Source of the DNA: a virus
IMG/VR virus record: IMGVR_UViG_3300033146_007470
Span: 1-53,938 of that record
DNA: 53,938 bases
Reading direction: 5' to 3' (one strand)
Under the pieces are notes generated by a model. That model was not told the origin of the DNA. It saw only the letters and a list, made by a program, of their open reading frames with translations, and searched no databases. Of this stretch, positions 1-53,938 are shown piece by piece; the stretch's first letter is position 1; the number at the start of each line of letters is the position of its first letter. A program made the translations under genes and the position numbers.

Positions 1-258
1 ATGGCAAGAGGAAAAAGAGGCGGTGGTAGAGCTTTAGGCGGTGGAGATGGCTCAGGAACTTGTACTGATGAAGAATTAGCTGCTATGGATAAAGAAGTTG
101 ATGACGTTGCTCGTGATATAATTACTAAAGGACGAAAACCGGTAGGAAGAAAAAGAATAGGTAGTAAAGACGGTTCTGGTGACGGGAGAGGCGATGGTAC
201 TAATTCACGTAACGGAAGTGGAAGACCTGCTGGTGGCAGAGGAAGAAATAGAAAATAA
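1..258 (+). CDS. Gly/Arg-rich small basic protein, function unknown
   Basis: An 85-residue frame that begins with ATG at the first base, so a longer upstream start cannot be excluded. The composition is strongly biased: Gly/Arg/Lys-rich ends (RGGGRALGGG near the N-terminus, GRPAGGRGR near the C-terminus) flank a short acidic, probably helical segment at about residues 20-38. Such RGG-like tails often bind nucleic acid, but no family is recognised. It is the last protein gene before the tRNA/ncRNA block. Confidence 0.6.
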   Translation: MARGKRGGGRALGGGDGSGTCTDEELAAMDKEVDDVARDIITKGRKPVGRKRIGSKDGSGDGRGDGTNSRNGSGRPAGGRGRNRK

Positions 259-285
259 GTCTTAAATTAATAAAAAATTGTTAAA

Positions 286-301
286 ATAAAGCATAATTTA
301 T
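286..301 (+). promoter_or_regulatory. AAGCATA-type motif upstream of tRNA-Gln
   Basis: The element AAAGCATAATTTATA lies about 55 bases before tRNA-Gln. It is one of many copies of a GCATA-n-TTA-type element placed upstream of genes across the window. Candidate phage-specific promoter; function inferred only from recurrence. Confidence 0.35.
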
Positions 302-355
302 AATATAATCAAAGATTAATTCTGAAAAAATGGAAAAAAGTTTTACATAAAAAAT

Positions 356-426
356 AGGGATATAGTATAATGGTAGTACACATGGTTTTGGTCCATGACG
401 CGCGGGTTCAACTCCTGCTATCCCTG
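356..426 (+). tRNA. tRNA-Gln (anticodon TTG)
   Basis: Cloverleaf with acceptor stem AGGGATA/TATCCCT, anticodon stem CATGG/CCATG around loop TTTTGGT (TTG in positions 34-36) and T-arm GCGGG-TTCAACT-CCTGC. No CCA is encoded, as for the other tRNAs here, so CCA addition depends on a nucleotidyltransferase. Confidence 0.92.
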
Positions 427-481
427 ATGATACTGGTCGCATCATTTTGAGTTTAAATCTTGATAGGCTTGTAAATTTCGT

Positions 482-553
482 GCACTTATAGTTTAATGGT
501 AAAACGTACGACACACCAGTTGTAAGATGACGGTTCAATTCCGTCAAAGTGCT
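482..553 (+). tRNA. tRNA-like gene with 8-nt anticodon loop (copy 1)
   Basis: T-arm (GACGG-TTCAATT-CCGTC), D-arm (GTTT/AAAC) and acceptor stem (GCACTT paired with AAGTGC, A·A mismatch at 7-66) are tRNA-like. The anticodon stem TACGA/TTGTA closes an 8-base loop, CACACCAG, that lacks U33, so no amino acid is assigned. A near-identical copy follows at 563. The two differ at four positions, of which acceptor pair 4-69 is compensatory (C-G here, T-A in copy 2). Confidence 0.65.
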
Positions 554-562
554 TAATTTCGT

Positions 563-634
563 GCATTTATAGTTTAATGGTAAAACATACGACACACCAG
601 TCGTAAGATGACGGTTCAATTCCGTCAAAATGCT
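563..634 (+). tRNA. tRNA-like gene with 8-nt anticodon loop (copy 2)
   Basis: Tandem duplicate of the preceding tRNA-like gene, with the same 8-base loop CACACCAG. The anticodon stem has a G-C pair where copy 1 has G·T. Pair 4-69 is T-A instead of C-G. These stem-preserving changes argue that both copies are folded RNAs under selection rather than debris. The decoded codon is unknown. Confidence 0.65.
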
Positions 635-655
635 TAATTTCATTAAGGAGAATCT

Positions 656-1267
656 ATGAAAAAAAATATTATATTATCATATTTAACTTTAAGAAAAGTT
701 ATTGGCATTCTTGCTATAATTTTTCCATTTTTATTAATAATTGGTGGATTTACGGGAGGTCTTACAGGTATTGAACAATCGTTATCTGCTTATTATTGGA
801 CTAATGCAAATATTTTATTTGTTAGTATGCTTGTAACATTTAGTATTTTTCTTTTATCATATAACGGTTATGATAAGAAAGATATGATTTTAACTACTGT
901 TGCAGGTTTAGCAATGCTTTTGGTCGCAATATTTCCTATGACTGGAGGAACAAATTATTTATTTGCTTTCGTTAGTCCAGGAATAACAAGTGCGATTCAT
1001 TATGGGACAGCTACTGTTACATTTGTTTCTTTAGGTATTATGTCTTTCTTTCAGTTTACTAAAAGTGGAAAGCATGAAATTACTATTGCTAAAGGGAAAA
1101 GAAATAAAGTATATAAAATTTGTGGCATTATAATTTTTGCTGCGATTATAGGAATGGTTATAACAATGTTTTTACCTTTTAATTTAACATTTATATTAGA
1201 AAGTATTGTATTAGTGGCTTTCGGTATATCATGGTTAGTTAAAGGTGAGGCTATTTTAAAAGATTAA
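656..1267 (+). CDS. Multi-pass membrane protein, function unknown
   Basis: A 203-residue protein with about six hydrophobic segments (near residues 14-36, 50-68, 80-97, 103-128, 152-173 and 178-195) and short polar loops. The SD AAGGAG lies just upstream of ATG 656. The pattern LSAYYWTN...LLSYNGYDKKD resembles a widespread uncharacterised bacterial membrane family; I know no function for it. It stands alone between tRNA genes, an unusual place for a membrane protein, and may have come from a bacterium. Confidence 0.75.
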   Translation: MKKNIILSYLTLRKVIGILAIIFPFLLIIGGFTGGLTGIEQSLSAYYWTNANILFVSMLVTFSIFLLSYNGYDKKDMILTTVAGLAMLLVAIFPMTGGTNYLFAFVSPGITSAIHYGTATVTFVSLGIMSFFQFTKSGKHEITIAKGKRNKVYKICGIIIFAAIIGMVITMFLPFNLTFILESIVLVAFGISWLVKGEAILKD

Positions 1268-1275
1268 TTTTCATT

Positions 1276-1543
1276 GCCGTCTTAGCTCAGCTGGCCAGAG
1301 CACGTGACTTGTAAATAAAATTGCACACCTTGTTAGTAATAGCATGAGTGAATGCTCTCAAATTCGGGGAAACCTTTAATATGGCAATCCCGAGCGAAAC
1401 CTTAGAAATAAGGGCCGTGTAGAGACTTAACGGGAGCCATCCTTATAGGATGAAGAGAAAGTCCAGACCACAAACCGTAAGGGCAGTGAAAATTGTAGTT
1501 GGTAAGAATCTCGGGGTCCTCGGTTCGAATCCGAGAGACGGCT
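1276..1543 (+). tRNA. tRNA-Thr (anticodon TGT) interrupted by a group I intron
   Basis: The exons join to a cloverleaf: acceptor GCCGTCT/AGACGGC, D-arm GCTC/GAGC, anticodon loop CTTGTAA (TGT) and T-arm CTCGG-TTCGAAT-CCGAG. The anticodon stem CGTGA/TCTCG has one T·T mismatch. The break falls in the anticodon loop after T1312, with exon 2 resuming at A1507. These positions satisfy the group I rule of a U before the 5' site and a G at the intron end. The gene follows the membrane-protein gene by 8 bases. Confidence 0.85.
1313..1506 (+). ncRNA. Group I intron (IC3-like) in tRNA-Thr
   Basis: A 194-base insert without an ORF. It carries the group I core in order: P element ATTCGGGGAAACC, Q element GGCAATCCCGAGC, R element TAGAGACTTAACGGGAGC and S element AAGAGAAAGTCCAGACC. 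These resemble the intron of cyanobacterial and plastid tRNA-Leu. Self-splicing would restore the anticodon loop. Boundaries were set from exon pairing and the terminal G; P1 was not convincingly drawn, so they are approximate. Confidence 0.88.
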
Positions 1544-1569
1544 TATATTATAATAAAGCATAATTAATA

Positions 1570-2035
1570 ATATATTTAAAAAGATGAAAATCTTTTTTAA
1601 ACTAAAATGATCTTTTAAAATTAAATATAAGGGCTGTGTATGGTCCTCAAAGATAAAATTGGGTAACCAATTTAAAGGGGTTTAAGGGTGACGCCTCCCG
1701 CTGTAGTAATACAGTCTATGTAATAAGGATATTTTCCTTAATAAGGAGGTCAAATATGACTAGCTTGTTCCAAGCTATTATGATGCTTCCTAACTTTATT
1801 TGGTTATGATTTGATGGTTGTAACTTTTTTGCTATAGCAATAGTATCAACTTTATAAATGAAGTTGGGTAACCACCCACTATGTACTTAATTATCATCAA
1901 ATAATTGAGTTTGAATAAAGGTCTGTTGAGCAAAAAGAATTTGAACTGTTAGAAATACTTGCACTTACGAGTGACGGGATTATATAGTGGGTCAAAGAAA
2001 ATAAAGCAACAGATGATACTTTTTATTATATATAA
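1570..2035 (+). ncRNA. Large structured RNA, 5' part (unknown class; GOLLD/ROOL-like by context)
   Basis: No convincing coding frame, but many stable hairpins with special loops: AATTGG-GTAA-CCAATT and CTGTA-GTAA-TACAG (GNRA loops), AAGGA-TATT-TCCTT, CACT-TACG-AGTG, and a long-range pair CCCACTAT (1875-1882) with ATAGTGGG (1984-1991). A GCATA motif lies at 1551-1568. A sub-motif at 1674-1701 recurs in the 3' part. Giant ornate phage RNAs such as GOLLD and ROOL are known next to phage tRNAs; class membership is inference from context. Confidence 0.55.
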
Positions 2036-2043
2036 AGGAGAAT

Positions 2044-2706
2044 ATGTATTATTATTTATATAAGATAGTTGATACTAAATACAATGCAGAATATATTGGT
2101 GCTCATCAAACATTAGATCTAAATGATGGTTATATGGGTTCTGGTTTGATAATTCAAAATATTATTAAAAAACATGGAATCAATAGACTTCAAAAAGAAA
2201 TATTAAGTTTTTTTAATTCTAAAGAAGAATTATATGCTGCGGAAAAAGAAATTGTAAATGAAGAATATATAAATAGAAAAGATACATATAATAAAATGAT
2301 CGGTGGAATATCTGGTCCTAATCAAACTGGTAAGAAACATTATACTAATGGTACAAAAAATCGATTATTGAATGATTATGATGATATACCAGAAGGATAT
2401 TATTTAGGATGTACTACTAATTATTTAGTAGAAAATAAACAAAAAGCTGGTAGAAAAGCTTCTTTGAATACATTATTTATCAATAACGGTATTGATAATA
2501 AAAGAATAAATAAAAATTTACCAATTCCAGAAGGTTGGAATAAGGGTAGAATAATAAATTATACTATGGATTATAGTGTAATATCTGCAAGTAATAGAAA
2601 TAGTTTTTGGGTAACTAATGGTTTAAAGAATAAAAAAATTAAACATGGTGAAAATATACCTAAAGGATTTAAAAGAGGTAAAACGCAAAAAGTTAAAAAT
2701 AATTAA
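2044..2706 (+). CDS. GIY-YIG homing endonuclease (Seg-like)
   Basis: A 220-residue protein starting MYYYLYKIVDTKYN, the first strand of a GIY-YIG nuclease fold (YLYKI...EYIGAHQT). YMGSG and the conserved Glu-rich helix follow by about residue 75. Two C-terminal repeats of a DNA-binding type (GGISGPNQTGKKH..., NSFWVTNGLKNKKIKHG) resemble those of phage Seg and F-Lim proteins. A good SD AAAGGAG precedes the ATG. It lies inside the large non-coding RNA region, as expected for a mobile endonuclease that settled in an RNA gene. Confidence 0.85.
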   Translation: MYYYLYKIVDTKYNAEYIGAHQTLDLNDGYMGSGLIIQNIIKKHGINRLQKEILSFFNSKEELYAAEKEIVNEEYINRKDTYNKMIGGISGPNQTGKKHYTNGTKNRLLNDYDDIPEGYYLGCTTNYLVENKQKAGRKASLNTLFINNGIDNKRINKNLPIPEGWNKGRIINYTMDYSVISASNRNSFWVTNGLKNKKIKHGENIPKGFKRGKTQKVKNN

Positions 2707-3152
2707 ATAAAGGTCGTTTCGGATCTTTCTTTCGGGAAAAGTATAGTACATAGTAATATGTATAAAGGGGTAAAAGAGTGACGTCTCCCACCAATTTTAT
2801 TATTGGCACATCGAAGCAAGCTGACTTTCCAATGATTTCGCTTCCACGCGGAATTTTTAGAGACATTAGAGAAATGATAAGATGAAATTGTGGCCGACGG
2901 TGGCAATGAATTCTTCTCCGCAAGAGATAGTTTCTATGCAAAACTAATTATTTATGAGAAAGAACAGTAGTTATTTGGTGTGAGCTTTTGCGAGTTAGTG
3001 CTAGATAGCAGTTTAATAGTTTATGGTAAAAACATAGACTTGAAAAACTATAAAGTAGGCGGCAGCTGAAATATATGAGAGGTTGCGCATTTGGTAGGAC
3101 AAAATCTTATTAAACGCATGGTCAAGCACCTCTTGGTCAGAGCGAGAGCTCA

Positions 3153-3226
3153 TTTAATTTTGTTCAGATGGTTGAACAATTTGCATCTCAAGCAAACGAT
3201 CATGGGTTCAATTCCCATAATTAAAC
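3153..3226 (+). tRNA. tRNA-Glu (anticodon CTC)
   Basis: Acceptor TTTAATT/AATTAAA, D-stem GTTC/GAAC, anticodon stem TTTGC/GCAAA around loop ATCTCAA (CTC), T-arm ATGGG-TTCAATT-CCCAT. The all-A/T acceptor with a T1-A72 pair is unusual. It is embedded in the large structured RNA region; tRNA inside a giant phage RNA has been reported for GOLLD. Confidence 0.78.
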
Positions 3227-3557
3227 ACAAGCAAAAGCCTTGGCCGGTACTTGATGAAAATAGCTTAATCCTTCACTCCTCGGAGAATGAAGGTCCTGGA
3301 AGTTCGCAAGACGGAAGGAATTGATTGGAAGATGCATCTAGTCACTTAGCGGTGATTAACAATTCGCAAGATTGGGAGTAATTCTGATAGTTGAGTAATT
3401 AAGTATGACGAGAGCACAGCATCTCTCTAAAAAATGCAGCTATGATAGGAGACACTCTAGAGAGTGTGGAAAAGTTCTTAACATGATGGTTAGCACCTGA
3501 TTGATACGGGAACGAAGGTTTTATCGTAGAAAGTATATTCTCAACTTTCTTTATTTT

Positions 3558-3595
3558 AAAAAAGATATAATCCGAAAATTATATCTTTTTTTTTT
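3558..3595 (+). terminator. Rho-independent terminator
   Basis: AAAGATATAA paired with TTATATCTTT around an 8-base loop, then a T-run. It closes the tRNA/ncRNA unit before the histidine-kinase gene. Confidence 0.85.
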
Positions 3596-3634
3596 GTTAA
3601 GATAATATTAATGGGTTATTTGCGGAGGTTGGTA

Positions 3635-5773
3635 ATGAATAAAAATATACTTCTTGTTGAAGACGAATTTATAATAGCTATAGGAAAGCAACAAGAGCTC
3701 GAGAACTATGGATATGTAGTTCAATATGTAAATACTGGAGAAAAAGCTGTTTCTATAGTAAATGAAAATACTGATATTGGTCTTATTCTTATGGATATCG
3801 ACTTAGGTAAAGGGATTGATGGAACTGAAGCAGCTGCACTTATACTAAAGGAGCACAATATACCTATTGTATTTATGTCTTCCCATACTGAATCCGAAAT
3901 TATTGAAAAGACTGAGAAAATAACCTCTTATGGATATGTAGTAAAAAATTCAAGCATAACAGTTTTAGACGCATCAATTAAGATGGCATTAAAACTATAT
4001 AATTCTTACGAAAAAATTAATAAAAGCGAAAACAAATTACGTCAAATTATTGATCTTGTTCCACATTTTATTTTTGTAAAAGATGAAACAGGTAAATTTG
4101 AAATTGTAAATAAAGCGACTGCAAAAGCTTTTGGAACCACTGTGGAAGACCTTACTGGAAGAAGAGATTCTGAATTTGTAGCTACAGAAGAAGAGAAAGA
4201 ACGTTTTAGAGCAGATGATCTTGAAGTGATAAATTCAGGTAAAACAAAAGTTATTTCAGAAGAACTAATGACTGATTCAAACAATAATACAATATACCTT
4301 CAAACTACAAAAGTTCCATTTAAATTTTCTTCTTCCGGGTCCCCGTCCGTTTTAGGAGTGGCTGTTGATGTAACAGAACAAAAAGTAAAAGAGAATACTA
4401 TAAAAACATATCAACAACGATTAGCTTTACATATAAATCAAACGCCTTTAGCTGTTATTGATTGGGATTTGGATTTCAATGTTATTTTCTGGAATAAATC
4501 AGCAGAAAAAATATTTGGTTTTACTTCTGAAGAAACATTGGGGAAACATGCTACTGATCTAATAGTCCCTGAAAATGTAAGGGATGAGGTTGACGAGGTG
4601 TGGGCTTCTCTTATTGGAAAAACTGGTGGGGCTCGAAGTACAAACGAAAATATAACAAAAGATGGAAAAATTATTCAATGTGAATGGTATAACACTGCAA
4701 TTATAAATGAAGCAGGAATTGTAATTGGAGTTTCCTCTCTGGTTATGGACATAACCAACCAGAAACACGCGCAATTATCTTTAACTAAAAATAAAAATTT
4801 TATTGATTCAATACTTAAATCAATACATGATCTAATTTTTGTTATTGACATCGATAAAAAATTTACTGCATACCATAATTCTTCAGATTATAAATTATAT
4901 ACTTCTCCTGAAAACTTTATTGGTAAAAGTATTTTTGATGTTCTTCCTGAAGATATTGCCAAGGACACAAATAATGCCATTGATGAAATATTAAAAACAG
5001 GAAAACTTCAAAAATTTAATTATTCGTTACATGTGGATGATGATGATCTTAGATACTATGAATCCAATATAAGTCCAATGTTTGATAGTGACAAAAATAT
5101 TATTTCGTTTGTATCTATAAACAGAAATATAACAGAACGCAAATTGTCAGAGAAAAAGATAGAAAAACAACTACTAGAAAAAGAAATAATTATTAAAGAA
5201 ATTCACCATAGAATTAAAAATAACTTAGCATCTATTGAAAGTTTTATTTCATTGCAAATTGCTAAATCAACTGATTCCAAAGTAATATCAGCTCTACATG
5301 GTATAGCTGGAAGAGTTAATAGTATGACTATATTATATGAGAAACTGCTATTAACTAATGATTGTAGTAAGATACCAGCAAAACAATATTTAACAAGTTT
5401 AATTGATGAATCGATTAGTTTATTTATAAACAAAAATATAAAAATTGAAAGTAATATAGATGATTTTAAACTTGATTGTAAAAAATTAGTTCCTATAGGT
5501 ATTATTACAAATGAACTTTGTATGAATGCAATTAAATACGCGTTTATTGATAAAGACTCCGGACATATAAATATTATTTTAAAAAAAGAAAATCAAAATA
5601 TCACTCTTACTATAACAGATGATGGTATTGGTATACCAAAAAACTTTGATATGAATAATCAAAGTGGTTTTGGTTTGATATTAATTGATTTATATAGTCA
5701 GCAATTAGATGGTGAATTCGAAATAAAACGTGATAATGGAACGAAATGTATTTTTAAATTTAATATAAATTAA
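3635..5773 (+). CDS. Hybrid sensor histidine kinase: REC-PAS-PAS-PAS-HisKA_2-HATPase
   Basis: A 712-residue soluble protein. Residues 1-120 are a receiver domain with acidic pair E9/D10, phospho-acceptor D54 in LILMDIDLG and the conserved Lys in VVKNSS. Three PAS domains follow (about 130-250, 265-385 and 395-510). After them come a HisKA_2 dimerisation helix with H-box KEIHHRIKNNL and an HATPase domain with N-box TNELCMNAIKYAF and G-boxes DDGIGIP and GFGLILI. ATG 3635 has GGAGG at the right spacing; the in-frame ATG 24 bases upstream does not. Such multi-PAS kinases are typical of free-living bacteria, rare in phages and probably host-acquired. Confidence 0.93.
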   Translation: MNKNILLVEDEFIIAIGKQQELENYGYVVQYVNTGEKAVSIVNENTDIGLILMDIDLGKGIDGTEAAALILKEHNIPIVFMSSHTESEIIEKTEKITSYGYVVKNSSITVLDASIKMALKLYNSYEKINKSENKLRQIIDLVPHFIFVKDETGKFEIVNKATAKAFGTTVEDLTGRRDSEFVATEEEKERFRADDLEVINSGKTKVISEELMTDSNNNTIYLQTTKVPFKFSSSGSPSVLGVAVDVTEQKVKENTIKTYQQRLALHINQTPLAVIDWDLDFNVIFWNKSAEKIFGFTSEETLGKHATDLIVPENVRDEVDEVWASLIGKTGGARSTNENITKDGKIIQCEWYNTAIINEAGIVIGVSSLVMDITNQKHAQLSLTKNKNFIDSILKSIHDLIFVIDIDKKFTAYHNSSDYKLYTSPENFIGKSIFDVLPEDIAKDTNNAIDEILKTGKLQKFNYSLHVDDDDLRYYESNISPMFDSDKNIISFVSINRNITERKLSEKKIEKQLLEKEIIIKEIHHRIKNNLASIESFISLQIAKSTDSKVISALHGIAGRVNSMTILYEKLLLTNDCSKIPAKQYLTSLIDESISLFINKNIKIESNIDDFKLDCKKLVPIGIITNELCMNAIKYAFIDKDSGHINIILKKENQNITLTITDDGIGIPKNFDMNNQSGFGLILIDLYSQQLDGEFEIKRDNGTKCIFKFNIN

Positions 5774-5786
5774 GCATATATTATAA
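5771..5786 (+). promoter_or_regulatory. AAGCATA-type motif
   Basis: TAAGCATATATTATA overlaps the kinase stop codon and precedes the macrodomain gene by about 20 bases. Candidate phage promoter, inferred from recurrence. Confidence 0.35.
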
Positions 5787-5804
5787 TATATAAAGAGGGA
5801 TAAT

Positions 5805-6278
5805 ATGATAGTAGACACAGTAAAAGGTGATTTAGTGCAATTAGCACTTAATGGCAAATATGATGCTATAGTTCATGGTTGTAATTGTTTTTGTAAAATG
5901 GGAGCTGGTATAGCAAAACAGATTAAACTTGTCTTCCCGGAAGCATTTATTGCTGATGACAAAACACAAGCTGGTGATAAAGGGAAATTAGGGACTTATA
6001 CATTCGCGAATATTGAATATGAGTATAAAGGTAGAACAGATACGGTTACCATCATAAACGCTTATACTCAATATACGTATAATGCTAAAGATAAACCCGT
6101 TGACTATAATGCAATCAGGAAAGTTTTTACTCTTATTAATAAGGATTATGCAGATATGAATATCGGTATTCCTAAAATTGGTGCTGGTTTAGCTGGCGGA
6201 GATTGGGACAGGATATCAGCCATCATAGATGAGGTGACACCTGATTTAGATGTACATTTAGTAGAATTTAGTAAATAA
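5805..6278 (+). CDS. Macrodomain (ADP-ribose-binding) protein
   Basis: A 157-residue single-domain protein. It has the macrodomain signatures GDLVQ near residue 9, the ADP-ribose loop VHGCNCFCKMGAGIA at about 26-40, IINAYTQY and the second phosphate loop IPKIGAGLAGGDW near 122-134. Phage members act on ADP-ribose-1''-phosphate or related ADP-ribose species. With NadM-Nudix, nicotinamidase and NadE about 43-48 kb downstream, a role in ADP-ribose/NAD+ housekeeping is likely. SD AGAGGG before the ATG. The RNase P RNA follows the stop codon directly. Confidence 0.9.
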   Translation: MIVDTVKGDLVQLALNGKYDAIVHGCNCFCKMGAGIAKQIKLVFPEAFIADDKTQAGDKGKLGTYTFANIEYEYKGRTDTVTIINAYTQYTYNAKDKPVDYNAIRKVFTLINKDYADMNIGIPKIGAGLAGGDWDRISAIIDEVTPDLDVHLVEFSK

Positions 6279-6513
6279 TCATTCTGACCTATCGCAGGTT
6301 TGATATATCAAATTTGAGGAAGCTCAGGACATCCGGACTAACCGAAGGAGATGCAAATCATTGGTACTTCGTAAGATGCAACATAAACAGACTTAGAGTG
6401 AAAGTTCCTCTATAATAGTCGGGTTATGGCAGCTGGAAACAGCCATTCGTAAGAGTGAGACAGATGATAGGTAAGACTTATTAAGTCGAACAGAATCCTG
6501 GCTATAGGAATGA
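6279..6513 (+). ncRNA. rnpB: RNase P RNA (M1-type), phage-encoded
   Basis: The conserved bacterial RNase P RNA elements occur in order. CR-I is TTGAGGAAGCTCAGGACATC. A CR-II/III-like block GAGTGAAAGTTCC precedes GGCAGCTGGAAACAGCC. GTGAGACAGATGATAG matches the GAGTGAG...TAGATGAATG region. CR-V is AACAGAATCCTGGCTATAGG. The ends pair as P1 (TCATT and CCTAT with ATAGG and AATGA). At about 235 bases it is much shorter than cellular RNAs (350-400), so some peripheral helices must be reduced. The RNA would cleave tRNA 5' leaders, fitting the tRNA array around it. No RNase P protein gene is visible, so the host RnpA would be needed. Confidence 0.88.
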
Positions 6514-6520
6514 TTTTTTT

Positions 6521-6546
6521 TAGTCTCCTACGGGAGACTTTTTTTA
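6521..6546 (+). terminator. Rho-independent terminator after RNase P RNA
   Basis: AGTCTCC-TAC-GGGAGACT followed by seven T, a few bases after the P1 helix of the RNase P RNA. Confidence 0.9.
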
Positions 6547-6584
6547 TTCCTAACACATATTTATATAAGGAAAGGAGTATATAA

Positions 6585-7586
6585 ATGGCAAGGATAATAG
6601 TTCCAAAAGAAATATTTGTTGGTCTTCAAGTAAGACAAACACGTGGGAATCAAACATCAGCAGATGGTGAATCTAATGTGGCGTTAGGCTTCGCAACATA
6701 TTTAAATAATAAAGGTCTTCTTCAACATAAAGATACATTTAATAAATGGAGAGATACATCTATCCCTCGTTTTCCTTATGATAATGACCCTATTGTAGGT
6801 ATGAGTGTTCGTGGGAGTGTAGACAGATATAGATCCCACAACAAACTTGTTAGAATTGAGGACCCAAGAGGTTTTCAGCTAGAGATACCTATTGAGAATT
6901 TCATCGAGGTTATATACGAGTGCACTTTAAAAAACGGTGTTATTAAAGATGAGATGGTTTGGGGTTGGGATAACGGGCAGGTAAGACTTTATAAAGTTGG
7001 AGGAGAAAATTATAATCAGGGTATTGCAAATTTTAAATATGACGGGCAAAAAAATATACCTATGAAAACTATAAACTTGGGCGATACCATCCTTCTGGAT
7101 AATGGTGATACTGGTGTATATTACGGTGGGTGGCATATTGTTACTGATCACTTCGGTTGGAATGATTATGCAGCAAATATTAAAATCAAGAAAGTATCTT
7201 CAAAGAGAGTTTTCTTCGTTAAAGTAGATAAGGAGCATGCAACTTTCTATACGTATTCCTCTCTCAAAGTTAAAAATGTAACACCAATAAATGAACCTCT
7301 TAATAAGGGTGATATATTCAATCAATTCACATCTGAAATTAATAAAACGGTAAATTATAATTACAAACGTAGTCTTGCACATATTGAAGCCAAGAAAGAG
7401 AACTATCAATGGCATGACCCTAGATATAAAACACTTTACAATAAATATGGTTTAAATGATGAAGGTAATAATCTAATAGGTGTGGAAGGGTGTATGAGTT
7501 GGAGGGATGGTTTTTCTGATATATCTGCAATAAGTGATAAACCAATTAAAGACGAAATTATATATAATGAAAAAATTATATTTTAA
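6585..7586 (+). CDS. Conserved phage-type hypothetical protein
   Basis: A 333-residue protein with SD AAAGGAG before the ATG. The sequence is globular, mixed alpha/beta and rich in aromatic residues (MVWGWDNGQVRLY, YYGGWHIVTDHFGW), without signal peptide, membrane segment or recognised catalytic motif. It looks like the large hypotheticals of T4-like and jumbo phages, but I cannot assign a family. It stands alone between the RNase P terminator and the STAS gene. Confidence 0.7.
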   Translation: MARIIVPKEIFVGLQVRQTRGNQTSADGESNVALGFATYLNNKGLLQHKDTFNKWRDTSIPRFPYDNDPIVGMSVRGSVDRYRSHNKLVRIEDPRGFQLEIPIENFIEVIYECTLKNGVIKDEMVWGWDNGQVRLYKVGGENYNQGIANFKYDGQKNIPMKTINLGDTILLDNGDTGVYYGGWHIVTDHFGWNDYAANIKIKKVSSKRVFFVKVDKEHATFYTYSSLKVKNVTPINEPLNKGDIFNQFTSEINKTVNYNYKRSLAHIEAKKENYQWHDPRYKTLYNKYGLNDEGNNLIGVEGCMSWRDGFSDISAISDKPIKDEIIYNEKIIF

Positions 7587-7603
7587 TAAAGATAAATTGT
7601 TAC

Positions 7604-7620
7604 TAAAAGCATAGTTTATA
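7604..7620 (+). promoter_or_regulatory. AAGCATA-type motif
   Basis: AAAAGCATAGTTTATA lies 41 bases before the STAS-domain gene. Candidate phage promoter for the 7661-10286 cluster. Confidence 0.35.
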
Positions 7621-7660
7621 TGATTTAGTAAAAAGAATACCAATTCCATTGGAGGAAAGT

Positions 7661-8239
7661 GTGATTTCAGATTTTAATGCAGATGAAACTAATCACATTT
7701 TATTTAAATTAGTGCCTGTTGACGAAACATGTATTATAATAAATTTAAAGGGTTTGATAGATACATATAATTCTCACTATTTCACAACTCAAGTAGAGAA
7801 AATAATTAAGGCAGGATATATAAAACTCATATTTAACTTTTATGGAGTAAATTATATGTCTTCTACAGGTATAGGGTCTATGATTGCTATATTAAAAATG
7901 TTGAAAGCTATACATGGAGCTGATATGGTCATGTATAACACTCAACCTAAGATATATGAAGTATTTAGTCTCCTTGGTATGACTGGTTTCTTTAATTTCT
8001 TAGAAGAGGAAGAAGAAGCTTTAGCCTTTTTCAAAACTGAAAAGCCAACTATTAAGAAAGAAGTGCCAAAGATAAAGAAGAAGATATATAGTACTATTGT
8101 TAAAAAACAGGTTGAATTCCCTTTAATAATTACATGTCCTTCTTGTAACAAAAGGATGAGAGCTCCTAAGCCTGGACGTTATAGATGTAAATGCAAAACT
8201 ATTTTGACGATAAATACTACGGGTGAAATAAAAATATAA
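7661..8239 (+). CDS. STAS-domain (anti-sigma-factor antagonist-like) protein with zinc ribbon
   Basis: A 192-residue protein. Residues about 10-115 form a STAS domain: IINLKGLIDTYNS, then the phospho-acceptor helix MSSTGIGSMIA as in SpoIIAA/RsbV. A basic linker follows, then a C-terminal zinc ribbon (CPSCNKRM...YRCKC). The in-frame TTG 7649 overlaps the SD GGAGG; GTG 7661 sits 5 bases after it and is preferred. STAS proteins are Ser-phosphorylated partner switches, so it could titrate a host regulator. It heads a cluster ending in a second histidine kinase. Confidence 0.85.
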   Translation: MISDFNADETNHILFKLVPVDETCIIINLKGLIDTYNSHYFTTQVEKIIKAGYIKLIFNFYGVNYMSSTGIGSMIAILKMLKAIHGADMVMYNTQPKIYEVFSLLGMTGFFNFLEEEEEALAFFKTEKPTIKKEVPKIKKKIYSTIVKKQVEFPLIITCPSCNKRMRAPKPGRYRCKCKTILTINTTGEIKI

Positions 8240-8252
8240 AAAGGAGTTTTAA

Positions 8253-8444
8253 ATGGCATATAGTATAAAACACAAAGAGCAGATGAAACTTAAATGGACG
8301 GATGAAATTAAAATATCCAGACAAACTTTATATAATATTTTTAAAGTGTGTAACGCAATGAAATTGCTAGAAGAGTGGGCTACATTAGATGAAGAGCAAA
8401 TAGCAAACAAATTCTTTGATCTTATAGTTGAACATAATGGCTAG
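8253..8444 (+). CDS. Small helical protein, unknown
   Basis: A 63-residue protein, mostly alpha-helical; ISRQTLYNIFKVCNAMKLLEEW could form a helix-turn-helix-like pair. SD AAGGAG. Its stop overlaps the next gene's start region, so the two are probably translationally coupled within the STAS/kinase cluster. Confidence 0.65.
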   Translation: MAYSIKHKEQMKLKWTDEIKISRQTLYNIFKVCNAMKLLEEWATLDEEQIANKFFDLIVEHNG

Positions 8445-8661
8445 AGTAAAATATCAGAGTTTTATTGTAGATTCATTAAACTATGATAATGCAGAGAAAT
8501 TAAAAAAGACTTTAGCTACTGTAGATTTTATCAGCACAATAAATATAGATGTTGGAGCTTCAACTATAACAGTAGGAAGTAAGATGAATGTTGAAGATGT
8601 AGTACGTACTGCTTGTGATATTAATTTCTGTCCTTTAAGAACTAAGATTAAAAGAAAGTAA
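8437..8661 (+). CDS. Small ferredoxin-like-fold protein, unknown
   Basis: A 74-residue protein. The pattern KYQSFIVDSLN-(helix)-VDFISTINIDVGASTITVGSK-(helix) resembles an HMA-like beta-alpha-beta-beta-alpha-beta fold, without the metal-binding CxxC. ATG 8437 is preferred over TTG 8428. The frame overlaps the previous stop by 8 bases and ends 2 bases before the kinase gene. Confidence 0.6.
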   Translation: MARVKYQSFIVDSLNYDNAEKLKKTLATVDFISTINIDVGASTITVGSKMNVEDVVRTACDINFCPLRTKIKRK

Positions 8662-8663
8662 GC

Positions 8664-9473
8664 ATGGGCAAATTAACATTTAAAATAGTAAAAATATTAA
8701 TAATTCATACGATAATATCTATATTGTTTTCTGTATGGATGCGCTTTTTTCAAAATTACAACAACAATTTAATGTTGTTGCTTATATTTAGAATTAGTTT
8801 CATTATTATTACGACTACAATTATGACTGCAATATTTATGCACGTAATACATAAATACGATACCATAAAAGATTCTCTCTTTAACGAACAAGTTATTCTT
8901 ATAAAGGAAATGAATCATAGAATAAAAAATAATATTAACATCCTTACTAATATTATGGATATAAAAATGATGCTTTATAATGATGAAAATATTAATGTCG
9001 TTTTAACAGATTTAAAAAATAAAGCCTTCCTTATTTCAACAATACACGAAAAGATATATAAATCTTTAGATTTTAAGAGTATAGACTTTGGTTCCTATCT
9101 TAAGGATGTTATTGATTCTTCTAATGAATTAAACAATTCCGAAGTAGATATAACATATAAGATAGATGATATAAAATTGAACACAAAAATCGCGATTAAT
9201 ATTGTTTTAATTATACAAGAATTATTTGTTAATGCTGTAAAACATGGATTTGGGGACAAAAAAGATAAAATATTTGAAATTACATTACAAAAAGATGACT
9301 CTTTATTTCTAACTCTAAAAGATAATGGTACAGGATTTGATATTAGTAAACTGAATAAAGTTGAAATATTTGGTATTGAAATGATAAAATCTATAGTCTC
9401 CCAATATGGCGGAACTATAGATATTGAAAGTTCTATAGATGGAACTACTATAACATTTAACTTAGAGGTATGA
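8664..9473 (+). CDS. Membrane-bound histidine kinase (HisKA_2-type)
   Basis: A 269-residue protein. Two N-terminal transmembrane segments (about 8-25 and 36-62) enclose a very short outer loop with no sensor domain. Then come H-box KEMNHRIKNNINIL near residue 90 and an HATPase domain with N-box IQELFVNAVKHGFG, DNGTGFD and FGIEMIKSI. It is the second kinase of this class in the window; the H-box context matches that of the 3635 gene, suggesting a common origin. The missing sensor domain suggests constitutive signalling or use of a partner. Its stop overlaps ATG 9470. Confidence 0.88.
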   Translation: MGKLTFKIVKILIIHTIISILFSVWMRFFQNYNNNLMLLLIFRISFIIITTTIMTAIFMHVIHKYDTIKDSLFNEQVILIKEMNHRIKNNINILTNIMDIKMMLYNDENINVVLTDLKNKAFLISTIHEKIYKSLDFKSIDFGSYLKDVIDSSNELNNSEVDITYKIDDIKLNTKIAINIVLIIQELFVNAVKHGFGDKKDKIFEITLQKDDSLFLTLKDNGTGFDISKLNKVEIFGIEMIKSIVSQYGGTIDIESSIDGTTITFNLEV

Positions 9474-9481
9474 GGTATATA

Positions 9482-10003
9482 ATGAAAAGAATTTTAATTA
9501 TGATTACAATGTTTGCTATAGTAGCGACATCGGTATTCACACTGAATGATAAAACTATAGGTAGAATAGAAGGCAATGACGGGAAGTATATCAAAGTATA
9601 TATTAATGAGAAGAGTAATATATATTTAGAAACGGATACTAGAAGAACATTCCATTTAAGCGATGGTTCATTAATTAGATTTATTAAATTAGTTAAATTA
9701 AATTTAGAATTAGTTGAAGTAGGAAAATCTAGTGAATTGAAATATAGAAGAGATTCCGGACAGCTATGGGCAGCAGTTCCATCTAACATGTTTGTGCAGT
9801 TTGAATATTATTGTTCCGCAGAAGGATCCAGTACTATAAGCCTTATAATAACTGATTTAATCGGAGAAGAAAGACTCACCTTTAAATCAGATCAAATAGA
9901 AAAATTATTAAGTTTAATAAATGATGGCTTAAATGAAAAAAAAGGTATTATAAGCCAAATAGATAAATTTAATGTCATAGTTGCTAAAGCACAAACATAC
10001 TAA
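9482..10003 (+). CDS. Secreted or periplasmic protein, unknown
   Basis: A 173-residue protein with a signal peptide (MKRILIMITMFAIVATSVF) and no lipobox Cys. The rest is a beta-rich domain. ATG 9482 has GAGGT five bases upstream; ATG 9470 lacks room for an SD. It overlaps nothing but follows the kinase closely, so it could be an exported partner. No family recognised. Confidence 0.7.
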   Translation: MKRILIMITMFAIVATSVFTLNDKTIGRIEGNDGKYIKVYINEKSNIYLETDTRRTFHLSDGSLIRFIKLVKLNLELVEVGKSSELKYRRDSGQLWAAVPSNMFVQFEYYCSAEGSSTISLIITDLIGEERLTFKSDQIEKLLSLINDGLNEKKGIISQIDKFNVIVAKAQTY

Positions 10004-10004
10004 T

Positions 10005-10286
10005 ATGATGATATATGAAATATGTGACAGAGAAGGTGATGATGAATATTTTGAATCCCACCATCTTTTCCCTGGTAAAAAGAGGCGTAAGAAGGCGGGG
10101 CATTTGCAAACTATAGCAGTATGTACAACTTGTGGTGATCAAATACATAATATGTTTGACAATACCACTCTCAGAACAGAATTAAATTCTATTGAAAAGT
10201 TGCAAGAGAAAATGCATACTTATATATCATGGATACGGAAGAGAGAATTATCAGATTCTATATCTATGAAAAAATTAAAAAAATAA
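10005..10286 (+). CDS. Small HNH-like protein
   Basis: A 93-residue protein with ESHHLFPGKKRR, then VCTTCGDQIHNMFDN. The His-His, Cys-x2-Cys and His-Asn pattern matches a compact HNH-nuclease-like family seen in phages and bacteria. ATG 10005 is chosen; the earlier TTG lies in the previous gene. Nuclease activity is not certain. Confidence 0.65.
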   Translation: MMIYEICDREGDDEYFESHHLFPGKKRRKKAGHLQTIAVCTTCGDQIHNMFDNTTLRTELNSIEKLQEKMHTYISWIRKRELSDSISMKKLKK

Positions 10287-10321
10287 CACTTTTATATAAA
10301 AAAGTACAAGATAATTACAAA

Positions 10322-10340
10322 TTAATAGCATAATTAATTA
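10322..10340 (+). promoter_or_regulatory. AAGCATA-type motif
   Basis: TTAATAGCATAATTAATTA lies 30 bases before a 30-codon ORF and the terminator at 10486. Candidate promoter of a very short transcript. Confidence 0.35.
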
Positions 10341-10369
10341 CATAAGAAATTAAAAAGGATAAAAAAGAA

Positions 10370-10462
10370 ATGAACGTTGCTACAGTTAAATGTATAAAAT
10401 ATTATGAATACTCATTCAAAGGCTTTATGGGAGAAAAGGGCCAAAGGAAGAGAACTGTGTAG
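10370..10462 (+). CDS. Small ORF (30 aa) in a short terminated unit
   Basis: ATG at 10370 after an A-rich leader with AAGGAT. It encodes a basic 30-residue peptide (MNVATVKCIKYYEYSFKGF then a Lys/Arg-rich tail). It lies between a GCATA motif and a strong terminator 24 bases after the stop, so the whole region could be a small mRNA or a regulatory RNA of about 150 bases. Coding status uncertain. Confidence 0.4.
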   Translation: MNVATVKCIKYYEYSFKGFMGEKGQRKRTV

Positions 10463-10485
10463 CAAGATTAAGCTTGTATATATAC

Positions 10486-10516
10486 AGACTCTTCCTATAT
10501 GGAAGAGTCTTTTTTT
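10486..10516 (+). terminator. Rho-independent terminator
   Basis: AGACTCTTCC-TATAT-GGAAGAGTCT followed by a T-run; it separates the kinase/STAS cluster from the early-type cluster. Confidence 0.9.
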
Positions 10517-10563
10517 ATGCCTGGAGAGCATAATATTTTACATTGCTATGCATAGTTTGTAAT

Positions 10564-11016
10564 ATGAATAAAATGGATAGAGTTTTAGAAAAAATGGCTA
10601 ATGAACCAAATTATCATGTATTTGCTCATAATGGCTTAATATGTGAAATTGTTAGACATCCAAAACATGGACATTATTGTGGTTATGTTTTGGTACCTAA
10701 AGATCATCCATCGTATGGAAAAGGATATAATTATATAACTGATATTGATGTTCACGGAGGTTTAACATATGCTGATAATCGGGGCGATTATTGGGCTTTA
10801 GGCTTTGATTGTAGTCATGGAGGAGATTTTAATATCCCGCCAGATAAAACTCTTAGAGAAGTATATAATAAAGTATATGGTACTTTAAGAGACGGAGAAT
10901 ATAGAGATTTTGAATATGTTAAAGGGGAGTGTAAAATTCTTGCTGACGGTTTAACAGGAGGGAAAATAGATGATGTTGAAGCTGTTATTGCTAAGATGAT
11001 TTTAGCAAGGGAATGA
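10564..11016 (+). CDS. Conserved phage hypothetical protein
   Basis: A 150-residue protein. The segments CGYVLVPKDHPSYGKGY, DIDVHGGLTYAD and GFDCSHGGD belong to an uncharacterised family common in phages and prophages. ATG 10564 is chosen; TTG 10543 is the alternative and neither has a strong SD. Possibly metal-binding (His/Asp/Cys clusters), but no activity is known to me. Confidence 0.75.
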   Translation: MNKMDRVLEKMANEPNYHVFAHNGLICEIVRHPKHGHYCGYVLVPKDHPSYGKGYNYITDIDVHGGLTYADNRGDYWALGFDCSHGGDFNIPPDKTLREVYNKVYGTLRDGEYRDFEYVKGECKILADGLTGGKIDDVEAVIAKMILARE

Positions 11017-11017
11017 T

Positions 11018-11045
11018 TTGGACAATGTATTAAATATGTTATAAT
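11018..11045 (+). promoter_or_regulatory. Sigma-70-like promoter with extended -10
   Basis: TTGGAC, 16-base spacer ending in ATATGT, TATAAT. It lies right after a stop codon and 26 bases before ATG 11072. One of seven such sites in the window. Confidence 0.75.
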
Positions 11046-11071
11046 TACATATAAACTTAAGGAAGGTAATT

Positions 11072-11329
11072 ATGAATATATTAGATGTTGCTGTGAATGA
11101 ACTTGCACCGGAAGTAAAACATGTAGTTGAAGCCTTAATACAGAGAGGCAAAACTATAACTATGGTTTTAGAAGGTGATATAGATTATGATCCTTGTATT
11201 GATATTGAAGGTGGTTTATCTATTGTAATTTCAGAAGATGGTGTTTACTCTCTTACAAGAGGAGAAAATGATACTTTAGAATATATTGATGAAAATGTGA
11301 GTTTGGAGAATATATTGGCTCAGGTGTAG
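11072..11329 (+). CDS. Small acidic protein, unknown
   Basis: An 85-residue acidic protein, first gene after the 11018 promoter, SD AAGGA. Predominantly strand-forming in the middle (DIEGGLSIVISEDGVYSLTR). No family recognised; likely an early-expressed host-takeover type gene by position. Confidence 0.65.
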   Translation: MNILDVAVNELAPEVKHVVEALIQRGKTITMVLEGDIDYDPCIDIEGGLSIVISEDGVYSLTRGENDTLEYIDENVSLENILAQV

Positions 11330-11331
11330 CC

Positions 11332-11523
11332 ATGGTTAATATTGTTAAAACTGGTAATAGCTTTACCTTTTATGAAGGTGGACATAATACCATTATGGAT
11401 AACGCTGAAACAATTGCTGCTATTATAAGAGCATTTGATAATGCAGGAATAGATTATTATATTATTGAAGATACTGATAGTAAAATGACTGAGTATGGAA
11501 CAATAAAGAAATTATTTCGATAG
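11332..11523 (+). CDS. Small protein, unknown
   Basis: A 63-residue protein starting 2 bases after the previous stop, so co-transcribed and coupled. Strand-helix-strand layout (NSFTFYEG, AETIAAIIRAFDNAG, DYYIIED). No family recognised. Confidence 0.6.
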   Translation: MVNIVKTGNSFTFYEGGHNTIMDNAETIAAIIRAFDNAGIDYYIIEDTDSKMTEYGTIKKLFR

Positions 11524-11691
11524 TTCTTTGACAAAGAAAATCGAAGGTGTTGGATATGAGACACTGTTAGATATAAGAGAAGGAGAAAATGTCCTCGTAG
11601 GCAAATGGCTAAGTCGTTCCTCTGGTTTAAAAAGTCACAGTTCAACACTTATTGAGAGCTTATTACAAGATAATATAAAGGAGATTATCTT
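11524..11691 (+). other. Unassigned stretch before the endonuclease pseudogene
   Basis: This stretch has an open frame from TTG 11528 that runs into the endonuclease gene in another frame. It could be the remnant of a small gene cut by the endonuclease insertion. The segment near 11590-11650 (TCCTCGTAGGCAAATGGCTAA, then AGTTCAACAC) has a tRNA-like look but no closing T-stem. I cannot decide between the two. Confidence 0.3.
11667..11691 (+). promoter_or_regulatory. Hairpin sequestering the ribosome-binding site of an endonuclease gene
   Basis: AAGATAAT pairs perfectly with ATTATCTT across the loop ATAAAGGAG, which contains the Shine-Dalgarno AAGGAG. The ATG follows the stem directly. The identical 25 bases precede the endonuclease gene at 18511. 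Sequestration by hairpin is known to time translation of T4 homing endonucleases; that function here is inference. Confidence 0.7.
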
Positions 11692-12479
11692 ATGTATAAG
11701 TGTGAACAATGTGGAAAAGAATTTGATAATGGTAGAGCTTATGGAGGACATAAAGCAGGTGCTCATAATAAATATGGGCACTTAAAACGTTCCAAAATTA
11801 TAACACTAGAAAGAGTTATTGTAACTAAGCAATGCGAAAATTGTGATAACGATTTTGAAGTTGAACGTTTGGTAAATAAGGATGGAACACAACGTATTGG
11901 TAAAAGAGAAAAAAGATTTTGTAGTAGGAGTTGTGCTAATATCAGAACCTTTACAGAAGAACAAAATAAGAGTAAAGGTAGAAAAGGTAAGCAAGGTTTT
12001 ATTGGAAAATTAAACCCTAATTGGAAGGGTGGAATTAAATACAATTGTAGTAATTGTGGCACGGAGATTGGCACTACAAAAAGCGGATTATGTAGATTGT
12101 GTTTAAACGGTGATATAAGTGAAAAAAATAAATATCACAATAAGTGTCAATTTAAATTTAATCTGGCTACTTATCCAAACGAATTTAACTTCACTTTAAT
12201 TGAAGAACATGGTTGGTATAAAGCTAAAAATCATGGTGATAATCCTAACGGAGTTAGTAGAGACCATATTGTGTCTGTTAAATATGGATTTGATAATAAT
12301 ATAGATTTGATAATAATATAGATACAGAAATAATAAGTCATCCTGCTAATTGTCAGTTAATGCAACAGAAATATAATAGAAGAAAAAATACAAAATGTGA
12401 TATAACTTATGAAGAACTTTTAGAGAGAATAGAAGTTTGGAATAAAAAATACAATTGTTCCGGTACCCAAGAGGCTTAA
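11692..12479 (+). pseudogene. HNH homing endonuclease, frameshifted by a 17-bp tandem duplication
   Basis: N-terminal zinc finger (YKCEQCGKEFDNGRAYGGHK), a second Cys cluster, then an HNH core (SRDHIVSVKYGFDNNID). The frame stops at 12321 because the 17-base unit ATTTGATAATAATATAG is duplicated (12288-12304 and 12305-12321). Removing one unit restores the usual HNH end TEIISHPANCQLMQQKYNR, open to 12479 inside tRNA-Cys. The N-terminal module and the upstream RBS hairpin are shared with the gene at 18511. A recent, simple inactivation. Confidence 0.85.
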
Positions 12480-12542
12480 GGGCGCGGTTTGCAAAACCGA
12501 ATGACTTGAAAAAGTACGAGGGTTCGAATCCCTCCTGGAACT
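12457..12542 (+). tRNA. tRNA-Cys (anticodon GCA) with enlarged variable arm
   Basis: Acceptor GTTCCGG/CTGGAAC, D-stem CCC/GGG, anticodon loop TTGCAAA (GCA) on stem CGGT/ACCG, T-arm GAGGG-TTCGAAT-CCCTC. The variable region contains a small stem ACTT-GAAA-AAGT, unusual for Cys. The restored frame of the preceding endonuclease would end inside this gene. Confidence 0.85.
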
Positions 12543-12612
12543 CTCTCTCGAGTAAGAGTATAGTAATTACAGTATAGTATTGATGTTGAGCTTCGGCCTA
12601 ATGGCGGTTGAT

Positions 12613-12649
12613 GTTATACGTTATTATACGTTATTATACGTTATTATAC
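12613..12649 (+). repeat. 10-bp tandem repeat between tRNA genes
   Basis: GTTATTATAC three times, preceded by a shortened GTTATAC. The surrounding 12543-12662 holds no gene, only a small hairpin with GAGCTTCGGCC upstream. Confidence 0.8.
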
Positions 12650-12662
12650 CTTATCCGTAAAT

Positions 12663-12737
12663 GCGGTGTTAGTGTTTAATGGATTAGCACGGTTGGCTTC
12701 CACCCAACAAGTACGAGTTCGACCCCCGTACACCGCA
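12663..12737 (+). tRNA. tRNA-Gly (anticodon TCC)
   Basis: Acceptor GCGGTGT/ACACCGC, anticodon stem GTTGG/CCAAC with loop CTTCCAC (TCC), T-arm ACGAG-TTCGACC-CCCGT (one A·C mismatch). Confidence 0.88.
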
Positions 12738-12781
12738 ATATTCTTAGGTATTAGTCTCCCTAAGATGAAAAGGTAATAATG

Positions 12782-12828
12782 GTTCCTGTGGAGTTGGTTT
12801 ACCGCCAACTATGATAGCCTACAGGAGC
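12782..12828 (+). other. Nested hairpin resembling an armless tRNA
   Basis: GTTCCTGT pairs with ACAGGAGC over 8 bp and encloses AGTTGG-TTTACCG-CCAACT, a 6-bp stem with a 7-base loop that would read TAC as an anticodon. No D or T arm fits in 47 bases. It may be a processed spacer hairpin between two tRNA-Gly genes or a degenerate tRNA. Confidence 0.35.
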
Positions 12829-12833
12829 TACAT

Positions 12834-12906
12834 GTTGTAGTAGCTCAATTGGTAGAGTCCTTGCTTGCCAAGCAAGATGTTGGGGATTCAAGTTCCCCCT
12901 ACAACT
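12834..12906 (+). tRNA. tRNA-Gly (anticodon GCC)
   Basis: Acceptor GTTGTAG/CTACAAC, anticodon stem CTTGC/GCAAG with loop TTGCCAA, T-arm GGGGA-TTCAAGT-TCCCC. Standard cloverleaf. Confidence 0.93.
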
Positions 12907-12932
12907 TTAACAAATAAAAAAGGAGGTAAACA

Positions 12933-13049
12933 ATGGAAAGTAAACAGAATGTTGACGTTCATAAACATGGCAGCGTTTGTCATAAACAAATACGGACGGT
13001 TAACACATCGGCATGTAACAAACTTTTAATTTGTATGGAGAAATCCTAA
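12933..13049 (+). CDS. Small ORF (38 aa) overlapping a split tRNA-Lys
   Basis: ATG 12933 has the strongest SD in the area (AAGGAGGT, 5 bases upstream). The frame encodes a 38-residue His/Lys-rich peptide and runs through the 5' half of the tRNA-Lys. Similar strong SDs open short frames before the two tRNA-Phe genes. It may be a minigene whose translation protects or regulates the tRNA transcript, or the coding capacity may be accidental. Confidence 0.35.
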   Translation: MESKQNVDVHKHGSVCHKQIRTVNTSACNKLLICMEKS

Positions 13050-13933
13050 TGCGGGTTCGAATCCCGTCCAACTTAAATAATTTTTAAGTAAAATGGCACG
13101 TTACACTTTACTTATGTAAGATAATAATATGAAATATAAACAATGTAATAAGTGTGGGAAAACAATAAGTTTATCTAATTTTAAAAAGCACTATAGTGTT
13201 TGTGACGGAATTATAAAAGAAAAAAATCATATTAAAGAAGAATGGAAACTTCCAAACGGAAAGTATAGATGTCCTTATTGTGATAAAGAATTATCAAAAC
13301 TTGGTTTGGGAGGCCATATATATAGGGTTCATACTGAAAAAGGAAAACAACAAAAAACATGCCCAGAAAATTTAATAAATTATTATAAAACACATGGTTC
13401 TTGGAACAAAGGTTTAACAAAAGAAACAGATGAAAGAATTAAAAAAAATGGTGAATCTCTAAAAATAAGTTTAGCTTCCGGAAAGACAAAAATTTGGTGT
13501 GAAGGTAAAAATTTATCCAAAGAGCACAGAGAAAAAATATCCAAGGCAAGGATTAAATATCTGCAAGAGAATCCAGATAAAGTTCCGTATCTAATTAATC
13601 ATTCTTCTAACGAAAGTTTTCCAGAAAAAGTATTCAAGCAAGCTTTAATAGATAATGGCATTACTGGTTGGACAGATAGATGGCAAAATGGAATATATCA
13701 ATATGATTTTGCGTTCATTAATAAAAGGATTGATGTAGAAATTGATGGTGCTCAGCACTTGCAAGAGAAAGTCGTAAAAATTGATAAACGAAGAGACGAG
13801 TGGTCTAAAAGTTTAGGATGGATTGTGATTAGATTTACAGCGAAAGAAGTTCTCAAAAATGTTGATTTGTGTATTATTAAATTAAAGGAAATTTTGTAGT
13901 TTAGAGAGCTGGGTTCGATTCCCAGATCGTTCA
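12994..13933 (+). tRNA. Split tRNA-Lys (anticodon TTT) interrupted by an endonuclease gene
   Basis: The 5' half 12994-13034 holds GGACGGT, a D-arm and ACAAA-CTTTTAA-TTTGT (anticodon TTT). The 3' half at about 13903-13933 holds T-arm CTGGG-TTCGATT-CCCAG and ATCGTTC, which pairs with GGACGGT at all seven positions (two G·U). The endonuclease 13129-13899 lies between them. A second T-arm-like piece at 13051-13067 is followed by CCGTCC, which also pairs with GGACGG but overlaps its own T-stem. I see no group I core, so rejoining is unproven; it may be a broken gene. Confidence 0.6.
13129..13899 (+). CDS. Zinc-finger/NUMOD3 homing endonuclease with Vsr-like catalytic domain
   Basis: A 256-residue protein. 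Two N-terminal zinc fingers (YKQCNKCGKTIS..., YRCPYCDKELSKLGLGGH) bind DNA. A NUMOD3 segment follows (LSKEHREKISKARIKYL) near residues 130-146. The C-terminal nuclease fold of EDxHD/Vsr type has YDFAFINKRIDVEIDGAQH and LGWIVIRFTAKEV. It sits between the two halves of a tRNA-Lys. SD is weak; ATG 13129 is the only good start. Confidence 0.85.
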   Translation: MKYKQCNKCGKTISLSNFKKHYSVCDGIIKEKNHIKEEWKLPNGKYRCPYCDKELSKLGLGGHIYRVHTEKGKQQKTCPENLINYYKTHGSWNKGLTKETDERIKKNGESLKISLASGKTKIWCEGKNLSKEHREKISKARIKYLQENPDKVPYLINHSSNESFPEKVFKQALIDNGITGWTDRWQNGIYQYDFAFINKRIDVEIDGAQHLQEKVVKIDKRRDEWSKSLGWIVIRFTAKEVLKNVDLCIIKLKEIL

Positions 13934-13936
13934 AAT

Positions 13937-14009
13937 GGACTAGTAACTCAATCGGCAGAGTCCCAAACTTTTAATTTGGTTGTTCCCAGTTCAATTCTGG
14001 GCTAGTTCA
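13937..14009 (+). tRNA. tRNA-Lys (anticodon TTT)
   Basis: Acceptor GGACTAG/CTAGTTC, D-stem ACTC/GAGT, anticodon stem CCAAA/TTTGG with loop CTTTTAA, T-arm CCCAG-TTCAATT-CTGGG. An intact copy directly after the split tRNA-Lys, which could therefore be dispensable. Confidence 0.93.
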
Positions 14010-14030
14010 ATATTACAAAGGAGTTATAAA

Positions 14031-14207
14031 ATGGTGTATAAAATTGCTATATTGCATTGTGATCAGTGCAGTAGAGAATACGGTGATACTGATGAAGAAA
14101 TAAAAGCATTACGTTTTTATGCTAAGAGAGACGGATGGATTTATAAGAAAATGGAAAATGGTTCGTATTGGGATCTTTGTCCTAAATGTGCTAAAGAAGA
14201 GAAATAA
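14031..14207 (+). CDS. Small zinc-ribbon protein
   Basis: A 58-residue protein with LHCDQCSREYG and LCPKCAKEEK, one treble-clef-like zinc site. SD AAGGAG 9 bases before ATG 14031; the longer upstream frame would run through tRNA-Lys and is rejected. Function unknown. Confidence 0.75.
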   Translation: MVYKIAILHCDQCSREYGDTDEEIKALRFYAKRDGWIYKKMENGSYWDLCPKCAKEEK

Positions 14208-14208
14208 T

Positions 14209-14439
14209 ATGTTATTTATAGTGGTTGGAAATTATGCAAGTGAGCCCGATTCATGGGTATCATTCTATGGTATATATGATGATCCATTAAAAGCTGAAGA
14301 TAGAATAAAAGAAGTAATTAAAGAACAGGGTAATTCTTGTGAGAAAACAGACTATAATGGATGGCCAGCATATCAATCTGATACGACATTATATTATATG
14401 CAAGAAGTTGAAATAAATAAAGGGATGGGTATATACTAA
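14209..14439 (+). CDS. Small protein, unknown
   Basis: A 76-residue protein starting 1 base after the previous stop and ending in an overlap with the next ATG. It opens MLFIVVGNYASEPDSWVSFYG, with strand-helix-strand character (one alpha/beta domain). No family recognised. Confidence 0.65.
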   Translation: MLFIVVGNYASEPDSWVSFYGIYDDPLKAEDRIKEVIKEQGNSCEKTDYNGWPAYQSDTTLYYMQEVEINKGMGIY

Positions 14440-14702
14440 TGAGTATTGAATTTCGTGGTATTAAGTGTGATAATCCTAAATGTGATTTTATAGATATGAC
14501 TGTAGAATATAAAGATTATAAGGGGAAATGGTTGAATAAACCATGTCCAAAATGTGGTGATAATTTATTAACAAAAGCTGATATGCAAACTTGTAAAGAT
14601 TTAACTGAAACAGTTAACAAGTTAAAAATATTTGATAAATTGGAGGGTGAAAAGTTTTCCATCCCTATTAAAATGGATGGTAGCGGTAAAATAGAATTTT
14701 AG
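14439..14702 (+). CDS. Small zinc-ribbon protein
   Basis: An 87-residue protein with IKCDNPKCDF and PCPKCGDNLL, a zinc ribbon of the C-x4-C/C-x2-C type, then a helix. Its ATG overlaps the previous stop by one base. Shared by many phages as an uncharacterised family. Confidence 0.75.
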   Translation: MSIEFRGIKCDNPKCDFIDMTVEYKDYKGKWLNKPCPKCGDNLLTKADMQTCKDLTETVNKLKIFDKLEGEKFSIPIKMDGSGKIEF

Positions 14703-14715
14703 TAAGGATGAAGAA

Positions 14716-14898
14716 ATGAAACAAAACACATTTAATACGTTAATTAGTTTAATGGAGAATATTATTGACGCAATTGATGAAGTTAATGAAAAAGTTGATA
14801 ATAATGTAGAGGATTGGAATCAATCAGCAATTGAAAGTCCTTTATCATTGCAATGCGCAAAAGATGATTTATCAATATTACAGAGTTTATATCATTAG
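14716..14898 (+). CDS. Small helical protein, paralogue of the 17502 frame
   Basis: A 60-residue protein: LISLMENIIDAIDEVNEKVD then a polar tail. The helix IDAIDEVNEKVD recurs as VSAIDEVNERVD in the frame at 17502-17681. SD AAGGA. Function unknown. Confidence 0.65.
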   Translation: MKQNTFNTLISLMENIIDAIDEVNEKVDNNVEDWNQSAIESPLSLQCAKDDLSILQSLYH

Positions 14899-14936
14899 AA
14901 GATTATATTGGTAAAGATTGGAAAGAATATTATTAT

Positions 14937-15015
14937 GGGTAGGTTGGGCAATGGTTGCCCCGGAAACTGTAAATTTCTCGCTTCGGCATTGGGGGTTCGA
15001 ATCCCTCCTTACCCA
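14937..15015 (+). tRNA. tRNA-Tyr (anticodon GTA)
   Basis: Acceptor GGGTAGG/CTTACCC, anticodon stem GAAA/TTTC with loop CTGTAAA, variable arm containing CTTCGG, T-arm with TTCGAAT. Confidence 0.87.
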
Positions 15016-15031
15016 ATATTCTTTAAGTGGA

Positions 15032-15114
15032 GCAAAATAGAAATCTGGCTTATCAAACTTGGTAACCAGACTATGTTGGCAAGTAGTACAAGGGTTCGAG
15101 TCCCTCATTCTGCA
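15032..15114 (+). tRNA. Aberrant tRNA-like gene (8-nt anticodon loop)
   Basis: Acceptor GCAAAAT/ATTCTGC has one A·C mismatch. A very long D-arm is closed by CTGG/CCAG. The anticodon stem ACTAT/GTAGT closes an 8-base loop GTTGGCAA. T-arm AGGG-TTCGAGT-CCCT. A 7-base reading of the loop would give GGC (Ala) or TGG (Pro). Possibly degenerate. Confidence 0.45.
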
Positions 15115-15187
15115 ATGAAGCTTATTGAATATATAAGATGAGAGTGATAATAATTACGTAATAAAACACTCGAGTCTTATATTATAT

Positions 15188-15258
15188 GGACCATTTGAGT
15201 AGTGGTAGCTCGCTTCCCTTTCACGGAAGAAGCCCCGGATCGTGCCCGGGATGGTCTA
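15188..15258 (+). tRNA. tRNA-Glu (anticodon TTC)
   Basis: Acceptor GGACCAT/ATGGTCT, anticodon stem CTTCC/GGAAG with loop CTTTCAC, T-stem CCCGG/CCGGG. The T-loop ATCGTGC departs from the usual TTC. Confidence 0.85.
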
Positions 15259-15264
15259 TAACAT

Positions 15265-15337
15265 GGATCGTTAGTATATCGGTTTAGTACACCGGATTTT
15301 CATTCCGGCAAGACGGGTTCGACTCCCGTACGATCTA
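15265..15337 (+). tRNA. tRNA-Glu (anticodon TTC), second copy
   Basis: Acceptor GGATCGT/ACGATCT, anticodon stem CCGGA/TCCGG with loop TTTTCAT, T-arm ACGGG-TTCGACT-CCCGT. With the CTC gene at 3153 this makes three Glu tRNAs in the window. Confidence 0.88.
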
Positions 15338-15352
15338 TATAAGGAGTATTAA

Positions 15353-15610
15353 GTGATAAAAGAATTTGATAAAGAAGGCATACAATTATTTATGAATGAG
15401 TGGATAGCTGCAACTATGGAAGTGGTAAATAGACATAATTTGATTATGCAAGAACCATCTATCAAAGCGAGCCTAGATCAATTAGATGTTAATTTGAGTG
15501 TTACTTCTATTGGCGGTCAAGATTTATCTAAATTAGGTCTTCAGGAGAGGGAGACAATAACATCGGAGTCGGGTCATATTTGTGAAATTATACCTTTCCC
15601 AACCTCATGA
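15353..15610 (+). CDS. Small protein, unknown
   Basis: An 85-residue protein with a GTG start and SD AAGGAG. Helical N-terminus, then a Ser/Thr-rich segment. Its stop overlaps the next ATG. No family recognised. Confidence 0.6.
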   Translation: MIKEFDKEGIQLFMNEWIAATMEVVNRHNLIMQEPSIKASLDQLDVNLSVTSIGGQDLSKLGLQERETITSESGHICEIIPFPTS

Positions 15611-15990
15611 TATTTGAGGGCCTTCCAAACCTCTGGTTGTATATTTTAATTGGGACTTTTACCATCTCATCTATACTTTTATTCTTCTTATCCAAATATG
15701 TTATTAGACAGGGGAGAGTGAAGAACAATTATGAGGTGGAGAGGAATACATGTAAATTCTGTTTCCTAACAGAAAGGGATCAATTGATATTCCTTATGGT
15801 TGTAAATACATTGAGAGATAAAGATAACGTATTTAAGGTGTATAGGAATGAAAGGAAATTAATGTTTGTAGATAAAGAAACAGCATATGGCGCAAAAAGT
15901 GTGTTAGATTCCTACATTAAATGGAATAAAATGTATAAAGTAGATGTTAGTGTTAAAGAAGAATTTTTATATATTAAATATGGAGAATGA
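15607..15990 (+). CDS. Membrane-anchored protein, unknown
   Basis: A 127-residue protein. One N-terminal transmembrane helix (about residues 10-29, LYILIGTFTISSILLFFL), then a cytoplasmic alpha/beta domain. Coupled to both neighbours through 4-base overlaps. No family recognised. Confidence 0.65.
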   Translation: MIFEGLPNLWLYILIGTFTISSILLFFLSKYVIRQGRVKNNYEVERNTCKFCFLTERDQLIFLMVVNTLRDKDNVFKVYRNERKLMFVDKETAYGAKSVLDSYIKWNKMYKVDVSVKEEFLYIKYGE

Positions 15991-16241
15991 TTATGGATGC
16001 GGCTGCTTTATTAGCTAAGGCTTCTCTTCTTGATTTAAACCAAGGCGAGATTAAATTTTTAGAATATAAGTTGGGTATGTCTGGTGCATTCTATAGAGGA
16101 TTATTTGAACTCTATTTTAAGGCGGATAGATTTAATAAGAGGATACTATTAAATGCATGGCCACAAGAGATGGAAGCTGTTGATAGATTCTCAAATGAGA
16201 GTGGATATTGGGATGAATTGCAGAAGAAGGTAGGATTATAA
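15987..16241 (+). CDS. Small helical protein, unknown
   Basis: An 84-residue, mostly helical protein starting MIMDAAALLAKASLLDLNQ; its ATG forms an ATGA overlap with the previous stop (ATG 15993 is the alternative start). No family recognised. Confidence 0.6.
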   Translation: MIMDAAALLAKASLLDLNQGEIKFLEYKLGMSGAFYRGLFELYFKADRFNKRILLNAWPQEMEAVDRFSNESGYWDELQKKVGL

Positions 16242-16267
16242 GGAGGTGAGTTTTGTTTAGTGATTTT
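16240..16267 (+). repeat. Direct repeat with strong SD before tRNA-Phe (copy 1)
   Basis: AAGGAGGTGAGTTTTGTTTA, then GTGATTTT, overlapping the stop of the preceding gene. Copy 2 is at 16361. Each opens a short TTG-started frame (MFSDFRHV...) running into tRNA-Phe. Confidence 0.7.
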
Positions 16268-16273
16268 AGACAT

Positions 16274-16345
16274 GTGGCTTTGCTGAAATAGGTATCAGAA
16301 ATGACTGAAAATCATTGTTTCCGAGTTCAATTCTCGGGGGCCACA
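16274..16345 (+). tRNA. tRNA-Phe (anticodon GAA)
   Basis: Acceptor GTGGCTT/GGGCCAC, anticodon stem AATGA/TCATT with loop CTGAAAA, T-arm CCGAG-TTCAATT-CTCGG. Confidence 0.9.
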
Positions 16346-16360
16346 ATATATTAAATTAAG

Positions 16361-16387
16361 AAGGAGGTAAATTTTGTTTAGTGGTTT
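16361..16387 (+). repeat. Direct repeat with strong SD before tRNA-Phe (copy 2)
   Basis: AAGGAGGTAAATTTTGTTTA, then GTGGTTT. Nearly the same as 16240-16267 and again followed by a tRNA-Phe. The TTG frame (MFSGFITRI) ends inside the tRNA. Confidence 0.7.
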
Positions 16388-16393
16388 TATTAC

Positions 16394-16466
16394 GCGGATA
16401 TGATGGTAACTGGTAACCTTTTTCACTGAAGATGAAATATTTTCCGTTCAAGTCGGAATATCCGCA
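16394..16466 (+). tRNA. tRNA-Phe (anticodon GAA), second copy
   Basis: Acceptor GCGGATA/TATCCGC, anticodon stem TTTCA/TGAAA with loop CTGAAGA, T-arm TTCCG-TTCAAGT-CGGAA. It differs widely from copy 1 although the leader is duplicated. Confidence 0.85.
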
Positions 16467-16471
16467 TACAT

Positions 16472-16546
16472 GGCTGCGTAGCATAGTTGGTTTAATGCAG
16501 TGCCCTCATAAGGCGAAGACCGGAGATTCGAATTCTCCCGTAGCTA
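16472..16546 (+). tRNA. tRNA with anticodon CAT (Met, or Ile if lysidine-modified)
   Basis: Acceptor GGCTGCG/CGTAGCT with two G·U pairs, anticodon loop CTCATAA on stem TGCC/GGCG, T-arm GGAGA-TTCGAAT-TCTCC. Charging identity cannot be decided from sequence. Confidence 0.85.
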
Positions 16547-16548
16547 TT

Positions 16549-16576
16549 TTGGACATTTAATAAAATATGTTATAAT
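16549..16576 (+). promoter_or_regulatory. Sigma-70-like promoter with extended -10
   Basis: TTGGAC, 16-base spacer ending AATATGT, TATAAT; it starts 3 bases after the tRNA and 42 bases before ATG 16618. Confidence 0.78.
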
Positions 16577-16617
16577 TACTATAGTAATTGAAAATATAAT
16601 TATTGTAAGAGGTAAAT

Positions 16618-16952
16618 ATGGCAATTAAAAGAATATTTAAGCATTGGGTTGCTTATCAAAAACAGCATTTGAATTGAAGTGTTGGAATCCACGTTTCCTA
16701 TTACATGATGTTGATAAAATGATAATATTTCTTTTCTTATTTAGGGCAAAAGTATCATTTATTCATAGAATATATTCGACTCATCATATAAGAAATAGTA
16801 AAGTAATAGACAAAATGGCTGCAGTAGTGGATTGGGAAAGTTCTAGACGTACTAAGTCAGAAAAGTCTTTAACAGCTAGAGAATTTTTAGATAAATTCCA
16901 TCCTGAATTGAATATAACATTTAATCCAATTTTTATTGAATTGGGAATATAG
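16618..16952 (+). pseudogene. DUF5662-like protein gene with a -1 frameshift
   Basis: ATG 16618 with SD AAGAGGT starts MAIKRIFKHWVAYQKQHLN and stops at 16677. The continuation lies one frame back: WNPRFLLHDVDKMIIFLF, IHRIYSTHH, and an end at 16952. Joining them gives a full DUF5662-like protein (N-terminal HWVAYQKQH, then HD-like LLHDVDK). One extra T near 16670 restores the frame. Either a real mutation or a sequencing error. Confidence 0.7.
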
Positions 16953-16962
16953 GGAGTATTAA

Positions 16963-17194
16963 ATGGCAAAATTTAAATTTGATATAGAGGCTGGTGCGGA
17001 AAGGCGTCCGTGAGCAGATGAATAGATGGAAAGCTGATATTCAGTATAAAGAACCAGAGGCTATTATTAATATAACAGAGAATAAAGGTTTCATTGATTC
17101 CTACTTCACCTTCCGTGCCTCCAATATAAGTGACAATGTAGCAATAGCCTTACAAGATGCTCGTAGAAGACTTATGATATCCTATGAGGAGTAG
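16963..17194 (+). pseudogene. Small protein gene with a +1 frameshift
   Basis: ATG 16963 (SD GGAG) reads MAKFKFDIEAGAERRP and stops at 17013. The +1 frame continues REQMNRWKADIQYKEPEA to 17194. A one-base deletion near 17008 would give one 77-residue protein. The fused frame fits snugly between its neighbours, so a single gene is likely. Function unknown. Confidence 0.6.
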
Positions 17195-17196
17195 AT

Positions 17197-17502
17197 ATGT
17201 ACGATGATATTAAATTTTTAGAAATTGATTGTCCCACCTGTAAATGGGGACCTGATGATGGTACTATATGCCCCGTCTGTGGAACAGAAAGTAGCTGGGG
17301 AAGAATTAACATTCTTGACTATATTAAATCATCTGAGTTTGATGAGAGTGAAATAGAGGATTTAACCATAGCTTGTCCTGATTGTGTAAATATGACTTCT
17401 GATCCCCAGTATTGTTGCACGACTTGTTGGCAGGAAGGTGGAGACGGTAGAATAAACGTTCTCTCCTCCTTGAGAGAAGATTACCCGGAGGCGTTTGTAT
17501 AA
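17197..17502 (+). CDS. Protein with two zinc ribbons
   Basis: A 101-residue protein built from two similar halves, each with two Cys pairs (CPTCKWG...CPVCGTE; CPDCVNM...CCTTCWQ) followed by GRIN(I/V)L. Looks like an internal duplication of a zinc-ribbon module of about 50 residues. Acidic; possibly a protein-interaction or nucleic-acid adaptor. Function unknown. Confidence 0.7.
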   Translation: MYDDIKFLEIDCPTCKWGPDDGTICPVCGTESSWGRINILDYIKSSEFDESEIEDLTIACPDCVNMTSDPQYCCTTCWQEGGDGRINVLSSLREDYPEAFV

Positions 17503-17681
17503 TAGATAAAAAAGCATTTAAAACATTCAGGGAAATTATCTTAGATGTAGTTTCTGCAATTGATGAAGTTAACGAAAGGGTTGATGCATTAAGCGGTAAT
17601 AATTTTATAGTTATTCCACGTTCTGCAAAATTAGATAAAATAGAAAACAGATTATCCTGGTTGGAAGACGCCTTCCTATAA
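17502..17681 (+). CDS. Small helical protein, probable ATA start
   Basis: A frame of about 59 codons with helices REIILDVVSAIDEVNERVD and KLDKIENRLSWLEDAF. It resembles the 60-residue protein at 14716. No ATG/GTG/TTG is available: the only position that fits the SD GGAGG (17488-17492) is ATA 17499 or 17502, overlapping the previous stop. Either a rare ATA start, a lost start codon or a frameshift. Confidence 0.5.
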   Translation: MDKKAFKTFREIILDVVSAIDEVNERVDALSGNNFIVIPRSAKLDKIENRLSWLEDAFL

Positions 17682-17695
17682 GCATAATTTAAGGT

Positions 17696-17842
17696 ATGGA
17701 TGATATAACAGCTAAAAATCTCTTAGCAGGGAAGACGTGTGATGTATGTGATTATTATTTAGTTTGTCTAACCAATGAAAATAAGGAAATACAAACTAAA
17801 TTTAAGGATGAGACTTGTGAGAAGTGGGTACAACATGGGTGA
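17696..17842 (+). CDS. Small Cys-rich protein (CxxC...C...C-x2-W family)
   Basis: A 48-residue protein (MDDITAKNLLAGKTCDVCDYY, C, then DETCEKW). It belongs to a set of small paralogues here (27405, 27961, 45521, 49736, 52544) sharing CxxC, a third Cys, a fourth Cys and usually a Trp two residues on: probably one zinc site. ATG 17696 has AAGG upstream and a GCATA motif just before it. Confidence 0.65.
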   Translation: MDDITAKNLLAGKTCDVCDYYLVCLTNENKEIQTKFKDETCEKWVQHG

Positions 17843-18011
17843 AACGGATGAAGAGATGACTAAACGTTTCCTCCTGATGGGTGGAGATTATTATACTCCC
17901 CAGGATTTTGGATTTAATACTTTAACAGATATAATGATGGAAAAAGAATTTTATAATGGATTATTTGGGGATTATATCTATAAAGGATGTAAAATAAAGG
18001 AGTTGAAATGA
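17835..18011 (+). CDS. Small protein, unknown
   Basis: A 58-residue protein starting MGETDEEMTKRFLLMGGDY. Its start overlaps the end of the Cys-rich gene by 8 bases and its stop overlaps the next ATG by 4. No family recognised. Confidence 0.6.
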   Translation: MGETDEEMTKRFLLMGGDYYTPQDFGFNTLTDIMMEKEFYNGLFGDYIYKGCKIKELK

Positions 18012-18367
18012 TACAAGTGAATGGTAAAACTTATAATGTTGGTAATGCTAATAATATTAGTATTACTAATGGAGTAGTAATTGTTGATGGTAAGGAATTA
18101 AATGATGGAGATGAATCAGTAACGGAATTGATTATTAAAGTTGATCAACCTATACAAATACTTGATTGTAGTCAGGATGTTACTATCCATGGTACAGTTA
18201 GGAAAGTAAATGCTTTTGGTAGTGTTAGCTGCGGTAGTGTTGAGGGTGATGTATCTGCTGGTGGGAGCGTAAGATGTGACGATATTGGAGGTAATGTTTC
18301 AGCTGATGGAAGTGTAAGATGTGATGATATAAATGGGAACGTTACAGCTGGTGGTTCTATCAAGTAG
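18008..18367 (+). CDS. Beta-helix repeat protein
   Basis: A 119-residue protein. The C-terminal half consists of hexapeptide-like repeats (GSVSCGSVEGDVSAGGSV, RCDDIGGNVSADGSV, RCDDINGNVTAGGS), which fold as a right-handed beta-helix or bactofilin-like stack with Cys at equivalent positions. Such proteins are common in phages with unknown roles. Last gene before the 18370 promoter. Confidence 0.75.
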   Translation: MIQVNGKTYNVGNANNISITNGVVIVDGKELNDGDESVTELIIKVDQPIQILDCSQDVTIHGTVRKVNAFGSVSCGSVEGDVSAGGSVRCDDIGGNVSADGSVRCDDINGNVTAGGSIK

Positions 18368-18369
18368 TT

Positions 18370-18397
18370 TTGGACAATACAGAAAATATGGTATAAT
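18370..18397 (+). promoter_or_regulatory. Sigma-70-like promoter with extended -10
   Basis: TTGGAC, 16-base spacer ending AAATATGG, TATAAT; directly after the beta-helix gene and before a tRNA fragment and an endonuclease gene. Confidence 0.8.
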
Positions 18398-18415
18398 TAT
18401 ATATAAACAAATCGG

Positions 18416-18480
18416 GTCTATAGCCAAATGGTGAAGGCACTTTATTTAATGTACTAGAAAATAGTACAAATCCATTTAAC
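18416..18480 (+). tRNA. Truncated tRNA (5' half with D-arm)
   Basis: GGGTCTATAGCCAAATGGTG, then AAGGCA, has the typical start of a tRNA with D-stem GCC/GGC. A hairpin GTACTA-GAAAA-TAGTAC follows like a long variable arm, but no T-arm or 3' acceptor is present. The endonuclease gene at 18511 follows, so the 3' part was probably lost or displaced on insertion. Identity unknown. Confidence 0.45.
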
Positions 18481-18485
18481 GCCAT

Positions 18486-18510
18486 AAGATAATATAAAGG
18501 AGATTATCTT
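18486..18510 (+). promoter_or_regulatory. Hairpin sequestering the ribosome-binding site of an endonuclease gene
   Basis: The same 25 bases as 11667-11691: AAGATAAT/ATTATCTT stem, SD AAGGAG in the loop, ATG right after the stem. Confidence 0.7.
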
Positions 18511-19305
18511 ATGTACAATTGTGATATTTGCGGAGAGCAATTTGAAATTCGACAAGCTAAAGCTTCACACATGTGGCATGCTCATGGATCAGAAAAAAAG
18601 AAAAAGGAAGTTAGAATTAATCAATCTATACTTTCGTCTTTAGAACATGTTGACATAACTAAACAATGTGAAAAATGTGGTAATGATTTTGAAGTTAAAC
18701 GTACTTTAAATAAAGATGGAACACAACGAATTAGTAAAAAGGAAAGGAGATTTTGTTCATATAAATGTAGTAATAGTCATGTTCAAACAGAGGAAACAAA
18801 TAAAAAAAGATCAATGTCTATGACAAAAGAAAAACCTGTATGTAAAGTATGTGGTAAAAAATTAAGGAAAAAGAATAAACATGGATATTGTCAAAAATGT
18901 TGGTTTAAATCACCTGAATTTTTAATAGCAAACAAAAAAATGTCAGAAAAACTAAAAGGAAAATCTAAATCAGGAAATACAAAACGTTCTAAAAATGAAA
19001 TTCTTTTTCATGATTTATGTAAAGACCATTTTAATAATGTTAAACATAATGAGCCAGTTTTTAATGGTTGGGATGCTGATGTTATTATAGAAGATATTAA
19101 AACAGCTGTTCTTTGGAATGGCAAGTGGCATTATGAGAAAATAATGGAAGGTCATTCGCTAAAACAGGTTCAAAATAGAGATAGATTAAAATTGATAGAA
19201 ATAAAAAAGTTAGGGTGGGAAGCATATATAATAAAAGATATGGGTAAATACAATCCTGTATTTGTAAAAGAAAAATTTGATGAGTTCATTAGCACGCTCC
19301 AGTAG
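18511..19305 (+). CDS. Zinc-finger homing endonuclease with Vsr-like domain
   Basis: A 264-residue protein. The N-terminal zinc finger (YNCDICGEQFEIRQAKASH) and the second Cys cluster (CEKCGNDFEVKRTLNKDGTQ) match those of the pseudogene at 11692, but the nuclease half differs. Instead of HNH it has a Vsr/EDxHD-like domain (FNGWDADVIIEDIKTAVLW, WHYEKI, RDRLKLIEIKKLGWEAYII). So the DNA-binding module has been paired with two different nuclease types. Its stop lies inside tRNA-Ile; the SD is in a hairpin. Confidence 0.83.
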   Translation: MYNCDICGEQFEIRQAKASHMWHAHGSEKKKKEVRINQSILSSLEHVDITKQCEKCGNDFEVKRTLNKDGTQRISKKERRFCSYKCSNSHVQTEETNKKRSMSMTKEKPVCKVCGKKLRKKNKHGYCQKCWFKSPEFLIANKKMSEKLKGKSKSGNTKRSKNEILFHDLCKDHFNNVKHNEPVFNGWDADVIIEDIKTAVLWNGKWHYEKIMEGHSLKQVQNRDRLKLIEIKKLGWEAYIIKDMGKYNPVFVKEKFDEFISTLQ

Positions 19306-19369
19306 CTCAGTTGGTCAGAGCAGCATCCTTATAAGGTGAAGGCCGAAAGTTCAATTCTTTCCTGGAGTA
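19296..19369 (+). tRNA. tRNA-Ile (anticodon TAT)
   Basis: Acceptor GCTCCAG/CTGGAGT, D-stem GCTC/GAGC, anticodon loop CTTATAA (TAT) on stem CATC/GGTG, T-arm GAAAG-TTCAATT-CTTTC. A TAT tRNA-Ile reads ATA directly, without the lysidine-modified CAT type used by many bacteria. That suits an AT-rich genome. The first 10 bases overlap the endonuclease gene. Confidence 0.83.
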
Positions 19370-19373
19370 TATT

Positions 19374-19408
19374 TGGTCCTTGTGGACCCAAACAGGATTT
19401 TATCCTGA
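19374..19408 (+). other. Two adjacent small hairpins after the tRNA
   Basis: TTTGGTCC-TTG-TGGACCCAAA and CAGGA-TTTT-ATCCTG lie back to back between tRNA-Ile and the lipoprotein gene. There is no T-run, so a processing signal is more likely than a terminator. Confidence 0.4.
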
Positions 19409-19430
19409 ATAAATTTTTAAAGGTGTGTGT

Positions 19431-19811
19431 ATGAAAAAAATTTTATTTATGTTACTTTTAGTGTTAGTAATATTTGCTATGGTGAGTTGTAGTTCTGACG
19501 CTTATGTCGTATCAAGTAATCTCTCAAAAGCTGCTGATTCATTTGAGATTTATCGAAGAGTTGTATTCTACAATGGTATTACAGATACTTATATCCTCTC
19601 AATTGAAGGTTATAGTTCTGTAGGATTTTTTGACGATAAATTTGTTGTAACAGTGAAAACAGATGATGGTACTTTCCTTAAACATTATCTTGGAAGAGCT
19701 GATAATGTTTTCCCTTTTGTAGAACAGCTTGATAGTGTTGCTGTGAGTGATAGACATTATAGAGTTATATTTAAACCTTCTACAATTGTACCGAATATAG
19801 ACCTTCAGTAA
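19431..19811 (+). CDS. Beta-sandwich lipoprotein
   Basis: A 126-residue protein with lipoprotein signal peptide (MKKILFMLLLVLVIFAMVSC, lipobox MVSC). The beta-rich body (RVVFYNGITDTYILSIEGY, FFDDKFVVTVKT, DGTFLKHYLGRADNV) matches the phage beta-sandwich lipoprotein family. In many phages these are exposed on the host membrane; superinfection exclusion is often suggested, and remote homologues act as recombination directionality factors. ATG 19431 follows AAAGGTG. Confidence 0.8.
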   Translation: MKKILFMLLLVLVIFAMVSCSSDAYVVSSNLSKAADSFEIYRRVVFYNGITDTYILSIEGYSSVGFFDDKFVVTVKTDDGTFLKHYLGRADNVFPFVEQLDSVAVSDRHYRVIFKPSTIVPNIDLQ

Positions 19812-19817
19812 TTTCAT

Positions 19818-19833
19818 GAGCCCTTCGGGGCTC
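19818..19833 (+). other. UUCG hairpin
   Basis: GAGCCC-TTCG-GGGCTC, a very stable tetraloop stem without T-run, 7 bases before a tRNA-like gene; likely a 3' end protector or processing element. Confidence 0.6.
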
Positions 19834-19840
19834 AAAACAC

Positions 19841-19966
19841 GGCGGAGTATCCCAATGGCTGAAGAGAATACCGGTTAGTACTTCAGTTGCTAATTCACTT
19901 ACAGAAAGTGAATAAATTATGCGGGACGGAAGCAAACAAGTTGATTCGAATTCAACACTCGCGCCA
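19841..19966 (+). tRNA. Irregular, overlong class II tRNA-like gene
   Basis: It starts GGCGGAGTATCCCAATGGCT like a class II tRNA and ends with T-arm GTTGA-TTCGAAT-TCAAC and a 3' strand that pairs with the start if one base is bulged. At 126 bases it is about 35 too long. The stem TTAGTA/TGCTAA closes a 7-base loop CTTCAGT that would put TCA in the anticodon (reads TGA). A TTGCTAA stretch would suit Ser(GCT) but lacks a matching stem. A hairpin ATTCACTT/AAGTGAAT follows. Identity undecided; may contain an insert. Confidence 0.4.
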
Positions 19967-19968
19967 TT

Positions 19969-19996
19969 TTGAACGATTAAGAAAATATGGTATAAT
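19969..19996 (+). promoter_or_regulatory. Sigma-70-like promoter with extended -10
   Basis: TTGAAC, 16-base spacer ending AAATATGG, TATAAT; it drives the small-gene operon beginning at 20046. Confidence 0.78.
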
Positions 19997-20045
19997 TATT
20001 ATAGTAATTGAAAATATAATTATTATTATTATAAGAGGTGAGTGA

Positions 20046-20294
20046 ATGGATATAGATGATTTAACTTTGAAAGCATTAACAATAAGAACAGATCTTTTAA
20101 AAGGTGATGAGAAAGAAGCTGGCTTTAAAGCTGCAGAGTTACAAACTGCTCTTGAGAAGTTAGATGATGAAGGTTACATTCTAGTTAAAAAAGATGAACT
20201 TTTAATTCTAGCAAAAAGTGATTGGGGTAATTGGGAAGATTCATCCTACCCTATACTTGAACAACTTGGTGTTGATACTTCGGAGAGATTATGA
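20046..20294 (+). CDS. Small acidic protein, unknown
   Basis: An 82-residue, helical, acidic protein (TLKALTIRTDLLKGDEKEAG...). First gene of the 19969-promoter operon, SD AGAGGTGAGTG. Overlaps the next ATG by 4 bases. No family recognised. Confidence 0.65.
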   Translation: MDIDDLTLKALTIRTDLLKGDEKEAGFKAAELQTALEKLDDEGYILVKKDELLILAKSDWGNWEDSSYPILEQLGVDTSERL

Positions 20295-20521
20295 TACCTA
20301 ATAGAGTAATTGTTGATTATCATGGACAAGCAGTACCTTGCGAAATTGCTGAGAAGAGATATTACATTACATATGATATCGCGTTTAAAAGAAAGGACGG
20401 CTGGATATTAGGTGCATCAGAAGAGCATGAAGATATAGCATATGAAATGTGGAAAGATGAATGGGTTGCTTATTATAGAAGAATTGATGGTGAATGGATG
20501 GAGATTAAATATTATGAGTAA
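20291..20521 (+). CDS. Small protein, unknown
   Basis: A 76-residue beta-rich protein with several Trp/Tyr (DGWILGASEEHEDIAYEMW). ATGA overlap with the previous gene. No family recognised. Confidence 0.65.
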   Translation: MIPNRVIVDYHGQAVPCEIAEKRYYITYDIAFKRKDGWILGASEEHEDIAYEMWKDEWVAYYRRIDGEWMEIKYYE

Positions 20522-20732
20522 ATGGCCAGATTTTAAAACATGGAAGATTCATATGGAGAAGAGAGAAGATTTCAACACTGTTATGGATTGGAAGGAAGAA
20601 AGAGAGAAGTTTAAAGTTATTGATGTAGGACATTCTGATATGTGTTTCGTATTTGATAATGAAGAGAATATGGAAGATTTTCTTGGAATGATTATAATGA
20701 ATCATATGCATGTAAAGATGGAGGAAGTATGA
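20514..20732 (+). CDS. Small protein, unknown
   Basis: A 72-residue protein starting MSKWPDFKTWKIHMEKRED. The upstream extension of this frame lies in the previous gene and is rejected; the start overlaps that stop by 8 bases. Alpha/beta, no family recognised. Confidence 0.6.
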   Translation: MSKWPDFKTWKIHMEKREDFNTVMDWKEEREKFKVIDVGHSDMCFVFDNEENMEDFLGMIIMNHMHVKMEEV

Positions 20733-20956
20733 TTATTAGTGAGATAATGAAACAAATTCAAGTTACATTAGATGCTTTACAGAATATAACATTTCAAGTA
20801 AAAGGTATGGTTGCTATTATGCATAGAATAGCAGAAAATGATTATCAGAAAGAAGTAGTTGATACTGGTATGATTGAGCTAGAAGATAAAAGTAAAGAAG
20901 ATTGGATTAAAAATAGATTTGATTATTACCTATCTGAGGAGTTTATGAATGATTAA
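20729..20956 (+). CDS. Small helical protein, unknown
   Basis: A 75-residue protein with a long amphipathic helix (ISEIMKQIQVTLDALQNITF). ATGA overlap with the previous gene; the end overlaps the next frame. Coiled-coil-like; function unknown. Confidence 0.6.
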   Translation: MIISEIMKQIQVTLDALQNITFQVKGMVAIMHRIAENDYQKEVVDTGMIELEDKSKEDWIKNRFDYYLSEEFMND

Positions 20957-21163
20957 ACCAATGCCTCCAATAGGAAGAATAATGATAGAAGGACCATTTC
21001 AGAAAAAAAAGAACAAAGAGTTAATGACGCTTTTTTCTTGAGACATTTAGCTTCACACTTTGAGAATAATTGCATACTTTATAATGAAGCAGTAAAGTTG
21101 AAAGAAATTGCGGATAGATTAGAAAATAAAAATAAAACACATAGAGGAGATACATTATGTTAG
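20949..21163 (+). pseudogene. Small protein gene frameshifted in an A8 run
   Basis: ATG 20949 reads MIKPMPPIGRIMIEGPFQKK and then goes out of frame in an eight-A run at about 21002-21009. With one more A the frame continues EQRVNDAFFLRHLASHFENN to the stop at 21161-21163, overlapping the next ATG. The restored protein (about 71 residues) is helical; function unknown. Confidence 0.65.
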
Positions 21164-21390
21164 TGAAGTATGTTAGGGATAGTAAAAGACGACCTGTAGG
21201 AATTGTTGTGGCAACTGGTAAGTATAAGGTTGGTTGGTCCTTATGTAACGGCAAGGACAAATGGAATAAAGAAGTTGGTCTTTCATTAGCGGCTGGTAGA
21301 GCTGCATTACCTAAGAGTTTGGTTCCTGCCCAGACTGTTTCTAAGGCTGTTGCTAAAATGAAACAGAAAGCTTCTGAATTTTACAAATAA
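21157..21390 (+). CDS. Conserved small phage protein
   Basis: A 77-residue basic protein: RRPVGIVVATGKYKVGWSL, CNGKDKWNKEVGL, GRA. This layout is seen in many unrelated phages as an uncharacterised family. SD GGAGA. Function unknown. Confidence 0.75.
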   Translation: MLVKYVRDSKRRPVGIVVATGKYKVGWSLCNGKDKWNKEVGLSLAAGRAALPKSLVPAQTVSKAVAKMKQKASEFYK

Positions 21391-21419
21391 AATCATGCCA
21401 GAGATTATTCTGGCAATAT

Positions 21420-21491
21420 GGACGATTGACAGACTGGCTTATGTGCCGGGCTCTTAACCCGGATAAGTGGGTTCGATTCCCGCATCGTTCA
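21420..21491 (+). tRNA. tRNA-Lys (anticodon CTT)
   Basis: Acceptor GGACGAT/ATCGTTC, anticodon stem CCGGG/CCCGG with loop CTCTTAA, T-arm GTGGG-TTCGATT-CCCGC. Its 3' acceptor strand ATCGTTC is identical to that of the split tRNA-Lys(TTT) 3' half at 13926. Confidence 0.92.
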
Positions 21492-21541
21492 CTAAATTGA
21501 AGAGGATCCACTCACTATTAATAAAGTTTTTAATAGTATGA

Positions 21542-22024
21542 TTGGGAAGTATAGTTTTGAAAAGGAAGTTTTTTCCAATTATAATAAATCTTGGTAGAGG
21601 AGAATATGTGTTAGACTATACAGATGAAATGTTTAAGAAAAGTGAATATGAAGATATTCATAAACCTAAATTAGTAAAAACTATTGAGCAACTTATAACT
21701 TTGGCTCAGAAATCTCGAAGAGAAGGTCTTCTTTCACTTGAAGAAATCTTTGATGAAGAAAAAGATGAATTTAGAAAAATGATTGGTATGTTTGTGGTAG
21801 ACGGAATTGATTATGATGTTAGATTTATTTTTGGTATGAATATAATTCGTACCACAAAAATTATAGGTTTTGAATTACGAGATATGATGCTTTGGAATAA
21901 AGGTATGGCAATGATTGCAGAAGGTCATCACCCATGGATTATAACACATATATTGTATAGTATGATTGGGGAACTTAAATATGATGGTGGATTTTTTGAA
22001 GCGACAAGGGAAAAATTAATATAA
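21542..22024 (+). CDS. MotA-like cytoplasmic-domain protein (flagellar stator mimic?)
   Basis: A 160-residue protein without membrane segments. Residues about 44-103 follow the cytoplasmic loop of flagellar MotA: LITLAQKSRREGLLSLEE (MotA: LARREGLLALE), then MFVVDGIDYDVRFIF (MotA: L.VDG.d...I..I). Residues 113-141 (LRDMMLWNKGMAMIAEGHHP) resemble the MotA C-terminal EG...G..P..I...L. The transmembrane part of MotA is absent. In MotA the loop contacts FliG in the motor. The start is uncertain (TTG 21542, no good SD). The alternative is an unrelated protein with chance similarity. Confidence 0.55.
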   Translation: MGSIVLKRKFFPIIINLGRGEYVLDYTDEMFKKSEYEDIHKPKLVKTIEQLITLAQKSRREGLLSLEEIFDEEKDEFRKMIGMFVVDGIDYDVRFIFGMNIIRTTKIIGFELRDMMLWNKGMAMIAEGHHPWIITHILYSMIGELKYDGGFFEATREKLI

Positions 22025-22042
22025 TTAATTAAAGGAGAAAAT

Positions 22043-22354
22043 ATGAAAAAGGAAGTATTTGTTGCTATAGTAAATGCTATTAAGGCTCAAAGAGAACACG
22101 ATAATAAAATGAATGAAAAATTGGGTGATGTGTTTGAAGAATTTGATGGCTGGTATAATACTGATATTGCTATAACACCTATTGAAGATGCTTTAGAGGT
22201 TGAATTTGGAGATGAGAAGGAAGGCTTGATTTCTTATTTTATGTATGATCTTAATTATGGTGAAGATATTCCCGAAGATGGTACAAAGTTGAGAGATGGT
22301 ACCGTCGTAGACATATCAACAGTTGAAAAATTGTATGACTATTTAGTAAAATGA
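22043..22354 (+). CDS. Conserved phage hypothetical protein
   Basis: A 103-residue acidic alpha/beta protein: FVAIVNAIKAQREHDNKMNE, then YDLNYGEDIPEDGTKLRDG. A family common in phages of low-GC hosts, function unknown. SD AAAGGAG. ATGA overlap with the next gene. Confidence 0.7.
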   Translation: MKKEVFVAIVNAIKAQREHDNKMNEKLGDVFEEFDGWYNTDIAITPIEDALEVEFGDEKEGLISYFMYDLNYGEDIPEDGTKLRDGTVVDISTVEKLYDYLVK

Positions 22355-22572
22355 GCTGGCCGATTTCAAATATAACCTGGGAAACAAATAGTTTGATATC
22401 AAGTTCTGGGGTATCTTTATTATTATATTATCATGATAAATATACCCTGAAAGAAGTTAAAGACTGGAATGGTAATATTTATGATGAGAATACTCCAGAA
22501 TGGAAAGAAGCAAAACTTTATGTTGGAAAGAAAACTGTTAAGGATGCACAAAAATGGTTAAGTTCGCATTAA
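22351..22572 (+). CDS. Small protein, unknown
   Basis: A 73-residue protein with Trp-rich N-terminus (MSWPISNITWETNS). Overlaps both neighbours (4 and 19 bases), so it belongs to the same translation-coupled operon. No family recognised. Confidence 0.55.
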   Translation: MSWPISNITWETNSLISSSGVSLLLYYHDKYTLKEVKDWNGNIYDENTPEWKEAKLYVGKKTVKDAQKWLSSH

Positions 22573-23216
22573 AGAGAGGTACATACTCAGATGTAGAAAC
22601 AAAAGCATTGGCTATACATGCTGCATTAACACGTGAAATAGAATTACATTATTTTAATAGAGCGATTGACGTTCCTGAGGATTATATTCCCCAGGGCGAT
22701 ATTGGGTGGGTAACTTCTGTTTTGGGATTCGTCCCACGGCCGGATCATTATCCACCCTTTTTATTACACCTCTTATATAGAAAGATATGGAAAGCAGAAA
22801 AATGGCCTATGGAAAAAGGAATATTTATTAAACCTTATGATAAGCCTAAACGTTTTTCTGCAAGAATAACTACTGGTACTTATAAGGGTAAGAAAAAGGG
22901 ACCATATTGGTGTTCTGAAAAAGTAACTTTTATAAATGAATGGAGATATTATTTTGTAGAAGGGAAACAAGTATATGCTGGATGGTATATTGGGAATGAT
23001 GAAGATCAAGAGCCTCCAGAATTAAATATAGATATTCCTAAAGATTGGTGTGGGTGTATAGATATGGGTTTCCTTTCTACTGGTGAATTTGCTCTTGTAG
23101 AATGCAACTCTCCTTACGCAGTGGGATGGTACGGGAGCCTAAACAATGCTTCTATATACGTCGACTTCCTTATTAAAGGATGGGCATATTTAAAACGAGG
23201 GAAACAAAATGATTGA
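22554..23216 (+). CDS. ATP-grasp domain protein (DUF4343-like)
   Basis: A 220-residue protein. The C-terminal part has ATP-grasp signatures: KGIFIKPYD (nucleotide-binding Lys), EWRYYFVEGKQVYAGWYIGN and ALVECNSPYAVGWYG (metal/ATP-binding Glu-x-Asn). The same layout occurs in DUF4343-type proteins found in phages, which are ATP-dependent ligases of unknown substrate. The start lies in the previous gene; no alternative start is clearly better. Confidence 0.8.
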   Translation: MVKFALKRGTYSDVETKALAIHAALTREIELHYFNRAIDVPEDYIPQGDIGWVTSVLGFVPRPDHYPPFLLHLLYRKIWKAEKWPMEKGIFIKPYDKPKRFSARITTGTYKGKKKGPYWCSEKVTFINEWRYYFVEGKQVYAGWYIGNDEDQEPPELNIDIPKDWCGCIDMGFLSTGEFALVECNSPYAVGWYGSLNNASIYVDFLIKGWAYLKRGKQND

Positions 23217-23649
23217 TTCAGTATTATTAGATGATAGTGGAATAGCTAAGGCTCTTTTAATAAATAAATTTACTTTCGAGTATAGCGGTAAAATAAGTGT
23301 TGCCAACCTGTTTAACTATTGGGATACGATAGTTTTAGAGCAGAAGAATGGATATAAATTAAATTTCTTCACACGTTTAGATGAGATTGCCAGTAATTAC
23401 AATAATAAATTATCTATAAGCTATTGGATTACAAAGGTGAGAAAGACTGCGGAGGAATTGATAGAACATAATATGCTTGCTGCAGATGGGTACCTTAGCT
23501 TAAATATTAGCGAGAGGGAAATACGTTATTCTGAATATACATCCGATACTGATTATACTACAAATTTTAAAATTGGTGGCCATAACCTGCTTGAAGAATT
23601 AAAAAATCATACAGGAGAATACCTTTATATTCTTATAGATGTTAAATGA
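23209..23649 (+). CDS. Hypothetical protein
   Basis: A 146-residue protein with a globular alpha/beta pattern. ATG overlaps the ATP-grasp stop by 8 bases, so the two are coupled. No family recognised; it could be the partner or substrate of the ligase. Confidence 0.6.
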   Translation: MIDSVLLDDSGIAKALLINKFTFEYSGKISVANLFNYWDTIVLEQKNGYKLNFFTRLDEIASNYNNKLSISYWITKVRKTAEELIEHNMLAADGYLSLNISEREIRYSEYTSDTDYTTNFKIGGHNLLEELKNHTGEYLYILIDVK

Positions 23650-23651
23650 TT

Positions 23652-23678
23652 TTGGACATTCCCCATATATGATATAAT
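23652..23678 (+). promoter_or_regulatory. Sigma-70-like promoter with extended -10
   Basis: TTGGAC, 15-base spacer, TATAAT, with ATATGA before the -10 box; upstream of the radical SAM gene. Confidence 0.7.
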
Positions 23679-23697
23679 ATAAGCATCGGGGGAAATG

Positions 23698-24401
23698 ATG
23701 TTTAATATAAAAACTAAAACTGCAGACTACATGTCAATCGTTGTTACACATGAGTGTAATAAGAAATGCGCTTTCTGTGTTGATCAATATCGTGGTAGGA
23801 ATGAATATATAACATTGAAAAGTGTATATAATGCATTAGATATCGCTAAACTTGATAATATAAAAGACATTCTTCTTGTCGGTGGAGAACCTACACTTCA
23901 TCCTAAAATTGTAGAGATTGCAAGAATTGTTAAGTCTTATGGATTTAATACCATACTAACCACAAACTATAAAAAGCCTGAAGTTATGAAAGCTTTGGAT
24001 ATGTATGTTGATTCGTTTAATATTTCATATTATAATCAGAAGGAATTACCTAAACAGAAAAACTTCAAAGCTGATCTTACTTTAAGTGCTCTTATAACAA
24101 AACAGCAATTATCGACTCAAAACGAATTGGATTCGTTTATTGATACGTATAAGAATGATTTAAACCTTAAGTTTTCAACTCTTACAATATGTAATGATTA
24201 TACTGCTAAGAATCAACAAGTTGATTATCTTGATGACATTGCAGAAAAAAAGTCATCCTCTTTGATGAAATTGAAGGTAATTTTTATCGAGGATACATTA
24301 TTAAAAGATATGATAGAGTAATAAATAAATACGCAAATCAATCTTATAAATGTCATGTTGATGGTGAAATATCTACATCATGGACAAGGAGTAATATATG
24401 A
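23698..24401 (+). pseudogene. Radical SAM protein gene with a -1 shift at a slippery site
   Basis: The N-terminal radical SAM core has cluster motif CNKKCAFC (Cys-x3-Cys-x2-Cys) and the GGEPTLHP loop. The zero frame stops at 24321. In the -1 frame the protein continues VILFDEIEGNFYRGYIIKRY, ..., YKCHVDGEISTSWTR to 24401, forming an ATGA overlap with the next gene. The switch occurs at GCAGAAAAAAAGTC, which contains A-AAA-AAG in the correct phase, the dnaX-type slippery heptamer. It is therefore a programmed frameshift, a mutation or a base-call error. Start ATG 23698 (or 23695). Substrate unknown. Confidence 0.75.
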
Positions 24402-24523
24402 GTTTTATGACAGTGAAAATTCTTTCAGTATTAGCAATTATACTCGTCGTAGAAGCATATTTACTTATAATTATAGTGAGGAAACGTAATGTTCAGGCCA
24501 AGACTGTATCAAATAGAAACTGA
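24398..24523 (+). CDS. Single-span membrane peptide
   Basis: A 41-residue peptide: one transmembrane helix (VKILSVLAIILVVEAYLLII) followed by a basic tail. SD AAGGAG. ATGA overlap with the corrected radical SAM frame, and overlapped in turn by the next ORF. Holin-like size, but no lysis genes are nearby; function unknown. Confidence 0.6.
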   Translation: MSFMTVKILSVLAIILVVEAYLLIIIVRKRNVQAKTVSNRN

Positions 24524-24672
24524 AGAAGAGTTATTTGAATATTTCTCTTCCCATGCTAAATTTATGCAAGAGGGAGATAGCCGGTGATACAGCAGAGTTG
24601 TATAAGAAGTTAAAGGATGAGTGAACTAAAGATATATTATTTAAAGTTCAAGAATTATTAGAGGAGGATTAA
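24489..24672 (+). pseudogene. Small helical protein gene, frameshifted
   Basis: ATG 24489 reads MFRPRLYQIETEEELFEYFS and stops at 24587. Removing one G from GGG at about 24570 gives EIAGDTAELYKKLKDE, ending at TGA 24622. The same frame stays open after that TGA (TKDILFKVQELLEED to 24672), so TGA may replace a Trp codon. It overlaps the membrane peptide. Function unknown. Confidence 0.5.
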
Positions 24673-24674
24673 AA

Positions 24675-24854
24675 ATGACAAAAAAGAGAATTAATTTATT
24701 AGGCTTCATCATTTCATTCATAATAATATTATGCGGTTTTGTCTATATTATAGGCGACTTTTGGATAGCTTTAGCTTTTACATTAACAGCATTATGTTTA
24801 GTAACAGGGTCTGTTTTTGCAGCACAAAGTATTACAGATAATTTATCAAAATAA
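24675..24854 (+). CDS. Two-span membrane protein, small
   Basis: A 59-residue protein with two hydrophobic helices (about 8-28 and 31-50) and a short turn; SD GAGGAGG. Stop followed at once by the next ATG. Function unknown; a run of three such small membrane proteins lies here. Confidence 0.65.
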   Translation: MTKKRINLLGFIISFIIILCGFVYIIGDFWIALAFTLTALCLVTGSVFAAQSITDNLSK

Positions 24855-25157
24855 ATGATAAAGAAATTATTTAAATATCATATTCGTGTTTATAACATTT
24901 ATCAAACATTTGGAGGAAGACCATTTGCAGCTAAAGAGTTATATGCCTTAGATATTCCTGGTTTAAATATTTCTGATATTGAATATAAAGGATATTTAGA
25001 AACAATATCTAGAAAAGAAGCAGAATATATGAGACCAGAAATAAAGGGGTGGATATCAGCTCCTTGGGTATTTAGACAGCTTACAGAGGAAGGCTTGCAA
25101 TTAGCTGAATATTTAGATTCTCATCCAGATATTATAGCTAAAAAATTATTGTTATAG
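24855..25157 (+). CDS. Small winged-helix-like protein
   Basis: A 100-residue protein starting MIKKLFKYHIRVYNIYQTFG. The end (WVFRQLTEEGLQLAEYL) resembles the wing of small phage DNA-binding proteins. A decayed paralogue (MIYKYHLRLFHIYEKF...) lies at 25937. Starts directly after the previous stop. Function unknown. Confidence 0.6.
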   Translation: MIKKLFKYHIRVYNIYQTFGGRPFAAKELYALDIPGLNISDIEYKGYLETISRKEAEYMRPEIKGWISAPWVFRQLTEEGLQLAEYLDSHPDIIAKKLLL

Positions 25158-25167
25158 GAGAATTAAA

Positions 25168-25293
25168 TTGGGAAAATTTATAGCAGGTATGGTTACTATT
25201 GTAGCTGTTACTTTTTTAGCAGGTTGGTTTCCAACTTTGGCTGTAAGCTTAACAGCAATCTTAATAGTTGGACTCTTTACAGTATTCAAATGA
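25168..25293 (+). CDS. Small membrane protein (TTG start)
   Basis: A 41-residue hydrophobic protein (MGKFIAGMVTIVAVTFLAGW then TLAVSLTAILIVGLF). TTG start with SD GGAG at 7 bases. ATGA overlap with the next small membrane protein. Confidence 0.6.
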   Translation: MGKFIAGMVTIVAVTFLAGWFPTLAVSLTAILIVGLFTVFK

Positions 25294-25412
25294 AAAGTAT
25301 AGTTACCATATTAACGATGATGGCTATATTAATAATTGCTATTAATTCGCCACCGGTTTTTGTAGGATTAATATTTATAGGTATTGCAGCCTATATTGTA
25401 TATAATAAATAA
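25290..25412 (+). CDS. Small membrane protein
   Basis: A 40-residue protein, nearly all hydrophobic (MKSIVTILTMMAILIIAIN, then VFVGLIFIGIAAYIV). ATG 25290 couples to the previous stop. The tRNA-like gene begins at the next base. Confidence 0.6.
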   Translation: MKSIVTILTMMAILIIAINSPPVFVGLIFIGIAAYIVYNK

Positions 25413-25492
25413 GGGTTATTAGTGTAATGGTTAGCATTGTGGGCAAAGGGTAAAGCTCCCCACAGGTTTGGGTTCGAGTCCCAATTAATCCA
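25413..25492 (+). tRNA. tRNA-like gene with enlarged anticodon loop
   Basis: Acceptor GGGTTA/TAATCC, D-stem GTGT/GCAT, T-arm TTGGG-TTCGAGT-CCCAA: clearly a tRNA outline. The anticodon stem TGTGG/CCACA, however, closes about 17 bases (GCAAAGGGTAAAGCTCC) instead of 7. No anticodon can be named. Either a tiny insert needs removal or the gene is altered. Confidence 0.5.
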
Positions 25493-25505
25493 TTAAGGAG
25501 TATTT

Positions 25506-25940
25506 ATGAACATTAACGAATTGAAAAAAAAGAAATTAACATTGCGTAAAACTGAACCTTTCCGTTCTGGAGTTTATAGTAATATACTTGATGGAGCAGG
25601 AAAAATTGCTAAGTTAGAAAATAGAAATATGGATGAAAAAGATATAATTTCTGCATGTAAAAAAAGTATTAAGAATCTTTCTTCAACTATTGAGTTAGTT
25701 AAGGAAGGCGATGTTGTAGATGCTTATAAAAAAGAAGTGGAAATTCTTAAAGAGTTCCTTCCTAATATGCTTTCTAATGAAAAAATGGAAACTATTATAG
25801 ATACTATTATTTATGAAATGTTGGAAGAAGAAAGAACTATGAAGAATATGGGTCGAGTAATTGGTCAAGTTAAAGCTAAATGTGGTGATACTGCTGATAT
25901 GTCTATGGTATCTAAGATGATCAAAGAGAAATTAAAATGA
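25506..25940 (+). CDS. GatB/YqeY-domain protein
   Basis: A 144-residue helical protein with the YqeY layout: N-terminal helix with LTLRKTEPFRSGVYSNILDG, DEKDIISACKKSIKNLSSTI, YKKEVEILKEFLPNMLS and the C-terminal MGRVIGQVKAK...MVSKMIKEKL. YqeY-like domains bind tRNA in GatB and are often linked to tRNA metabolism, fitting the tRNA array. SD AAGGAG. Confidence 0.85.
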   Translation: MNINELKKKKLTLRKTEPFRSGVYSNILDGAGKIAKLENRNMDEKDIISACKKSIKNLSSTIELVKEGDVVDAYKKEVEILKEFLPNMLSNEKMETIIDTIIYEMLEEERTMKNMGRVIGQVKAKCGDTADMSMVSKMIKEKLK

Positions 25941-26213
25941 TTTATAAATACCATCTCAGACTATTTCATATCTATGAAAAGTTTAGTGATGGTGTTTTTT
26001 TTATGTAGATGAAGCTTTACGCTTCCTTAACAAAGTTGGAATAGGTGGTTCGACATCTGCCTTAAAACATTTGAGAAAAAATTTATTATGACTGTATATA
26101 ATGAAAATGATAATAGAAGACATTACCAAAAAATATCTAAAGCAGGTAAAGTAATTCTAGAAAGTATAACAGATGATATGATTGCAAAATATTATTTAAT
26201 GGAGGAAAAATGA
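25937..26213 (+). pseudogene. Decayed paralogue of the 24855 protein
   Basis: ATG 25937 reads MIYKYHLRLFHIYEKFSDG, similar to the 24855 protein, then breaks in an eight-T run. One more T gives YVDEALRFLNKVGIGGSTS. A second break in a six-A run, when filled, gives MTVYNENDNRRHYQKISKAG through to TGA 26211-26213, overlapping the next ATG. Two independent one-base homopolymer losses suggest base-calling errors or true decay. Confidence 0.6.
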
Positions 26214-26416
26214 GTGATGCAGTAAAGTGTGGTAAATGTAATTATGTTTATTGGGTTCGAACATATGAAAATTGGGGTACTTGTACTAACTGTGGAGAAA
26301 ATATGGATCGATGGAAAGGAAAACCTCCAGAATTATGGGCTTCAGATGAAGCCTTAGGCTTTGCTAAAGACTCACTCTTAAAGAAAGCAGAAGAGGCAAT
26401 TAATGAGAGGAGTTGA
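26210..26416 (+). CDS. Small zinc-ribbon protein (paralogue pair)
   Basis: A 68-residue protein with CGKCNYVYWVRTYENWGTC, a following CxxC and the C-terminal helix DSLLKKAEEAI. Its neighbour at 26403 has the same layout (CGRCTWVYEAPINSWGKC, DPLLKKAEEAI): a tandem duplication. Function unknown. Confidence 0.75.
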   Translation: MSDAVKCGKCNYVYWVRTYENWGTCTNCGENMDRWKGKPPELWASDEALGFAKDSLLKKAEEAINERS

Positions 26417-26600
26417 ATGTGGTAGATGTACATGGGTTTATGAAGCCCCAATAAATAGCTGGGGGAAGTGTCCCAAGTGTGGTGCAAATATGAATGTCTG
26501 GGGGGAAACTGATGAATTACCAGATTTTAATGATGATGTTCCTATAGGGATGTATGTTAAAGATCCACTTTTAAAAAAGGCAGAAGAAGCAATTGAATAA
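26403..26600 (+). CDS. Small zinc-ribbon protein (paralogue pair)
   Basis: A 65-residue duplicate of the preceding gene, overlapping it by 14 bases. Two Cys pairs, a variable acidic linker and the helix DPLLKKAEEAIE. Function unknown. Confidence 0.75.
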   Translation: MRGVECGRCTWVYEAPINSWGKCPKCGANMNVWGETDELPDFNDDVPIGMYVKDPLLKKAEEAIE

Positions 26601-27099
26601 ATTTATTTTTCTATTTTTACTCACCTCTTTTACTCTCTACTCTCAGATTATAAATATAACTACAGAAGATACAACCTCATGGTATAAAACACAATTAGGG
26701 ACGAAATATAATAATAGTGGTGCAACATGTATTGCTATGATCATAGATAGATGGGGACCCAATATATCTCCAGAGACAGTACAGACTCAAATATCATCAC
26801 GTGGAAAGAATGCAAACTTTGACGAGCTTTTAAGGATTTTATCTCTTTATGGTATAAAACATTATTACCTTCAAAGATTAGGAACTTGGGACGGCAGAGG
26901 TATTGTACTTATTCTTGTTGATACTATGGATATATCTAATACAGGATATGAGAGGGAGAAAGAACAATATATGATTGTTATCGGGCAGACTGAGAACAGT
27001 TTTATAGTTAATGACCCCATGGCTGGTAGTGCTATCAGATATTATAATAGGGAGGAAATTTTAGTATCAAGATTTAGATATGCCATCTGGATTCCTTGA
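26593..27099 (+). CDS. Exported C39-like cysteine peptidase-fold protein
   Basis: A 168-residue protein with TTG start overlapping the previous gene and a signal peptide (MNKFIFLFLLTSFTLYSQ). A papain-like C39 pattern follows: catalytic-Cys region GATCIAMIIDRWG, RLGTWDGRGIVLILVD, and YMIVIGQTENSFIVNDP with the catalytic Asp. The His expected before the IVIGQ segment is Gln/Tyr here, so the protein may be inactive or atypical. Possible cell-envelope or peptidoglycan role. Confidence 0.7.
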   Translation: MNKFIFLFLLTSFTLYSQIINITTEDTTSWYKTQLGTKYNNSGATCIAMIIDRWGPNISPETVQTQISSRGKNANFDELLRILSLYGIKHYYLQRLGTWDGRGIVLILVDTMDISNTGYEREKEQYMIVIGQTENSFIVNDPMAGSAIRYYNREEILVSRFRYAIWIP

Positions 27100-27119
27100 T
27101 AAAAAGCATATTTAATATT

Positions 27120-27395
27120 ATGAAAGAGCGTAGGAAATATTATTGCGCGTATTGTAAAGAACCTCTAGACACACAAACTGATATAATTAGATTTCATAAG
27201 AATGAGATTTATCATTTAGATTGTTATACTGCACATATCAATAAAGATAACGATTTTGAAAGTTATCCATGTCCTAAATGTTATACTACAGGTAAATCAT
27301 GGATTAAGAGTAAAGATGTATGGATTAAATGTAGATTGTGTAAGGGAAAAGGATACTTAATAATTGAAGATTGTGTAAGGGAAAAGGATACTTAA
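27120..27395 (+). CDS. Protein with LIM/DnaJ-like zinc sites
   Basis: A 91-residue protein: YYCAYCKEPLDTQTDIIRFH with HLDCYTAH (LIM-like), then YPCPKCYTTGKSW and CRLCKGKGY (DnaJ-type CxxCxGxG half-sites). The end is altered by a 35-bp tandem duplication (27335-27404); without it the protein would end KGYLIIEDART. ATG 27120 preferred; TTG 27096 possible. Confidence 0.7.
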   Translation: MKERRKYYCAYCKEPLDTQTDIIRFHKNEIYHLDCYTAHINKDNDFESYPCPKCYTTGKSWIKSKDVWIKCRLCKGKGYLIIEDCVREKDT

Positions 27396-27404
27396 TAATT
27401 GAAG
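27335..27404 (+). repeat. 35-bp perfect tandem duplication
   Basis: Two identical 35-base units starting ATTGTGTAAGGGAAAAGGAT at 27335 and 27370. It lies at the junction of two genes and changes the 3' end of the first. Confidence 0.9.
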
Positions 27405-27620
27405 ATGCCAGAACATAAAAAAGTAAAATATCTTCTCTTAGATATTGAACCTGAATGCGGAGAATGTATTTATTATCATAGAATAATGCAAAAACATTAT
27501 GATACATGTGAATGTACAAAAAGGAATATAGAAGTTACGTATTTTGATGAAGCATGTAATAAATTTAAAAGCAAGAGAGGAATAAGAGGAATAAGAGGAA
27601 TAAGAGGAATATGGGAATAG
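27405..27620 (+). CDS. Small Cys-rich protein (CxxC family) with GIR repeats
   Basis: A 71-residue protein: EPECGECIYYHRIM, CECTKRN, DEACNKFKSK, the four-Cys layout of the small Cys-rich family here. The C-terminus is extended by a 9-base microsatellite encoding RGI three times. ATG 27405 lies at the end of the 35-bp duplication. Confidence 0.65.
   Translation: MPEHKKVKYLLLDIEPECGECIYYHRIMQKHYDTCECTKRNIEVTYFDEACNKFKSKRGIRGIRGIRGIWE
27578..27610 (+). repeat. 9-bp microsatellite in coding sequence
   Basis: AGGAATAAG repeated 3.7 times, in frame (unit of three codons), so length changes alter the protein tail without breaking the frame. Confidence 0.85.
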
Positions 27621-27661
27621 CAGTAAGTCATGGTGAAGCAAGTTGATCTTATAGTGAGTTT

Positions 27662-27961
27662 ATGACTTTCAGAACAAAGATTGCAAACACATGTGGTCTT
27701 CCAGGTGATTTAAAGGATGCGTATCGTGATGGCTCATATAAATTTCTCATTAACGACCCAATTTACGCATTGATAGATCATTCAGATTGCGACGGCAGCT
27801 TCTCAGTGGAAGAAATGAAAACAATCGTTCCACGTTTAAAGGAAATTATTCATCAATGGAGTAACGAAGTTTATTCGGGTTGCGATATACTGAATGGGAC
27901 AGTATTAGTTAAAGGTATGGAAGAAGCAATATCTTTAAACGAAGAATTAGAGTTTCACTAA
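27662..27961 (+). CDS. Conserved phage hypothetical protein
   Basis: A 99-residue protein. The segment IDHSDCDGSFSVEEM resembles a widespread phage and bacterial family with an Asp-rich, EF-hand-like loop (DxDGxxxxxE). One-base overlap with the next ATG. Function unknown. Confidence 0.7.
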   Translation: MTFRTKIANTCGLPGDLKDAYRDGSYKFLINDPIYALIDHSDCDGSFSVEEMKTIVPRLKEIIHQWSNEVYSGCDILNGTVLVKGMEEAISLNEELEFH

Positions 27962-28207
27962 TGAATAAAAATGAAATAGTAAAAAATATTCTTCTTGAAA
28001 AGATTTGCGATACATGTAAGCGCAAATTTTCTTCAGCATGTAAACAGGCCTAAAGAATATACATGTCAATTTTGGGAAGAGTTTAAGAAAATAAAAGTTG
28101 TGAGATTAGGATATCCAAATGTAATGAGAGATAATATTAAACCTATTAATTATGATCCTATAGAAATAAAAATAAATATGGAATTTAATAAAGTGGAGAA
28201 TAAATGA
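27961..28207 (+). pseudogene. Small Cys-rich family gene, frameshifted
   Basis: ATG 27961 reads MNKNEIVKNILLEKICDTCK to a TAA near 28051. The +1 frame continues PKEYTCQFWEEFKK to 28207, with the family's final C-x2-W. Deleting one G from AGGCC restores the four-Cys pattern. The stop overlaps the Hpt start. Confidence 0.65.
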
Positions 28208-28701
28208 AGGAATTTATATCAGAAGAGAAAATTAAAGAGGAAGTTAAAACCCTCGCAAGTAGGATAAGTCAAAATTATGAATCAATTCATATAATTGGTT
28301 TGTTAAAAGGTTCGTTTGTATTTATGGCAGATTTAATAAGGGAGTTGACTATTCCCTGTACTATGGATTTTATGTCCGTTACATCATATGAAGGTACAGA
28401 ATCAACCGGAGAAATTAAAATTCTTAAAGAATTAAATGATTCTATTTATAATAAAGATGTATTAATAGTTGAGGATATTGTTGACACTGGCCAGACGTTA
28501 AGATCTATCATCGACCTCTTAAATACCAAGAATCCAAAATCATTAGAAGTATGTACTCTCCTCGATAAACCATCAAAACGAACTGTACCTGTTGAAGTGA
28601 AATATATTGGTATAGAAATTGAAGACAAATTTGTTGTGGGGTACGGGATAGATTTTAACCAAGATTATCGTTTTCTCCCTTATATAGGAGTTGTTGAATG
28701 A
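28204..28701 (+). CDS. hpt: Hypoxanthine phosphoribosyltransferase
   Basis: A 165-residue type I phosphoribosyltransferase. It has IIGLLKGSFVFMADL (PPi loop), the flexible loop MSVTSYEGTESTGEIK, the PRPP-binding motif VLIVEDIVDTGQTL at about residues 84-97, and the purine-binding end VVGYGIDFNQDYRFLPYIG. It converts hypoxanthine or guanine plus PRPP to IMP or GMP. IMP is the substrate of the adenylosuccinate synthetase two genes downstream. 4-base overlaps on both sides. Confidence 0.95.
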   Translation: MKEFISEEKIKEEVKTLASRISQNYESIHIIGLLKGSFVFMADLIRELTIPCTMDFMSVTSYEGTESTGEIKILKELNDSIYNKDVLIVEDIVDTGQTLRSIIDLLNTKNPKSLEVCTLLDKPSKRTVPVEVKYIGIEIEDKFVVGYGIDFNQDYRFLPYIGVVE

Positions 28702-29024
28702 GTTTTGAAGTAGAAAATTTACACGATTTAACAGCATTTCATGATATAATAGATTTAAGTATTGCTCATGCTAGACATATAATATCTAATTTCAATGACG
28801 TTGCTTCTTATGTTGGTGAAGGACTTACTGATATAAAACATTATATGGATACATGCGATAACAGTTCTACTCTTCTGACTACATTTAAATTAGAAGGAAA
28901 AACTATGTTTGATGTAGTTGAAGTAATAAAAGAGAAGAGAAACTGTTTGTTAATACGAGAAGAATATGTTAAAAATGGAAGACATGGTTTTTACTTTGAT
29001 TACGAATATAAGGATAATGAATGA
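28698..29024 (+). CDS. Hypothetical protein between hpt and purA
   Basis: A 108-residue protein: helical N-terminal half, C-terminal strands (FDVVEVIKEKRNCLLIREEY). Coupled by ATGA overlaps to both hpt and purA, so produced with the purine enzymes, but no family recognised. Confidence 0.6.
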   Translation: MSFEVENLHDLTAFHDIIDLSIAHARHIISNFNDVASYVGEGLTDIKHYMDTCDNSSTLLTTFKLEGKTMFDVVEVIKEKRNCLLIREEYVKNGRHGFYFDYEYKDNE

Positions 29025-30175
29025 AACAAGTAGTAGTTGGAGCTCAATGGGGAGATGAGGGTAAAGGCAAGATTGTAGATTATTTATCTGCAGATGCAGA
29101 TTTGGTAGTACGTTTTTCAGGTGGTGCTAACGCAGGCCATACTATAGTAACCGAAAAAGATACTTTTAAACTCCATCTTATTCCATCAGGTATAGTTTAC
29201 CCTCACACAAAAGTTGTGCTAGGAACAGGAATGGTGATTGATTTTGATGCGTTAAAAATAGAGTTAGATATCCTTACTGAACAAGGAATTGATTGGAGGG
29301 GAAGAATATTTATTTCTGATAGAGCACATGTAGTATTACCTTCATATAAAGAAGAAGATGTGAAAAGAGATAAAGAAAGAGAAAACCCTATTGGTACAAC
29401 TGGTAGAGGGATTGGAATTGCGTATGAGCATAAAGCTGCTAGAATTGGACTTAGAGTTTGTAATATGAAAAAAGAATATCTTTCAGATATACAAATAGTA
29501 AATCTCCCTTATTTTATGCAGGACTATAAAAACAAAAATGTTGTGTTCGAGGGAGCTCAAGGTACTTTATTAGATATTGATGCGGGAACCTACCCTTATG
29601 TATCTTCTGGAAGTGCTATTGGAGCTGGTGCTGCTTCTGGTGGAGGCGTAGGAATTACAGATATTGATAGAGTAATAGGCGTGTTTAAGGCCTATCAATC
29701 AAGAGTTGGTAATGGTCCTTTCCCTACAAAATTTAATGATGATGAATTTGCACAATACATAAGAGATACAGGACGCGAATATGGAGTAACAACTGGAAGG
29801 CCTAGAGACGTAGGTTATCTTGATTTGGTTGCATTGAAATACTCTTGTTTAATTAATGGATTAGATAGTTTAGTTTTAACGCATCTTGATGTATATGATA
29901 ATATGGATGAAATTAAAGTTTGTACTGGATATGAATATATAGAAAAACAAAAAGAGTTTCCCTCCTCTATTGAAATATTAGAAAAAGTACGACCTATATA
30001 TCAAGTGTTTAAAGGATGGAAACAAGATATATCTGGTGTGAAGAAAATAGAAGATCTCCCACTAGAAGCACGGCAATATATAGATTTCATTGAAGAATAT
30101 ACTAGTGTTGAAGTCGGTATAATATCTGTTGGATGTAAGAGAGAACAAACTATAAACAATATCAATCTTTGGTGA
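29021..30175 (+). CDS. purA: Adenylosuccinate synthetase
   Basis: A 384-residue protein. GTP P-loop and catalytic Asp in GAQWGDEGKGKIVDYL at residues 7-22, IMP-binding GGANAGHT with the catalytic His, IGTTGRGIG, FEGAQGTLLDID, and the Asp-binding loop TTGRPRDVGYLD. It joins IMP and aspartate to adenylosuccinate. It lacks about 45 residues of the E. coli enzyme (432), mainly between GLRV and the FEGAQG strand. The QWGDEGKGK Asp is intact, which argues against a PurZ that makes diaminopurine. Confidence 0.94.
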   Translation: MKQVVVGAQWGDEGKGKIVDYLSADADLVVRFSGGANAGHTIVTEKDTFKLHLIPSGIVYPHTKVVLGTGMVIDFDALKIELDILTEQGIDWRGRIFISDRAHVVLPSYKEEDVKRDKERENPIGTTGRGIGIAYEHKAARIGLRVCNMKKEYLSDIQIVNLPYFMQDYKNKNVVFEGAQGTLLDIDAGTYPYVSSGSAIGAGAASGGGVGITDIDRVIGVFKAYQSRVGNGPFPTKFNDDEFAQYIRDTGREYGVTTGRPRDVGYLDLVALKYSCLINGLDSLVLTHLDVYDNMDEIKVCTGYEYIEKQKEFPSSIEILEKVRPIYQVFKGWKQDISGVKKIEDLPLEARQYIDFIEEYTSVEVGIISVGCKREQTINNINLW

Positions 30176-30200
30176 AACTATATCCAAAAAATCATATATA

Positions 30201-30218
30201 ATAAGCATACTTATATAT
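30201..30218 (+). promoter_or_regulatory. AAGCATA-type motif
   Basis: ATAAGCATACTTATATA in the 125-base gap between purA and the NifU-like gene. A TTGACA box at 30264 has no well-spaced -10 partner. Confidence 0.3.
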
Positions 30219-30300
30219 AAAAGAGTAAAACAATTAAATAATAGTTTATAAGATAAATAATACTTGACAGTATAAGTAATCTATTATTTGGAGGTAGAGA

Positions 30301-30516
30301 GTGGAACTCAAAGAATTTATAAATGGGGAAGTTAATGCTCAACTGAGTTATGATGGGGGAGGATGTGAATTTGTATCATATGAAGACGGTATCGTTAATT
30401 TAAAGTTGGTAGGTGCTTGTGGTGGCTGTCCAATGTCTCTAATGACCTTAAAGCAAGGAATTGAAGTAGCAGTAAAAGAACAATATCCAGATGTATTAAG
30501 CGTGGAAAGTATATAG
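30301..30516 (+). CDS. NifU C-terminal-domain (Nfu-type) iron-sulfur protein
   Basis: A 71-residue protein equal to the Nfu domain alone: VNLKLVGACGGCPMSLMTLK with the [4Fe-4S]-binding CxxC, then a helix and the strand. GTG start with SD GGAGG. Nfu domains carry and deliver Fe-S clusters; the radical SAM enzyme is a possible client. It is next to thioredoxin, separated by a homing endonuclease. Confidence 0.88.
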   Translation: MELKEFINGEVNAQLSYDGGGCEFVSYEDGIVNLKLVGACGGCPMSLMTLKQGIEVAVKEQYPDVLSVESI

Positions 30517-30581
30517 GATAAATTATTACATGATTTAATGCAAAATAATTGACTTTGTGCAAACCGGTGAAAGGTAATTAC

Positions 30582-31415
30582 GTGAATGAATTTTATAATT
30601 ACATCTACTTAGATCCAAGAAAGCCAGGCCATTATACGTATGATAATACGTCATTTTTATATCAACCATTTTACGTAGGGAAGGGAAAGAATAATCGATA
30701 TTTAGACCACGTACATAATGATCATAGAAATAAGTTAAAAACAAATGTAATAAACAAAATACTTAATGAAGGTTTTGATTTAAAAAAATATATTGTAATA
30801 ATATATAAAGAATTATCTGAGCAAGAAGCTTTTGAAAATGAGATTTTTTTGATTAAAGAAATTGGTAGAAGAATAAATAAAACAGGTTCTTTATGTAATA
30901 TGGACGAAGGAGGAAAAGGTTCCGATAGTATGTCTCATCACCCCGATAAAGATGAAATATACAAAAAAATTAGATTGACACAAATTAAAAATAAAAACAC
31001 ACATAAAGGTAAAACATATGAAGAATTATATGGAGATAGAGCTAAAGAAGAAAAAGAAAAAAGACGTCAAGCTTTATTAGGTAAAAAACATTCTAAAGAA
31101 AGACGTATAAAGAGTGGCAAAAGCCACAAAGGACAAATTGCCTGGAACAAAGGTTTAGATAAAAATGATCCAAGAGTATTAAAATATATTGAAAACAGGA
31201 AACCTAAAAAGTTTTTTAAAATATATAATATTAAAAACATAAAAACTAATGAAGTATTTTCGTTTAATGGTAAAGAAAAATTAGAAAAATTTGTAAAAAT
31301 ATTTAACAAAGAATTAAAACTAAAATCTAGAATAAATATAGATGTTTTAATTAAAGAAGAAAAAGATAAAAATTTTATAGTAATAAATAAGGAGTTAGAT
31401 AATGGCAACAATTGA
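30582..31415 (+). CDS. GIY-YIG homing endonuclease with NUMOD3 motifs
   Basis: A 277-residue protein from GTG 30582. GIY-YIG core: FYNYIYLDPRKPGHY...FYVGKGKNNRYLDH, the Arg helix, and Glu in FENEIFLIKEIG. The basic middle has NUMOD3 repeats (LLGKKHSKERRIKSGKSHKG, AWNKG), and a C-terminal DNA-binding segment follows. Inserted between the Nfu and thioredoxin genes, overlapping the thioredoxin start by 14 bases. TTG 30549 is an alternative start. Confidence 0.87.
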   Translation: MNEFYNYIYLDPRKPGHYTYDNTSFLYQPFYVGKGKNNRYLDHVHNDHRNKLKTNVINKILNEGFDLKKYIVIIYKELSEQEAFENEIFLIKEIGRRINKTGSLCNMDEGGKGSDSMSHHPDKDEIYKKIRLTQIKNKNTHKGKTYEELYGDRAKEEKEKRRQALLGKKHSKERRIKSGKSHKGQIAWNKGLDKNDPRVLKYIENRKPKKFFKIYNIKNIKTNEVFSFNGKEKLEKFVKIFNKELKLKSRINIDVLIKEEKDKNFIVINKELDNGNN

Positions 31416-31752
31416 ATTAACGAAGGAATTATTTGAAGAAAAGATAGCAGATCTTTCAGCGAAGGAATGGAAGTTCTTAGGAGATAAACCAGCAATTATA
31501 GATTTTTTTGCAAATTGGTGCAATCCGTGTAAGATGGTCGCTCCAATCCTTGAGGAATTATCTGAGGAATATGAAGGAGTAGATATATATAAGTTAAACA
31601 CTGAAGAGCAAGGAGAATTAGCTTCTACATTTGGTGTTCAGTCTATACCATCTATTCTCTTCATTCCAATGGAAGGGAAACCGCAAATGTCTGTAGGCGC
31701 ATTACCAAAAGAAAGTTTTGTAACTGCTTTTAAAGATGTTTTAGGAGTTTAA
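31402..31752 (+). CDS. Thioredoxin
   Basis: A 116-residue protein with active site FFANWCNPCKMVAPIL (CNPC instead of CGPC), cis-Pro in QSIPSILF and the usual fold. The WCNPC variant implies a shifted redox potential. Possible donor for ribonucleotide reductase or Fe-S work with the Nfu protein. SD AAGGAG. A terminator follows the stop. Confidence 0.93.
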   Translation: MATIELTKELFEEKIADLSAKEWKFLGDKPAIIDFFANWCNPCKMVAPILEELSEEYEGVDIYKLNTEEQGELASTFGVQSIPSILFIPMEGKPQMSVGALPKESFVTAFKDVLGV

Positions 31753-31784
31753 AAAAAGGGAAGCTTAATTGCTTCCTTTTTTTT
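31752..31784 (+). terminator. Rho-independent terminator
   Basis: GGAAGC-TTAATT-GCTTCC flanked by an A-run and a T-run, so it could act in both directions. It ends the 23.7-31.8 kb region. Confidence 0.9.
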
Positions 31785-31789
31785 ATAAT

Positions 31790-31990
31790 TTAGGTAACAT
31801 TTCATTTTGTAATTTAATTCCAACTTTGTTTTAAGCCTGTGGAAACTAAGACGTTTGAAGCAACCAGTATAAAAAGCAGCTTGACTTATGAAGCAGGAAG
31901 ATCACTATCTTTAAATAGTGATTTGCTAAAATTTGTTCTGTTATATTTATTTCTCATTATTTTATATTTATCTTGTTCATTATATATATT
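31790..31990 (+). other. Non-coding gap with possible small RNA
   Basis: No ORF with an SD. The stretch 31840-31930 has short pairings and ends in ATCACTAT-CTTTAA-ATAGTGAT, a hairpin with only a weak T-rich tail. It may be a small RNA or a leader for 32027. Confidence 0.3.
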
Positions 31991-32007
31991 ATAAAGCATA
32001 GTTATAA
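31991..32007 (+). promoter_or_regulatory. AAGCATA-type motif
   Basis: ATAAAGCATAGTTATAA, 20 bases before ATG 32027. One of the best-placed copies: first element after a terminator and before a phage gene. Confidence 0.4.
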
Positions 32008-32026
32008 TAAAAATAGGAGGTTTTAT

Positions 32027-32752
32027 ATGAGCGATATATTTGACATGACACCAGGAAAATGGGATTGGTTAAGATATGCACCATACCGTATTTGGCAAAA
32101 AATTAAAGACTTCTATTACGAAAGGAAATATACTGTACAACGTATTTTTAAAGGTTATGCAGATGTTGATATATTTGAACTTTATTCTACAACAGCTAGA
32201 ACTATACTTCCTAGACTTGTAGAATTTAAAAAAAATCATCATGGTTATCCATCTATATTTTCAGATTATGAAGACGGAAGCGCTTGGGAAAGCAAAGAGA
32301 AATATGATGCAATGGTAAAAGATGGCACCATACTTGGTGGTGGAGACGACGCATGGGTTGCTATATTAGATAAAATGATTTTTTCTTTCTCTTATATTAT
32401 AGTTGAAGATATGTCTCCTAAAGGTAGATTTGAGAAGAAGATTGTAAAAGATTTTAAAGAAAAATATGGTGATGTTTGGGCAGAAACAGAAGAAAATATT
32501 AAAGGTAATAGTTATCATCTTTTTGTTAATGAGAATAAAGATTTAAAAGATGATGATATTGCTGCAGCTCATATACCAGAAGATAATTTTGATGATAATA
32601 CTATTGCTGAAGAAGAAGCAAAGGGTATGACTTATAAAGGTTTTAAAACTAGAAACTTCCACCATAATGATAAATTAGCTGATGAATTAAATAAAAAATG
32701 TGATGAAGGTTTAGCTCTTTTCGGTAAATATTTTAGAAATCTCTGGGATTAA
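32027..32752 (+). CDS. Conserved phage hypothetical protein
   Basis: A 241-residue protein. The motif series WDWLRYAPYRIWQKIKDFYY, RIFKGYADVDIFEL, ILDKMIFSFSY and ALFGKYFRNLWD is typical of a large uncharacterised family present in many T4-like and other phages. ATG 32027 with SD AGGAGG; the upstream extension is rejected. Followed by a terminator, so monocistronic. Confidence 0.82.
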   Translation: MSDIFDMTPGKWDWLRYAPYRIWQKIKDFYYERKYTVQRIFKGYADVDIFELYSTTARTILPRLVEFKKNHHGYPSIFSDYEDGSAWESKEKYDAMVKDGTILGGGDDAWVAILDKMIFSFSYIIVEDMSPKGRFEKKIVKDFKEKYGDVWAETEENIKGNSYHLFVNENKDLKDDDIAAAHIPEDNFDDNTIAEEEAKGMTYKGFKTRNFHHNDKLADELNKKCDEGLALFGKYFRNLWD

Positions 32753-32773
32753 AAACTATTTTCGCAAACTTTA

Positions 32774-32812
32774 AAGCTTCTGAGATAAGATAATCTCAGA
32801 AGCTTTTTTTTT
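32774..32812 (+). terminator. Rho-independent terminator
   Basis: AAGCTTCTGAGAT paired with ATCTCAGAAGCTT, then a T-run. The next gene's SD GGAGG begins right after the T-run. Confidence 0.92.
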
Positions 32813-32821
32813 GGAGGAAAA

Positions 32822-33132
32822 ATGTTATTTAAAAAATTATTAGCTGAATTAAAACTTCCAAATAGTTATGCTGCAACTAATTTTGATAACATGATAGAAA
32901 CCCTGAGTGATCCACGCATAAAGAAAATTGAAACTAAGGAGAGAAATGCTCTTCAATATATTCGAGCTTTTTTTCTCGTATTGGTTCTGGTAGTATGCAT
33001 ATAGATGGAAATAATATGACAAAACTTCAAGCTATTATAGGTTTATATTTGTGGGGCGATATAGAATATGAAGAAGCAAAGAAAAAATATAATAATATAA
33101 TAGATATAATAATGCAACGAGCGAGGAATTAA
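32822..33132 (+). pseudogene. Hypothetical protein gene, frameshifted in a T7 run
   Basis: ATG 32822 (SD GGAGG) reads MLFKKLLAELKLPNSYAATN up to NALQYIRAFF. With one extra T at about 32970-32976 the frame continues SRIGSGSMHIDGNNMTKLQ to TAA 33130, 1 base before the next ATG. The restored protein of about 103 residues is helical. Function unknown. Confidence 0.65.
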
Positions 33133-33133
33133 C

Positions 33134-33766
33134 ATGTTGAAAAAGTATATGGCATTAATAACGAATCAGGGTATGGATGCTGCTATTCCACTGGCGAATA
33201 AATCGCCAGTGGAATTAAGAAAAAAAATGTATGCTAAAGCTAAACAAGATGTAGAAAAATTATATAGTAATTATGCTAAGACTATATTTTATGCTTTATG
33301 GGAAACAGGAAAAACTATATCAATCGATGAAAAGGGATATGTTCGTATAGATGGATATATGATTAAAGACTTAAGTAATGAAATTGACACCATTTATAAA
33401 GAGGTTGATAATGCTTTTGTTAAAGCAACTATGGATGACGGCGCTGCAAATCCTCATGCATATTCTATGTTTCATTTGAGAGCACAAGTCGCAGGTGATG
33501 TTAAATTAAAGGCTATATTTGCAATTGATGAAAACGATTTCAAAATTTTAAGAAATATAGATAGCGAAATGGCAGCATTCTATATATTAGATGGTATGAT
33601 AAGAGAAACTACCGATTTTGGTAGATTTGGTGAACAGAAGAAAAAAAGAGTATTTATGCTTAATAAAATGATTGAAGATAATAAATCGAAATTAAAATCG
33701 TTACGGCGTGAATTCTTCAACCGCATAACTAGTGTTGGAGAAGAAGACGACGACGATATAATTTAA
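33134..33766 (+). CDS. Hypothetical protein
   Basis: A 210-residue, mostly helical protein ending in an acidic tail (VGEEDDDDII). The middle KEVDNAFVKATMDDG and the helical C-terminus could form coiled coils. No family recognised. It heads a group ending with the FliN-like gene (33134-34925). Confidence 0.65.
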   Translation: MLKKYMALITNQGMDAAIPLANKSPVELRKKMYAKAKQDVEKLYSNYAKTIFYALWETGKTISIDEKGYVRIDGYMIKDLSNEIDTIYKEVDNAFVKATMDDGAANPHAYSMFHLRAQVAGDVKLKAIFAIDENDFKILRNIDSEMAAFYILDGMIRETTDFGRFGEQKKKRVFMLNKMIEDNKSKLKSLRREFFNRITSVGEEDDDDII

Positions 33767-33767
33767 C

Positions 33768-34019
33768 GTGAAATTAGAATTAGAAGTTTTCGATAAAGCG
33801 TATATTTCTTTAGCAGAAGATTTAATAGTTAAATTAAAAAATAAAAGACCGTGGGATAAGATAGAAATTATAAAAGATGAATGTAAATTTCAGGGAAATA
33901 TTGTTTTACTAATAAATGGGAAAAAATTTTCATTTGATTTATTAGAATACCTTGATGATAAAAAAGGACTTGGTAGATTAAATAGCATAATTAATAATAA
34001 CGAGGTTAATAATGGATAA
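33768..34019 (+). CDS. Small protein, unknown
   Basis: An 83-residue alpha/beta protein with a GTG start 1 base after the previous stop, overlapping the next gene by 8 bases. No family recognised. Confidence 0.6.
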   Translation: MKLELEVFDKAYISLAEDLIVKLKNKRPWDKIEIIKDECKFQGNIVLLINGKKFSFDLLEYLDDKKGLGRLNSIINNNEVNNG

Positions 34020-34293
34020 AAGTGCAGCAGAACAAGCATCATTTGATTTAATCATTGCATCAATAATTGACGGTATTTATCAAGATGAAATTATGGATTT
34101 AGATGATGAAGATAGAATAGATTTATTAGACGGTACGTTGAACGCCTTAGAAGATCATTTAGACGAAGAAGGGCAAGATATGTTGGATGACGCTTTCGAA
34201 CGTTTCTCTAGAGAGTATAATATTGTTATTGAAACAGAAGATATAATTAGTAGTTTTGAATGGAACAAGAAGAGAAGAGCCAAAGATGAATGA
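34012..34293 (+). CDS. Acidic helical protein, unknown
   Basis: A 93-residue protein, very acidic (IMDLDDEDRIDLLDGT, DHLDEEGQDMLDDAF). Its end overlaps the FliN-like start by 8 bases. Being coupled to the FliN-like gene it may be its partner; no family recognised. Confidence 0.65.
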   Translation: MDKSAAEQASFDLIIASIIDGIYQDEIMDLDDEDRIDLLDGTLNALEDHLDEEGQDMLDDAFERFSREYNIVIETEDIISSFEWNKKRRAKDE

Positions 34294-34534
34294 CCTTCTT
34301 GATGTTAATATAGAGTTAAGAATAGAATTAGGTGGGAAGAAAATGTTAGTTGAAGATATTCTTAAATTAGGTAATGGTTCTATAGTTGAATTAGATAAAA
34401 ATTATGGTGATCCAGTAGATGTATATACAAATAACATTCTTTTTGCTCGTGGCGAGGTTGTCTCAGCTGGAGATAACTACGGAGTGAGAATACAAAAGTT
34501 GGTTAAAAATGAAATTCAAAAAAGTAATAAATGA
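34286..34534 (+). CDS. FliN/SpoA-domain protein (flagellar motor switch C-ring homologue)
   Basis: An 82-residue protein that follows the FliN C-terminal (SpoA) domain throughout: LLDVNIELRIELGGKKMLV, DILKLGNGSIVELDK, GDPVDVYTNNILFARGEVV, DNYGVRIQKL. Cellular FliN has the same order (L.V.LG......ILKLG.GSV.ELDK..GEPVD...N..L.ARGEVV....N.GVRI). It lacks the N-terminal extension of cellular FliN. FliN builds the C-ring that sets motor direction and docks exported proteins. ATG 34286 is preferred over 34256, which lies in the previous gene. Confidence 0.88.
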   Translation: MNDLLDVNIELRIELGGKKMLVEDILKLGNGSIVELDKNYGDPVDVYTNNILFARGEVVSAGDNYGVRIQKLVKNEIQKSNK

Positions 34535-34925
34535 GAAGTCAGTTCCCATAGTAAGTAACTCTCCTCTAGCTAAAAGATTAAGAGACTACAGAGGCGTTAA
34601 CGTTCTTGTTTTAGGAGAGGCCGAGCCGCCAGATGTACATGGTCTACCGCCTGACATGGAAGCTTATGGCCGTGGCTGGTTTGATCAAGATTACAAACCT
34701 TACATAGATGGAGGACCTGCTGGCTCATCGCAAGGACATCCGAATTATGCTAAAGACGGTTTTTATTGGGGAGCTGATTATGATGCTATCTGGACTGGTT
34801 CTGATAAAGTGAAAAGGAAGGGTATAATTTATATACGCGGAAGAGCCGGAACAAATGAAGATGTAATAGAAGATTATGTTGAAGAGATACTAACATTAAT
34901 TTTTAAACGTTTACCTCGTAATTAA
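34509..34925 (+). CDS. Hypothetical protein
   Basis: A 138-residue protein. It overlaps the FliN-like gene by 26 bases. Residues 30-95 are Gly/Pro/Tyr-rich (VLGEAEPPDVHGLPPDM, DGGPAGSSQGHPNYAKDG), then an ordered alpha/beta end. No family recognised; position suggests co-expression with the FliN-like protein. Confidence 0.6.
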   Translation: MKFKKVINEKSVPIVSNSPLAKRLRDYRGVNVLVLGEAEPPDVHGLPPDMEAYGRGWFDQDYKPYIDGGPAGSSQGHPNYAKDGFYWGADYDAIWTGSDKVKRKGIIYIRGRAGTNEDVIEDYVEEILTLIFKRLPRN

Positions 34926-34938
34926 GCATATTTATTAT

Positions 34939-36027
34939 ATGCCTAAAAAATTAACTCAAAAAGAATTTATAAATAAAGCTAAACAAATACATGGCAATAA
35001 ATATGATTATTCTTTGGTTGATTATAAAAATAATAAAACCAAAGTTAAAATAATATGTCCAGAACATGGTATATTTGAGCAAAGTCCGAAAAGTCATATA
35101 AATAAAATGTGTGGGTGTAGTATATGTAGCGGGATAAAAAAGTTAACTCAAAAAGAATTTATAGAGAAAGCTAAACAAATACATGGTAATAAATATAACT
35201 ATAATTTGGTAAAGTATAAAAATAATAAAACTAAAGTTAAAATAATATGTCCAAAACATGGAATGTTTGAACAAACGCCCAATAAACATTTGAGCTGGCA
35301 AGGGTGTATAATTTGTAGTGGAAGTATAAAGTTAACTTTTAAAGAATTTATAAATAAAGCTAAACAGATACATGGTAATAAATATGACTATTCTTTGGTT
35401 GATTATAAAAATAATAAAACTAAAATTAAAATAATATGTCCTAAACATGGAATATTTGAACAAATTCCAAATGCTCATCTAAACGGGCAGGGATGCATAA
35501 TTTGTAGTGGAAGATTTAATTATACTACTAAAGAATTTATAGAAAAAGCTAAAGTTGTACATGGTGATAAATATGATTATTCTTTGGTTGATTATAAAAA
35601 TAATTATACCAAAGTTAAAATAATATGTCCAAAACATGGAATATTTGAGCAGTCGTTTAAACAGCATATATCATTAAAACATGGTTGCCCTATATGCAAT
35701 GAATCTAAAGGCGAGAGAGTCGTAGCTAAATATTTAAATAGTAAAAATATACAATATATAAGAGAGCATAGATTTAATGATTGTGTAAATAAGCAACCAT
35801 TACCATTTGATTTTTATTTGCCTAATAAAAATATATTAATTGAATTTGATGGGAAACAACATTATGAACCTGTTAAATTTTTTGGTGGCGAAAAAGGCTT
35901 AAAATATAGACAGCAGAATGATACTATAAAAACTGAATATTGTATGTCTAACAATATAAAATTAATAAGAATTAATTATATTAAAGACGTAATAAATATT
36001 TTGGACAATGAGTTAAACGGAGTATAA
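34939..36027 (+). CDS. Repeat-type homing endonuclease (four Zn repeats plus Vsr-like domain)
   Basis: A 362-residue protein. Four repeats of about 62 residues each run (L)T.KEFI.KAKQIHGNKYDYS, VDYKNNKTKVKIICP, HGIFEQ, then CxxC: zinc-binding DNA-recognition modules. The C-terminal nuclease of the EDxHD/Vsr-like type has PFDFYLPNKNILIEFDGKQH and a Lys-Arg-Asp tail. A paralogue with three repeats is at 38808. Expansion of the array probably tunes target length. GCATA motif just before the ATG. Confidence 0.85.
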   Translation: MPKKLTQKEFINKAKQIHGNKYDYSLVDYKNNKTKVKIICPEHGIFEQSPKSHINKMCGCSICSGIKKLTQKEFIEKAKQIHGNKYNYNLVKYKNNKTKVKIICPKHGMFEQTPNKHLSWQGCIICSGSIKLTFKEFINKAKQIHGNKYDYSLVDYKNNKTKIKIICPKHGIFEQIPNAHLNGQGCIICSGRFNYTTKEFIEKAKVVHGDKYDYSLVDYKNNYTKVKIICPKHGIFEQSFKQHISLKHGCPICNESKGERVVAKYLNSKNIQYIREHRFNDCVNKQPLPFDFYLPNKNILIEFDGKQHYEPVKFFGGEKGLKYRQQNDTIKTEYCMSNNIKLIRINYIKDVINILDNELNGV

Positions 36028-36033
36028 TTAAGC

Positions 36034-36342
36034 ATGGAATATTTATATGGAAGTACATATATAAGAGATGGACAGCTAGACTCCTCATGCGGTAGGATGG
36101 TTATATACGATGGTCACATAGAAATAGCAAACGGCCAATCTGCTGATCATAACTATCTGCTTAGGTCCTTGGCTGCACGTTTAGTCGCTAAAAAAGATGA
36201 TGTTATTAGTCGAGCTACAAGACTCTATTTTAAAAGAGAAGAAGACAGAATTGTAATATCTTCAGTACGTAAGATTGATGATGATGATTTTGAGAGGAAT
36301 TGGGTTTTTTATGCTAAATTAATTAAACAGAATCTTAAGTAG
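36034..36342 (+). CDS. Hypothetical protein
   Basis: A 102-residue protein: beta-rich start (EYLYGSTYIRDGQLDSSCG), helical end. Starts 6 bases after the endonuclease stop and converges with the minus-strand gene (8-base overlap). No family recognised. Confidence 0.6.
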   Translation: MEYLYGSTYIRDGQLDSSCGRMVIYDGHIEIANGQSADHNYLLRSLAARLVAKKDDVISRATRLYFKREEDRIVISSVRKIDDDDFERNWVFYAKLIKQNLK

Positions 36343-37588
36343 ACCTTTTTAGCGTAACAAAAACATTATTAATTAAATCTCTAGGTATATCTTCAATGCT
36401 TTTACCTTTACTAAAGAAGGCTTTTTTAAGATGTCCTCTAAATTTTAATCCGCCTACAACTTTATTAAGTAAAGCATCATTGCTTATAACATCATTTTTA
36501 AATTTATCGTTATAAGTGAAATGGATTGATGCGTCTTGCTTGCTTCTACCTGAACCATACCCGCTAGAACTTCTATCTGGAAGATAACCCATTTTAGCAA
36601 ATTTCTTTACCACAAATTCCAACTTCTTAAATACTGCTAAATGATCGTCTGTATAGATTTTATCACCAATGACATCTCTTACAGAATTAAATCTGCCATA
36701 ACTTCTGCCAGACATTTCTTTATCTGCTTCGTTATATATAACAGCCCACTCTTTTATATCTGGATATCGTTCTAAAATATCGGGACTAATTGCAGAAGAT
36801 TTAGTATAAATAGACGACTTTGCTGTACTACTTTTCAATTTTCTGGTCTCAATAGTTAAAGTGAAACCATCACTTCTACTATTACCAGTTCTACCTGTAG
36901 AACTTTTATCCATAGTTGTACGAAAATAAGCTGGCATTTTTTCGTAATCATCTATCAAAACTTTTTTACCATTTTTATATGTTTTATAATATACATTTAA
37001 TATTTTACTTACTGTTCTTTGTATATCAGATTTAGCATATCTTCGCCGAGTTGTATTTGCTTTTGGTTTTTCAGTTGAAGAATATTCTTTTATAGATTTT
37101 TCAACATAGTCCCAAATGATATTTAATACTTTTGGAATAGACTGCATAAGATTTATTTTATAATTAAATTCTCTTCCGCTTCCATATTGTTTCTCACCTG
37201 TTTTTTTTACTTCAACTTGAAAATCATGTCCAGTATCGAAGAAACTTTCATTTGATTTTATAGACATTTCTATTCTAAAGTTATTATATATAATAGTAGG
37301 TAATGATATTTTTGCACTATAGTCTGTTTTAGCTGCAAAAAATTTATCATTAATTTCTATATCATTCATTATTTTAATAAATTGTTTTTTGCGGTGTTCT
37401 GTTGGCATATTTTTTAGGTCTGTAACATCAAGACTATCAGATCCCCATCTACTACTTATTTTATCAACCCGTCGTTGTAAAAAGGCTATAATTTGCTTTT
37501 TCAACTCTGGTCTAAATTTACGTGCTGAATTGAAGAAGGTTTGTTCTTTGTAGAAATCGTGCATTGCTTCATTTATAAATTTATTCAT
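36335..37588 (-). CDS. Hypothetical protein, minus strand
   Basis: A 417-residue protein, the only minus-strand gene here that is not a homing endonuclease. Lys- and Ser-rich, with SSSGYGSGRS and TGRTGNSRSDG stretches, no signal peptide or transmembrane segment. ATG 37588 with weak SD. Base composition is like its neighbours. It could be a late or independently regulated virion or DNA-associated protein; no family recognised. Confidence 0.65.
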   Translation of the reverse strand: MNKFINEAMHDFYKEQTFFNSARKFRPELKKQIIAFLQRRVDKISSRWGSDSLDVTDLKNMPTEHRKKQFIKIMNDIEINDKFFAAKTDYSAKISLPTIIYNNFRIEMSIKSNESFFDTGHDFQVEVKKTGEKQYGSGREFNYKINLMQSIPKVLNIIWDYVEKSIKEYSSTEKPKANTTRRRYAKSDIQRTVSKILNVYYKTYKNGKKVLIDDYEKMPAYFRTTMDKSSTGRTGNSRSDGFTLTIETRKLKSSTAKSSIYTKSSAISPDILERYPDIKEWAVIYNEADKEMSGRSYGRFNSVRDVIGDKIYTDDHLAVFKKLEFVVKKFAKMGYLPDRSSSGYGSGRSKQDASIHFTYNDKFKNDVISNDALLNKVVGGLKFRGHLKKAFFSKGKSIEDIPRDLINNVFVTLKRST

Positions 37589-37632
37589 ATTATTATCTTA
37601 TACCTTTTTATAAAAAAAGCATATTTATGTAT

Positions 37633-37998
37633 ATGAAAATTGCAATAGTTGGAACTCGTACTTTTAATGATTACATTTCTCTTAAAGAATTTATTTTTAA
37701 ACATATTAAATTTGAGGACATAACACATATAGTTTCTGGTGGTGCTAAAGGAGCAGATGCTCTTGCTGAGAAATTTGCCAAAGAGTATGGCTTTTATGAC
37801 AATAACTTTATAGTACATAAAGCAAATTGGTCATATTATGGTAATTATGCTGGTAATATAAGAAATGGCCTTATAGCAAGAGACGCAGATATGCTTTTCT
37901 CATTCTGGAACGGTATAAGTCCAGGTAGTAGAGATATGTTAAAAAAGATAAAAATAACAGGAAAACCTTACTTTATCTATTTATATGAACAAAGATAA
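37633..37998 (+). CDS. SLOG-family protein (YspA/DUF2493-like)
   Basis: A 121-residue protein with the Rossmann-like SLOG signature: KIAIVGTRTFNDY, HIVSGGAKGADALAEKFAKE, NAGNIRNGLIARDADMLFSF, WNGISPGSRDML. SLOG domains bind nucleotide-derived ligands, including ADP-ribose and NAD relatives, and sense them in defence and toxin systems. That makes a link to the phage's NAD genes plausible but unproven. ATG 37633 (or 37627). Confidence 0.88.
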   Translation: MKIAIVGTRTFNDYISLKEFIFKHIKFEDITHIVSGGAKGADALAEKFAKEYGFYDNNFIVHKANWSYYGNYAGNIRNGLIARDADMLFSFWNGISPGSRDMLKKIKITGKPYFIYLYEQR

Positions 37999-38016
37999 AG
38001 ATATAAGGAGAATATA

Positions 38017-38484
38017 ATGGACTCAATTGATTATTTTGAAACATTCATCAATTCTACAATCCTAATGGATAAAGATAAAGTAGATGAACAGCTACAGGCA
38101 ATCTCTATTAAATATTTTAAAAATGTAATAAAAATTAAAGCAATGAATTTACCATATGGCGGTTGGGAAATAGTAGCTAAAGGTATACGAAAACAATGGG
38201 TTAAAGCCTATATAATAGATGAAGGTTATACATTTAAAATATATTGGTATAACTCAAATGAATTCCTAAGATGGGTTGCTACGGTAATAATGCATGAACT
38301 TGCAAGAACTTATAATGCCACTGTTTGGAGTGGTCAGGATCTACAAATCACAGCCCCAGAAGAAGAATGGTATACAACATTTAAAGATTATATAGAGGGG
38401 CTTGAAATAAATGGTCCTCCGGATGCAAAAGAAATTATGATTAAAAGATGTATTCCTAGAAAAGTTAGAAGAAAATTCCTTTAA
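38017..38484 (+). CDS. Hypothetical protein
   Basis: A 155-residue protein, Trp/Tyr-rich. A helix with VIMHELARTYN resembles part of a metallopeptidase but lacks the HExxH spacing, so no activity is assigned. Basic C-terminus (IKRCIPRKVRRKFL). SD AAGGAG. Confidence 0.65.
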   Translation: MDSIDYFETFINSTILMDKDKVDEQLQAISIKYFKNVIKIKAMNLPYGGWEIVAKGIRKQWVKAYIIDEGYTFKIYWYNSNEFLRWVATVIMHELARTYNATVWSGQDLQITAPEEEWYTTFKDYIEGLEINGPPDAKEIMIKRCIPRKVRRKFL

Positions 38485-38593
38485 ATAAGCATATTTAATA
38501 ACTCAAGGGAGTAACAAAGATAAATTCCTTTAAAGTTATAAGGAAAACTTTGAGAGAATACGAGACATCGTAAATATTTTGATTCATGGTAAC

Positions 38594-38710
38594 ATGAGTT
38601 CCCCAAATACAATATTAGATGAAATAAGACTTTATAAGACTAATAGGGTCGACGATTACACTATGAGAGACTTGCTGAGATCTCTAAAACTATCAGCAAA
38701 ACCGGCTTAA
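38594..38710 (+). CDS. Small ORF (38 aa)
   Basis: ATG 38594 reads MSSPNTILDEIRLYKTNRVD, DYTMRDLLRSLKLSAKPA. A plausible folded helix pair, but no SD is visible, and its stop lies in the terminator stem. Coding status uncertain. Confidence 0.35.
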   Translation: MSSPNTILDEIRLYKTNRVDDYTMRDLLRSLKLSAKPA

Positions 38711-38727
38711 TATATGCCGGTTTTTTA
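38699..38727 (+). terminator. Rho-independent terminator
   Basis: ACCGGC-TTAATATA-GCCGGT followed by six T. Confidence 0.88.
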
Positions 38728-38807
38728 TTCTAATAATATATTCATACAATTATCTTATTAAATAAATATAAATATAAATTTTATTAAAAAGCATATATAA
38801 GTATTGT

Positions 38808-39692
38808 ATGTCTAAAAAATTATCGTTAAAAGAATTTATACAAAAAGCTAAACAGATACATGGTAATAAATATGACTATTCTTTGGTTGATTATAAAAAT
38901 AATAAAACTAAAATTAAAATAATATGTCCGGAGCATGGTATATTTGAACAAACTCCAAACAATCATATATCTAAAAAATATAAATGCCCCAAATGTAAAA
39001 CTTTATCTACAAAAGAATTTATAAATAGAGCTAAACAAGTTCATAATAATAAATATGATTATTCTTTAACTGATTATAAAAACAAAAGAACTAAAGTCAA
39101 AATAATATGTCCAGAACATGGAATATTTGAACAACTTGCAGAATATCACTTATCAGGTTCTGGTTGTAAAAAATGTTCATATATATTTGGATATACAACT
39201 AAAAAATTTATAGATAAAGCTGAACAAATTCATAATAATAAATACGATTATTCTTTAACAAATTATATAAATAGTCGTATGAAAATAAAAATTATTTGTC
39301 CAAAACATGGTATATTCGAGCAAGTGGCAAAAGATCATTTAAGCGGTAATGGTTGCCCTATATGTAATGAAAGTAAAGGTGAAAAAGCTGTTGCTAAATA
39401 CCTAGATGAAAATAATATACAATATATTAAACAAAAAAGATTTAATGATTGCAAAAATGTAAAACCATTACCATTTGATTTTTATATTCCCAAACATAAT
39501 ATATTAATAGAATATAACGGAATACAACACTATGAAGCTATCGAATTTTTCGATGATGTAAAAGGTTTAAAATATAGACAGTTAAACGATACCATAAAAA
39601 TAAATTATTGTGTGTCTAACAACATAAAACTAATAATAATAAAATTTAATGAAAATATAAAAAATAAATTAAATTTTATTATTAATTTATAG
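38808..39692 (+). CDS. Repeat-type homing endonuclease (three Zn repeats plus Vsr-like domain)
   Basis: A 294-residue paralogue of the 34939 protein with three instead of four repeats (LSLKEFIQKAKQIHGNKYDY, VDYKNNKTKIKIICPEHG) and the same nuclease end (PFDFYIPKHNILIEYNGIQH). The first repeat is almost identical in DNA to repeats at 34939, so duplication was recent. It lies just before clpS. Confidence 0.85.
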   Translation: MSKKLSLKEFIQKAKQIHGNKYDYSLVDYKNNKTKIKIICPEHGIFEQTPNNHISKKYKCPKCKTLSTKEFINRAKQVHNNKYDYSLTDYKNKRTKVKIICPEHGIFEQLAEYHLSGSGCKKCSYIFGYTTKKFIDKAEQIHNNKYDYSLTNYINSRMKIKIICPKHGIFEQVAKDHLSGNGCPICNESKGEKAVAKYLDENNIQYIKQKRFNDCKNVKPLPFDFYIPKHNILIEYNGIQHYEAIEFFDDVKGLKYRQLNDTIKINYCVSNNIKLIIIKFNENIKNKLNFIINL

Positions 39693-39703
39693 AAACAAAG
39701 ATA

Positions 39704-39720
39704 TAATAAGCATATATAAG
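39704..39720 (+). promoter_or_regulatory. AAGCATA-type motif
   Basis: ATAATAAGCATATATAA, 24 bases before the clpS start: candidate promoter of the clpS-clpA unit. Confidence 0.4.
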
Positions 39721-39743
39721 TGTAAAGATTATAGGAGATAATT

Positions 39744-40052
39744 ATGGCAGAGAATAGTGGTGATATTCGTGCTGATAGCGAAGTAATTGATAGAATAAAA
39801 GAACCAGGCATGTTTCATGTTATTCTTATGAATGACAATTACACACCTATGGATTTCGTTGTTGAGATTTTAATGAAAATATTCAATAAAAACGAAAAAG
39901 AAGCTTATACTTTAATGATGAAAGTGCATAAAAAAGGATCAGCTATTGCTGGTACCTACATTGAAGATGTTGCTCTCACTAAAAGTGAAGTAGCCGCAAC
40001 AATCGCTAAAAAGAATGGTTTCCCATTCGCAACCAAAGTAAAACCAGCATAA
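39744..40052 (+). CDS. clpS: ClpS adaptor protein
   Basis: A 102-residue protein matching ClpS: FHVILMNDNYTPMDFVVEIL (N-degron pocket and NDDYT-like motif), YTLMMKVHKKGSAIAGTYI, EDVALTKSEVAATIAKKNGFP. ClpS delivers N-degron substrates to ClpA and blocks others. SD AGGAGA. It is directly followed by the fractured clpA, so the phage brings a matched adaptor and unfoldase. Confidence 0.95.
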   Translation: MAENSGDIRADSEVIDRIKEPGMFHVILMNDNYTPMDFVVEILMKIFNKNEKEAYTLMMKVHKKGSAIAGTYIEDVALTKSEVAATIAKKNGFPFATKVKPA

Positions 40053-40066
40053 GACAGGAGAAGAGA

Positions 40067-40777
40067 ATGGAATTAAGTAGAGATGTACGTGCAATCATGA
40101 GCATTGCATACAATACGGCAAGAGAACAGGATAATGAGTATTTAACACCTGAACATGTTTTATACTCTATCCTTGATAATAACGAAGAAATTATTAATAA
40201 GTTAGAATTAAATACAGAAGAACTCATGGAAGATTTAAAAGTTTTCTTTGAAACCAAAATACCACAAACTACTGATAAAGATCCTATTGAGAGTCTGGGT
40301 TTCAATAATGTAATCCAGCGTTCAGTTCAACAGGTTGAGAATTCAAGTCGAAATATTGTTGAAGTTGGCGATGTTATTGTTGCCATCCATGATGAGAAAG
40401 GTTTCGGCCAATTTATTATGTTGAAGAATGGTATTGAAAGAATAACTCTTCTCCAAGCAGTAACAGAACTTCATGGCACTGACAACCAACCAGATTTGAT
40501 GCCAGCTGGAGGGCAAATTAAAGGGAAAAGAAAGAAAAAATCTCTCCTTGATGAATTCACCCTTGAAATGGTTGCTCATGCTAAAGCCGGTAAATACGAT
40601 CCTATTGTTGGCAGGGTAGACGAAATTGAAAGAACTGTTCAAGTACTCTGTCGTAAAAAGAAGAATAATCCAATCCATGTTGGTGAGCCAGGTTGTGGTA
40701 AATGTCTTCACGGAGAAGAAAAAATTAATTTATTAGTTTCTGACGAAATGTATAAAGAATTAAAAGAATTTATTTAA
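40067..40777 (+). CDS. clpA: ClpA N-terminal part fused to split-intein N fragment 1
   Basis: A 236-residue protein. Residues 1-212 are the ClpA N-domain (repeats of the Clp_N fold) and the first AAA+ strand, ending in Walker A VGEPGCGK. From Cys213 (nt 40703) a 24-residue intein N fragment follows, CLHGEEKINLLVSDEMYKEL, ending at the stop. A natural P-loop needs Thr after the Lys; that Thr is supplied as the +1 residue of the next ORF. The short N fragment means an atypically split intein, like those of phage terminases. SD AGGAGA. Confidence 0.93.
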   Translation: MELSRDVRAIMSIAYNTAREQDNEYLTPEHVLYSILDNNEEIINKLELNTEELMEDLKVFFETKIPQTTDKDPIESLGFNNVIQRSVQQVENSSRNIVEVGDVIVAIHDEKGFGQFIMLKNGIERITLLQAVTELHGTDNQPDLMPAGGQIKGKRKKKSLLDEFTLEMVAHAKAGKYDPIVGRVDEIERTVQVLCRKKKNNPIHVGEPGCGKCLHGEEKINLLVSDEMYKELKEFI

Positions 40778-41721
40778 TTTTTGTTTAATAGATTCAGATA
40801 CAATTTGTTTATTATATTCAGTTGTATCTGAATCCCATATTTCTATAACATCAAAATCGTCATTTTTAGCAAATTGAATTTTTTCTTGATCAAGTTTGTA
40901 AACTTCATTAGCAGATAAATGTGTAAATCTATGAGTCCAGTTATTCCATTCTTCTTCATTTAATTTTTCTTTATTGGGATGAACATGAGAACCGTTATAT
41001 TCAAATATAAGTTTAAGCGGTTTAATTGTAAAATCATAAAAGTACAACCTATTGTTTGATTTTATAAAGAATTCTCTATTGTTCTCAATACCTATATATA
41101 TTTTATTTATAGAAAATAATTTAATCATTTTATCATAAAATTCTTGAAATATTTCAAGGGATTGTTTAGAAGCTTTAAATATTGAAAAATTTTGTAAATT
41201 GTTTATACAAGTTTTACGAGATGTATCAACCCAGTTATTATATTTAATGGTTGCAGCTTCATACCCATATTTATGGACCATCTTATCAAATGAAACAGCT
41301 TTAGATTTATTCACTTTATTCATATCATTATTTTTATATAATGATTTTTGCCATTTATCATTTCTTTCGTTCATTTTTTATATTTGTTAGGATTTTCTTT
41401 ACGTTTTTTAACATATTTTAAAGCATTTTGTCTTTGTTTTTCTGAAATTTGTTGTACAGCTTCTGCTCGAGACCATCCGCGTTTAATCCAAAATTCTTGT
41501 TTAGTCCATGAAATGTTACCTATAAGTGTATAACAAAAATCATATAATTTTTTATGGTTTGACTTGTCACTATTATAAAAAAAATAATTAAGTTTAACTT
41601 CAACTTCTGGCATAATTATTTTGTATGACCGATTATGAAGATATTTATTAAATGTAAATTTTTTAAATTCTTCAAAGTCATTAGAGTTAAATATTGGTTT
41701 ATATTTATATGTTATAATCAT
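40760..41721 (-). pseudogene. Vsr-like homing endonuclease inside split intein 1, frameshifted
   Basis: Two overlapping minus-strand frames (41721-41371 and 41374-40760) together match the intact 322-residue paralogue at 43174. The first ends NPNKYKK at an ATGA overlap; one more A in the six-A run joins them. Nuclease motifs RLYFYDFTIKPLKLIFEYNG and HVHPNKEKLNEEEW fit the EDxHD/Vsr-like family known from fractured split-intein genes. It overlaps the intein N fragment by 18 bases. Confidence 0.85.
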
Positions 41722-41802
41722 TGTTTACCTTTACTGGAATAGGTATTTCCCTAAGCCAGATTTACTTAAAAATTATACTATTATCTTATTAATATGCAAG
41801 AT

Positions 41803-41820
41803 AATATTGCATAGTTATAA
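41803..41820 (+). promoter_or_regulatory. AAGCATA-type motif
   Basis: ATATTGCATAGTTATAAC, about 21 bases before the second clpA fragment; it would give this fragment its own transcript after the antisense endonuclease gene. Confidence 0.38.
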
Positions 41821-41840
41821 CATATATAAGGAGAATAAAT

Positions 41841-43196
41841 ATGAAAGAAATTACATTACCAATTGGCACATTATTTAAATTTATGGAAAGTAAAGGTTTG
41901 AATTTTCCTTTAAACGAAGGCGTTAATAATAAACAAGAAATCAAAATTAAAAATGAAATGGGAATTTGGAGAAATATTCCTGCATTTATAAAAAAACGTG
42001 ATATAATAAATCACATTAAATTTGATAAAACTGAAATTAAATGCGGCTCGAAACATAAAATATGTATAAATAAAAAAACTCTTGAATGTAAATTCGCATC
42101 AAAATTAAAACCCGGTGATATATTAGATTACGGAGATACTTCTTATACTGTTACTGAAAATATCATATACAAAGAAGACTTCGTATATGACTTACAAATA
42201 GATTCTGAAAATCACTTATATCAAACATCAAATGGTTTATTAAACCATAATACAGCCATAACAGAAGGACTTGCCCAGCGTATTGCGGATGGAACTGTTC
42301 CAGATGTACTTAAAGACTATAAAATGTATTCACTCGATATGGGTGGGCTTCTTGCAGGTACAAAATACCGTGGAGACTTTGAAGAGAGAATTAAGAAAAT
42401 TATTGATGAGATTGAAGCTCTTCCTAAATCTATTCTCTTCATTGATGAAGTACATAACATCATTGGTGCTGGTCAAACTGGAAATGGCACAATGGATGCG
42501 TCAAACATTCTTAAGCCCGCCCTTCAGGCTGGGACATTGAAATGCATCGGTTCTACAACTTATGATGAGTTTAAAAAACACTTTGAGAAAGATGGAGCAC
42601 TTGCTCGTCGTTTCCAGAAGATTGATATTGGTGAACCATCAGAAGATGAAACATATGACATCCTCGTTGGCCTTAAAGAAAGTTATGAGACTTTCCATAA
42701 TGTAACATATACTGATGATGCTCTTAAATCTATTGCTCATCTTTCAGCCCTCTATATCAACGATAGACATCTACCAGATAAAGCTATCGATGTAATGGAT
42801 GAAATTGGTGCGCTTTTAAGAATGCGTAATTTTAAAGAAGATGAAGATAAAGAAGAATCAATATCACTCCTTGTAACTGAAACTGATGTTGAGAACGTAG
42901 TTTCTAAAATTGCTAAAATTCCAGAAAAAACTGTATCAACAGATGAGACCGCTAAGCTTAAAGACCTTGCTCCAACCCTGAAACAATTAGTTTTTGGTCA
43001 AGATGAAGCTGTAGATTTAGTTGTTCAATCTATTAAACGTTCCCGTGCAGGTTTTAGAAAAGCAAATAAACCCGTTACCAATCTTCTTTTCGCAGGCAAA
43101 ACTGGTGTTGGTAAGTGTTTACATAAAGACGAAGAACTCGAAGTTATGATTTCTGACGAGTTATATAAAAAAATTATAGAGATTCGTTCAAGATAG
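41841..43196 (+). CDS. clpA: Intein C fragment 1 - ClpA middle part - intein N fragment 2
   Basis: A 451-residue protein. Residues 1-137 are an intein C fragment ending HLYQTSNGLLNHN (block F and the His-Asn end). Residues 138-425 are ClpA from TAITEGLAQRIADG (completing Walker A 1) through Walker B LFIDEVHNIIGAG and the D1 domain to the second Walker A LLFAGKTGVGK. From Cys426 (nt 43116) a second intein N fragment CLHKDEELEVMISDELYKKI runs to the stop. It needs protein splicing at both ends to yield functional ClpA. SD AAGGAG. Confidence 0.94.
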   Translation: MKEITLPIGTLFKFMESKGLNFPLNEGVNNKQEIKIKNEMGIWRNIPAFIKKRDIINHIKFDKTEIKCGSKHKICINKKTLECKFASKLKPGDILDYGDTSYTVTENIIYKEDFVYDLQIDSENHLYQTSNGLLNHNTAITEGLAQRIADGTVPDVLKDYKMYSLDMGGLLAGTKYRGDFEERIKKIIDEIEALPKSILFIDEVHNIIGAGQTGNGTMDASNILKPALQAGTLKCIGSTTYDEFKKHFEKDGALARRFQKIDIGEPSEDETYDILVGLKESYETFHNVTYTDDALKSIAHLSALYINDRHLPDKAIDVMDEIGALLRMRNFKEDEDKEESISLLVTETDVENVVSKIAKIPEKTVSTDETAKLKDLAPTLKQLVFGQDEAVDLVVQSIKRSRAGFRKANKPVTNLLFAGKTGVGKCLHKDEELEVMISDELYKKIIEIRSR

Positions 43197-44142
43197 TATT
43201 TATAGCAGCGATACATTTATTTATATTATATTCAGGTGTGTCGCTGCTCCATATAGTTATTACGTTAAATCCGTTATCTTTCGCAAATTTATTTTTTTGT
43301 TTATCTAATTCGTAATGATAGTCAGCCGATTCATTAGTATAACAATGTTGCCAATTATTCCATTCTTGTTCGTTTAATATATTTTTATTTGGATGGATAT
43401 GGCAACCATTATATTCAATAATTAAATTAAGTTCTAAAATTGTAAAATCATAAAAATATAATTTTTTATAATTTTTATTATATAATGAAAATTCATGGTT
43501 GTTGTCTATGCCGACAAATATTGATAAGTTATAATTTTGTAAATATTTTATTAATTCGTTAAATACGATGAGAGACTGTTTACTTGCTGTAGTAGGACTA
43601 GGTCCTGAGTTCAAAAGATTAACACGATTTTGTAAATACTTATCTAAACCGTGCTTTTTAATAAATTTTGCTTTAGGCAACCCTTTGGATTTGTTCACTT
43701 TATTCATATCATTATTTTTATATAATGATTTTTGCCATTTATCATTTCTTTCGTTCATTTTATTATTAGCTTCTTCTATTCCGTATTTTTGTATTAACTT
43801 TTTCATATTGTTAGGGTTTTCTCTCCGCTTTTTGGCGAAGGCATTTGCATTTATTGTTTGTAATTTTGATATTTTATTATTTGCTTCATTCTGTGTATAT
43901 CCCCGCTTAACCCAAAAATTTGTTCTATATCTAGATTTTTCGCCTATTAAAGAATAACAAAATGTTTTAAATTTTTTAAATCCTATTTTATCTGTATTAT
44001 TGTAAAACAAATTTAATTCTTGCAGCACATTATTTATAGATTTATAATTAAAACTATTTTTTAAATATTTATCCATAAACGCTATAAATTCGTCTATATT
44101 ATAACATTTAAAATATTCTTTATGCTTATATGTTATCAACAT
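43174..44142 (-). CDS. Vsr-like homing endonuclease inside split intein 2
   Basis: A 322-residue intact protein on the minus strand. Nuclease motifs KLYFYDFTILELNLIIEYNG and CHIHPNKNILNEQEW (EDxHD/Vsr-like); N-terminal DNA-binding region with YTQNEANNKISKLQ. It is a paralogue of the endonuclease in split intein 1, so each element carries its own specific nuclease. It overlaps the end of intein N fragment 2 by 23 bases, tail to tail. Confidence 0.88.
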   Translation of the reverse strand: MLITYKHKEYFKCYNIDEFIAFMDKYLKNSFNYKSINNVLQELNLFYNNTDKIGFKKFKTFCYSLIGEKSRYRTNFWVKRGYTQNEANNKISKLQTINANAFAKKRRENPNNMKKLIQKYGIEEANNKMNERNDKWQKSLYKNNDMNKVNKSKGLPKAKFIKKHGLDKYLQNRVNLLNSGPSPTTASKQSLIVFNELIKYLQNYNLSIFVGIDNNHEFSLYNKNYKKLYFYDFTILELNLIIEYNGCHIHPNKNILNEQEWNNWQHCYTNESADYHYELDKQKNKFAKDNGFNVITIWSSDTPEYNINKCIAAINTILNESL

Positions 44143-44230
44143 ATGACCTTCTTATTTGTTTCGGTATTGGTATTTCCCCATACCCGTTTATCTTTATATA
44201 ATATTGATTTTTATATCATTATTTATGAAG

Positions 44231-44248
44231 ATAAAGCATATATAATAA
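44231..44248 (+). promoter_or_regulatory. AAGCATA-type motif
   Basis: ATAAAGCATATATAATAA, about 23 bases before the third clpA fragment, at the same relative place as the copy before fragment 2. Confidence 0.4.
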
Positions 44249-44270
44249 TAAGAAAATAAGGAGTTTATAT

Positions 44271-45458
44271 ATGGTAAAGGAAAAAATAAAAATTGGTGAA
44301 TTATTTGAAGCCATTTCAGAATTAGAAAATGTTAATTTTGAGGTAGGCAAAGAGATATTTCAAAATAATGAAATACAAATTAAAGATGAATTTGGCGATT
44401 ATAAAAATGTTCCTGGATTAATTGTTAAACAAGATTATATAAGAACAATAAAATTCGATAATAATGATGTTTTAAGATGTGCAAAAAAACATAAAATATG
44501 TATAGATCCTAAATCTGGCAAATGTATTTTAGCTGAAAATTTAAATGTAGGAGACAGTATTATCAATGCTTTCGGCATTGTTTTGACTGTCACATCTAAT
44601 ATAGTTTCGTCTAATATAGAAAATGTATATGATTTAGAAATAAATACAGATAAACATTTATATCAAACTTCAAATGGTATTGTGCATCATAATACTTTTT
44701 TGGTAAACAAATTAGCTGATACCATGGGACTTGCTTTTCATAGATTTGATATGTCTGAATACCAGGAGAAACATTCTGTTGCACGTCTTGTTGGTACTCC
44801 TCCAGGATATGTTGGATATGACGAAGGTGGTCTTCTTACTGATGCAATTAGAAAAGATCCTCATTGTGTTCTTCTCCTTGATGAAATTGAGAAAGCACAC
44901 GGTGATGTTTATAATATGCTTCTACAAATTATGGATTATGCAACTCTCACAGATAATCAGGGTCGAAAAGCAGATTTTAGAAATGTCATTATCATAATGA
45001 CATCTAACGCGGGAGCTAGAAATATTGGTTCTAAGGGAATTGGTTTTGGTTCAGTAAAACAAGGTGGAGAAGCAGTTGACGCTGCAGTAAAGAAAACGTT
45101 CACTCCTGAGTTTTTAAATCGTCTTGATAAAATTGTTACTTTCAACGATCTTGATAAAATTGTAATACGAGAAATTGTAAAAGCTGAAATTAATGAGTTT
45201 GAAACCATGTTAACATCTCACGAAGTATCTCTTCGAGTAACTGATGAAGCTTTAGATTGGTTTGTAGAAAATGGTTACTCTGAGGAATTTGGTGCAAGGC
45301 CAATTGCTCGACTTGTCGATGAGAAGATTAAAGATATCTTCGTCGATGAAGTATTATTTGGTGACCTCAAAAGCGGAGGAATTGCTGAAATCTCCGTCTT
45401 AGATAATGAAATTAAGATCACCACTCTTGATTTCCAACTAGAGAACGCTATCGCGTAA
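44271..45458 (+). CDS. clpA: Intein C fragment 2 fused to ClpA C-terminal part
   Basis: A 395-residue protein. Residues 1-141 are intein C fragment 2, ending HLYQTSNGIVHHN and similar in sequence to C fragment 1. From Thr142 (nt 44694) ClpA continues TFLVNKLADTMGL, GTPPGYVGYDEGG (pore-loop motif), Walker B LLLDEIEKAH, sensor NVIIIMTSNAG and C-domain EFGARPIARLVDEKIKD. The three exteins total about 754 residues, the normal ClpA length, so nothing is missing. SD AGGAG. A terminator follows. Confidence 0.94.
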   Translation: MVKEKIKIGELFEAISELENVNFEVGKEIFQNNEIQIKDEFGDYKNVPGLIVKQDYIRTIKFDNNDVLRCAKKHKICIDPKSGKCILAENLNVGDSIINAFGIVLTVTSNIVSSNIENVYDLEINTDKHLYQTSNGIVHHNTFLVNKLADTMGLAFHRFDMSEYQEKHSVARLVGTPPGYVGYDEGGLLTDAIRKDPHCVLLLDEIEKAHGDVYNMLLQIMDYATLTDNQGRKADFRNVIIIMTSNAGARNIGSKGIGFGSVKQGGEAVDAAVKKTFTPEFLNRLDKIVTFNDLDKIVIREIVKAEINEFETMLTSHEVSLRVTDEALDWFVENGYSEEFGARPIARLVDEKIKDIFVDEVLFGDLKSGGIAEISVLDNEIKITTLDFQLENAIA

Positions 45459-45476
45459 TCTATCATCCCTTCTCTT

Positions 45477-45506
45477 ACTCCCTCAGAAATGAGGGAGTTT
45501 TTTTTT
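45477..45506 (+). terminator. Rho-independent terminator after clpA
   Basis: ACTCCCTCA-GAA-ATGAGGGAGT then nine T. It ends the clpS-clpA locus. Confidence 0.92.
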
Positions 45507-45520
45507 GCATACTTAAGTAT

Positions 45521-45757
45521 ATGAAATCAATATTTTATTACATATTTAAACGTAAAGAATACAAAATTCTTTTAGCGAAACATACCCTCTTAGACAGAAT
45601 GTGCCAAAACTGTAACCATTTATCTTCTAATAAATATTGCATGATTTCCTTAAATAAGGCTTTCACTGATAATTATATAGTAGAGCCGAACAAACATACT
45701 TGTGAAGTTTGGGAAAAAAGCGATGGCAGAATAAAACCACGAATAGGTAAAGCCTAA
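45521..45757 (+). CDS. Small Cys-rich protein (CxxC...C...C-x2-W family)
   Basis: A 78-residue protein: LDRMCQNCNHLSSNKYCMIS, then NKHTCEVWEKS. Same four-Cys/Trp layout as 17696, 27405, 27961, 49736 and 52544. Starts 14 bases after a GCATA element and without a clear SD. Function unknown. Confidence 0.7.
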   Translation: MKSIFYYIFKRKEYKILLAKHTLLDRMCQNCNHLSSNKYCMISLNKAFTDNYIVEPNKHTCEVWEKSDGRIKPRIGKA

Positions 45758-45806
45758 AATACAACATTTAACCCTTATACATTAAGATAACTGTAAAGGA
45801 GAATAT

Positions 45807-45917
45807 ATGGCAAATAAAATTGTAACTGATATTAAAATAAATAAAAAATTAATAACAATTTCTTTAATTTTAAATGCTCTTAATATTATAAGTATAATTG
45901 TATTAGCAGTGATATAG
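45807..45917 (+). CDS. Single-span membrane peptide
   Basis: A 36-residue peptide with one transmembrane helix (LITISLILNALNIISIIVLA). SD AAAGGAG at good spacing from ATG 45807. Function unknown. Confidence 0.6.
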   Translation: MANKIVTDIKINKKLITISLILNALNIISIIVLAVI

Positions 45918-45927
45918 TTCGTTGTAA

Positions 45928-46233
45928 GTGAAACAATATACAAATAATAGGAGAAGACTCCAGAACCAGCGCAATATAGAAGAAAGAAGTGACAGAGTGC
46001 GTTTTATTCTTATTCATGAATTATTTAAAAATGAAATTAATATAATTCGTAGTATTTTATTAGAGACAGATTTGAATAAAATTAAACTTAGTCTTAATGG
46101 TGGTCTTGTACTTTCATTTAGTGAGGATTTAGATTTGAGTGTAATAAAACAAATTAGGAACTCTTTGCATGAGTATAACATAAAGTATAAACTTGATAAG
46201 AAAGAGTATAAATTAACAATTTTTAAGGATTAA
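45928..46233 (+). CDS. Small protein, unknown
   Basis: A 101-residue protein with GTG start. Basic N-terminus (NRRRLQNQRNIEERSDRVR), then alpha/beta. It begins the operon of nine overlapping small genes up to 48613. No family recognised. Confidence 0.6.
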   Translation: MKQYTNNRRRLQNQRNIEERSDRVRFILIHELFKNEINIIRSILLETDLNKIKLSLNGGLVLSFSEDLDLSVIKQIRNSLHEYNIKYKLDKKEYKLTIFKD

Positions 46234-46234
46234 A

Positions 46235-46570
46235 ATGTTTAAACTTAATAATGACTGCTTAAAAGAATTATTAAAATATACTTTTAGAGATGGTGCTTAT
46301 TGGGAAGATAAATACTACAAGTACATAAATGTACAATATATTTACGACTTTCTTAAAGAGAAGACTAAAGAATATAATATATGGTTAGAGGATTATCAAC
46401 ATTCACATGTAGGCGCAAATCCTTTTTCAAATAAAGTTATATTTACATGGCATGCTATGGATTCACGTAAAGAGAAAGAATATGACGTTGTTATAGTTTT
46501 CGTCAATGGTGAAGCAGATAAAATTAAATTACGCAATACATTTTATGGAAATCGGATAATAAAGATATGA
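46235..46570 (+). CDS. Small protein, unknown
   Basis: A 111-residue protein rich in Tyr/Trp with a C-terminal beta segment (EYDVVIVFVNGEADKIKLR). Starts 1 base after the previous stop; ATGA overlap downstream. No family recognised. Confidence 0.6.
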   Translation: MFKLNNDCLKELLKYTFRDGAYWEDKYYKYINVQYIYDFLKEKTKEYNIWLEDYQHSHVGANPFSNKVIFTWHAMDSRKEKEYDVVIVFVNGEADKIKLRNTFYGNRIIKI

Positions 46571-46764
46571 ATAGATACTGGATTACATTTGCAGAGTTTA
46601 ACTCTTATTTTATTAATGGTTATATATATTTATGGATTAATAAAAATCCAGGGTCATATGATACAGATCCAAGTTATCCTGTTTTAGAACCAAAAAAAGT
46701 AATATCGGCTTTGTTTGAATTAAGTGCAAGACTTCCAAATGCTCAAATTGAAGTTAAAAAATGA
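46567..46764 (+). CDS. Small protein, unknown
   Basis: A 65-residue protein with aromatic N-terminus (MNRYWITFAEFNSYFING). ATGA overlaps on both sides. No family recognised. Confidence 0.58.
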   Translation: MNRYWITFAEFNSYFINGYIYLWINKNPGSYDTDPSYPVLEPKKVISALFELSARLPNAQIEVKK

Positions 46765-46982
46765 AAAGATATATAGAAATAAAAACAGATTATGAATTAA
46801 ACTATACTATTAAAGATTTAGATAAAAATTATGGCTTAAAAAATCTCGGTATTCCATATACTCCGTCTGGCGGTGGTGTGCTATTATTTGTAGATATTAT
46901 AGCTCCTAAAGGTGAAATAATCAGATTAGAAGCTCCAGATGATATAATGGAAAAATTCCTTAAAGAAGTACATGGAAGATGA
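46761..46982 (+). CDS. Small protein, unknown
   Basis: A 73-residue protein with a Gly-rich turn (PYTPSGGGVLLFVDIIAPKG) between strands. ATGA overlaps on both sides. No family recognised. Confidence 0.58.
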   Translation: MKRYIEIKTDYELNYTIKDLDKNYGLKNLGIPYTPSGGGVLLFVDIIAPKGEIIRLEAPDDIMEKFLKEVHGR

Positions 46983-47251
46983 ATAATAAAAAACTTTTGT
47001 TTGTAGAATTAAATAATGAAATCGATGAGTTTAGATTCATATATGTATATGATGATATCGTATATCAATATGATTGTACTAATGATTATTGGCACGTAGA
47101 TAAAAATAAATTGAAAGCATCAACTGTTCAAGATAAAATAAGACTTTTTGAGTTGGAAATGGCTGGTTCAAATTTAGATATGAGTGATATTGCTTTGCCT
47201 AAAGAATTATATTATGAGATAATAAAAGCAGTGTTTGAGAGAGGGATATGA
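46979..47251 (+). CDS. Small protein, unknown
   Basis: A 90-residue protein: strands first (LLFVELNNEIDEFRFIYVY), helices later. ATGA overlaps on both sides. No family recognised. Confidence 0.58.
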   Translation: MNNKKLLFVELNNEIDEFRFIYVYDDIVYQYDCTNDYWHVDKNKLKASTVQDKIRLFELEMAGSNLDMSDIALPKELYYEIIKAVFERGI

Positions 47252-47508
47252 AAAAAAATGAATTAAAAGAAGGACATTTTTATCGATTTCGTCAAATAGG
47301 AGAAAAATGGTATATTTGGGTATTTGTTTCATTTGTGAATGGAGATTGGATTGGTAAATATGGTAAAGATGATAATGTTAGCTATTTAAATAATTTATAT
47401 TTTAAAGATACAGATAAAAGTAGAGAATATGAAGAAGTATCCTGGAACCATCCCGCCTTTTCTGGGATAGGACAATTTGCTATAAGGAATGTATTCAATG
47501 AAGTATAA
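47248..47508 (+). CDS. Small beta-barrel-like protein, unknown
   Basis: An 86-residue protein: LKEGHFYRFRQIGEKWYIWV, FVSFVNGDWIGKYGKDD. Short strands with conserved Gly/Trp suggest an SH3-like barrel. ATGA overlap with the previous gene; 11-base overlap with the next. No family recognised. Confidence 0.58.
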   Translation: MKKNELKEGHFYRFRQIGEKWYIWVFVSFVNGDWIGKYGKDDNVSYLNNLYFKDTDKSREYEEVSWNHPAFSGIGQFAIRNVFNEV

Positions 47509-47776
47509 TAAAGTACAAATAAATACCCTCCTAATACACCCAGACGCAACATATAGTATATATATAATTACTAAGAAGAGTAATACACATTTTGATTATA
47601 TTTCATATTCAAATAGGTATACAGAAATTATATATAGAACAAATGTTTCGAGTAAATTATGGAATGCAGATAATAGAATTTGGATCGGTCTTGAACCTTA
47701 TAAAGGGAATTATAGAAATCGTAGTATGATTAGAACGTGTTTTAAGGGTGGTGTAGAATATAGGAATATGATATGA
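47498..47776 (+). CDS. Small protein, unknown
   Basis: A 92-residue basic protein. ATG 47498 (SD AAGGA, 9 bases) is preferred to ATG 47489, which overlaps the SD. Beta-rich (TYSIYIITKKSNTHFDYISY). No family recognised. Confidence 0.55.
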   Translation: MKYNKVQINTLLIHPDATYSIYIITKKSNTHFDYISYSNRYTEIIYRTNVSSKLWNADNRIWIGLEPYKGNYRNRSMIRTCFKGGVEYRNMI

Positions 47777-48063
47777 AGATAGGTGACACAAAATATGTTG
47801 TTGACATCGATGTCAAATACCCTACTTTATATAAAGCCTGGATTTTAAGGCCGCATTCTCGCTGGGAAGGTAATTGGGATGTAAAATATAAAGAAGTCGT
47901 GATTGATTTTTTAAATAAACCAGGTTATACATTAGAAGGCCAAAACGGTACATATGATGCTAGCACACATATATTTGATACTGTTGAAGATGCGATTCGT
48001 GCTATTATAAATAATAATTACGGTATGTTACCTGAAAACATGATAAGGAAACTATTTAAATGA
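47773..48063 (+). CDS. Small protein, paralogue of the next gene
   Basis: A 96-residue protein: MKIGDTKYVVDIDVKYPTLY, GNWDVKYKEVVIDFLN, VEDAIRAIINNNYGM. The next gene has the same order (MKTGDIKYVM, GNWKVKYVGIILDLV, SEEAIEKLINNPNGI): a tandem duplication. Function unknown. Confidence 0.62.
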   Translation: MKIGDTKYVVDIDVKYPTLYKAWILRPHSRWEGNWDVKYKEVVIDFLNKPGYTLEGQNGTYDASTHIFDTVEDAIRAIINNNYGMLPENMIRKLFK

Positions 48064-48338
48064 AAACAGGCGATATTAAATATGTCATGTGTGCAGATGG
48101 GAAACGATCCAGTATATATGAAGTCGAATTATTACTTAAACATACAGCTGGAAATTGGAAAGTTAAATACGTTGGTATAATATTAGATCTTGTAAGCCTT
48201 TATAACAATTATTTAGGTATTGAAAGATTTTTTGCTCCTGCAGAATTTTATGAAACATCAGAAGAAGCTATAGAAAAATTGATTAATAACCCGAATGGTA
48301 TAAGTGAAATAAATATTATTGAGAAATTACTTAGATGA
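48060..48338 (+). CDS. Small protein, paralogue of the previous gene
   Basis: A 92-residue duplicate of the 47773 protein, diverged but collinear, joined by ATGA overlaps to both neighbours. Function unknown. Confidence 0.62.
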   Translation: MKTGDIKYVMCADGKRSSIYEVELLLKHTAGNWKVKYVGIILDLVSLYNNYLGIERFFAPAEFYETSEEAIEKLINNPNGISEINIIEKLLR

Positions 48339-48613
48339 AAGTATTTTATTATCTTACAACTATAAAACCAGCAAGTTATCTACACGTTTTCTCTGGTAAA
48401 TTTGACCCGGAAGGTTATGCTATTATTGATAAATCGTTTGTGAAATTTGGCACACCTAAGGTACATTTTGCAGAACATGGAAGCAAATTAATGGTTAATA
48501 AAGACAGTAGAATAGAGTTGAGTGATGTACCGTATGCTCTCATAAATATGTTGTTCGATGGAGATCTTAATCTAGATTTAGCATCATTTCAACAAATAAA
48601 TTTGGGTAATTGA
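48335..48613 (+). CDS. Small protein, unknown
   Basis: A 92-residue protein, beta-rich start (MKVFYYLTTIKPASYLHVFS), helical end. Last gene of the overlapping run. No family recognised. Confidence 0.58.
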   Translation: MKVFYYLTTIKPASYLHVFSGKFDPEGYAIIDKSFVKFGTPKVHFAEHGSKLMVNKDSRIELSDVPYALINMLFDGDLNLDLASFQQINLGN

Positions 48614-48614
48614 T

Positions 48615-48644
48615 AAAATATAGTATAATAAAATATAGTATAAT
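48615..48644 (+). repeat. 15-bp tandem repeat containing TATAAT-like boxes
   Basis: AAAATATAGTATAAT twice in a row, followed at once by AAAGCATAATTAATTA. It sits in the gap before the NadM gene and could hold duplicated -10-like elements. Confidence 0.8.
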
Positions 48645-48650
48645 AAAGCA

Positions 48651-48668
48651 TAATTAATTATAGAGATT
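48651..48668 (+). promoter_or_regulatory. AAGCATA-type motif
   Basis: TAATAAAGCATAATTAAT, about 43 bases before the NadM-Nudix gene. Confidence 0.4.
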
Positions 48669-48710
48669 CAAAGAGAGTCTTGAAATAAAATAGAACGAGG
48701 AGTTCGCCCC

Positions 48711-49736
48711 ATGAAAGCAGATTTTTGCGTCTATATTGGACGCTTTCAACCTTTTACAGTTGCCCATAAAGAGATGGTGGATAGAGCATTAGAGGAAGCT
48801 GAAAAACTTATTATTATTGTCGGTTCCGACAAAGCATCACAATCAATTAGAAATCCCTTTACAACTGCAGAACGCATAGATATGATTTTCTCCGTCTACC
48901 CAAATAATAGAGATAGAATACTCATTCTCCCAATTCAAGACTCAGCATACAATTTTACTGCATGGATTGCTGAAGTTCAAAGGAAGATTAATACCTTCGT
49001 TCGGAAGGAAGATAGTGTAAAACTTATTGGTCACTTCAAAGACGACACCTCTTACTACCTCAAACATTTCCCCCAGTGGAAACTTATATCTATGCATTCT
49101 CTTTGCGGTGGACTCTCAGCTACTGAAATCAGAGATAAACTGTTTACCACCAGTTATAAAACTAGCTGGAAGAGTGATGTTCCTCCTGCTGTTGATGCTT
49201 TCATTAGCAATTGGATAACTGAGCAGAACTACCGATTTGAAAACCTAAAATCTGAATATGCCTTCCTCCAGAATTATAAAGATAGGTGGAAGGATTCTCC
49301 CTTCCCTCCAACATTCGTAACTACAGATGCTATTGTATTCTCCCACTCCCATATCCTACTTATTAAGAGAGGACGAAATCCTGGTAAAGGTCAATTCGCT
49401 CTCCCTGGTGGTTTCCTTGATCAACAAGAAACCATTGAACAGGGCTGTATAAGAGAATTGAAGGAAGAGACAAAGATTGATGTTGCTATCCCAATCCTTA
49501 AGAATTCAATAAAGGATGTGCATGTATTTGATTCCCCATGGAGAGACCCAAGAGGAAGAACAATAACACATGCACATCTTATAGACCTCAATCTTAAGGA
49601 TCTTCCTAAGGTGAAAGCGGCAGATGATGCAGCTGAAGTTATGTGGGTTCCAGTTGGCGAGTTATCAAATATGGAAGGTATGTTTTTTAATGACCATCTC
49701 CAAATTATTAAATACTTCCTTGGTAGGAGTATGTAA
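48711..49736 (+). CDS. nadM: Bifunctional NMN/NaMN adenylyltransferase - Nudix hydrolase (NadM-Nudix)
   Basis: A 341-residue protein. The N-terminal nucleotidyltransferase (about 1-175) has YIGRFQPFTVAHKEMVDRAL (HxxH-type motif), RNPFTTAERIDMI and GLSATEIRDKL (the ISGTxxR-equivalent). The C-terminal Nudix domain (about 200-341) has the complete Nudix box GGFLDQQETIEQGCIRELKE plus ET. Cellular homologues (cyanobacteria, Francisella) make NAD+ or NaAD from NMN or NaMN and hydrolyse ADP-ribose. SD GAGGAG. Works with nicotinamidase and NadE downstream. Confidence 0.95.
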   Translation: MKADFCVYIGRFQPFTVAHKEMVDRALEEAEKLIIIVGSDKASQSIRNPFTTAERIDMIFSVYPNNRDRILILPIQDSAYNFTAWIAEVQRKINTFVRKEDSVKLIGHFKDDTSYYLKHFPQWKLISMHSLCGGLSATEIRDKLFTTSYKTSWKSDVPPAVDAFISNWITEQNYRFENLKSEYAFLQNYKDRWKDSPFPPTFVTTDAIVFSHSHILLIKRGRNPGKGQFALPGGFLDQQETIEQGCIRELKEETKIDVAIPILKNSIKDVHVFDSPWRDPRGRTITHAHLIDLNLKDLPKVKAADDAAEVMWVPVGELSNMEGMFFNDHLQIIKYFLGRSM

Positions 49737-49837
49737 TGGATTCATGTAAAAACTGTAAATGGAACATGGATGACTATTATTGTTCTCATGAAGAAGTTGA
49801 GTTTGAATGTTCAGGCCCGCAACAGGTGTTATGTTAA
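49736..49837 (+). CDS. Small Cys-rich protein
   Basis: A 33-residue protein, MDSCKNCKWNMDDYYCSHEE, then FECSGPQQVLC. ATG overlaps the NadM stop by one base. A short member of the CxxC/C/C family. It overlaps the next frame; either this or the next start may be the real coding unit. Confidence 0.5.
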   Translation: MDSCKNCKWNMDDYYCSHEEVEFECSGPQQVLC

Positions 49838-50021
49838 AGAAGGGAAATATGGCTGTAGAAACTGTAATCTCATAGTTAAAGGTTTCCATGAAAAATGTCC
49901 AAGATACGGTCAAGAAATGATGAGAGTTGGATATGTAGCTCGACCGCCAAGAAAGGGAGCATCGAAGAAGGAACGAGATGCATTCTGGAATAAATATGCA
50001 GGAGTGAATTGTGATAGGTAA
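49788..50021 (+). CDS. Zinc-binding small protein, start uncertain
   Basis: From ATG 49788 a 77-residue frame; the ordered part is CYVKEGKYGCRNCNLIVKGF, HEKCPRYGQEMM, then a basic tail. The start lies inside the previous small gene and no SD is clear, so an undetected frameshift joining the two is possible. Function unknown. Confidence 0.5.
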   Translation: MKKLSLNVQARNRCYVKEGKYGCRNCNLIVKGFHEKCPRYGQEMMRVGYVARPPRKGASKKERDAFWNKYAGVNCDR

Positions 50022-50382
50022 AATATATAGGAAACTGTTAATATGGTTACTCGGAAAAGAGATGGAAAAAGATGATATAAGATTTAATGATGATGCTATG
50101 TTCCGTCTTTTAATAGCGAAAACATGTGATATTGAATGGAAGAAATATAGTGAAGATAATGTTTATGGTATAACATACCTTCTTATGCATAGTTTTTTGA
50201 AAGCTATAAAGTTTCAATATAAAGATGATAAAACAACTCTTATAGATTTGGAATCACGCGCTGTATTAAGCGGAATAAATAGTGAAATTATAGCCTATTA
50301 TGCGTATAATGGTAATGTTGATTATACTGATATGGATGCTTATAAAATGGCAGAAGCTAAGTTTAATTTATTAAGTAAATAA
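50011..50382 (+). CDS. Hypothetical protein
   Basis: A 123-residue helical protein, GTG start overlapping the previous gene by 11 bases. DLESRAVLSGINSEIIAYYA suggests a compact helical bundle. No family recognised. Confidence 0.6.
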   Translation: MIGKIYRKLLIWLLGKEMEKDDIRFNDDAMFRLLIAKTCDIEWKKYSEDNVYGITYLLMHSFLKAIKFQYKDDKTTLIDLESRAVLSGINSEIIAYYAYNGNVDYTDMDAYKMAEAKFNLLSK

Positions 50383-50398
50383 ATTAAAGGAGTATAAG

Positions 50399-50725
50399 GT
50401 GGAAGGTTATTTAGATGAAACAATTGTTGATGTAAAAAACTCGGAATATAAAGATTATGATGAGAAAGATTGGGCATTATTATATATTAAAATGTATAAT
50501 GGGATAGATGGAGCTCATCACAAAGATTGGCTCCTTGACCAAGTTGCTCGTATCCTTAAAGGAACAGAGATGATTGTTAAAATTGCTAAATGGGATAATG
50601 GACATACTGAAGATAGATTTAATCTTGGTGAATCGTCTCAGGCTTACCTTGATTGGGTTGTTGAAATGAAGGACGGAGAAGATGGTCCTGATACATATTT
50701 ATATGAAGTAGGGGTAGCACCTTAA
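50399..50725 (+). CDS. Conserved phage/bacterial hypothetical protein
   Basis: A 108-residue protein with the signature MYNGIDGAHHKDWLLDQVAR, then IVKIAKWDNGHTEDRF and YLDWVVEMK. Widespread uncharacterised family in phages, plasmids and bacteria. GTG start, SD AAGGAG. Confidence 0.8.
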   Translation: MEGYLDETIVDVKNSEYKDYDEKDWALLYIKMYNGIDGAHHKDWLLDQVARILKGTEMIVKIAKWDNGHTEDRFNLGESSQAYLDWVVEMKDGEDGPDTYLYEVGVAP

Positions 50726-50729
50726 AATT

Positions 50730-50757
50730 TTGGATAACTAAGCAAATGTGTTGTAAT
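50730..50757 (+). promoter_or_regulatory. Sigma-70-like promoter (weaker match)
   Basis: TTGGAT, 16-base spacer ending AAATGTGT, TGTAAT; 20 bases before ATG 50778. Confidence 0.6.
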
Positions 50758-50777
50758 ATAGAGATGAGAGGTAAGTT

Positions 50778-51290
50778 ATGGAAAAGAAGTATTTAGAAGC
50801 GATTGAAAAGCAATATAGTGAAGATATCACAAATATAAAAGAATGGGAAGATAGACATGCAAACAGCGAAGTCTTTCCATTCTATGAAAAGGTATTATCC
50901 TTCCTATTCCATAAGCCTGGAGACAAGGAACATTATAGTGATAGTGTTAAAACAGATTTATATTCCTTTCTACATGAAGTTTGTGGAAGTGGGGACAACT
51001 TAAAAGACTTTGTTCTCCTTTTCCAGAGTTTCCTTAGTAATGCTATATTAGACGATTCATATTTCAAAATAACATGGACTAAAACATGGCGTAATCCAAA
51101 TGATAGATTTGATTTTGATATACGTAAAAGAGTCATCTGTTCCGTAAATGATGAATACGGGGAACCTTGCGTAACCTGGGCAGAAGATAACGGCACAGGT
51201 AGTCAAGATATTAAGCTTCTTGAAGAAGCTTTCAATATAATTATTAAAAGAGAAAAGAAAAGATATAAACAAATAATGGAGGCAAAATGA
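50778..51290 (+). CDS. Hypothetical protein
   Basis: A 170-residue protein, helical, acidic N-terminus, basic C-terminus (IIIKREKKRYKQIMEAK). SD AGAGGT. Directly coupled (ATGA) to the nicotinamidase gene, but no family recognised. Confidence 0.62.
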   Translation: MEKKYLEAIEKQYSEDITNIKEWEDRHANSEVFPFYEKVLSFLFHKPGDKEHYSDSVKTDLYSFLHEVCGSGDNLKDFVLLFQSFLSNAILDDSYFKITWTKTWRNPNDRFDFDIRKRVICSVNDEYGEPCVTWAEDNGTGSQDIKLLEEAFNIIIKREKKRYKQIMEAK

Positions 51291-51886
51291 AAACACTAAT
51301 AATTGTAGATTGCCAAAACGATTTTTGTCCTGGCGGTTCATTAGCTGTTGAGGCTGGAGATAAAATTATACCAGTAATAAACAAACTTACTAATAGTGGT
51401 ATATTTGATTTGGTTATAGCAACACAAGATTGGCATCCTGAAGGTCATATATCCTTTGCTGATACCCATGGCGTTGACCCTTTCACTCTGGTAGGTGATG
51501 AAACAACCTGGCCAATACATTGTGTTGCTGGTACTCAGGGTGCCGAATTAAGACCATCTCTGGACCAAAGAAAAATAAATTTCATTGTTAGAAAAGGAAT
51601 GAATAAGAAGATAGACTCTTACTCTGCATTCGTTGAAAATGATAGAAAAACAGGAACTGGACTTTTTAATCTCATACCTAAAAAAAGTGAAATATATATT
51701 GTTGGTATAGCAACTGAAGTTTGCGTTAGTTATACGGCTAAGGATGCTCGTATCTATTATGCAGATAAGGTGGAAGTTATCGTTGATGCATGTGCCGGTA
51801 TCTCATTCGATGGTATTGTTACTACAGCTGCTGAGTGGAAAGAATTAAGTATAGGCGTTACTTCGTCAGAGGAGTTGTTAGGATGA
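51287..51886 (+). CDS. pncA: Nicotinamidase
   Basis: A 199-residue isochorismatase-fold protein. Catalytic Asp in LIIVDCQNDFCPGGSLAV, metal site in ATQDWHPEGHISF, catalytic Lys in FIVRKGMN, cis-peptide and nucleophilic Cys in GIATEVCVSYTAKDA. It converts nicotinamide to nicotinic acid, entering the deamidated salvage path. Nicotinate phosphoribosyltransferase is not seen in the window. SD GGAGG. Confidence 0.95.
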   Translation: MKTLIIVDCQNDFCPGGSLAVEAGDKIIPVINKLTNSGIFDLVIATQDWHPEGHISFADTHGVDPFTLVGDETTWPIHCVAGTQGAELRPSLDQRKINFIVRKGMNKKIDSYSAFVENDRKTGTGLFNLIPKKSEIYIVGIATEVCVSYTAKDARIYYADKVEVIVDACAGISFDGIVTTAAEWKELSIGVTSSEELLG

Positions 51887-52197
51887 ATAGAAGAGAAAAA
51901 AAGATTAAAAAACTTCATCATAGCATAAAAATACATATTCATGCTACTCTGTATAAAAATGCAGTTCATCACACAGAGGTTATAAGTACTGAAAAAATAT
52001 TAAACGAGATTGAGGATACTATAAGATTAGATATAGCAAATAAACATTATCATGCAATTGATGAAGTTCTTGGTATTGCTAAATATGTAAATAAAGAAGA
52101 TTTATTTCTTATACTTAAAAGGCAATTCTCAAATAGAGAAAAAGATGCTTTATTTATTAAGGCTGAGAAAGCAGTAGCTGAAGCACAAGAAGTATGA
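51883..52197 (+). CDS. Hypothetical helical protein
   Basis: A 104-residue protein with basic N-terminus (MNRREKKIKKLHHSIKIHIH) and helices. ATGA overlap with pncA. The upstream extension lies in pncA and is rejected. No family recognised. Confidence 0.62.
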   Translation: MNRREKKIKKLHHSIKIHIHATLYKNAVHHTEVISTEKILNEIEDTIRLDIANKHYHAIDEVLGIAKYVNKEDLFLILKRQFSNREKDALFIKAEKAVAEAQEV

Positions 52198-52248
52198 AAG
52201 TTTAACATATTATGCTTACAAGATTGTTTGTATATTAAAAGAGGTAAA

Positions 52249-52542
52249 ATGAAATTAGTAAATGATGGGTGGGCTTTTAAAAAAGATGAAGTGGAAGGAG
52301 CAAAGAAGTCTGTAACAAATGCAGCTGAGTTTGCTCTTAAATACGGCGGTTTTGTAGAAGTAGATAAGGTAGAACATGGATATGCCAATAAATTAGTTAG
52401 CGGACATTTCACTAAAGAGCTTGCATTAACTAATGAAGAAGCTCAGTACCTTCTATTTTATCTCGATAACGGTAATCTTTGCTTTGGCGGTACTATTAGT
52501 TTCACGAAGAAAGGTTTTGTAGGTAAAATATATACAGATTAA
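52249..52542 (+). CDS. Hypothetical protein
   Basis: A 97-residue alpha/beta protein (KYGGFVEVDKVEHGYANKLV). ATG 52249 with SD AGAGGT; the earlier in-frame ATG lacks an SD. No family recognised. Confidence 0.6.
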   Translation: MKLVNDGWAFKKDEVEGAKKSVTNAAEFALKYGGFVEVDKVEHGYANKLVSGHFTKELALTNEEAQYLLFYLDNGNLCFGGTISFTKKGFVGKIYTD

Positions 52543-52543
52543 A

Positions 52544-52849
52544 ATGGAAAAAAATATCATAATTGCTAAAAATCTTTTACTTGAAAAAAATTGTTTTGAA
52601 TGTAAGTATGCTATAGAAATATGGCGGCTTGCAGATGGTAATATTAAATGTAATAGAACAAGAAGAGTTTATAATATATCTCATACTTGCCACAGATGGA
52701 AAAAACCTCAAACAGCTGATGTTGTTATGGAGAGAAACTATTACAAAAATAAATATATTAGAGGTAAAGAGTCATGGGCAAGGACTAATAATATTTTAAA
52801 GAGAATAATAGAGGCGGCAAATGAAAATATGGACAAAAAAACAAGTTGA
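52544..52849 (+). CDS. Small Cys-rich protein (CxxC...C...C-x2-W family)
   Basis: A 101-residue protein: NLLLEKNCFECKYAIEIW, IKCNRTRRVYNISHTCHRWK. The leader LLLEKxC recurs in the 27961 member (ILLEKICDTC). The C-terminal half is a basic helix. Probable single zinc site; function unknown. Confidence 0.68.
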   Translation: MEKNIIIAKNLLLEKNCFECKYAIEIWRLADGNIKCNRTRRVYNISHTCHRWKKPQTADVVMERNYYKNKYIRGKESWARTNNILKRIIEAANENMDKKTS

Positions 52850-53027
52850 GAATTTAAAGAAAAGACAGGCAACAATGATGATGCATCCTTATACATGTAA
52901 ATGCGGGAAGAATTTAATCCCAACTGAAGAAGGATGGATATGTGATGAATGTTCATATACTCAAAATTGGGTACATGATTCAGATTTAGATGGAGATTTA
53001 TTGGAATGGTTTGGACAAACTCCATAA
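52821..53027 (+). CDS. Small zinc-ribbon protein
   Basis: A 68-residue protein: YTCKCGKNLIPTEEGWICDE with a second CxxC, then an acidic end (SDLDGDLLEWFG). Overlaps the previous gene by 29 bases. Function unknown. Confidence 0.68.
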   Translation: MKIWTKKQVENLKKRQATMMMHPYTCKCGKNLIPTEEGWICDECSYTQNWVHDSDLDGDLLEWFGQTP

Positions 53028-53038
53028 TATGGTATAAT
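53011..53038 (+). promoter_or_regulatory. Sigma-70-like promoter with extended -10
   Basis: TTGGAC, 16-base spacer ending TAATATGG, TATAAT; it lies in the end of the previous gene and 17 bases before ATG 53056 (nadE). Confidence 0.8.
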
Positions 53039-53055
53039 TAGTACAAGAGGAATAA

Positions 53056-53856
53056 ATGATAAAAGTTGAAGAAATAATAGAATTAATAACTAAAGAGATC
53101 AAAAGCTTTACAGATATAGCAACAATTGGAATGTCAGGTGGAGCAGATAGTACTTGTGTAGCCGTTCTTAGTACCCTTGCTTTGGGGAAGGAGAATGTTT
53201 ATGGATATGGTTTTCCATATGATAGAAATGATATTCGCAAATTCAATTCCAGATCTGCGCGTACTGCTAAACAGTTAGGTATAAAATACGAGCAGCTTGG
53301 TATTGGTAACGCAGTTGATGTTACTGCCAAAGATATGGACCCGGAAGGATATTTCGGTATCTCACCCCTCAATCTTGGTAATATTAAATCAAGAATGAGA
53401 ATGATCTATCTCTATTCCTTAAATGCACGAGTTGCGGAGAAGACTGGGAAGAGATGCAGAGTTATAGGAACTGGTAATCTCTCTGAAGATTTTATCGGAT
53501 ATGACACCAAGGGTGGAGACGCCTTAGCTGACATCTTCCCTCTTGGAGAGTTGTATAAGAGTGAAGTATATCAACTTCTCGATTACTTTGTTGAGAAGGG
53601 ATATATTGCGGAAGACATGGTTGATAGAGTCCCTTCTGCTGGCCTTGAGAATGGTCAAACTGACGAAGAAGATTTAGGCTTCTCATATGATGAGATGGAA
53701 CCGGCTGTAAGATTTTGTCTTGCAAATTATGATAATATGAAAAATGTTGATAAAACTAAGATAATTGAATTTGTATGGGCTAGGCATATTGCTAATAAAC
53801 ATAAACATGAAGCTCCAAGAATAATATCTCTTACAAAATCTAAATTAGGGAGATAA
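53056..53856 (+). CDS. nadE: NH3-dependent NAD synthetase
   Basis: A 266-residue protein with PP-loop IGMSGGADSTCVAVLST at about residues 24-40, SRMRMIYLYSLNARVAEKTG, GTGNLSEDFIGYDTKGGD and the FPLGELYKSEVYQL segment. It amidates nicotinate adenine dinucleotide to NAD+ using ammonia and ATP. No glutaminase domain. It has its own TTGGAC promoter. With NadM and PncA it covers three of the four deamidated salvage steps. Confidence 0.95.
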   Translation: MIKVEEIIELITKEIKSFTDIATIGMSGGADSTCVAVLSTLALGKENVYGYGFPYDRNDIRKFNSRSARTAKQLGIKYEQLGIGNAVDVTAKDMDPEGYFGISPLNLGNIKSRMRMIYLYSLNARVAEKTGKRCRVIGTGNLSEDFIGYDTKGGDALADIFPLGELYKSEVYQLLDYFVEKGYIAEDMVDRVPSAGLENGQTDEEDLGFSYDEMEPAVRFCLANYDNMKNVDKTKIIEFVWARHIANKHKHEAPRIISLTKSKLGR

Positions 53857-53857
53857 A

Positions 53858-53938
53858 ATGGGCTACAGAAATTATATAGCAAGAATTAATAAAGAAGACT
53901 ACGTTAAATCTCGTTTAATAGATGATGAAGAATACAGA
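53858..53938 (+). CDS. Start of a gene cut by the window end
   Basis: ATG 53858, 1 base after the nadE stop; 27 codons visible (MGYRNYIARINKEDYVKSRL...). Coupled to nadE. Product unknown. Confidence 0.55.
   Translation, partial: MGYRNYIARINKEDYVKSRLIDDEEYR

Follow-up and report, generated by a model that had tools for sequence, protein, structure and literature searches.

The window, i.e. the whole stretch of DNA analysed here (53,938 nucleotides; positions 1 to 53,938 of IMG/VR virus record IMGVR_UViG_3300033146_007470), encodes an RNase P RNA of bacterial lineage at 6277-6515 on the plus strand, as shown by homology, structure and covariation. This phage-encoded RNA is the catalytic domain of RNase P RNA, the tRNA-trimming ribozyme, with a mini-hairpin where the specificity (S) domain, which normally holds the tRNA, would sit, and it belongs to a phage family that is a real, widespread and apparently undescribed RNase P RNA variant, the members of which are mostly missed by standard RNA databases.

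When the locus was searched with Rfam (4227 families), no RNase P match was obtained, either at the gathering score or with the looser limit of E<=10; similarly, the archaeal and type T RNase P models had no match to the locus at E<=10 (4227 families), and RF00010 and RF00011 had none across the whole record. An earlier note on this DNA had claimed a phage-encoded, naturally minimised RNase P RNA with its own terminator, and had named the lack of a significant Rfam covariance score as grounds for refuting that claim. The class A model RF00010 has 367 positions and a gathering score of 100 bits, which the window RNA fails, probably because the S domain is missing and full-length models expect one. 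Relatives of the window RNA pass this cut-off: L075 scores 189 bits (E 2.6e-59), and L069, L072, L068 and L071, which are full-length, pass too, as does L079, while other loci sharing the CR-I/CR-V signature fail. Because full-length phage relatives with the same signature pass, we suspect a limit of the Rfam models.

Two covariance models were made. For R2, 12 RNase P RNAs encoded on bacterial chromosomes were stripped of the S domain, and only the remaining catalytic domains went into the model; in what we take as the decisive test, it matched the window at 6275-6517 with 42.8 bits (E 5.6e-13), its sole match at E<=10 in 53,938 bases, and recovered 22 of the 36 small phage relatives. R1, the phage family model built from 35 small relatives with the window left out, matched at 6275-6516 with 125.3 bits (E 8.5e-35), and nowhere else in the window was its E better than 5. 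Moreover, R1 matched the RF00010-positive phage RNAs, a chromosomal rnpB from a Flavobacteriales bin (E 3e-17, with collinear blocks; RF00010 209.7 bits) and the 3' end of E. coli rnpB (E 4.5e-5). In total, the sole R2 match together with the R1 match exclude chance, and the claim of the earlier note stands on the covariance models and on the covariation, the tRNA linkage and the absence of RnpA described below, despite the missing Rfam score.

The gene lies between an ORF ending at 6278 and an ORF starting at 6585; the former (5805-6278) encodes a Macro domain protein, and a search of viral contigs gave no relatives for the protein encoded by the latter (6585-7586). All parts of the gene are on the plus strand. 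The RNA is 239 nt from P1 to P1' and is closed by P1, the 5' strand of which (6277-6285) forms nine pairs with 6507-6515. The P2 5' strand CCUAUC (6288-6293) pairs with 6466-6471, and the P3 hairpin (6295-6316; 6295-6303 with 6308-6316) is present in the minimum free energy fold. CR-I, GAGGAAGCUCAGGA (6316-6329), holds the P4 5' strand (6321-6323 and 6325-6329), which forms eight of eight pairs with 6496-6503 around the bulged U6324. P5 (6330-6333 with 6375-6378) and a closing mini-domain of ~40 nt in the position of S-domain P7-P14 occupy 6330-6378. The P6 pseudoknot between J5/7 and L17, a class A feature, is formed by GGACU (6335-6339) and AGUUC in the P16/17 loop (6403-6407), with five pairs of which one is G-U. 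J5/15, P15, P16 and L15 follow at 6379-6430, with P15 at 6382-6384/6426-6428 (CAU/AUG), P16 at 6391-6398/6408-6419 and the L15 GGU, which in bacteria binds the CCA of tRNA, at 6422-6424. A P18-like GAAA hairpin and a second GNRA hairpin (6432-6457) are missing from the most compact of the relatives. The 3' part (6458-6503) contains CR-IV, the P2 3' strand, a P19-like hairpin (6475-6487) and CR-V, ACAGAAUCCUGGCU, with the P4 3' strand. An intrinsic terminator with a 7-bp stem and a U tail (6522-6545) is the sole terminator-like site within 5700-6700, where shuffles expect 0.3; a promoter search gave matches no better than chance.

The conserved blocks GAGGAAGCUCAGGA, GCAACAUAAACAG, CGGGUUAUGGC, AGACAGAUGAUAGG and ACAGAAUCCUGGCU thus occur in order, closed by the 9-bp P1 and followed by the terminator, and the canonical order of P1, P2, P3, P5 and P15 is met. 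Only 41 nt separate the P5 strands, compared with about 150 nt cut from E. coli rnpB to leave its catalytic domain, and for this reason we read the RNA as a catalytic domain with a mini-hairpin, in which P1-P6, P15-P16, the L15 GGU and the bulged U of P4 are retained. Of the claims in the earlier note, those on which motifs are present and in what order, on the pairing of P1 and on the position of the terminator held, and its length of about 235 bases held approximately. Its statement that all key conserved stretches of rnpB are present held in part: the S-domain blocks P7-P14 are missing, and the apparent CR-II/III is J5/15, P15-P16 and L15 of the catalytic domain. The block GGCAGCUGGAAACAGCC was at first taken as CR-III/P14; this assignment was rejected after comparison with relatives, which places it in L15 and P18.

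Covariation was scored in a 35-sequence alignment made with MAFFT by sequence, with the structure, including the P4 and P6 pseudoknots, written from one row. In the named structure, 88.1% of cells were paired, compared with 32-41% when partners were slid and 63.5% in shuffles; moreover, 496 cells were changed on both sides, compared with 172 expected in shuffles. Because the alignment was made by sequence and the structure was taken from one row, the slide control is biased toward the named structure, whereas the double changes are not so biased. Covariation was seen in P1, P2, P4, P5, P6, P15 and P16. In P1, all 10 pairs had double-sided changes across the 35 relatives, and in P15 three of three pairs covaried. 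Paired cells in relatives amounted to 98% in P2, 99% in P4, 95% in P5 and 95% in P15, each with covariation. In P6, all eight of eight columns changed on both sides, and only 60% of cells were paired because the length of P6 varies among relatives. The mini-hairpin (6343-6347/6367-6371) and P5 both pair in the window, and both covary in relatives.

Relatives were collected from viral contigs by pattern scans. An initial pattern scan was discarded, as none of its 63 matches had a paired P4. Scan 1, with the CR-V pattern of the window, gave 35 loci, most of which have a matching CR-I 145-300 nt upstream. Scan 2, with CR-I, 40-70 nt and the J5/15 pattern, gave 47 viral loci, mostly true small forms, and 19 matches in 84,980 cellular genomes, only one of which (L155) is real; L155 lies on an 11-kb contig of a Flavobacteriales bin that is probably phage. 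Scan 3 gave 42 further confirmed loci. The family comprises about 105 IMG/VR contigs that match R1 at E<1e-5 or were in the R1 building set; some are near-identical to one another, and many are 80-480 kb and many others shorter fragments. Blastn with six queries found no match in 50,697 phage records, and so no cultured phage with the gene was found; similarly, R1 and RF00010 found none in ten cultured large phages (XacN1, G, CcrColossus, KVP40, Atu_ph07, T5, SCTP-2, RaK2, T4 and phiR1-37).

Family members range from full class A size down to ~160 nt. Four RNAs of 161-176 nt (L253 at 9882-10042, L256, L243 and L261) have P1-P5 and CR-V and no recognisable J5/15-P15 block; the smallest, L253 and L256, span 161 nt and have no recognisable P15. 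RNAs of the L253 type may be the smallest RNase P-like RNAs.

Several loci have further features. In L129 (1499-2318), and also in L136 and L137, the RNase P RNA gene is split in the P16/P17 region by an ORF (1575-2210 on the minus strand in L129) with a GIY-YIG motif (GVYAIRS..GKLYIGS), and the next ORF is HNH-endonuclease-like. Homing elements thus appear to invade phage RNase P RNA genes, an inference made from sequence alone. In L078 (16-340), a mini S-domain insertion keeps an open frame (72 aa, 53-271 on the minus strand) through the RNase P RNA. In L081 (3202-3530), the complete RNase P RNA is immediately preceded by another copy that comprises just the 5' part and has a more bacterial-like CR-I (GAGGAAAGUCGGGUC). 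L070 and L077 have tmRNA genes at the same loci as the RNase P RNA, the tmRNA of L070 being permuted.

In a catalytic-domain tree, 45 phage sequences were split from 15 cellular ones with a support of 99/96, the full-length phage forms were nearest to cells, and the phage forms lacking the S domain were compatible with a single clade (AU p 0.56). The tree is limited in that cells are represented only by E. coli and Bacteroidota, the RNA is short and the phage members were fished by motif. In the phage group of the window, the two P4 pairs flanking the bulged U are G-C and C-G or U-G, where the sampled cellular sequences have A-U and G-C; such compensated rewiring of the active-site helix is unusual. 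Further phage copies, found by scanning with a bacterial CR-V pattern, have a canonical P4, and some of them (L213, L225 and L200) lack the S domain. The rewired P4 was therefore rejected as a mark of every S-less phage RNA. These copies also show that S-domain loss and P4 rewiring are separable, and they raise the possibility that the S domain was lost in phages more than once.

The RNase P RNA genes of phages are associated with tRNA genes. Around 53 of these genes, tRNA density was 11.8 per 10 kb, compared with 0.47 around 33 unrelated viral loci (25-fold). A tRNA gene lies within 200 nt of 24 of the 53 genes, many within 20 nt, and in L118 the RNase P RNA is nested between two tRNAs. The window itself has 16 tRNAs according to ARAGORN, so that an earlier count of about twenty roughly held; several pairs are just 4-9 nt apart, none was seen with an encoded CCA, and the RNase P RNA gene is not beside any of them, the nearest upstream tRNA gene ending at 3226. 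No RnpA gene was found in 70 viral records, many of them fragments, while the control search was positive in 10 of 14 known genomes; thus, the earlier observation that no protein subunit is visible held. GOLLD RNA was detected in nine of 48 RNase P RNA-carrying records, including the window, where it lies at 3077-3547 (187.8 bits), 2.7 kb upstream of the RNase P RNA gene, and contains a tRNA-Glu-like gene (3153-3226). In both the window and L081, GOLLD precedes the RNase P RNA at a distance of 3-4 kb.

The RNase P RNA gene of the window is flanked by unusual phage signalling genes, i.e. two histidine kinases (HisKA_2, HATPase; 3611-5773, with PAS and receiver domains, and 8664-9473) and a STAS protein (7649-8239). 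The window also encodes an NAD synthase (53056-53856) and a protein of the cytidyltransferase/Nudix type (48711-49736), which resembles nicotinamide-nucleotide adenylyltransferase more weakly; together with the Macro protein, these might be genes of NAD/ADP-ribose metabolism. A protein of the adenylosuccinate synthetase family (29021-30175), for which the best phage family is annotated as 2-amino-type adenylosuccinate synthetase, hints by annotation at modified-base chemistry. Finally, a Clp-type ATPase gene (41841-45458) is divided between two ORFs, which match consecutive segments of phrog_4871 (227-510 and 512-756). The second half has a HINT-like domain ahead of the AAA domain, and the opposite strand carries a 322-aa ORF between the halves; this arrangement may reflect a split intein, as inferred solely from the sequence.

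We consider it likely that the window RNA matures phage tRNAs together with host RnpA; its transcription, RnpA binding and cleavage are inferred. The reduced RNA would fold as P1-P6 plus P15-P16, L15 and the P4/J5-15 core would bind the acceptor stem and 3' CCA of pre-tRNA, and in phage tRNA transcripts the RNA would cut 5' leaders and the spacers between genes. Bacterial RnpA binds the catalytic domain. Because the phages lack an RnpA gene and RnpA binds this domain, a hybrid enzyme, with host RnpA as the putative protein partner of the phage RNA, is the simplest working model. The P6 pseudoknot, which is longer in many members, would probably supply the folding support that normally comes from the S domain. 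The catalytic (C) domain of E. coli alone cleaves model substrates, small hairpins included, in trans with or without the C5 protein, and requires a P6 mimic or pairing while P18 is dispensable (PMC5839562). The phage layout fits these requirements, having no S domain, a retained and often longer P6 and a variable P18. Removal of the S domain slows the E. coli RNA about 120-fold and the B. subtilis RNA about 25,000-fold (PMC5839562), and for this reason the activity of the phage RNA may be weak without unknown help. The missing Rfam score, the lack of an encoded CCA in the window tRNAs and the position of the gene away from any tRNA gene also count against a role in tRNA maturation, whereas the close spacing of tRNA pairs in the window counts in its favour. 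Why phages keep the gene can only be inferred; the earlier suggestion that the ribozyme serves when the host RNA is attacked or scarce is no more than a suggestion, and catalytic activity itself is an inference.

Three alternatives were considered. First, without elbow recognition the RNA might have altered targets, i.e. act not on ordinary pre-tRNAs but on short acceptor-like hairpins, for instance host RNAs or tRNAs linked to GOLLD. The GOLLD RNAs in nine of the 48 records, the window among them, and the cleavage of small model hairpins by the E. coli C domain in vitro (PMC5839562) are in favour of this alternative; however, 39 of the 48 records have no GOLLD match and the L15 CCA contact is kept, and we regard it as unlikely. 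Second, the RNA might act as a decoy, inhibiting or retuning host RNase P by titration of host RnpA or of tRNA precursors, without cutting. Consistently, with no phage RnpA the host protein must be shared, and S-domain loss lowers the catalytic efficiency of known enzymes (PMC5839562). However, all or almost all relatives retain P4 with its bulged U, CR-V and the L15 GGU with a covarying P15, as catalysis predicts, and the genes are associated with tRNA genes. With the active-site helix and the CCA-binding loop retained and the helices around them covarying, there is very little to recommend a decoy. Third, a decaying host rnpB copy or assembly contamination, suggested by a few matches at contig edges that resemble host genes (e.g. 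L199 and L207), is practically ruled out by the internal position and intact pairing of the window copy, the about 105 viral contigs, the strong covariation and the phage/cell split at 99/96 support.

Compared with known systems, the window RNA shares P1-P6, P15-P16, the L15 GGU, CR-I, CR-IV, CR-V and the topology with bacterial class A RNA (RF00010), and models match in both directions; it differs in lacking P7-P14, in the rewired P4 beside the bulged U, in its length (239 nt versus 300-400) and in being encoded by a phage genome. Archaeal type T (type P) RNA of Pyrobaculum is also a natural RNase P RNA that has lost almost the entire S domain (PMC4919922 and PMC12974513, describing Lai 2010), but it is archaeal and uses archaeal proteins, and the phage RNA has no Rfam match to it. 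As a relative of bacterial class A, the phage form has lost the S domain independently of type T. The engineered E. coli C domain likewise functions without an S domain, with P6 pairing important and P18 dispensable; unlike this man-made RNA, the phage RNA is natural and covarying, and in many members its P6 is longer. GOLLD and ROOL are also structured phage RNAs in tRNA islands, but they are nanocage RNAs of unrelated structure and unknown function (PMC12286853).

Natural S-less RNase P RNAs were previously reported only from archaea, i.e. Pyrobaculum and relatives (PMC4919922, PMC12974513). The open-licence literature searched did not describe any RNase P RNA encoded by a phage, and a report elsewhere is possible. 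A virus-encoded copy is not mentioned in the RNase P reviews and models consulted (PMC11143913, PMC4919922, PMC12974513); a survey of huge phages names tRNAs, synthetases and tmRNA and not RNase P RNA (PMC7162821), and only tRNAs and one tmRNA were seen when all Rfam models were run on megaphages (PMC8172020).

In a bolder reading, a separate RNase P ribozyme lineage has evolved in phages, many of which are large, ranging from class A size to about 160 nt and possibly including the smallest natural RNase P RNAs known. This lineage would have lost the domain that binds the tRNA elbow and rewired the highly conserved active-site helix P4 through compensatory changes, and it would form with host RnpA a hybrid enzyme dedicated to phage tRNA arrays and perhaps other substrates; taken as one joint claim, this could as easily prove wrong as right. 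The family supplies small ribozymes and is a candidate for addition to Rfam. RNase P is a near-universal ribozyme that has been thought to be cellular. A natural, bacterial-type RNA consisting of the C domain only makes testable the minimum enzyme needed in a cell, the rewiring of P4 and the processing of phage tRNA arrays after host shut-off.
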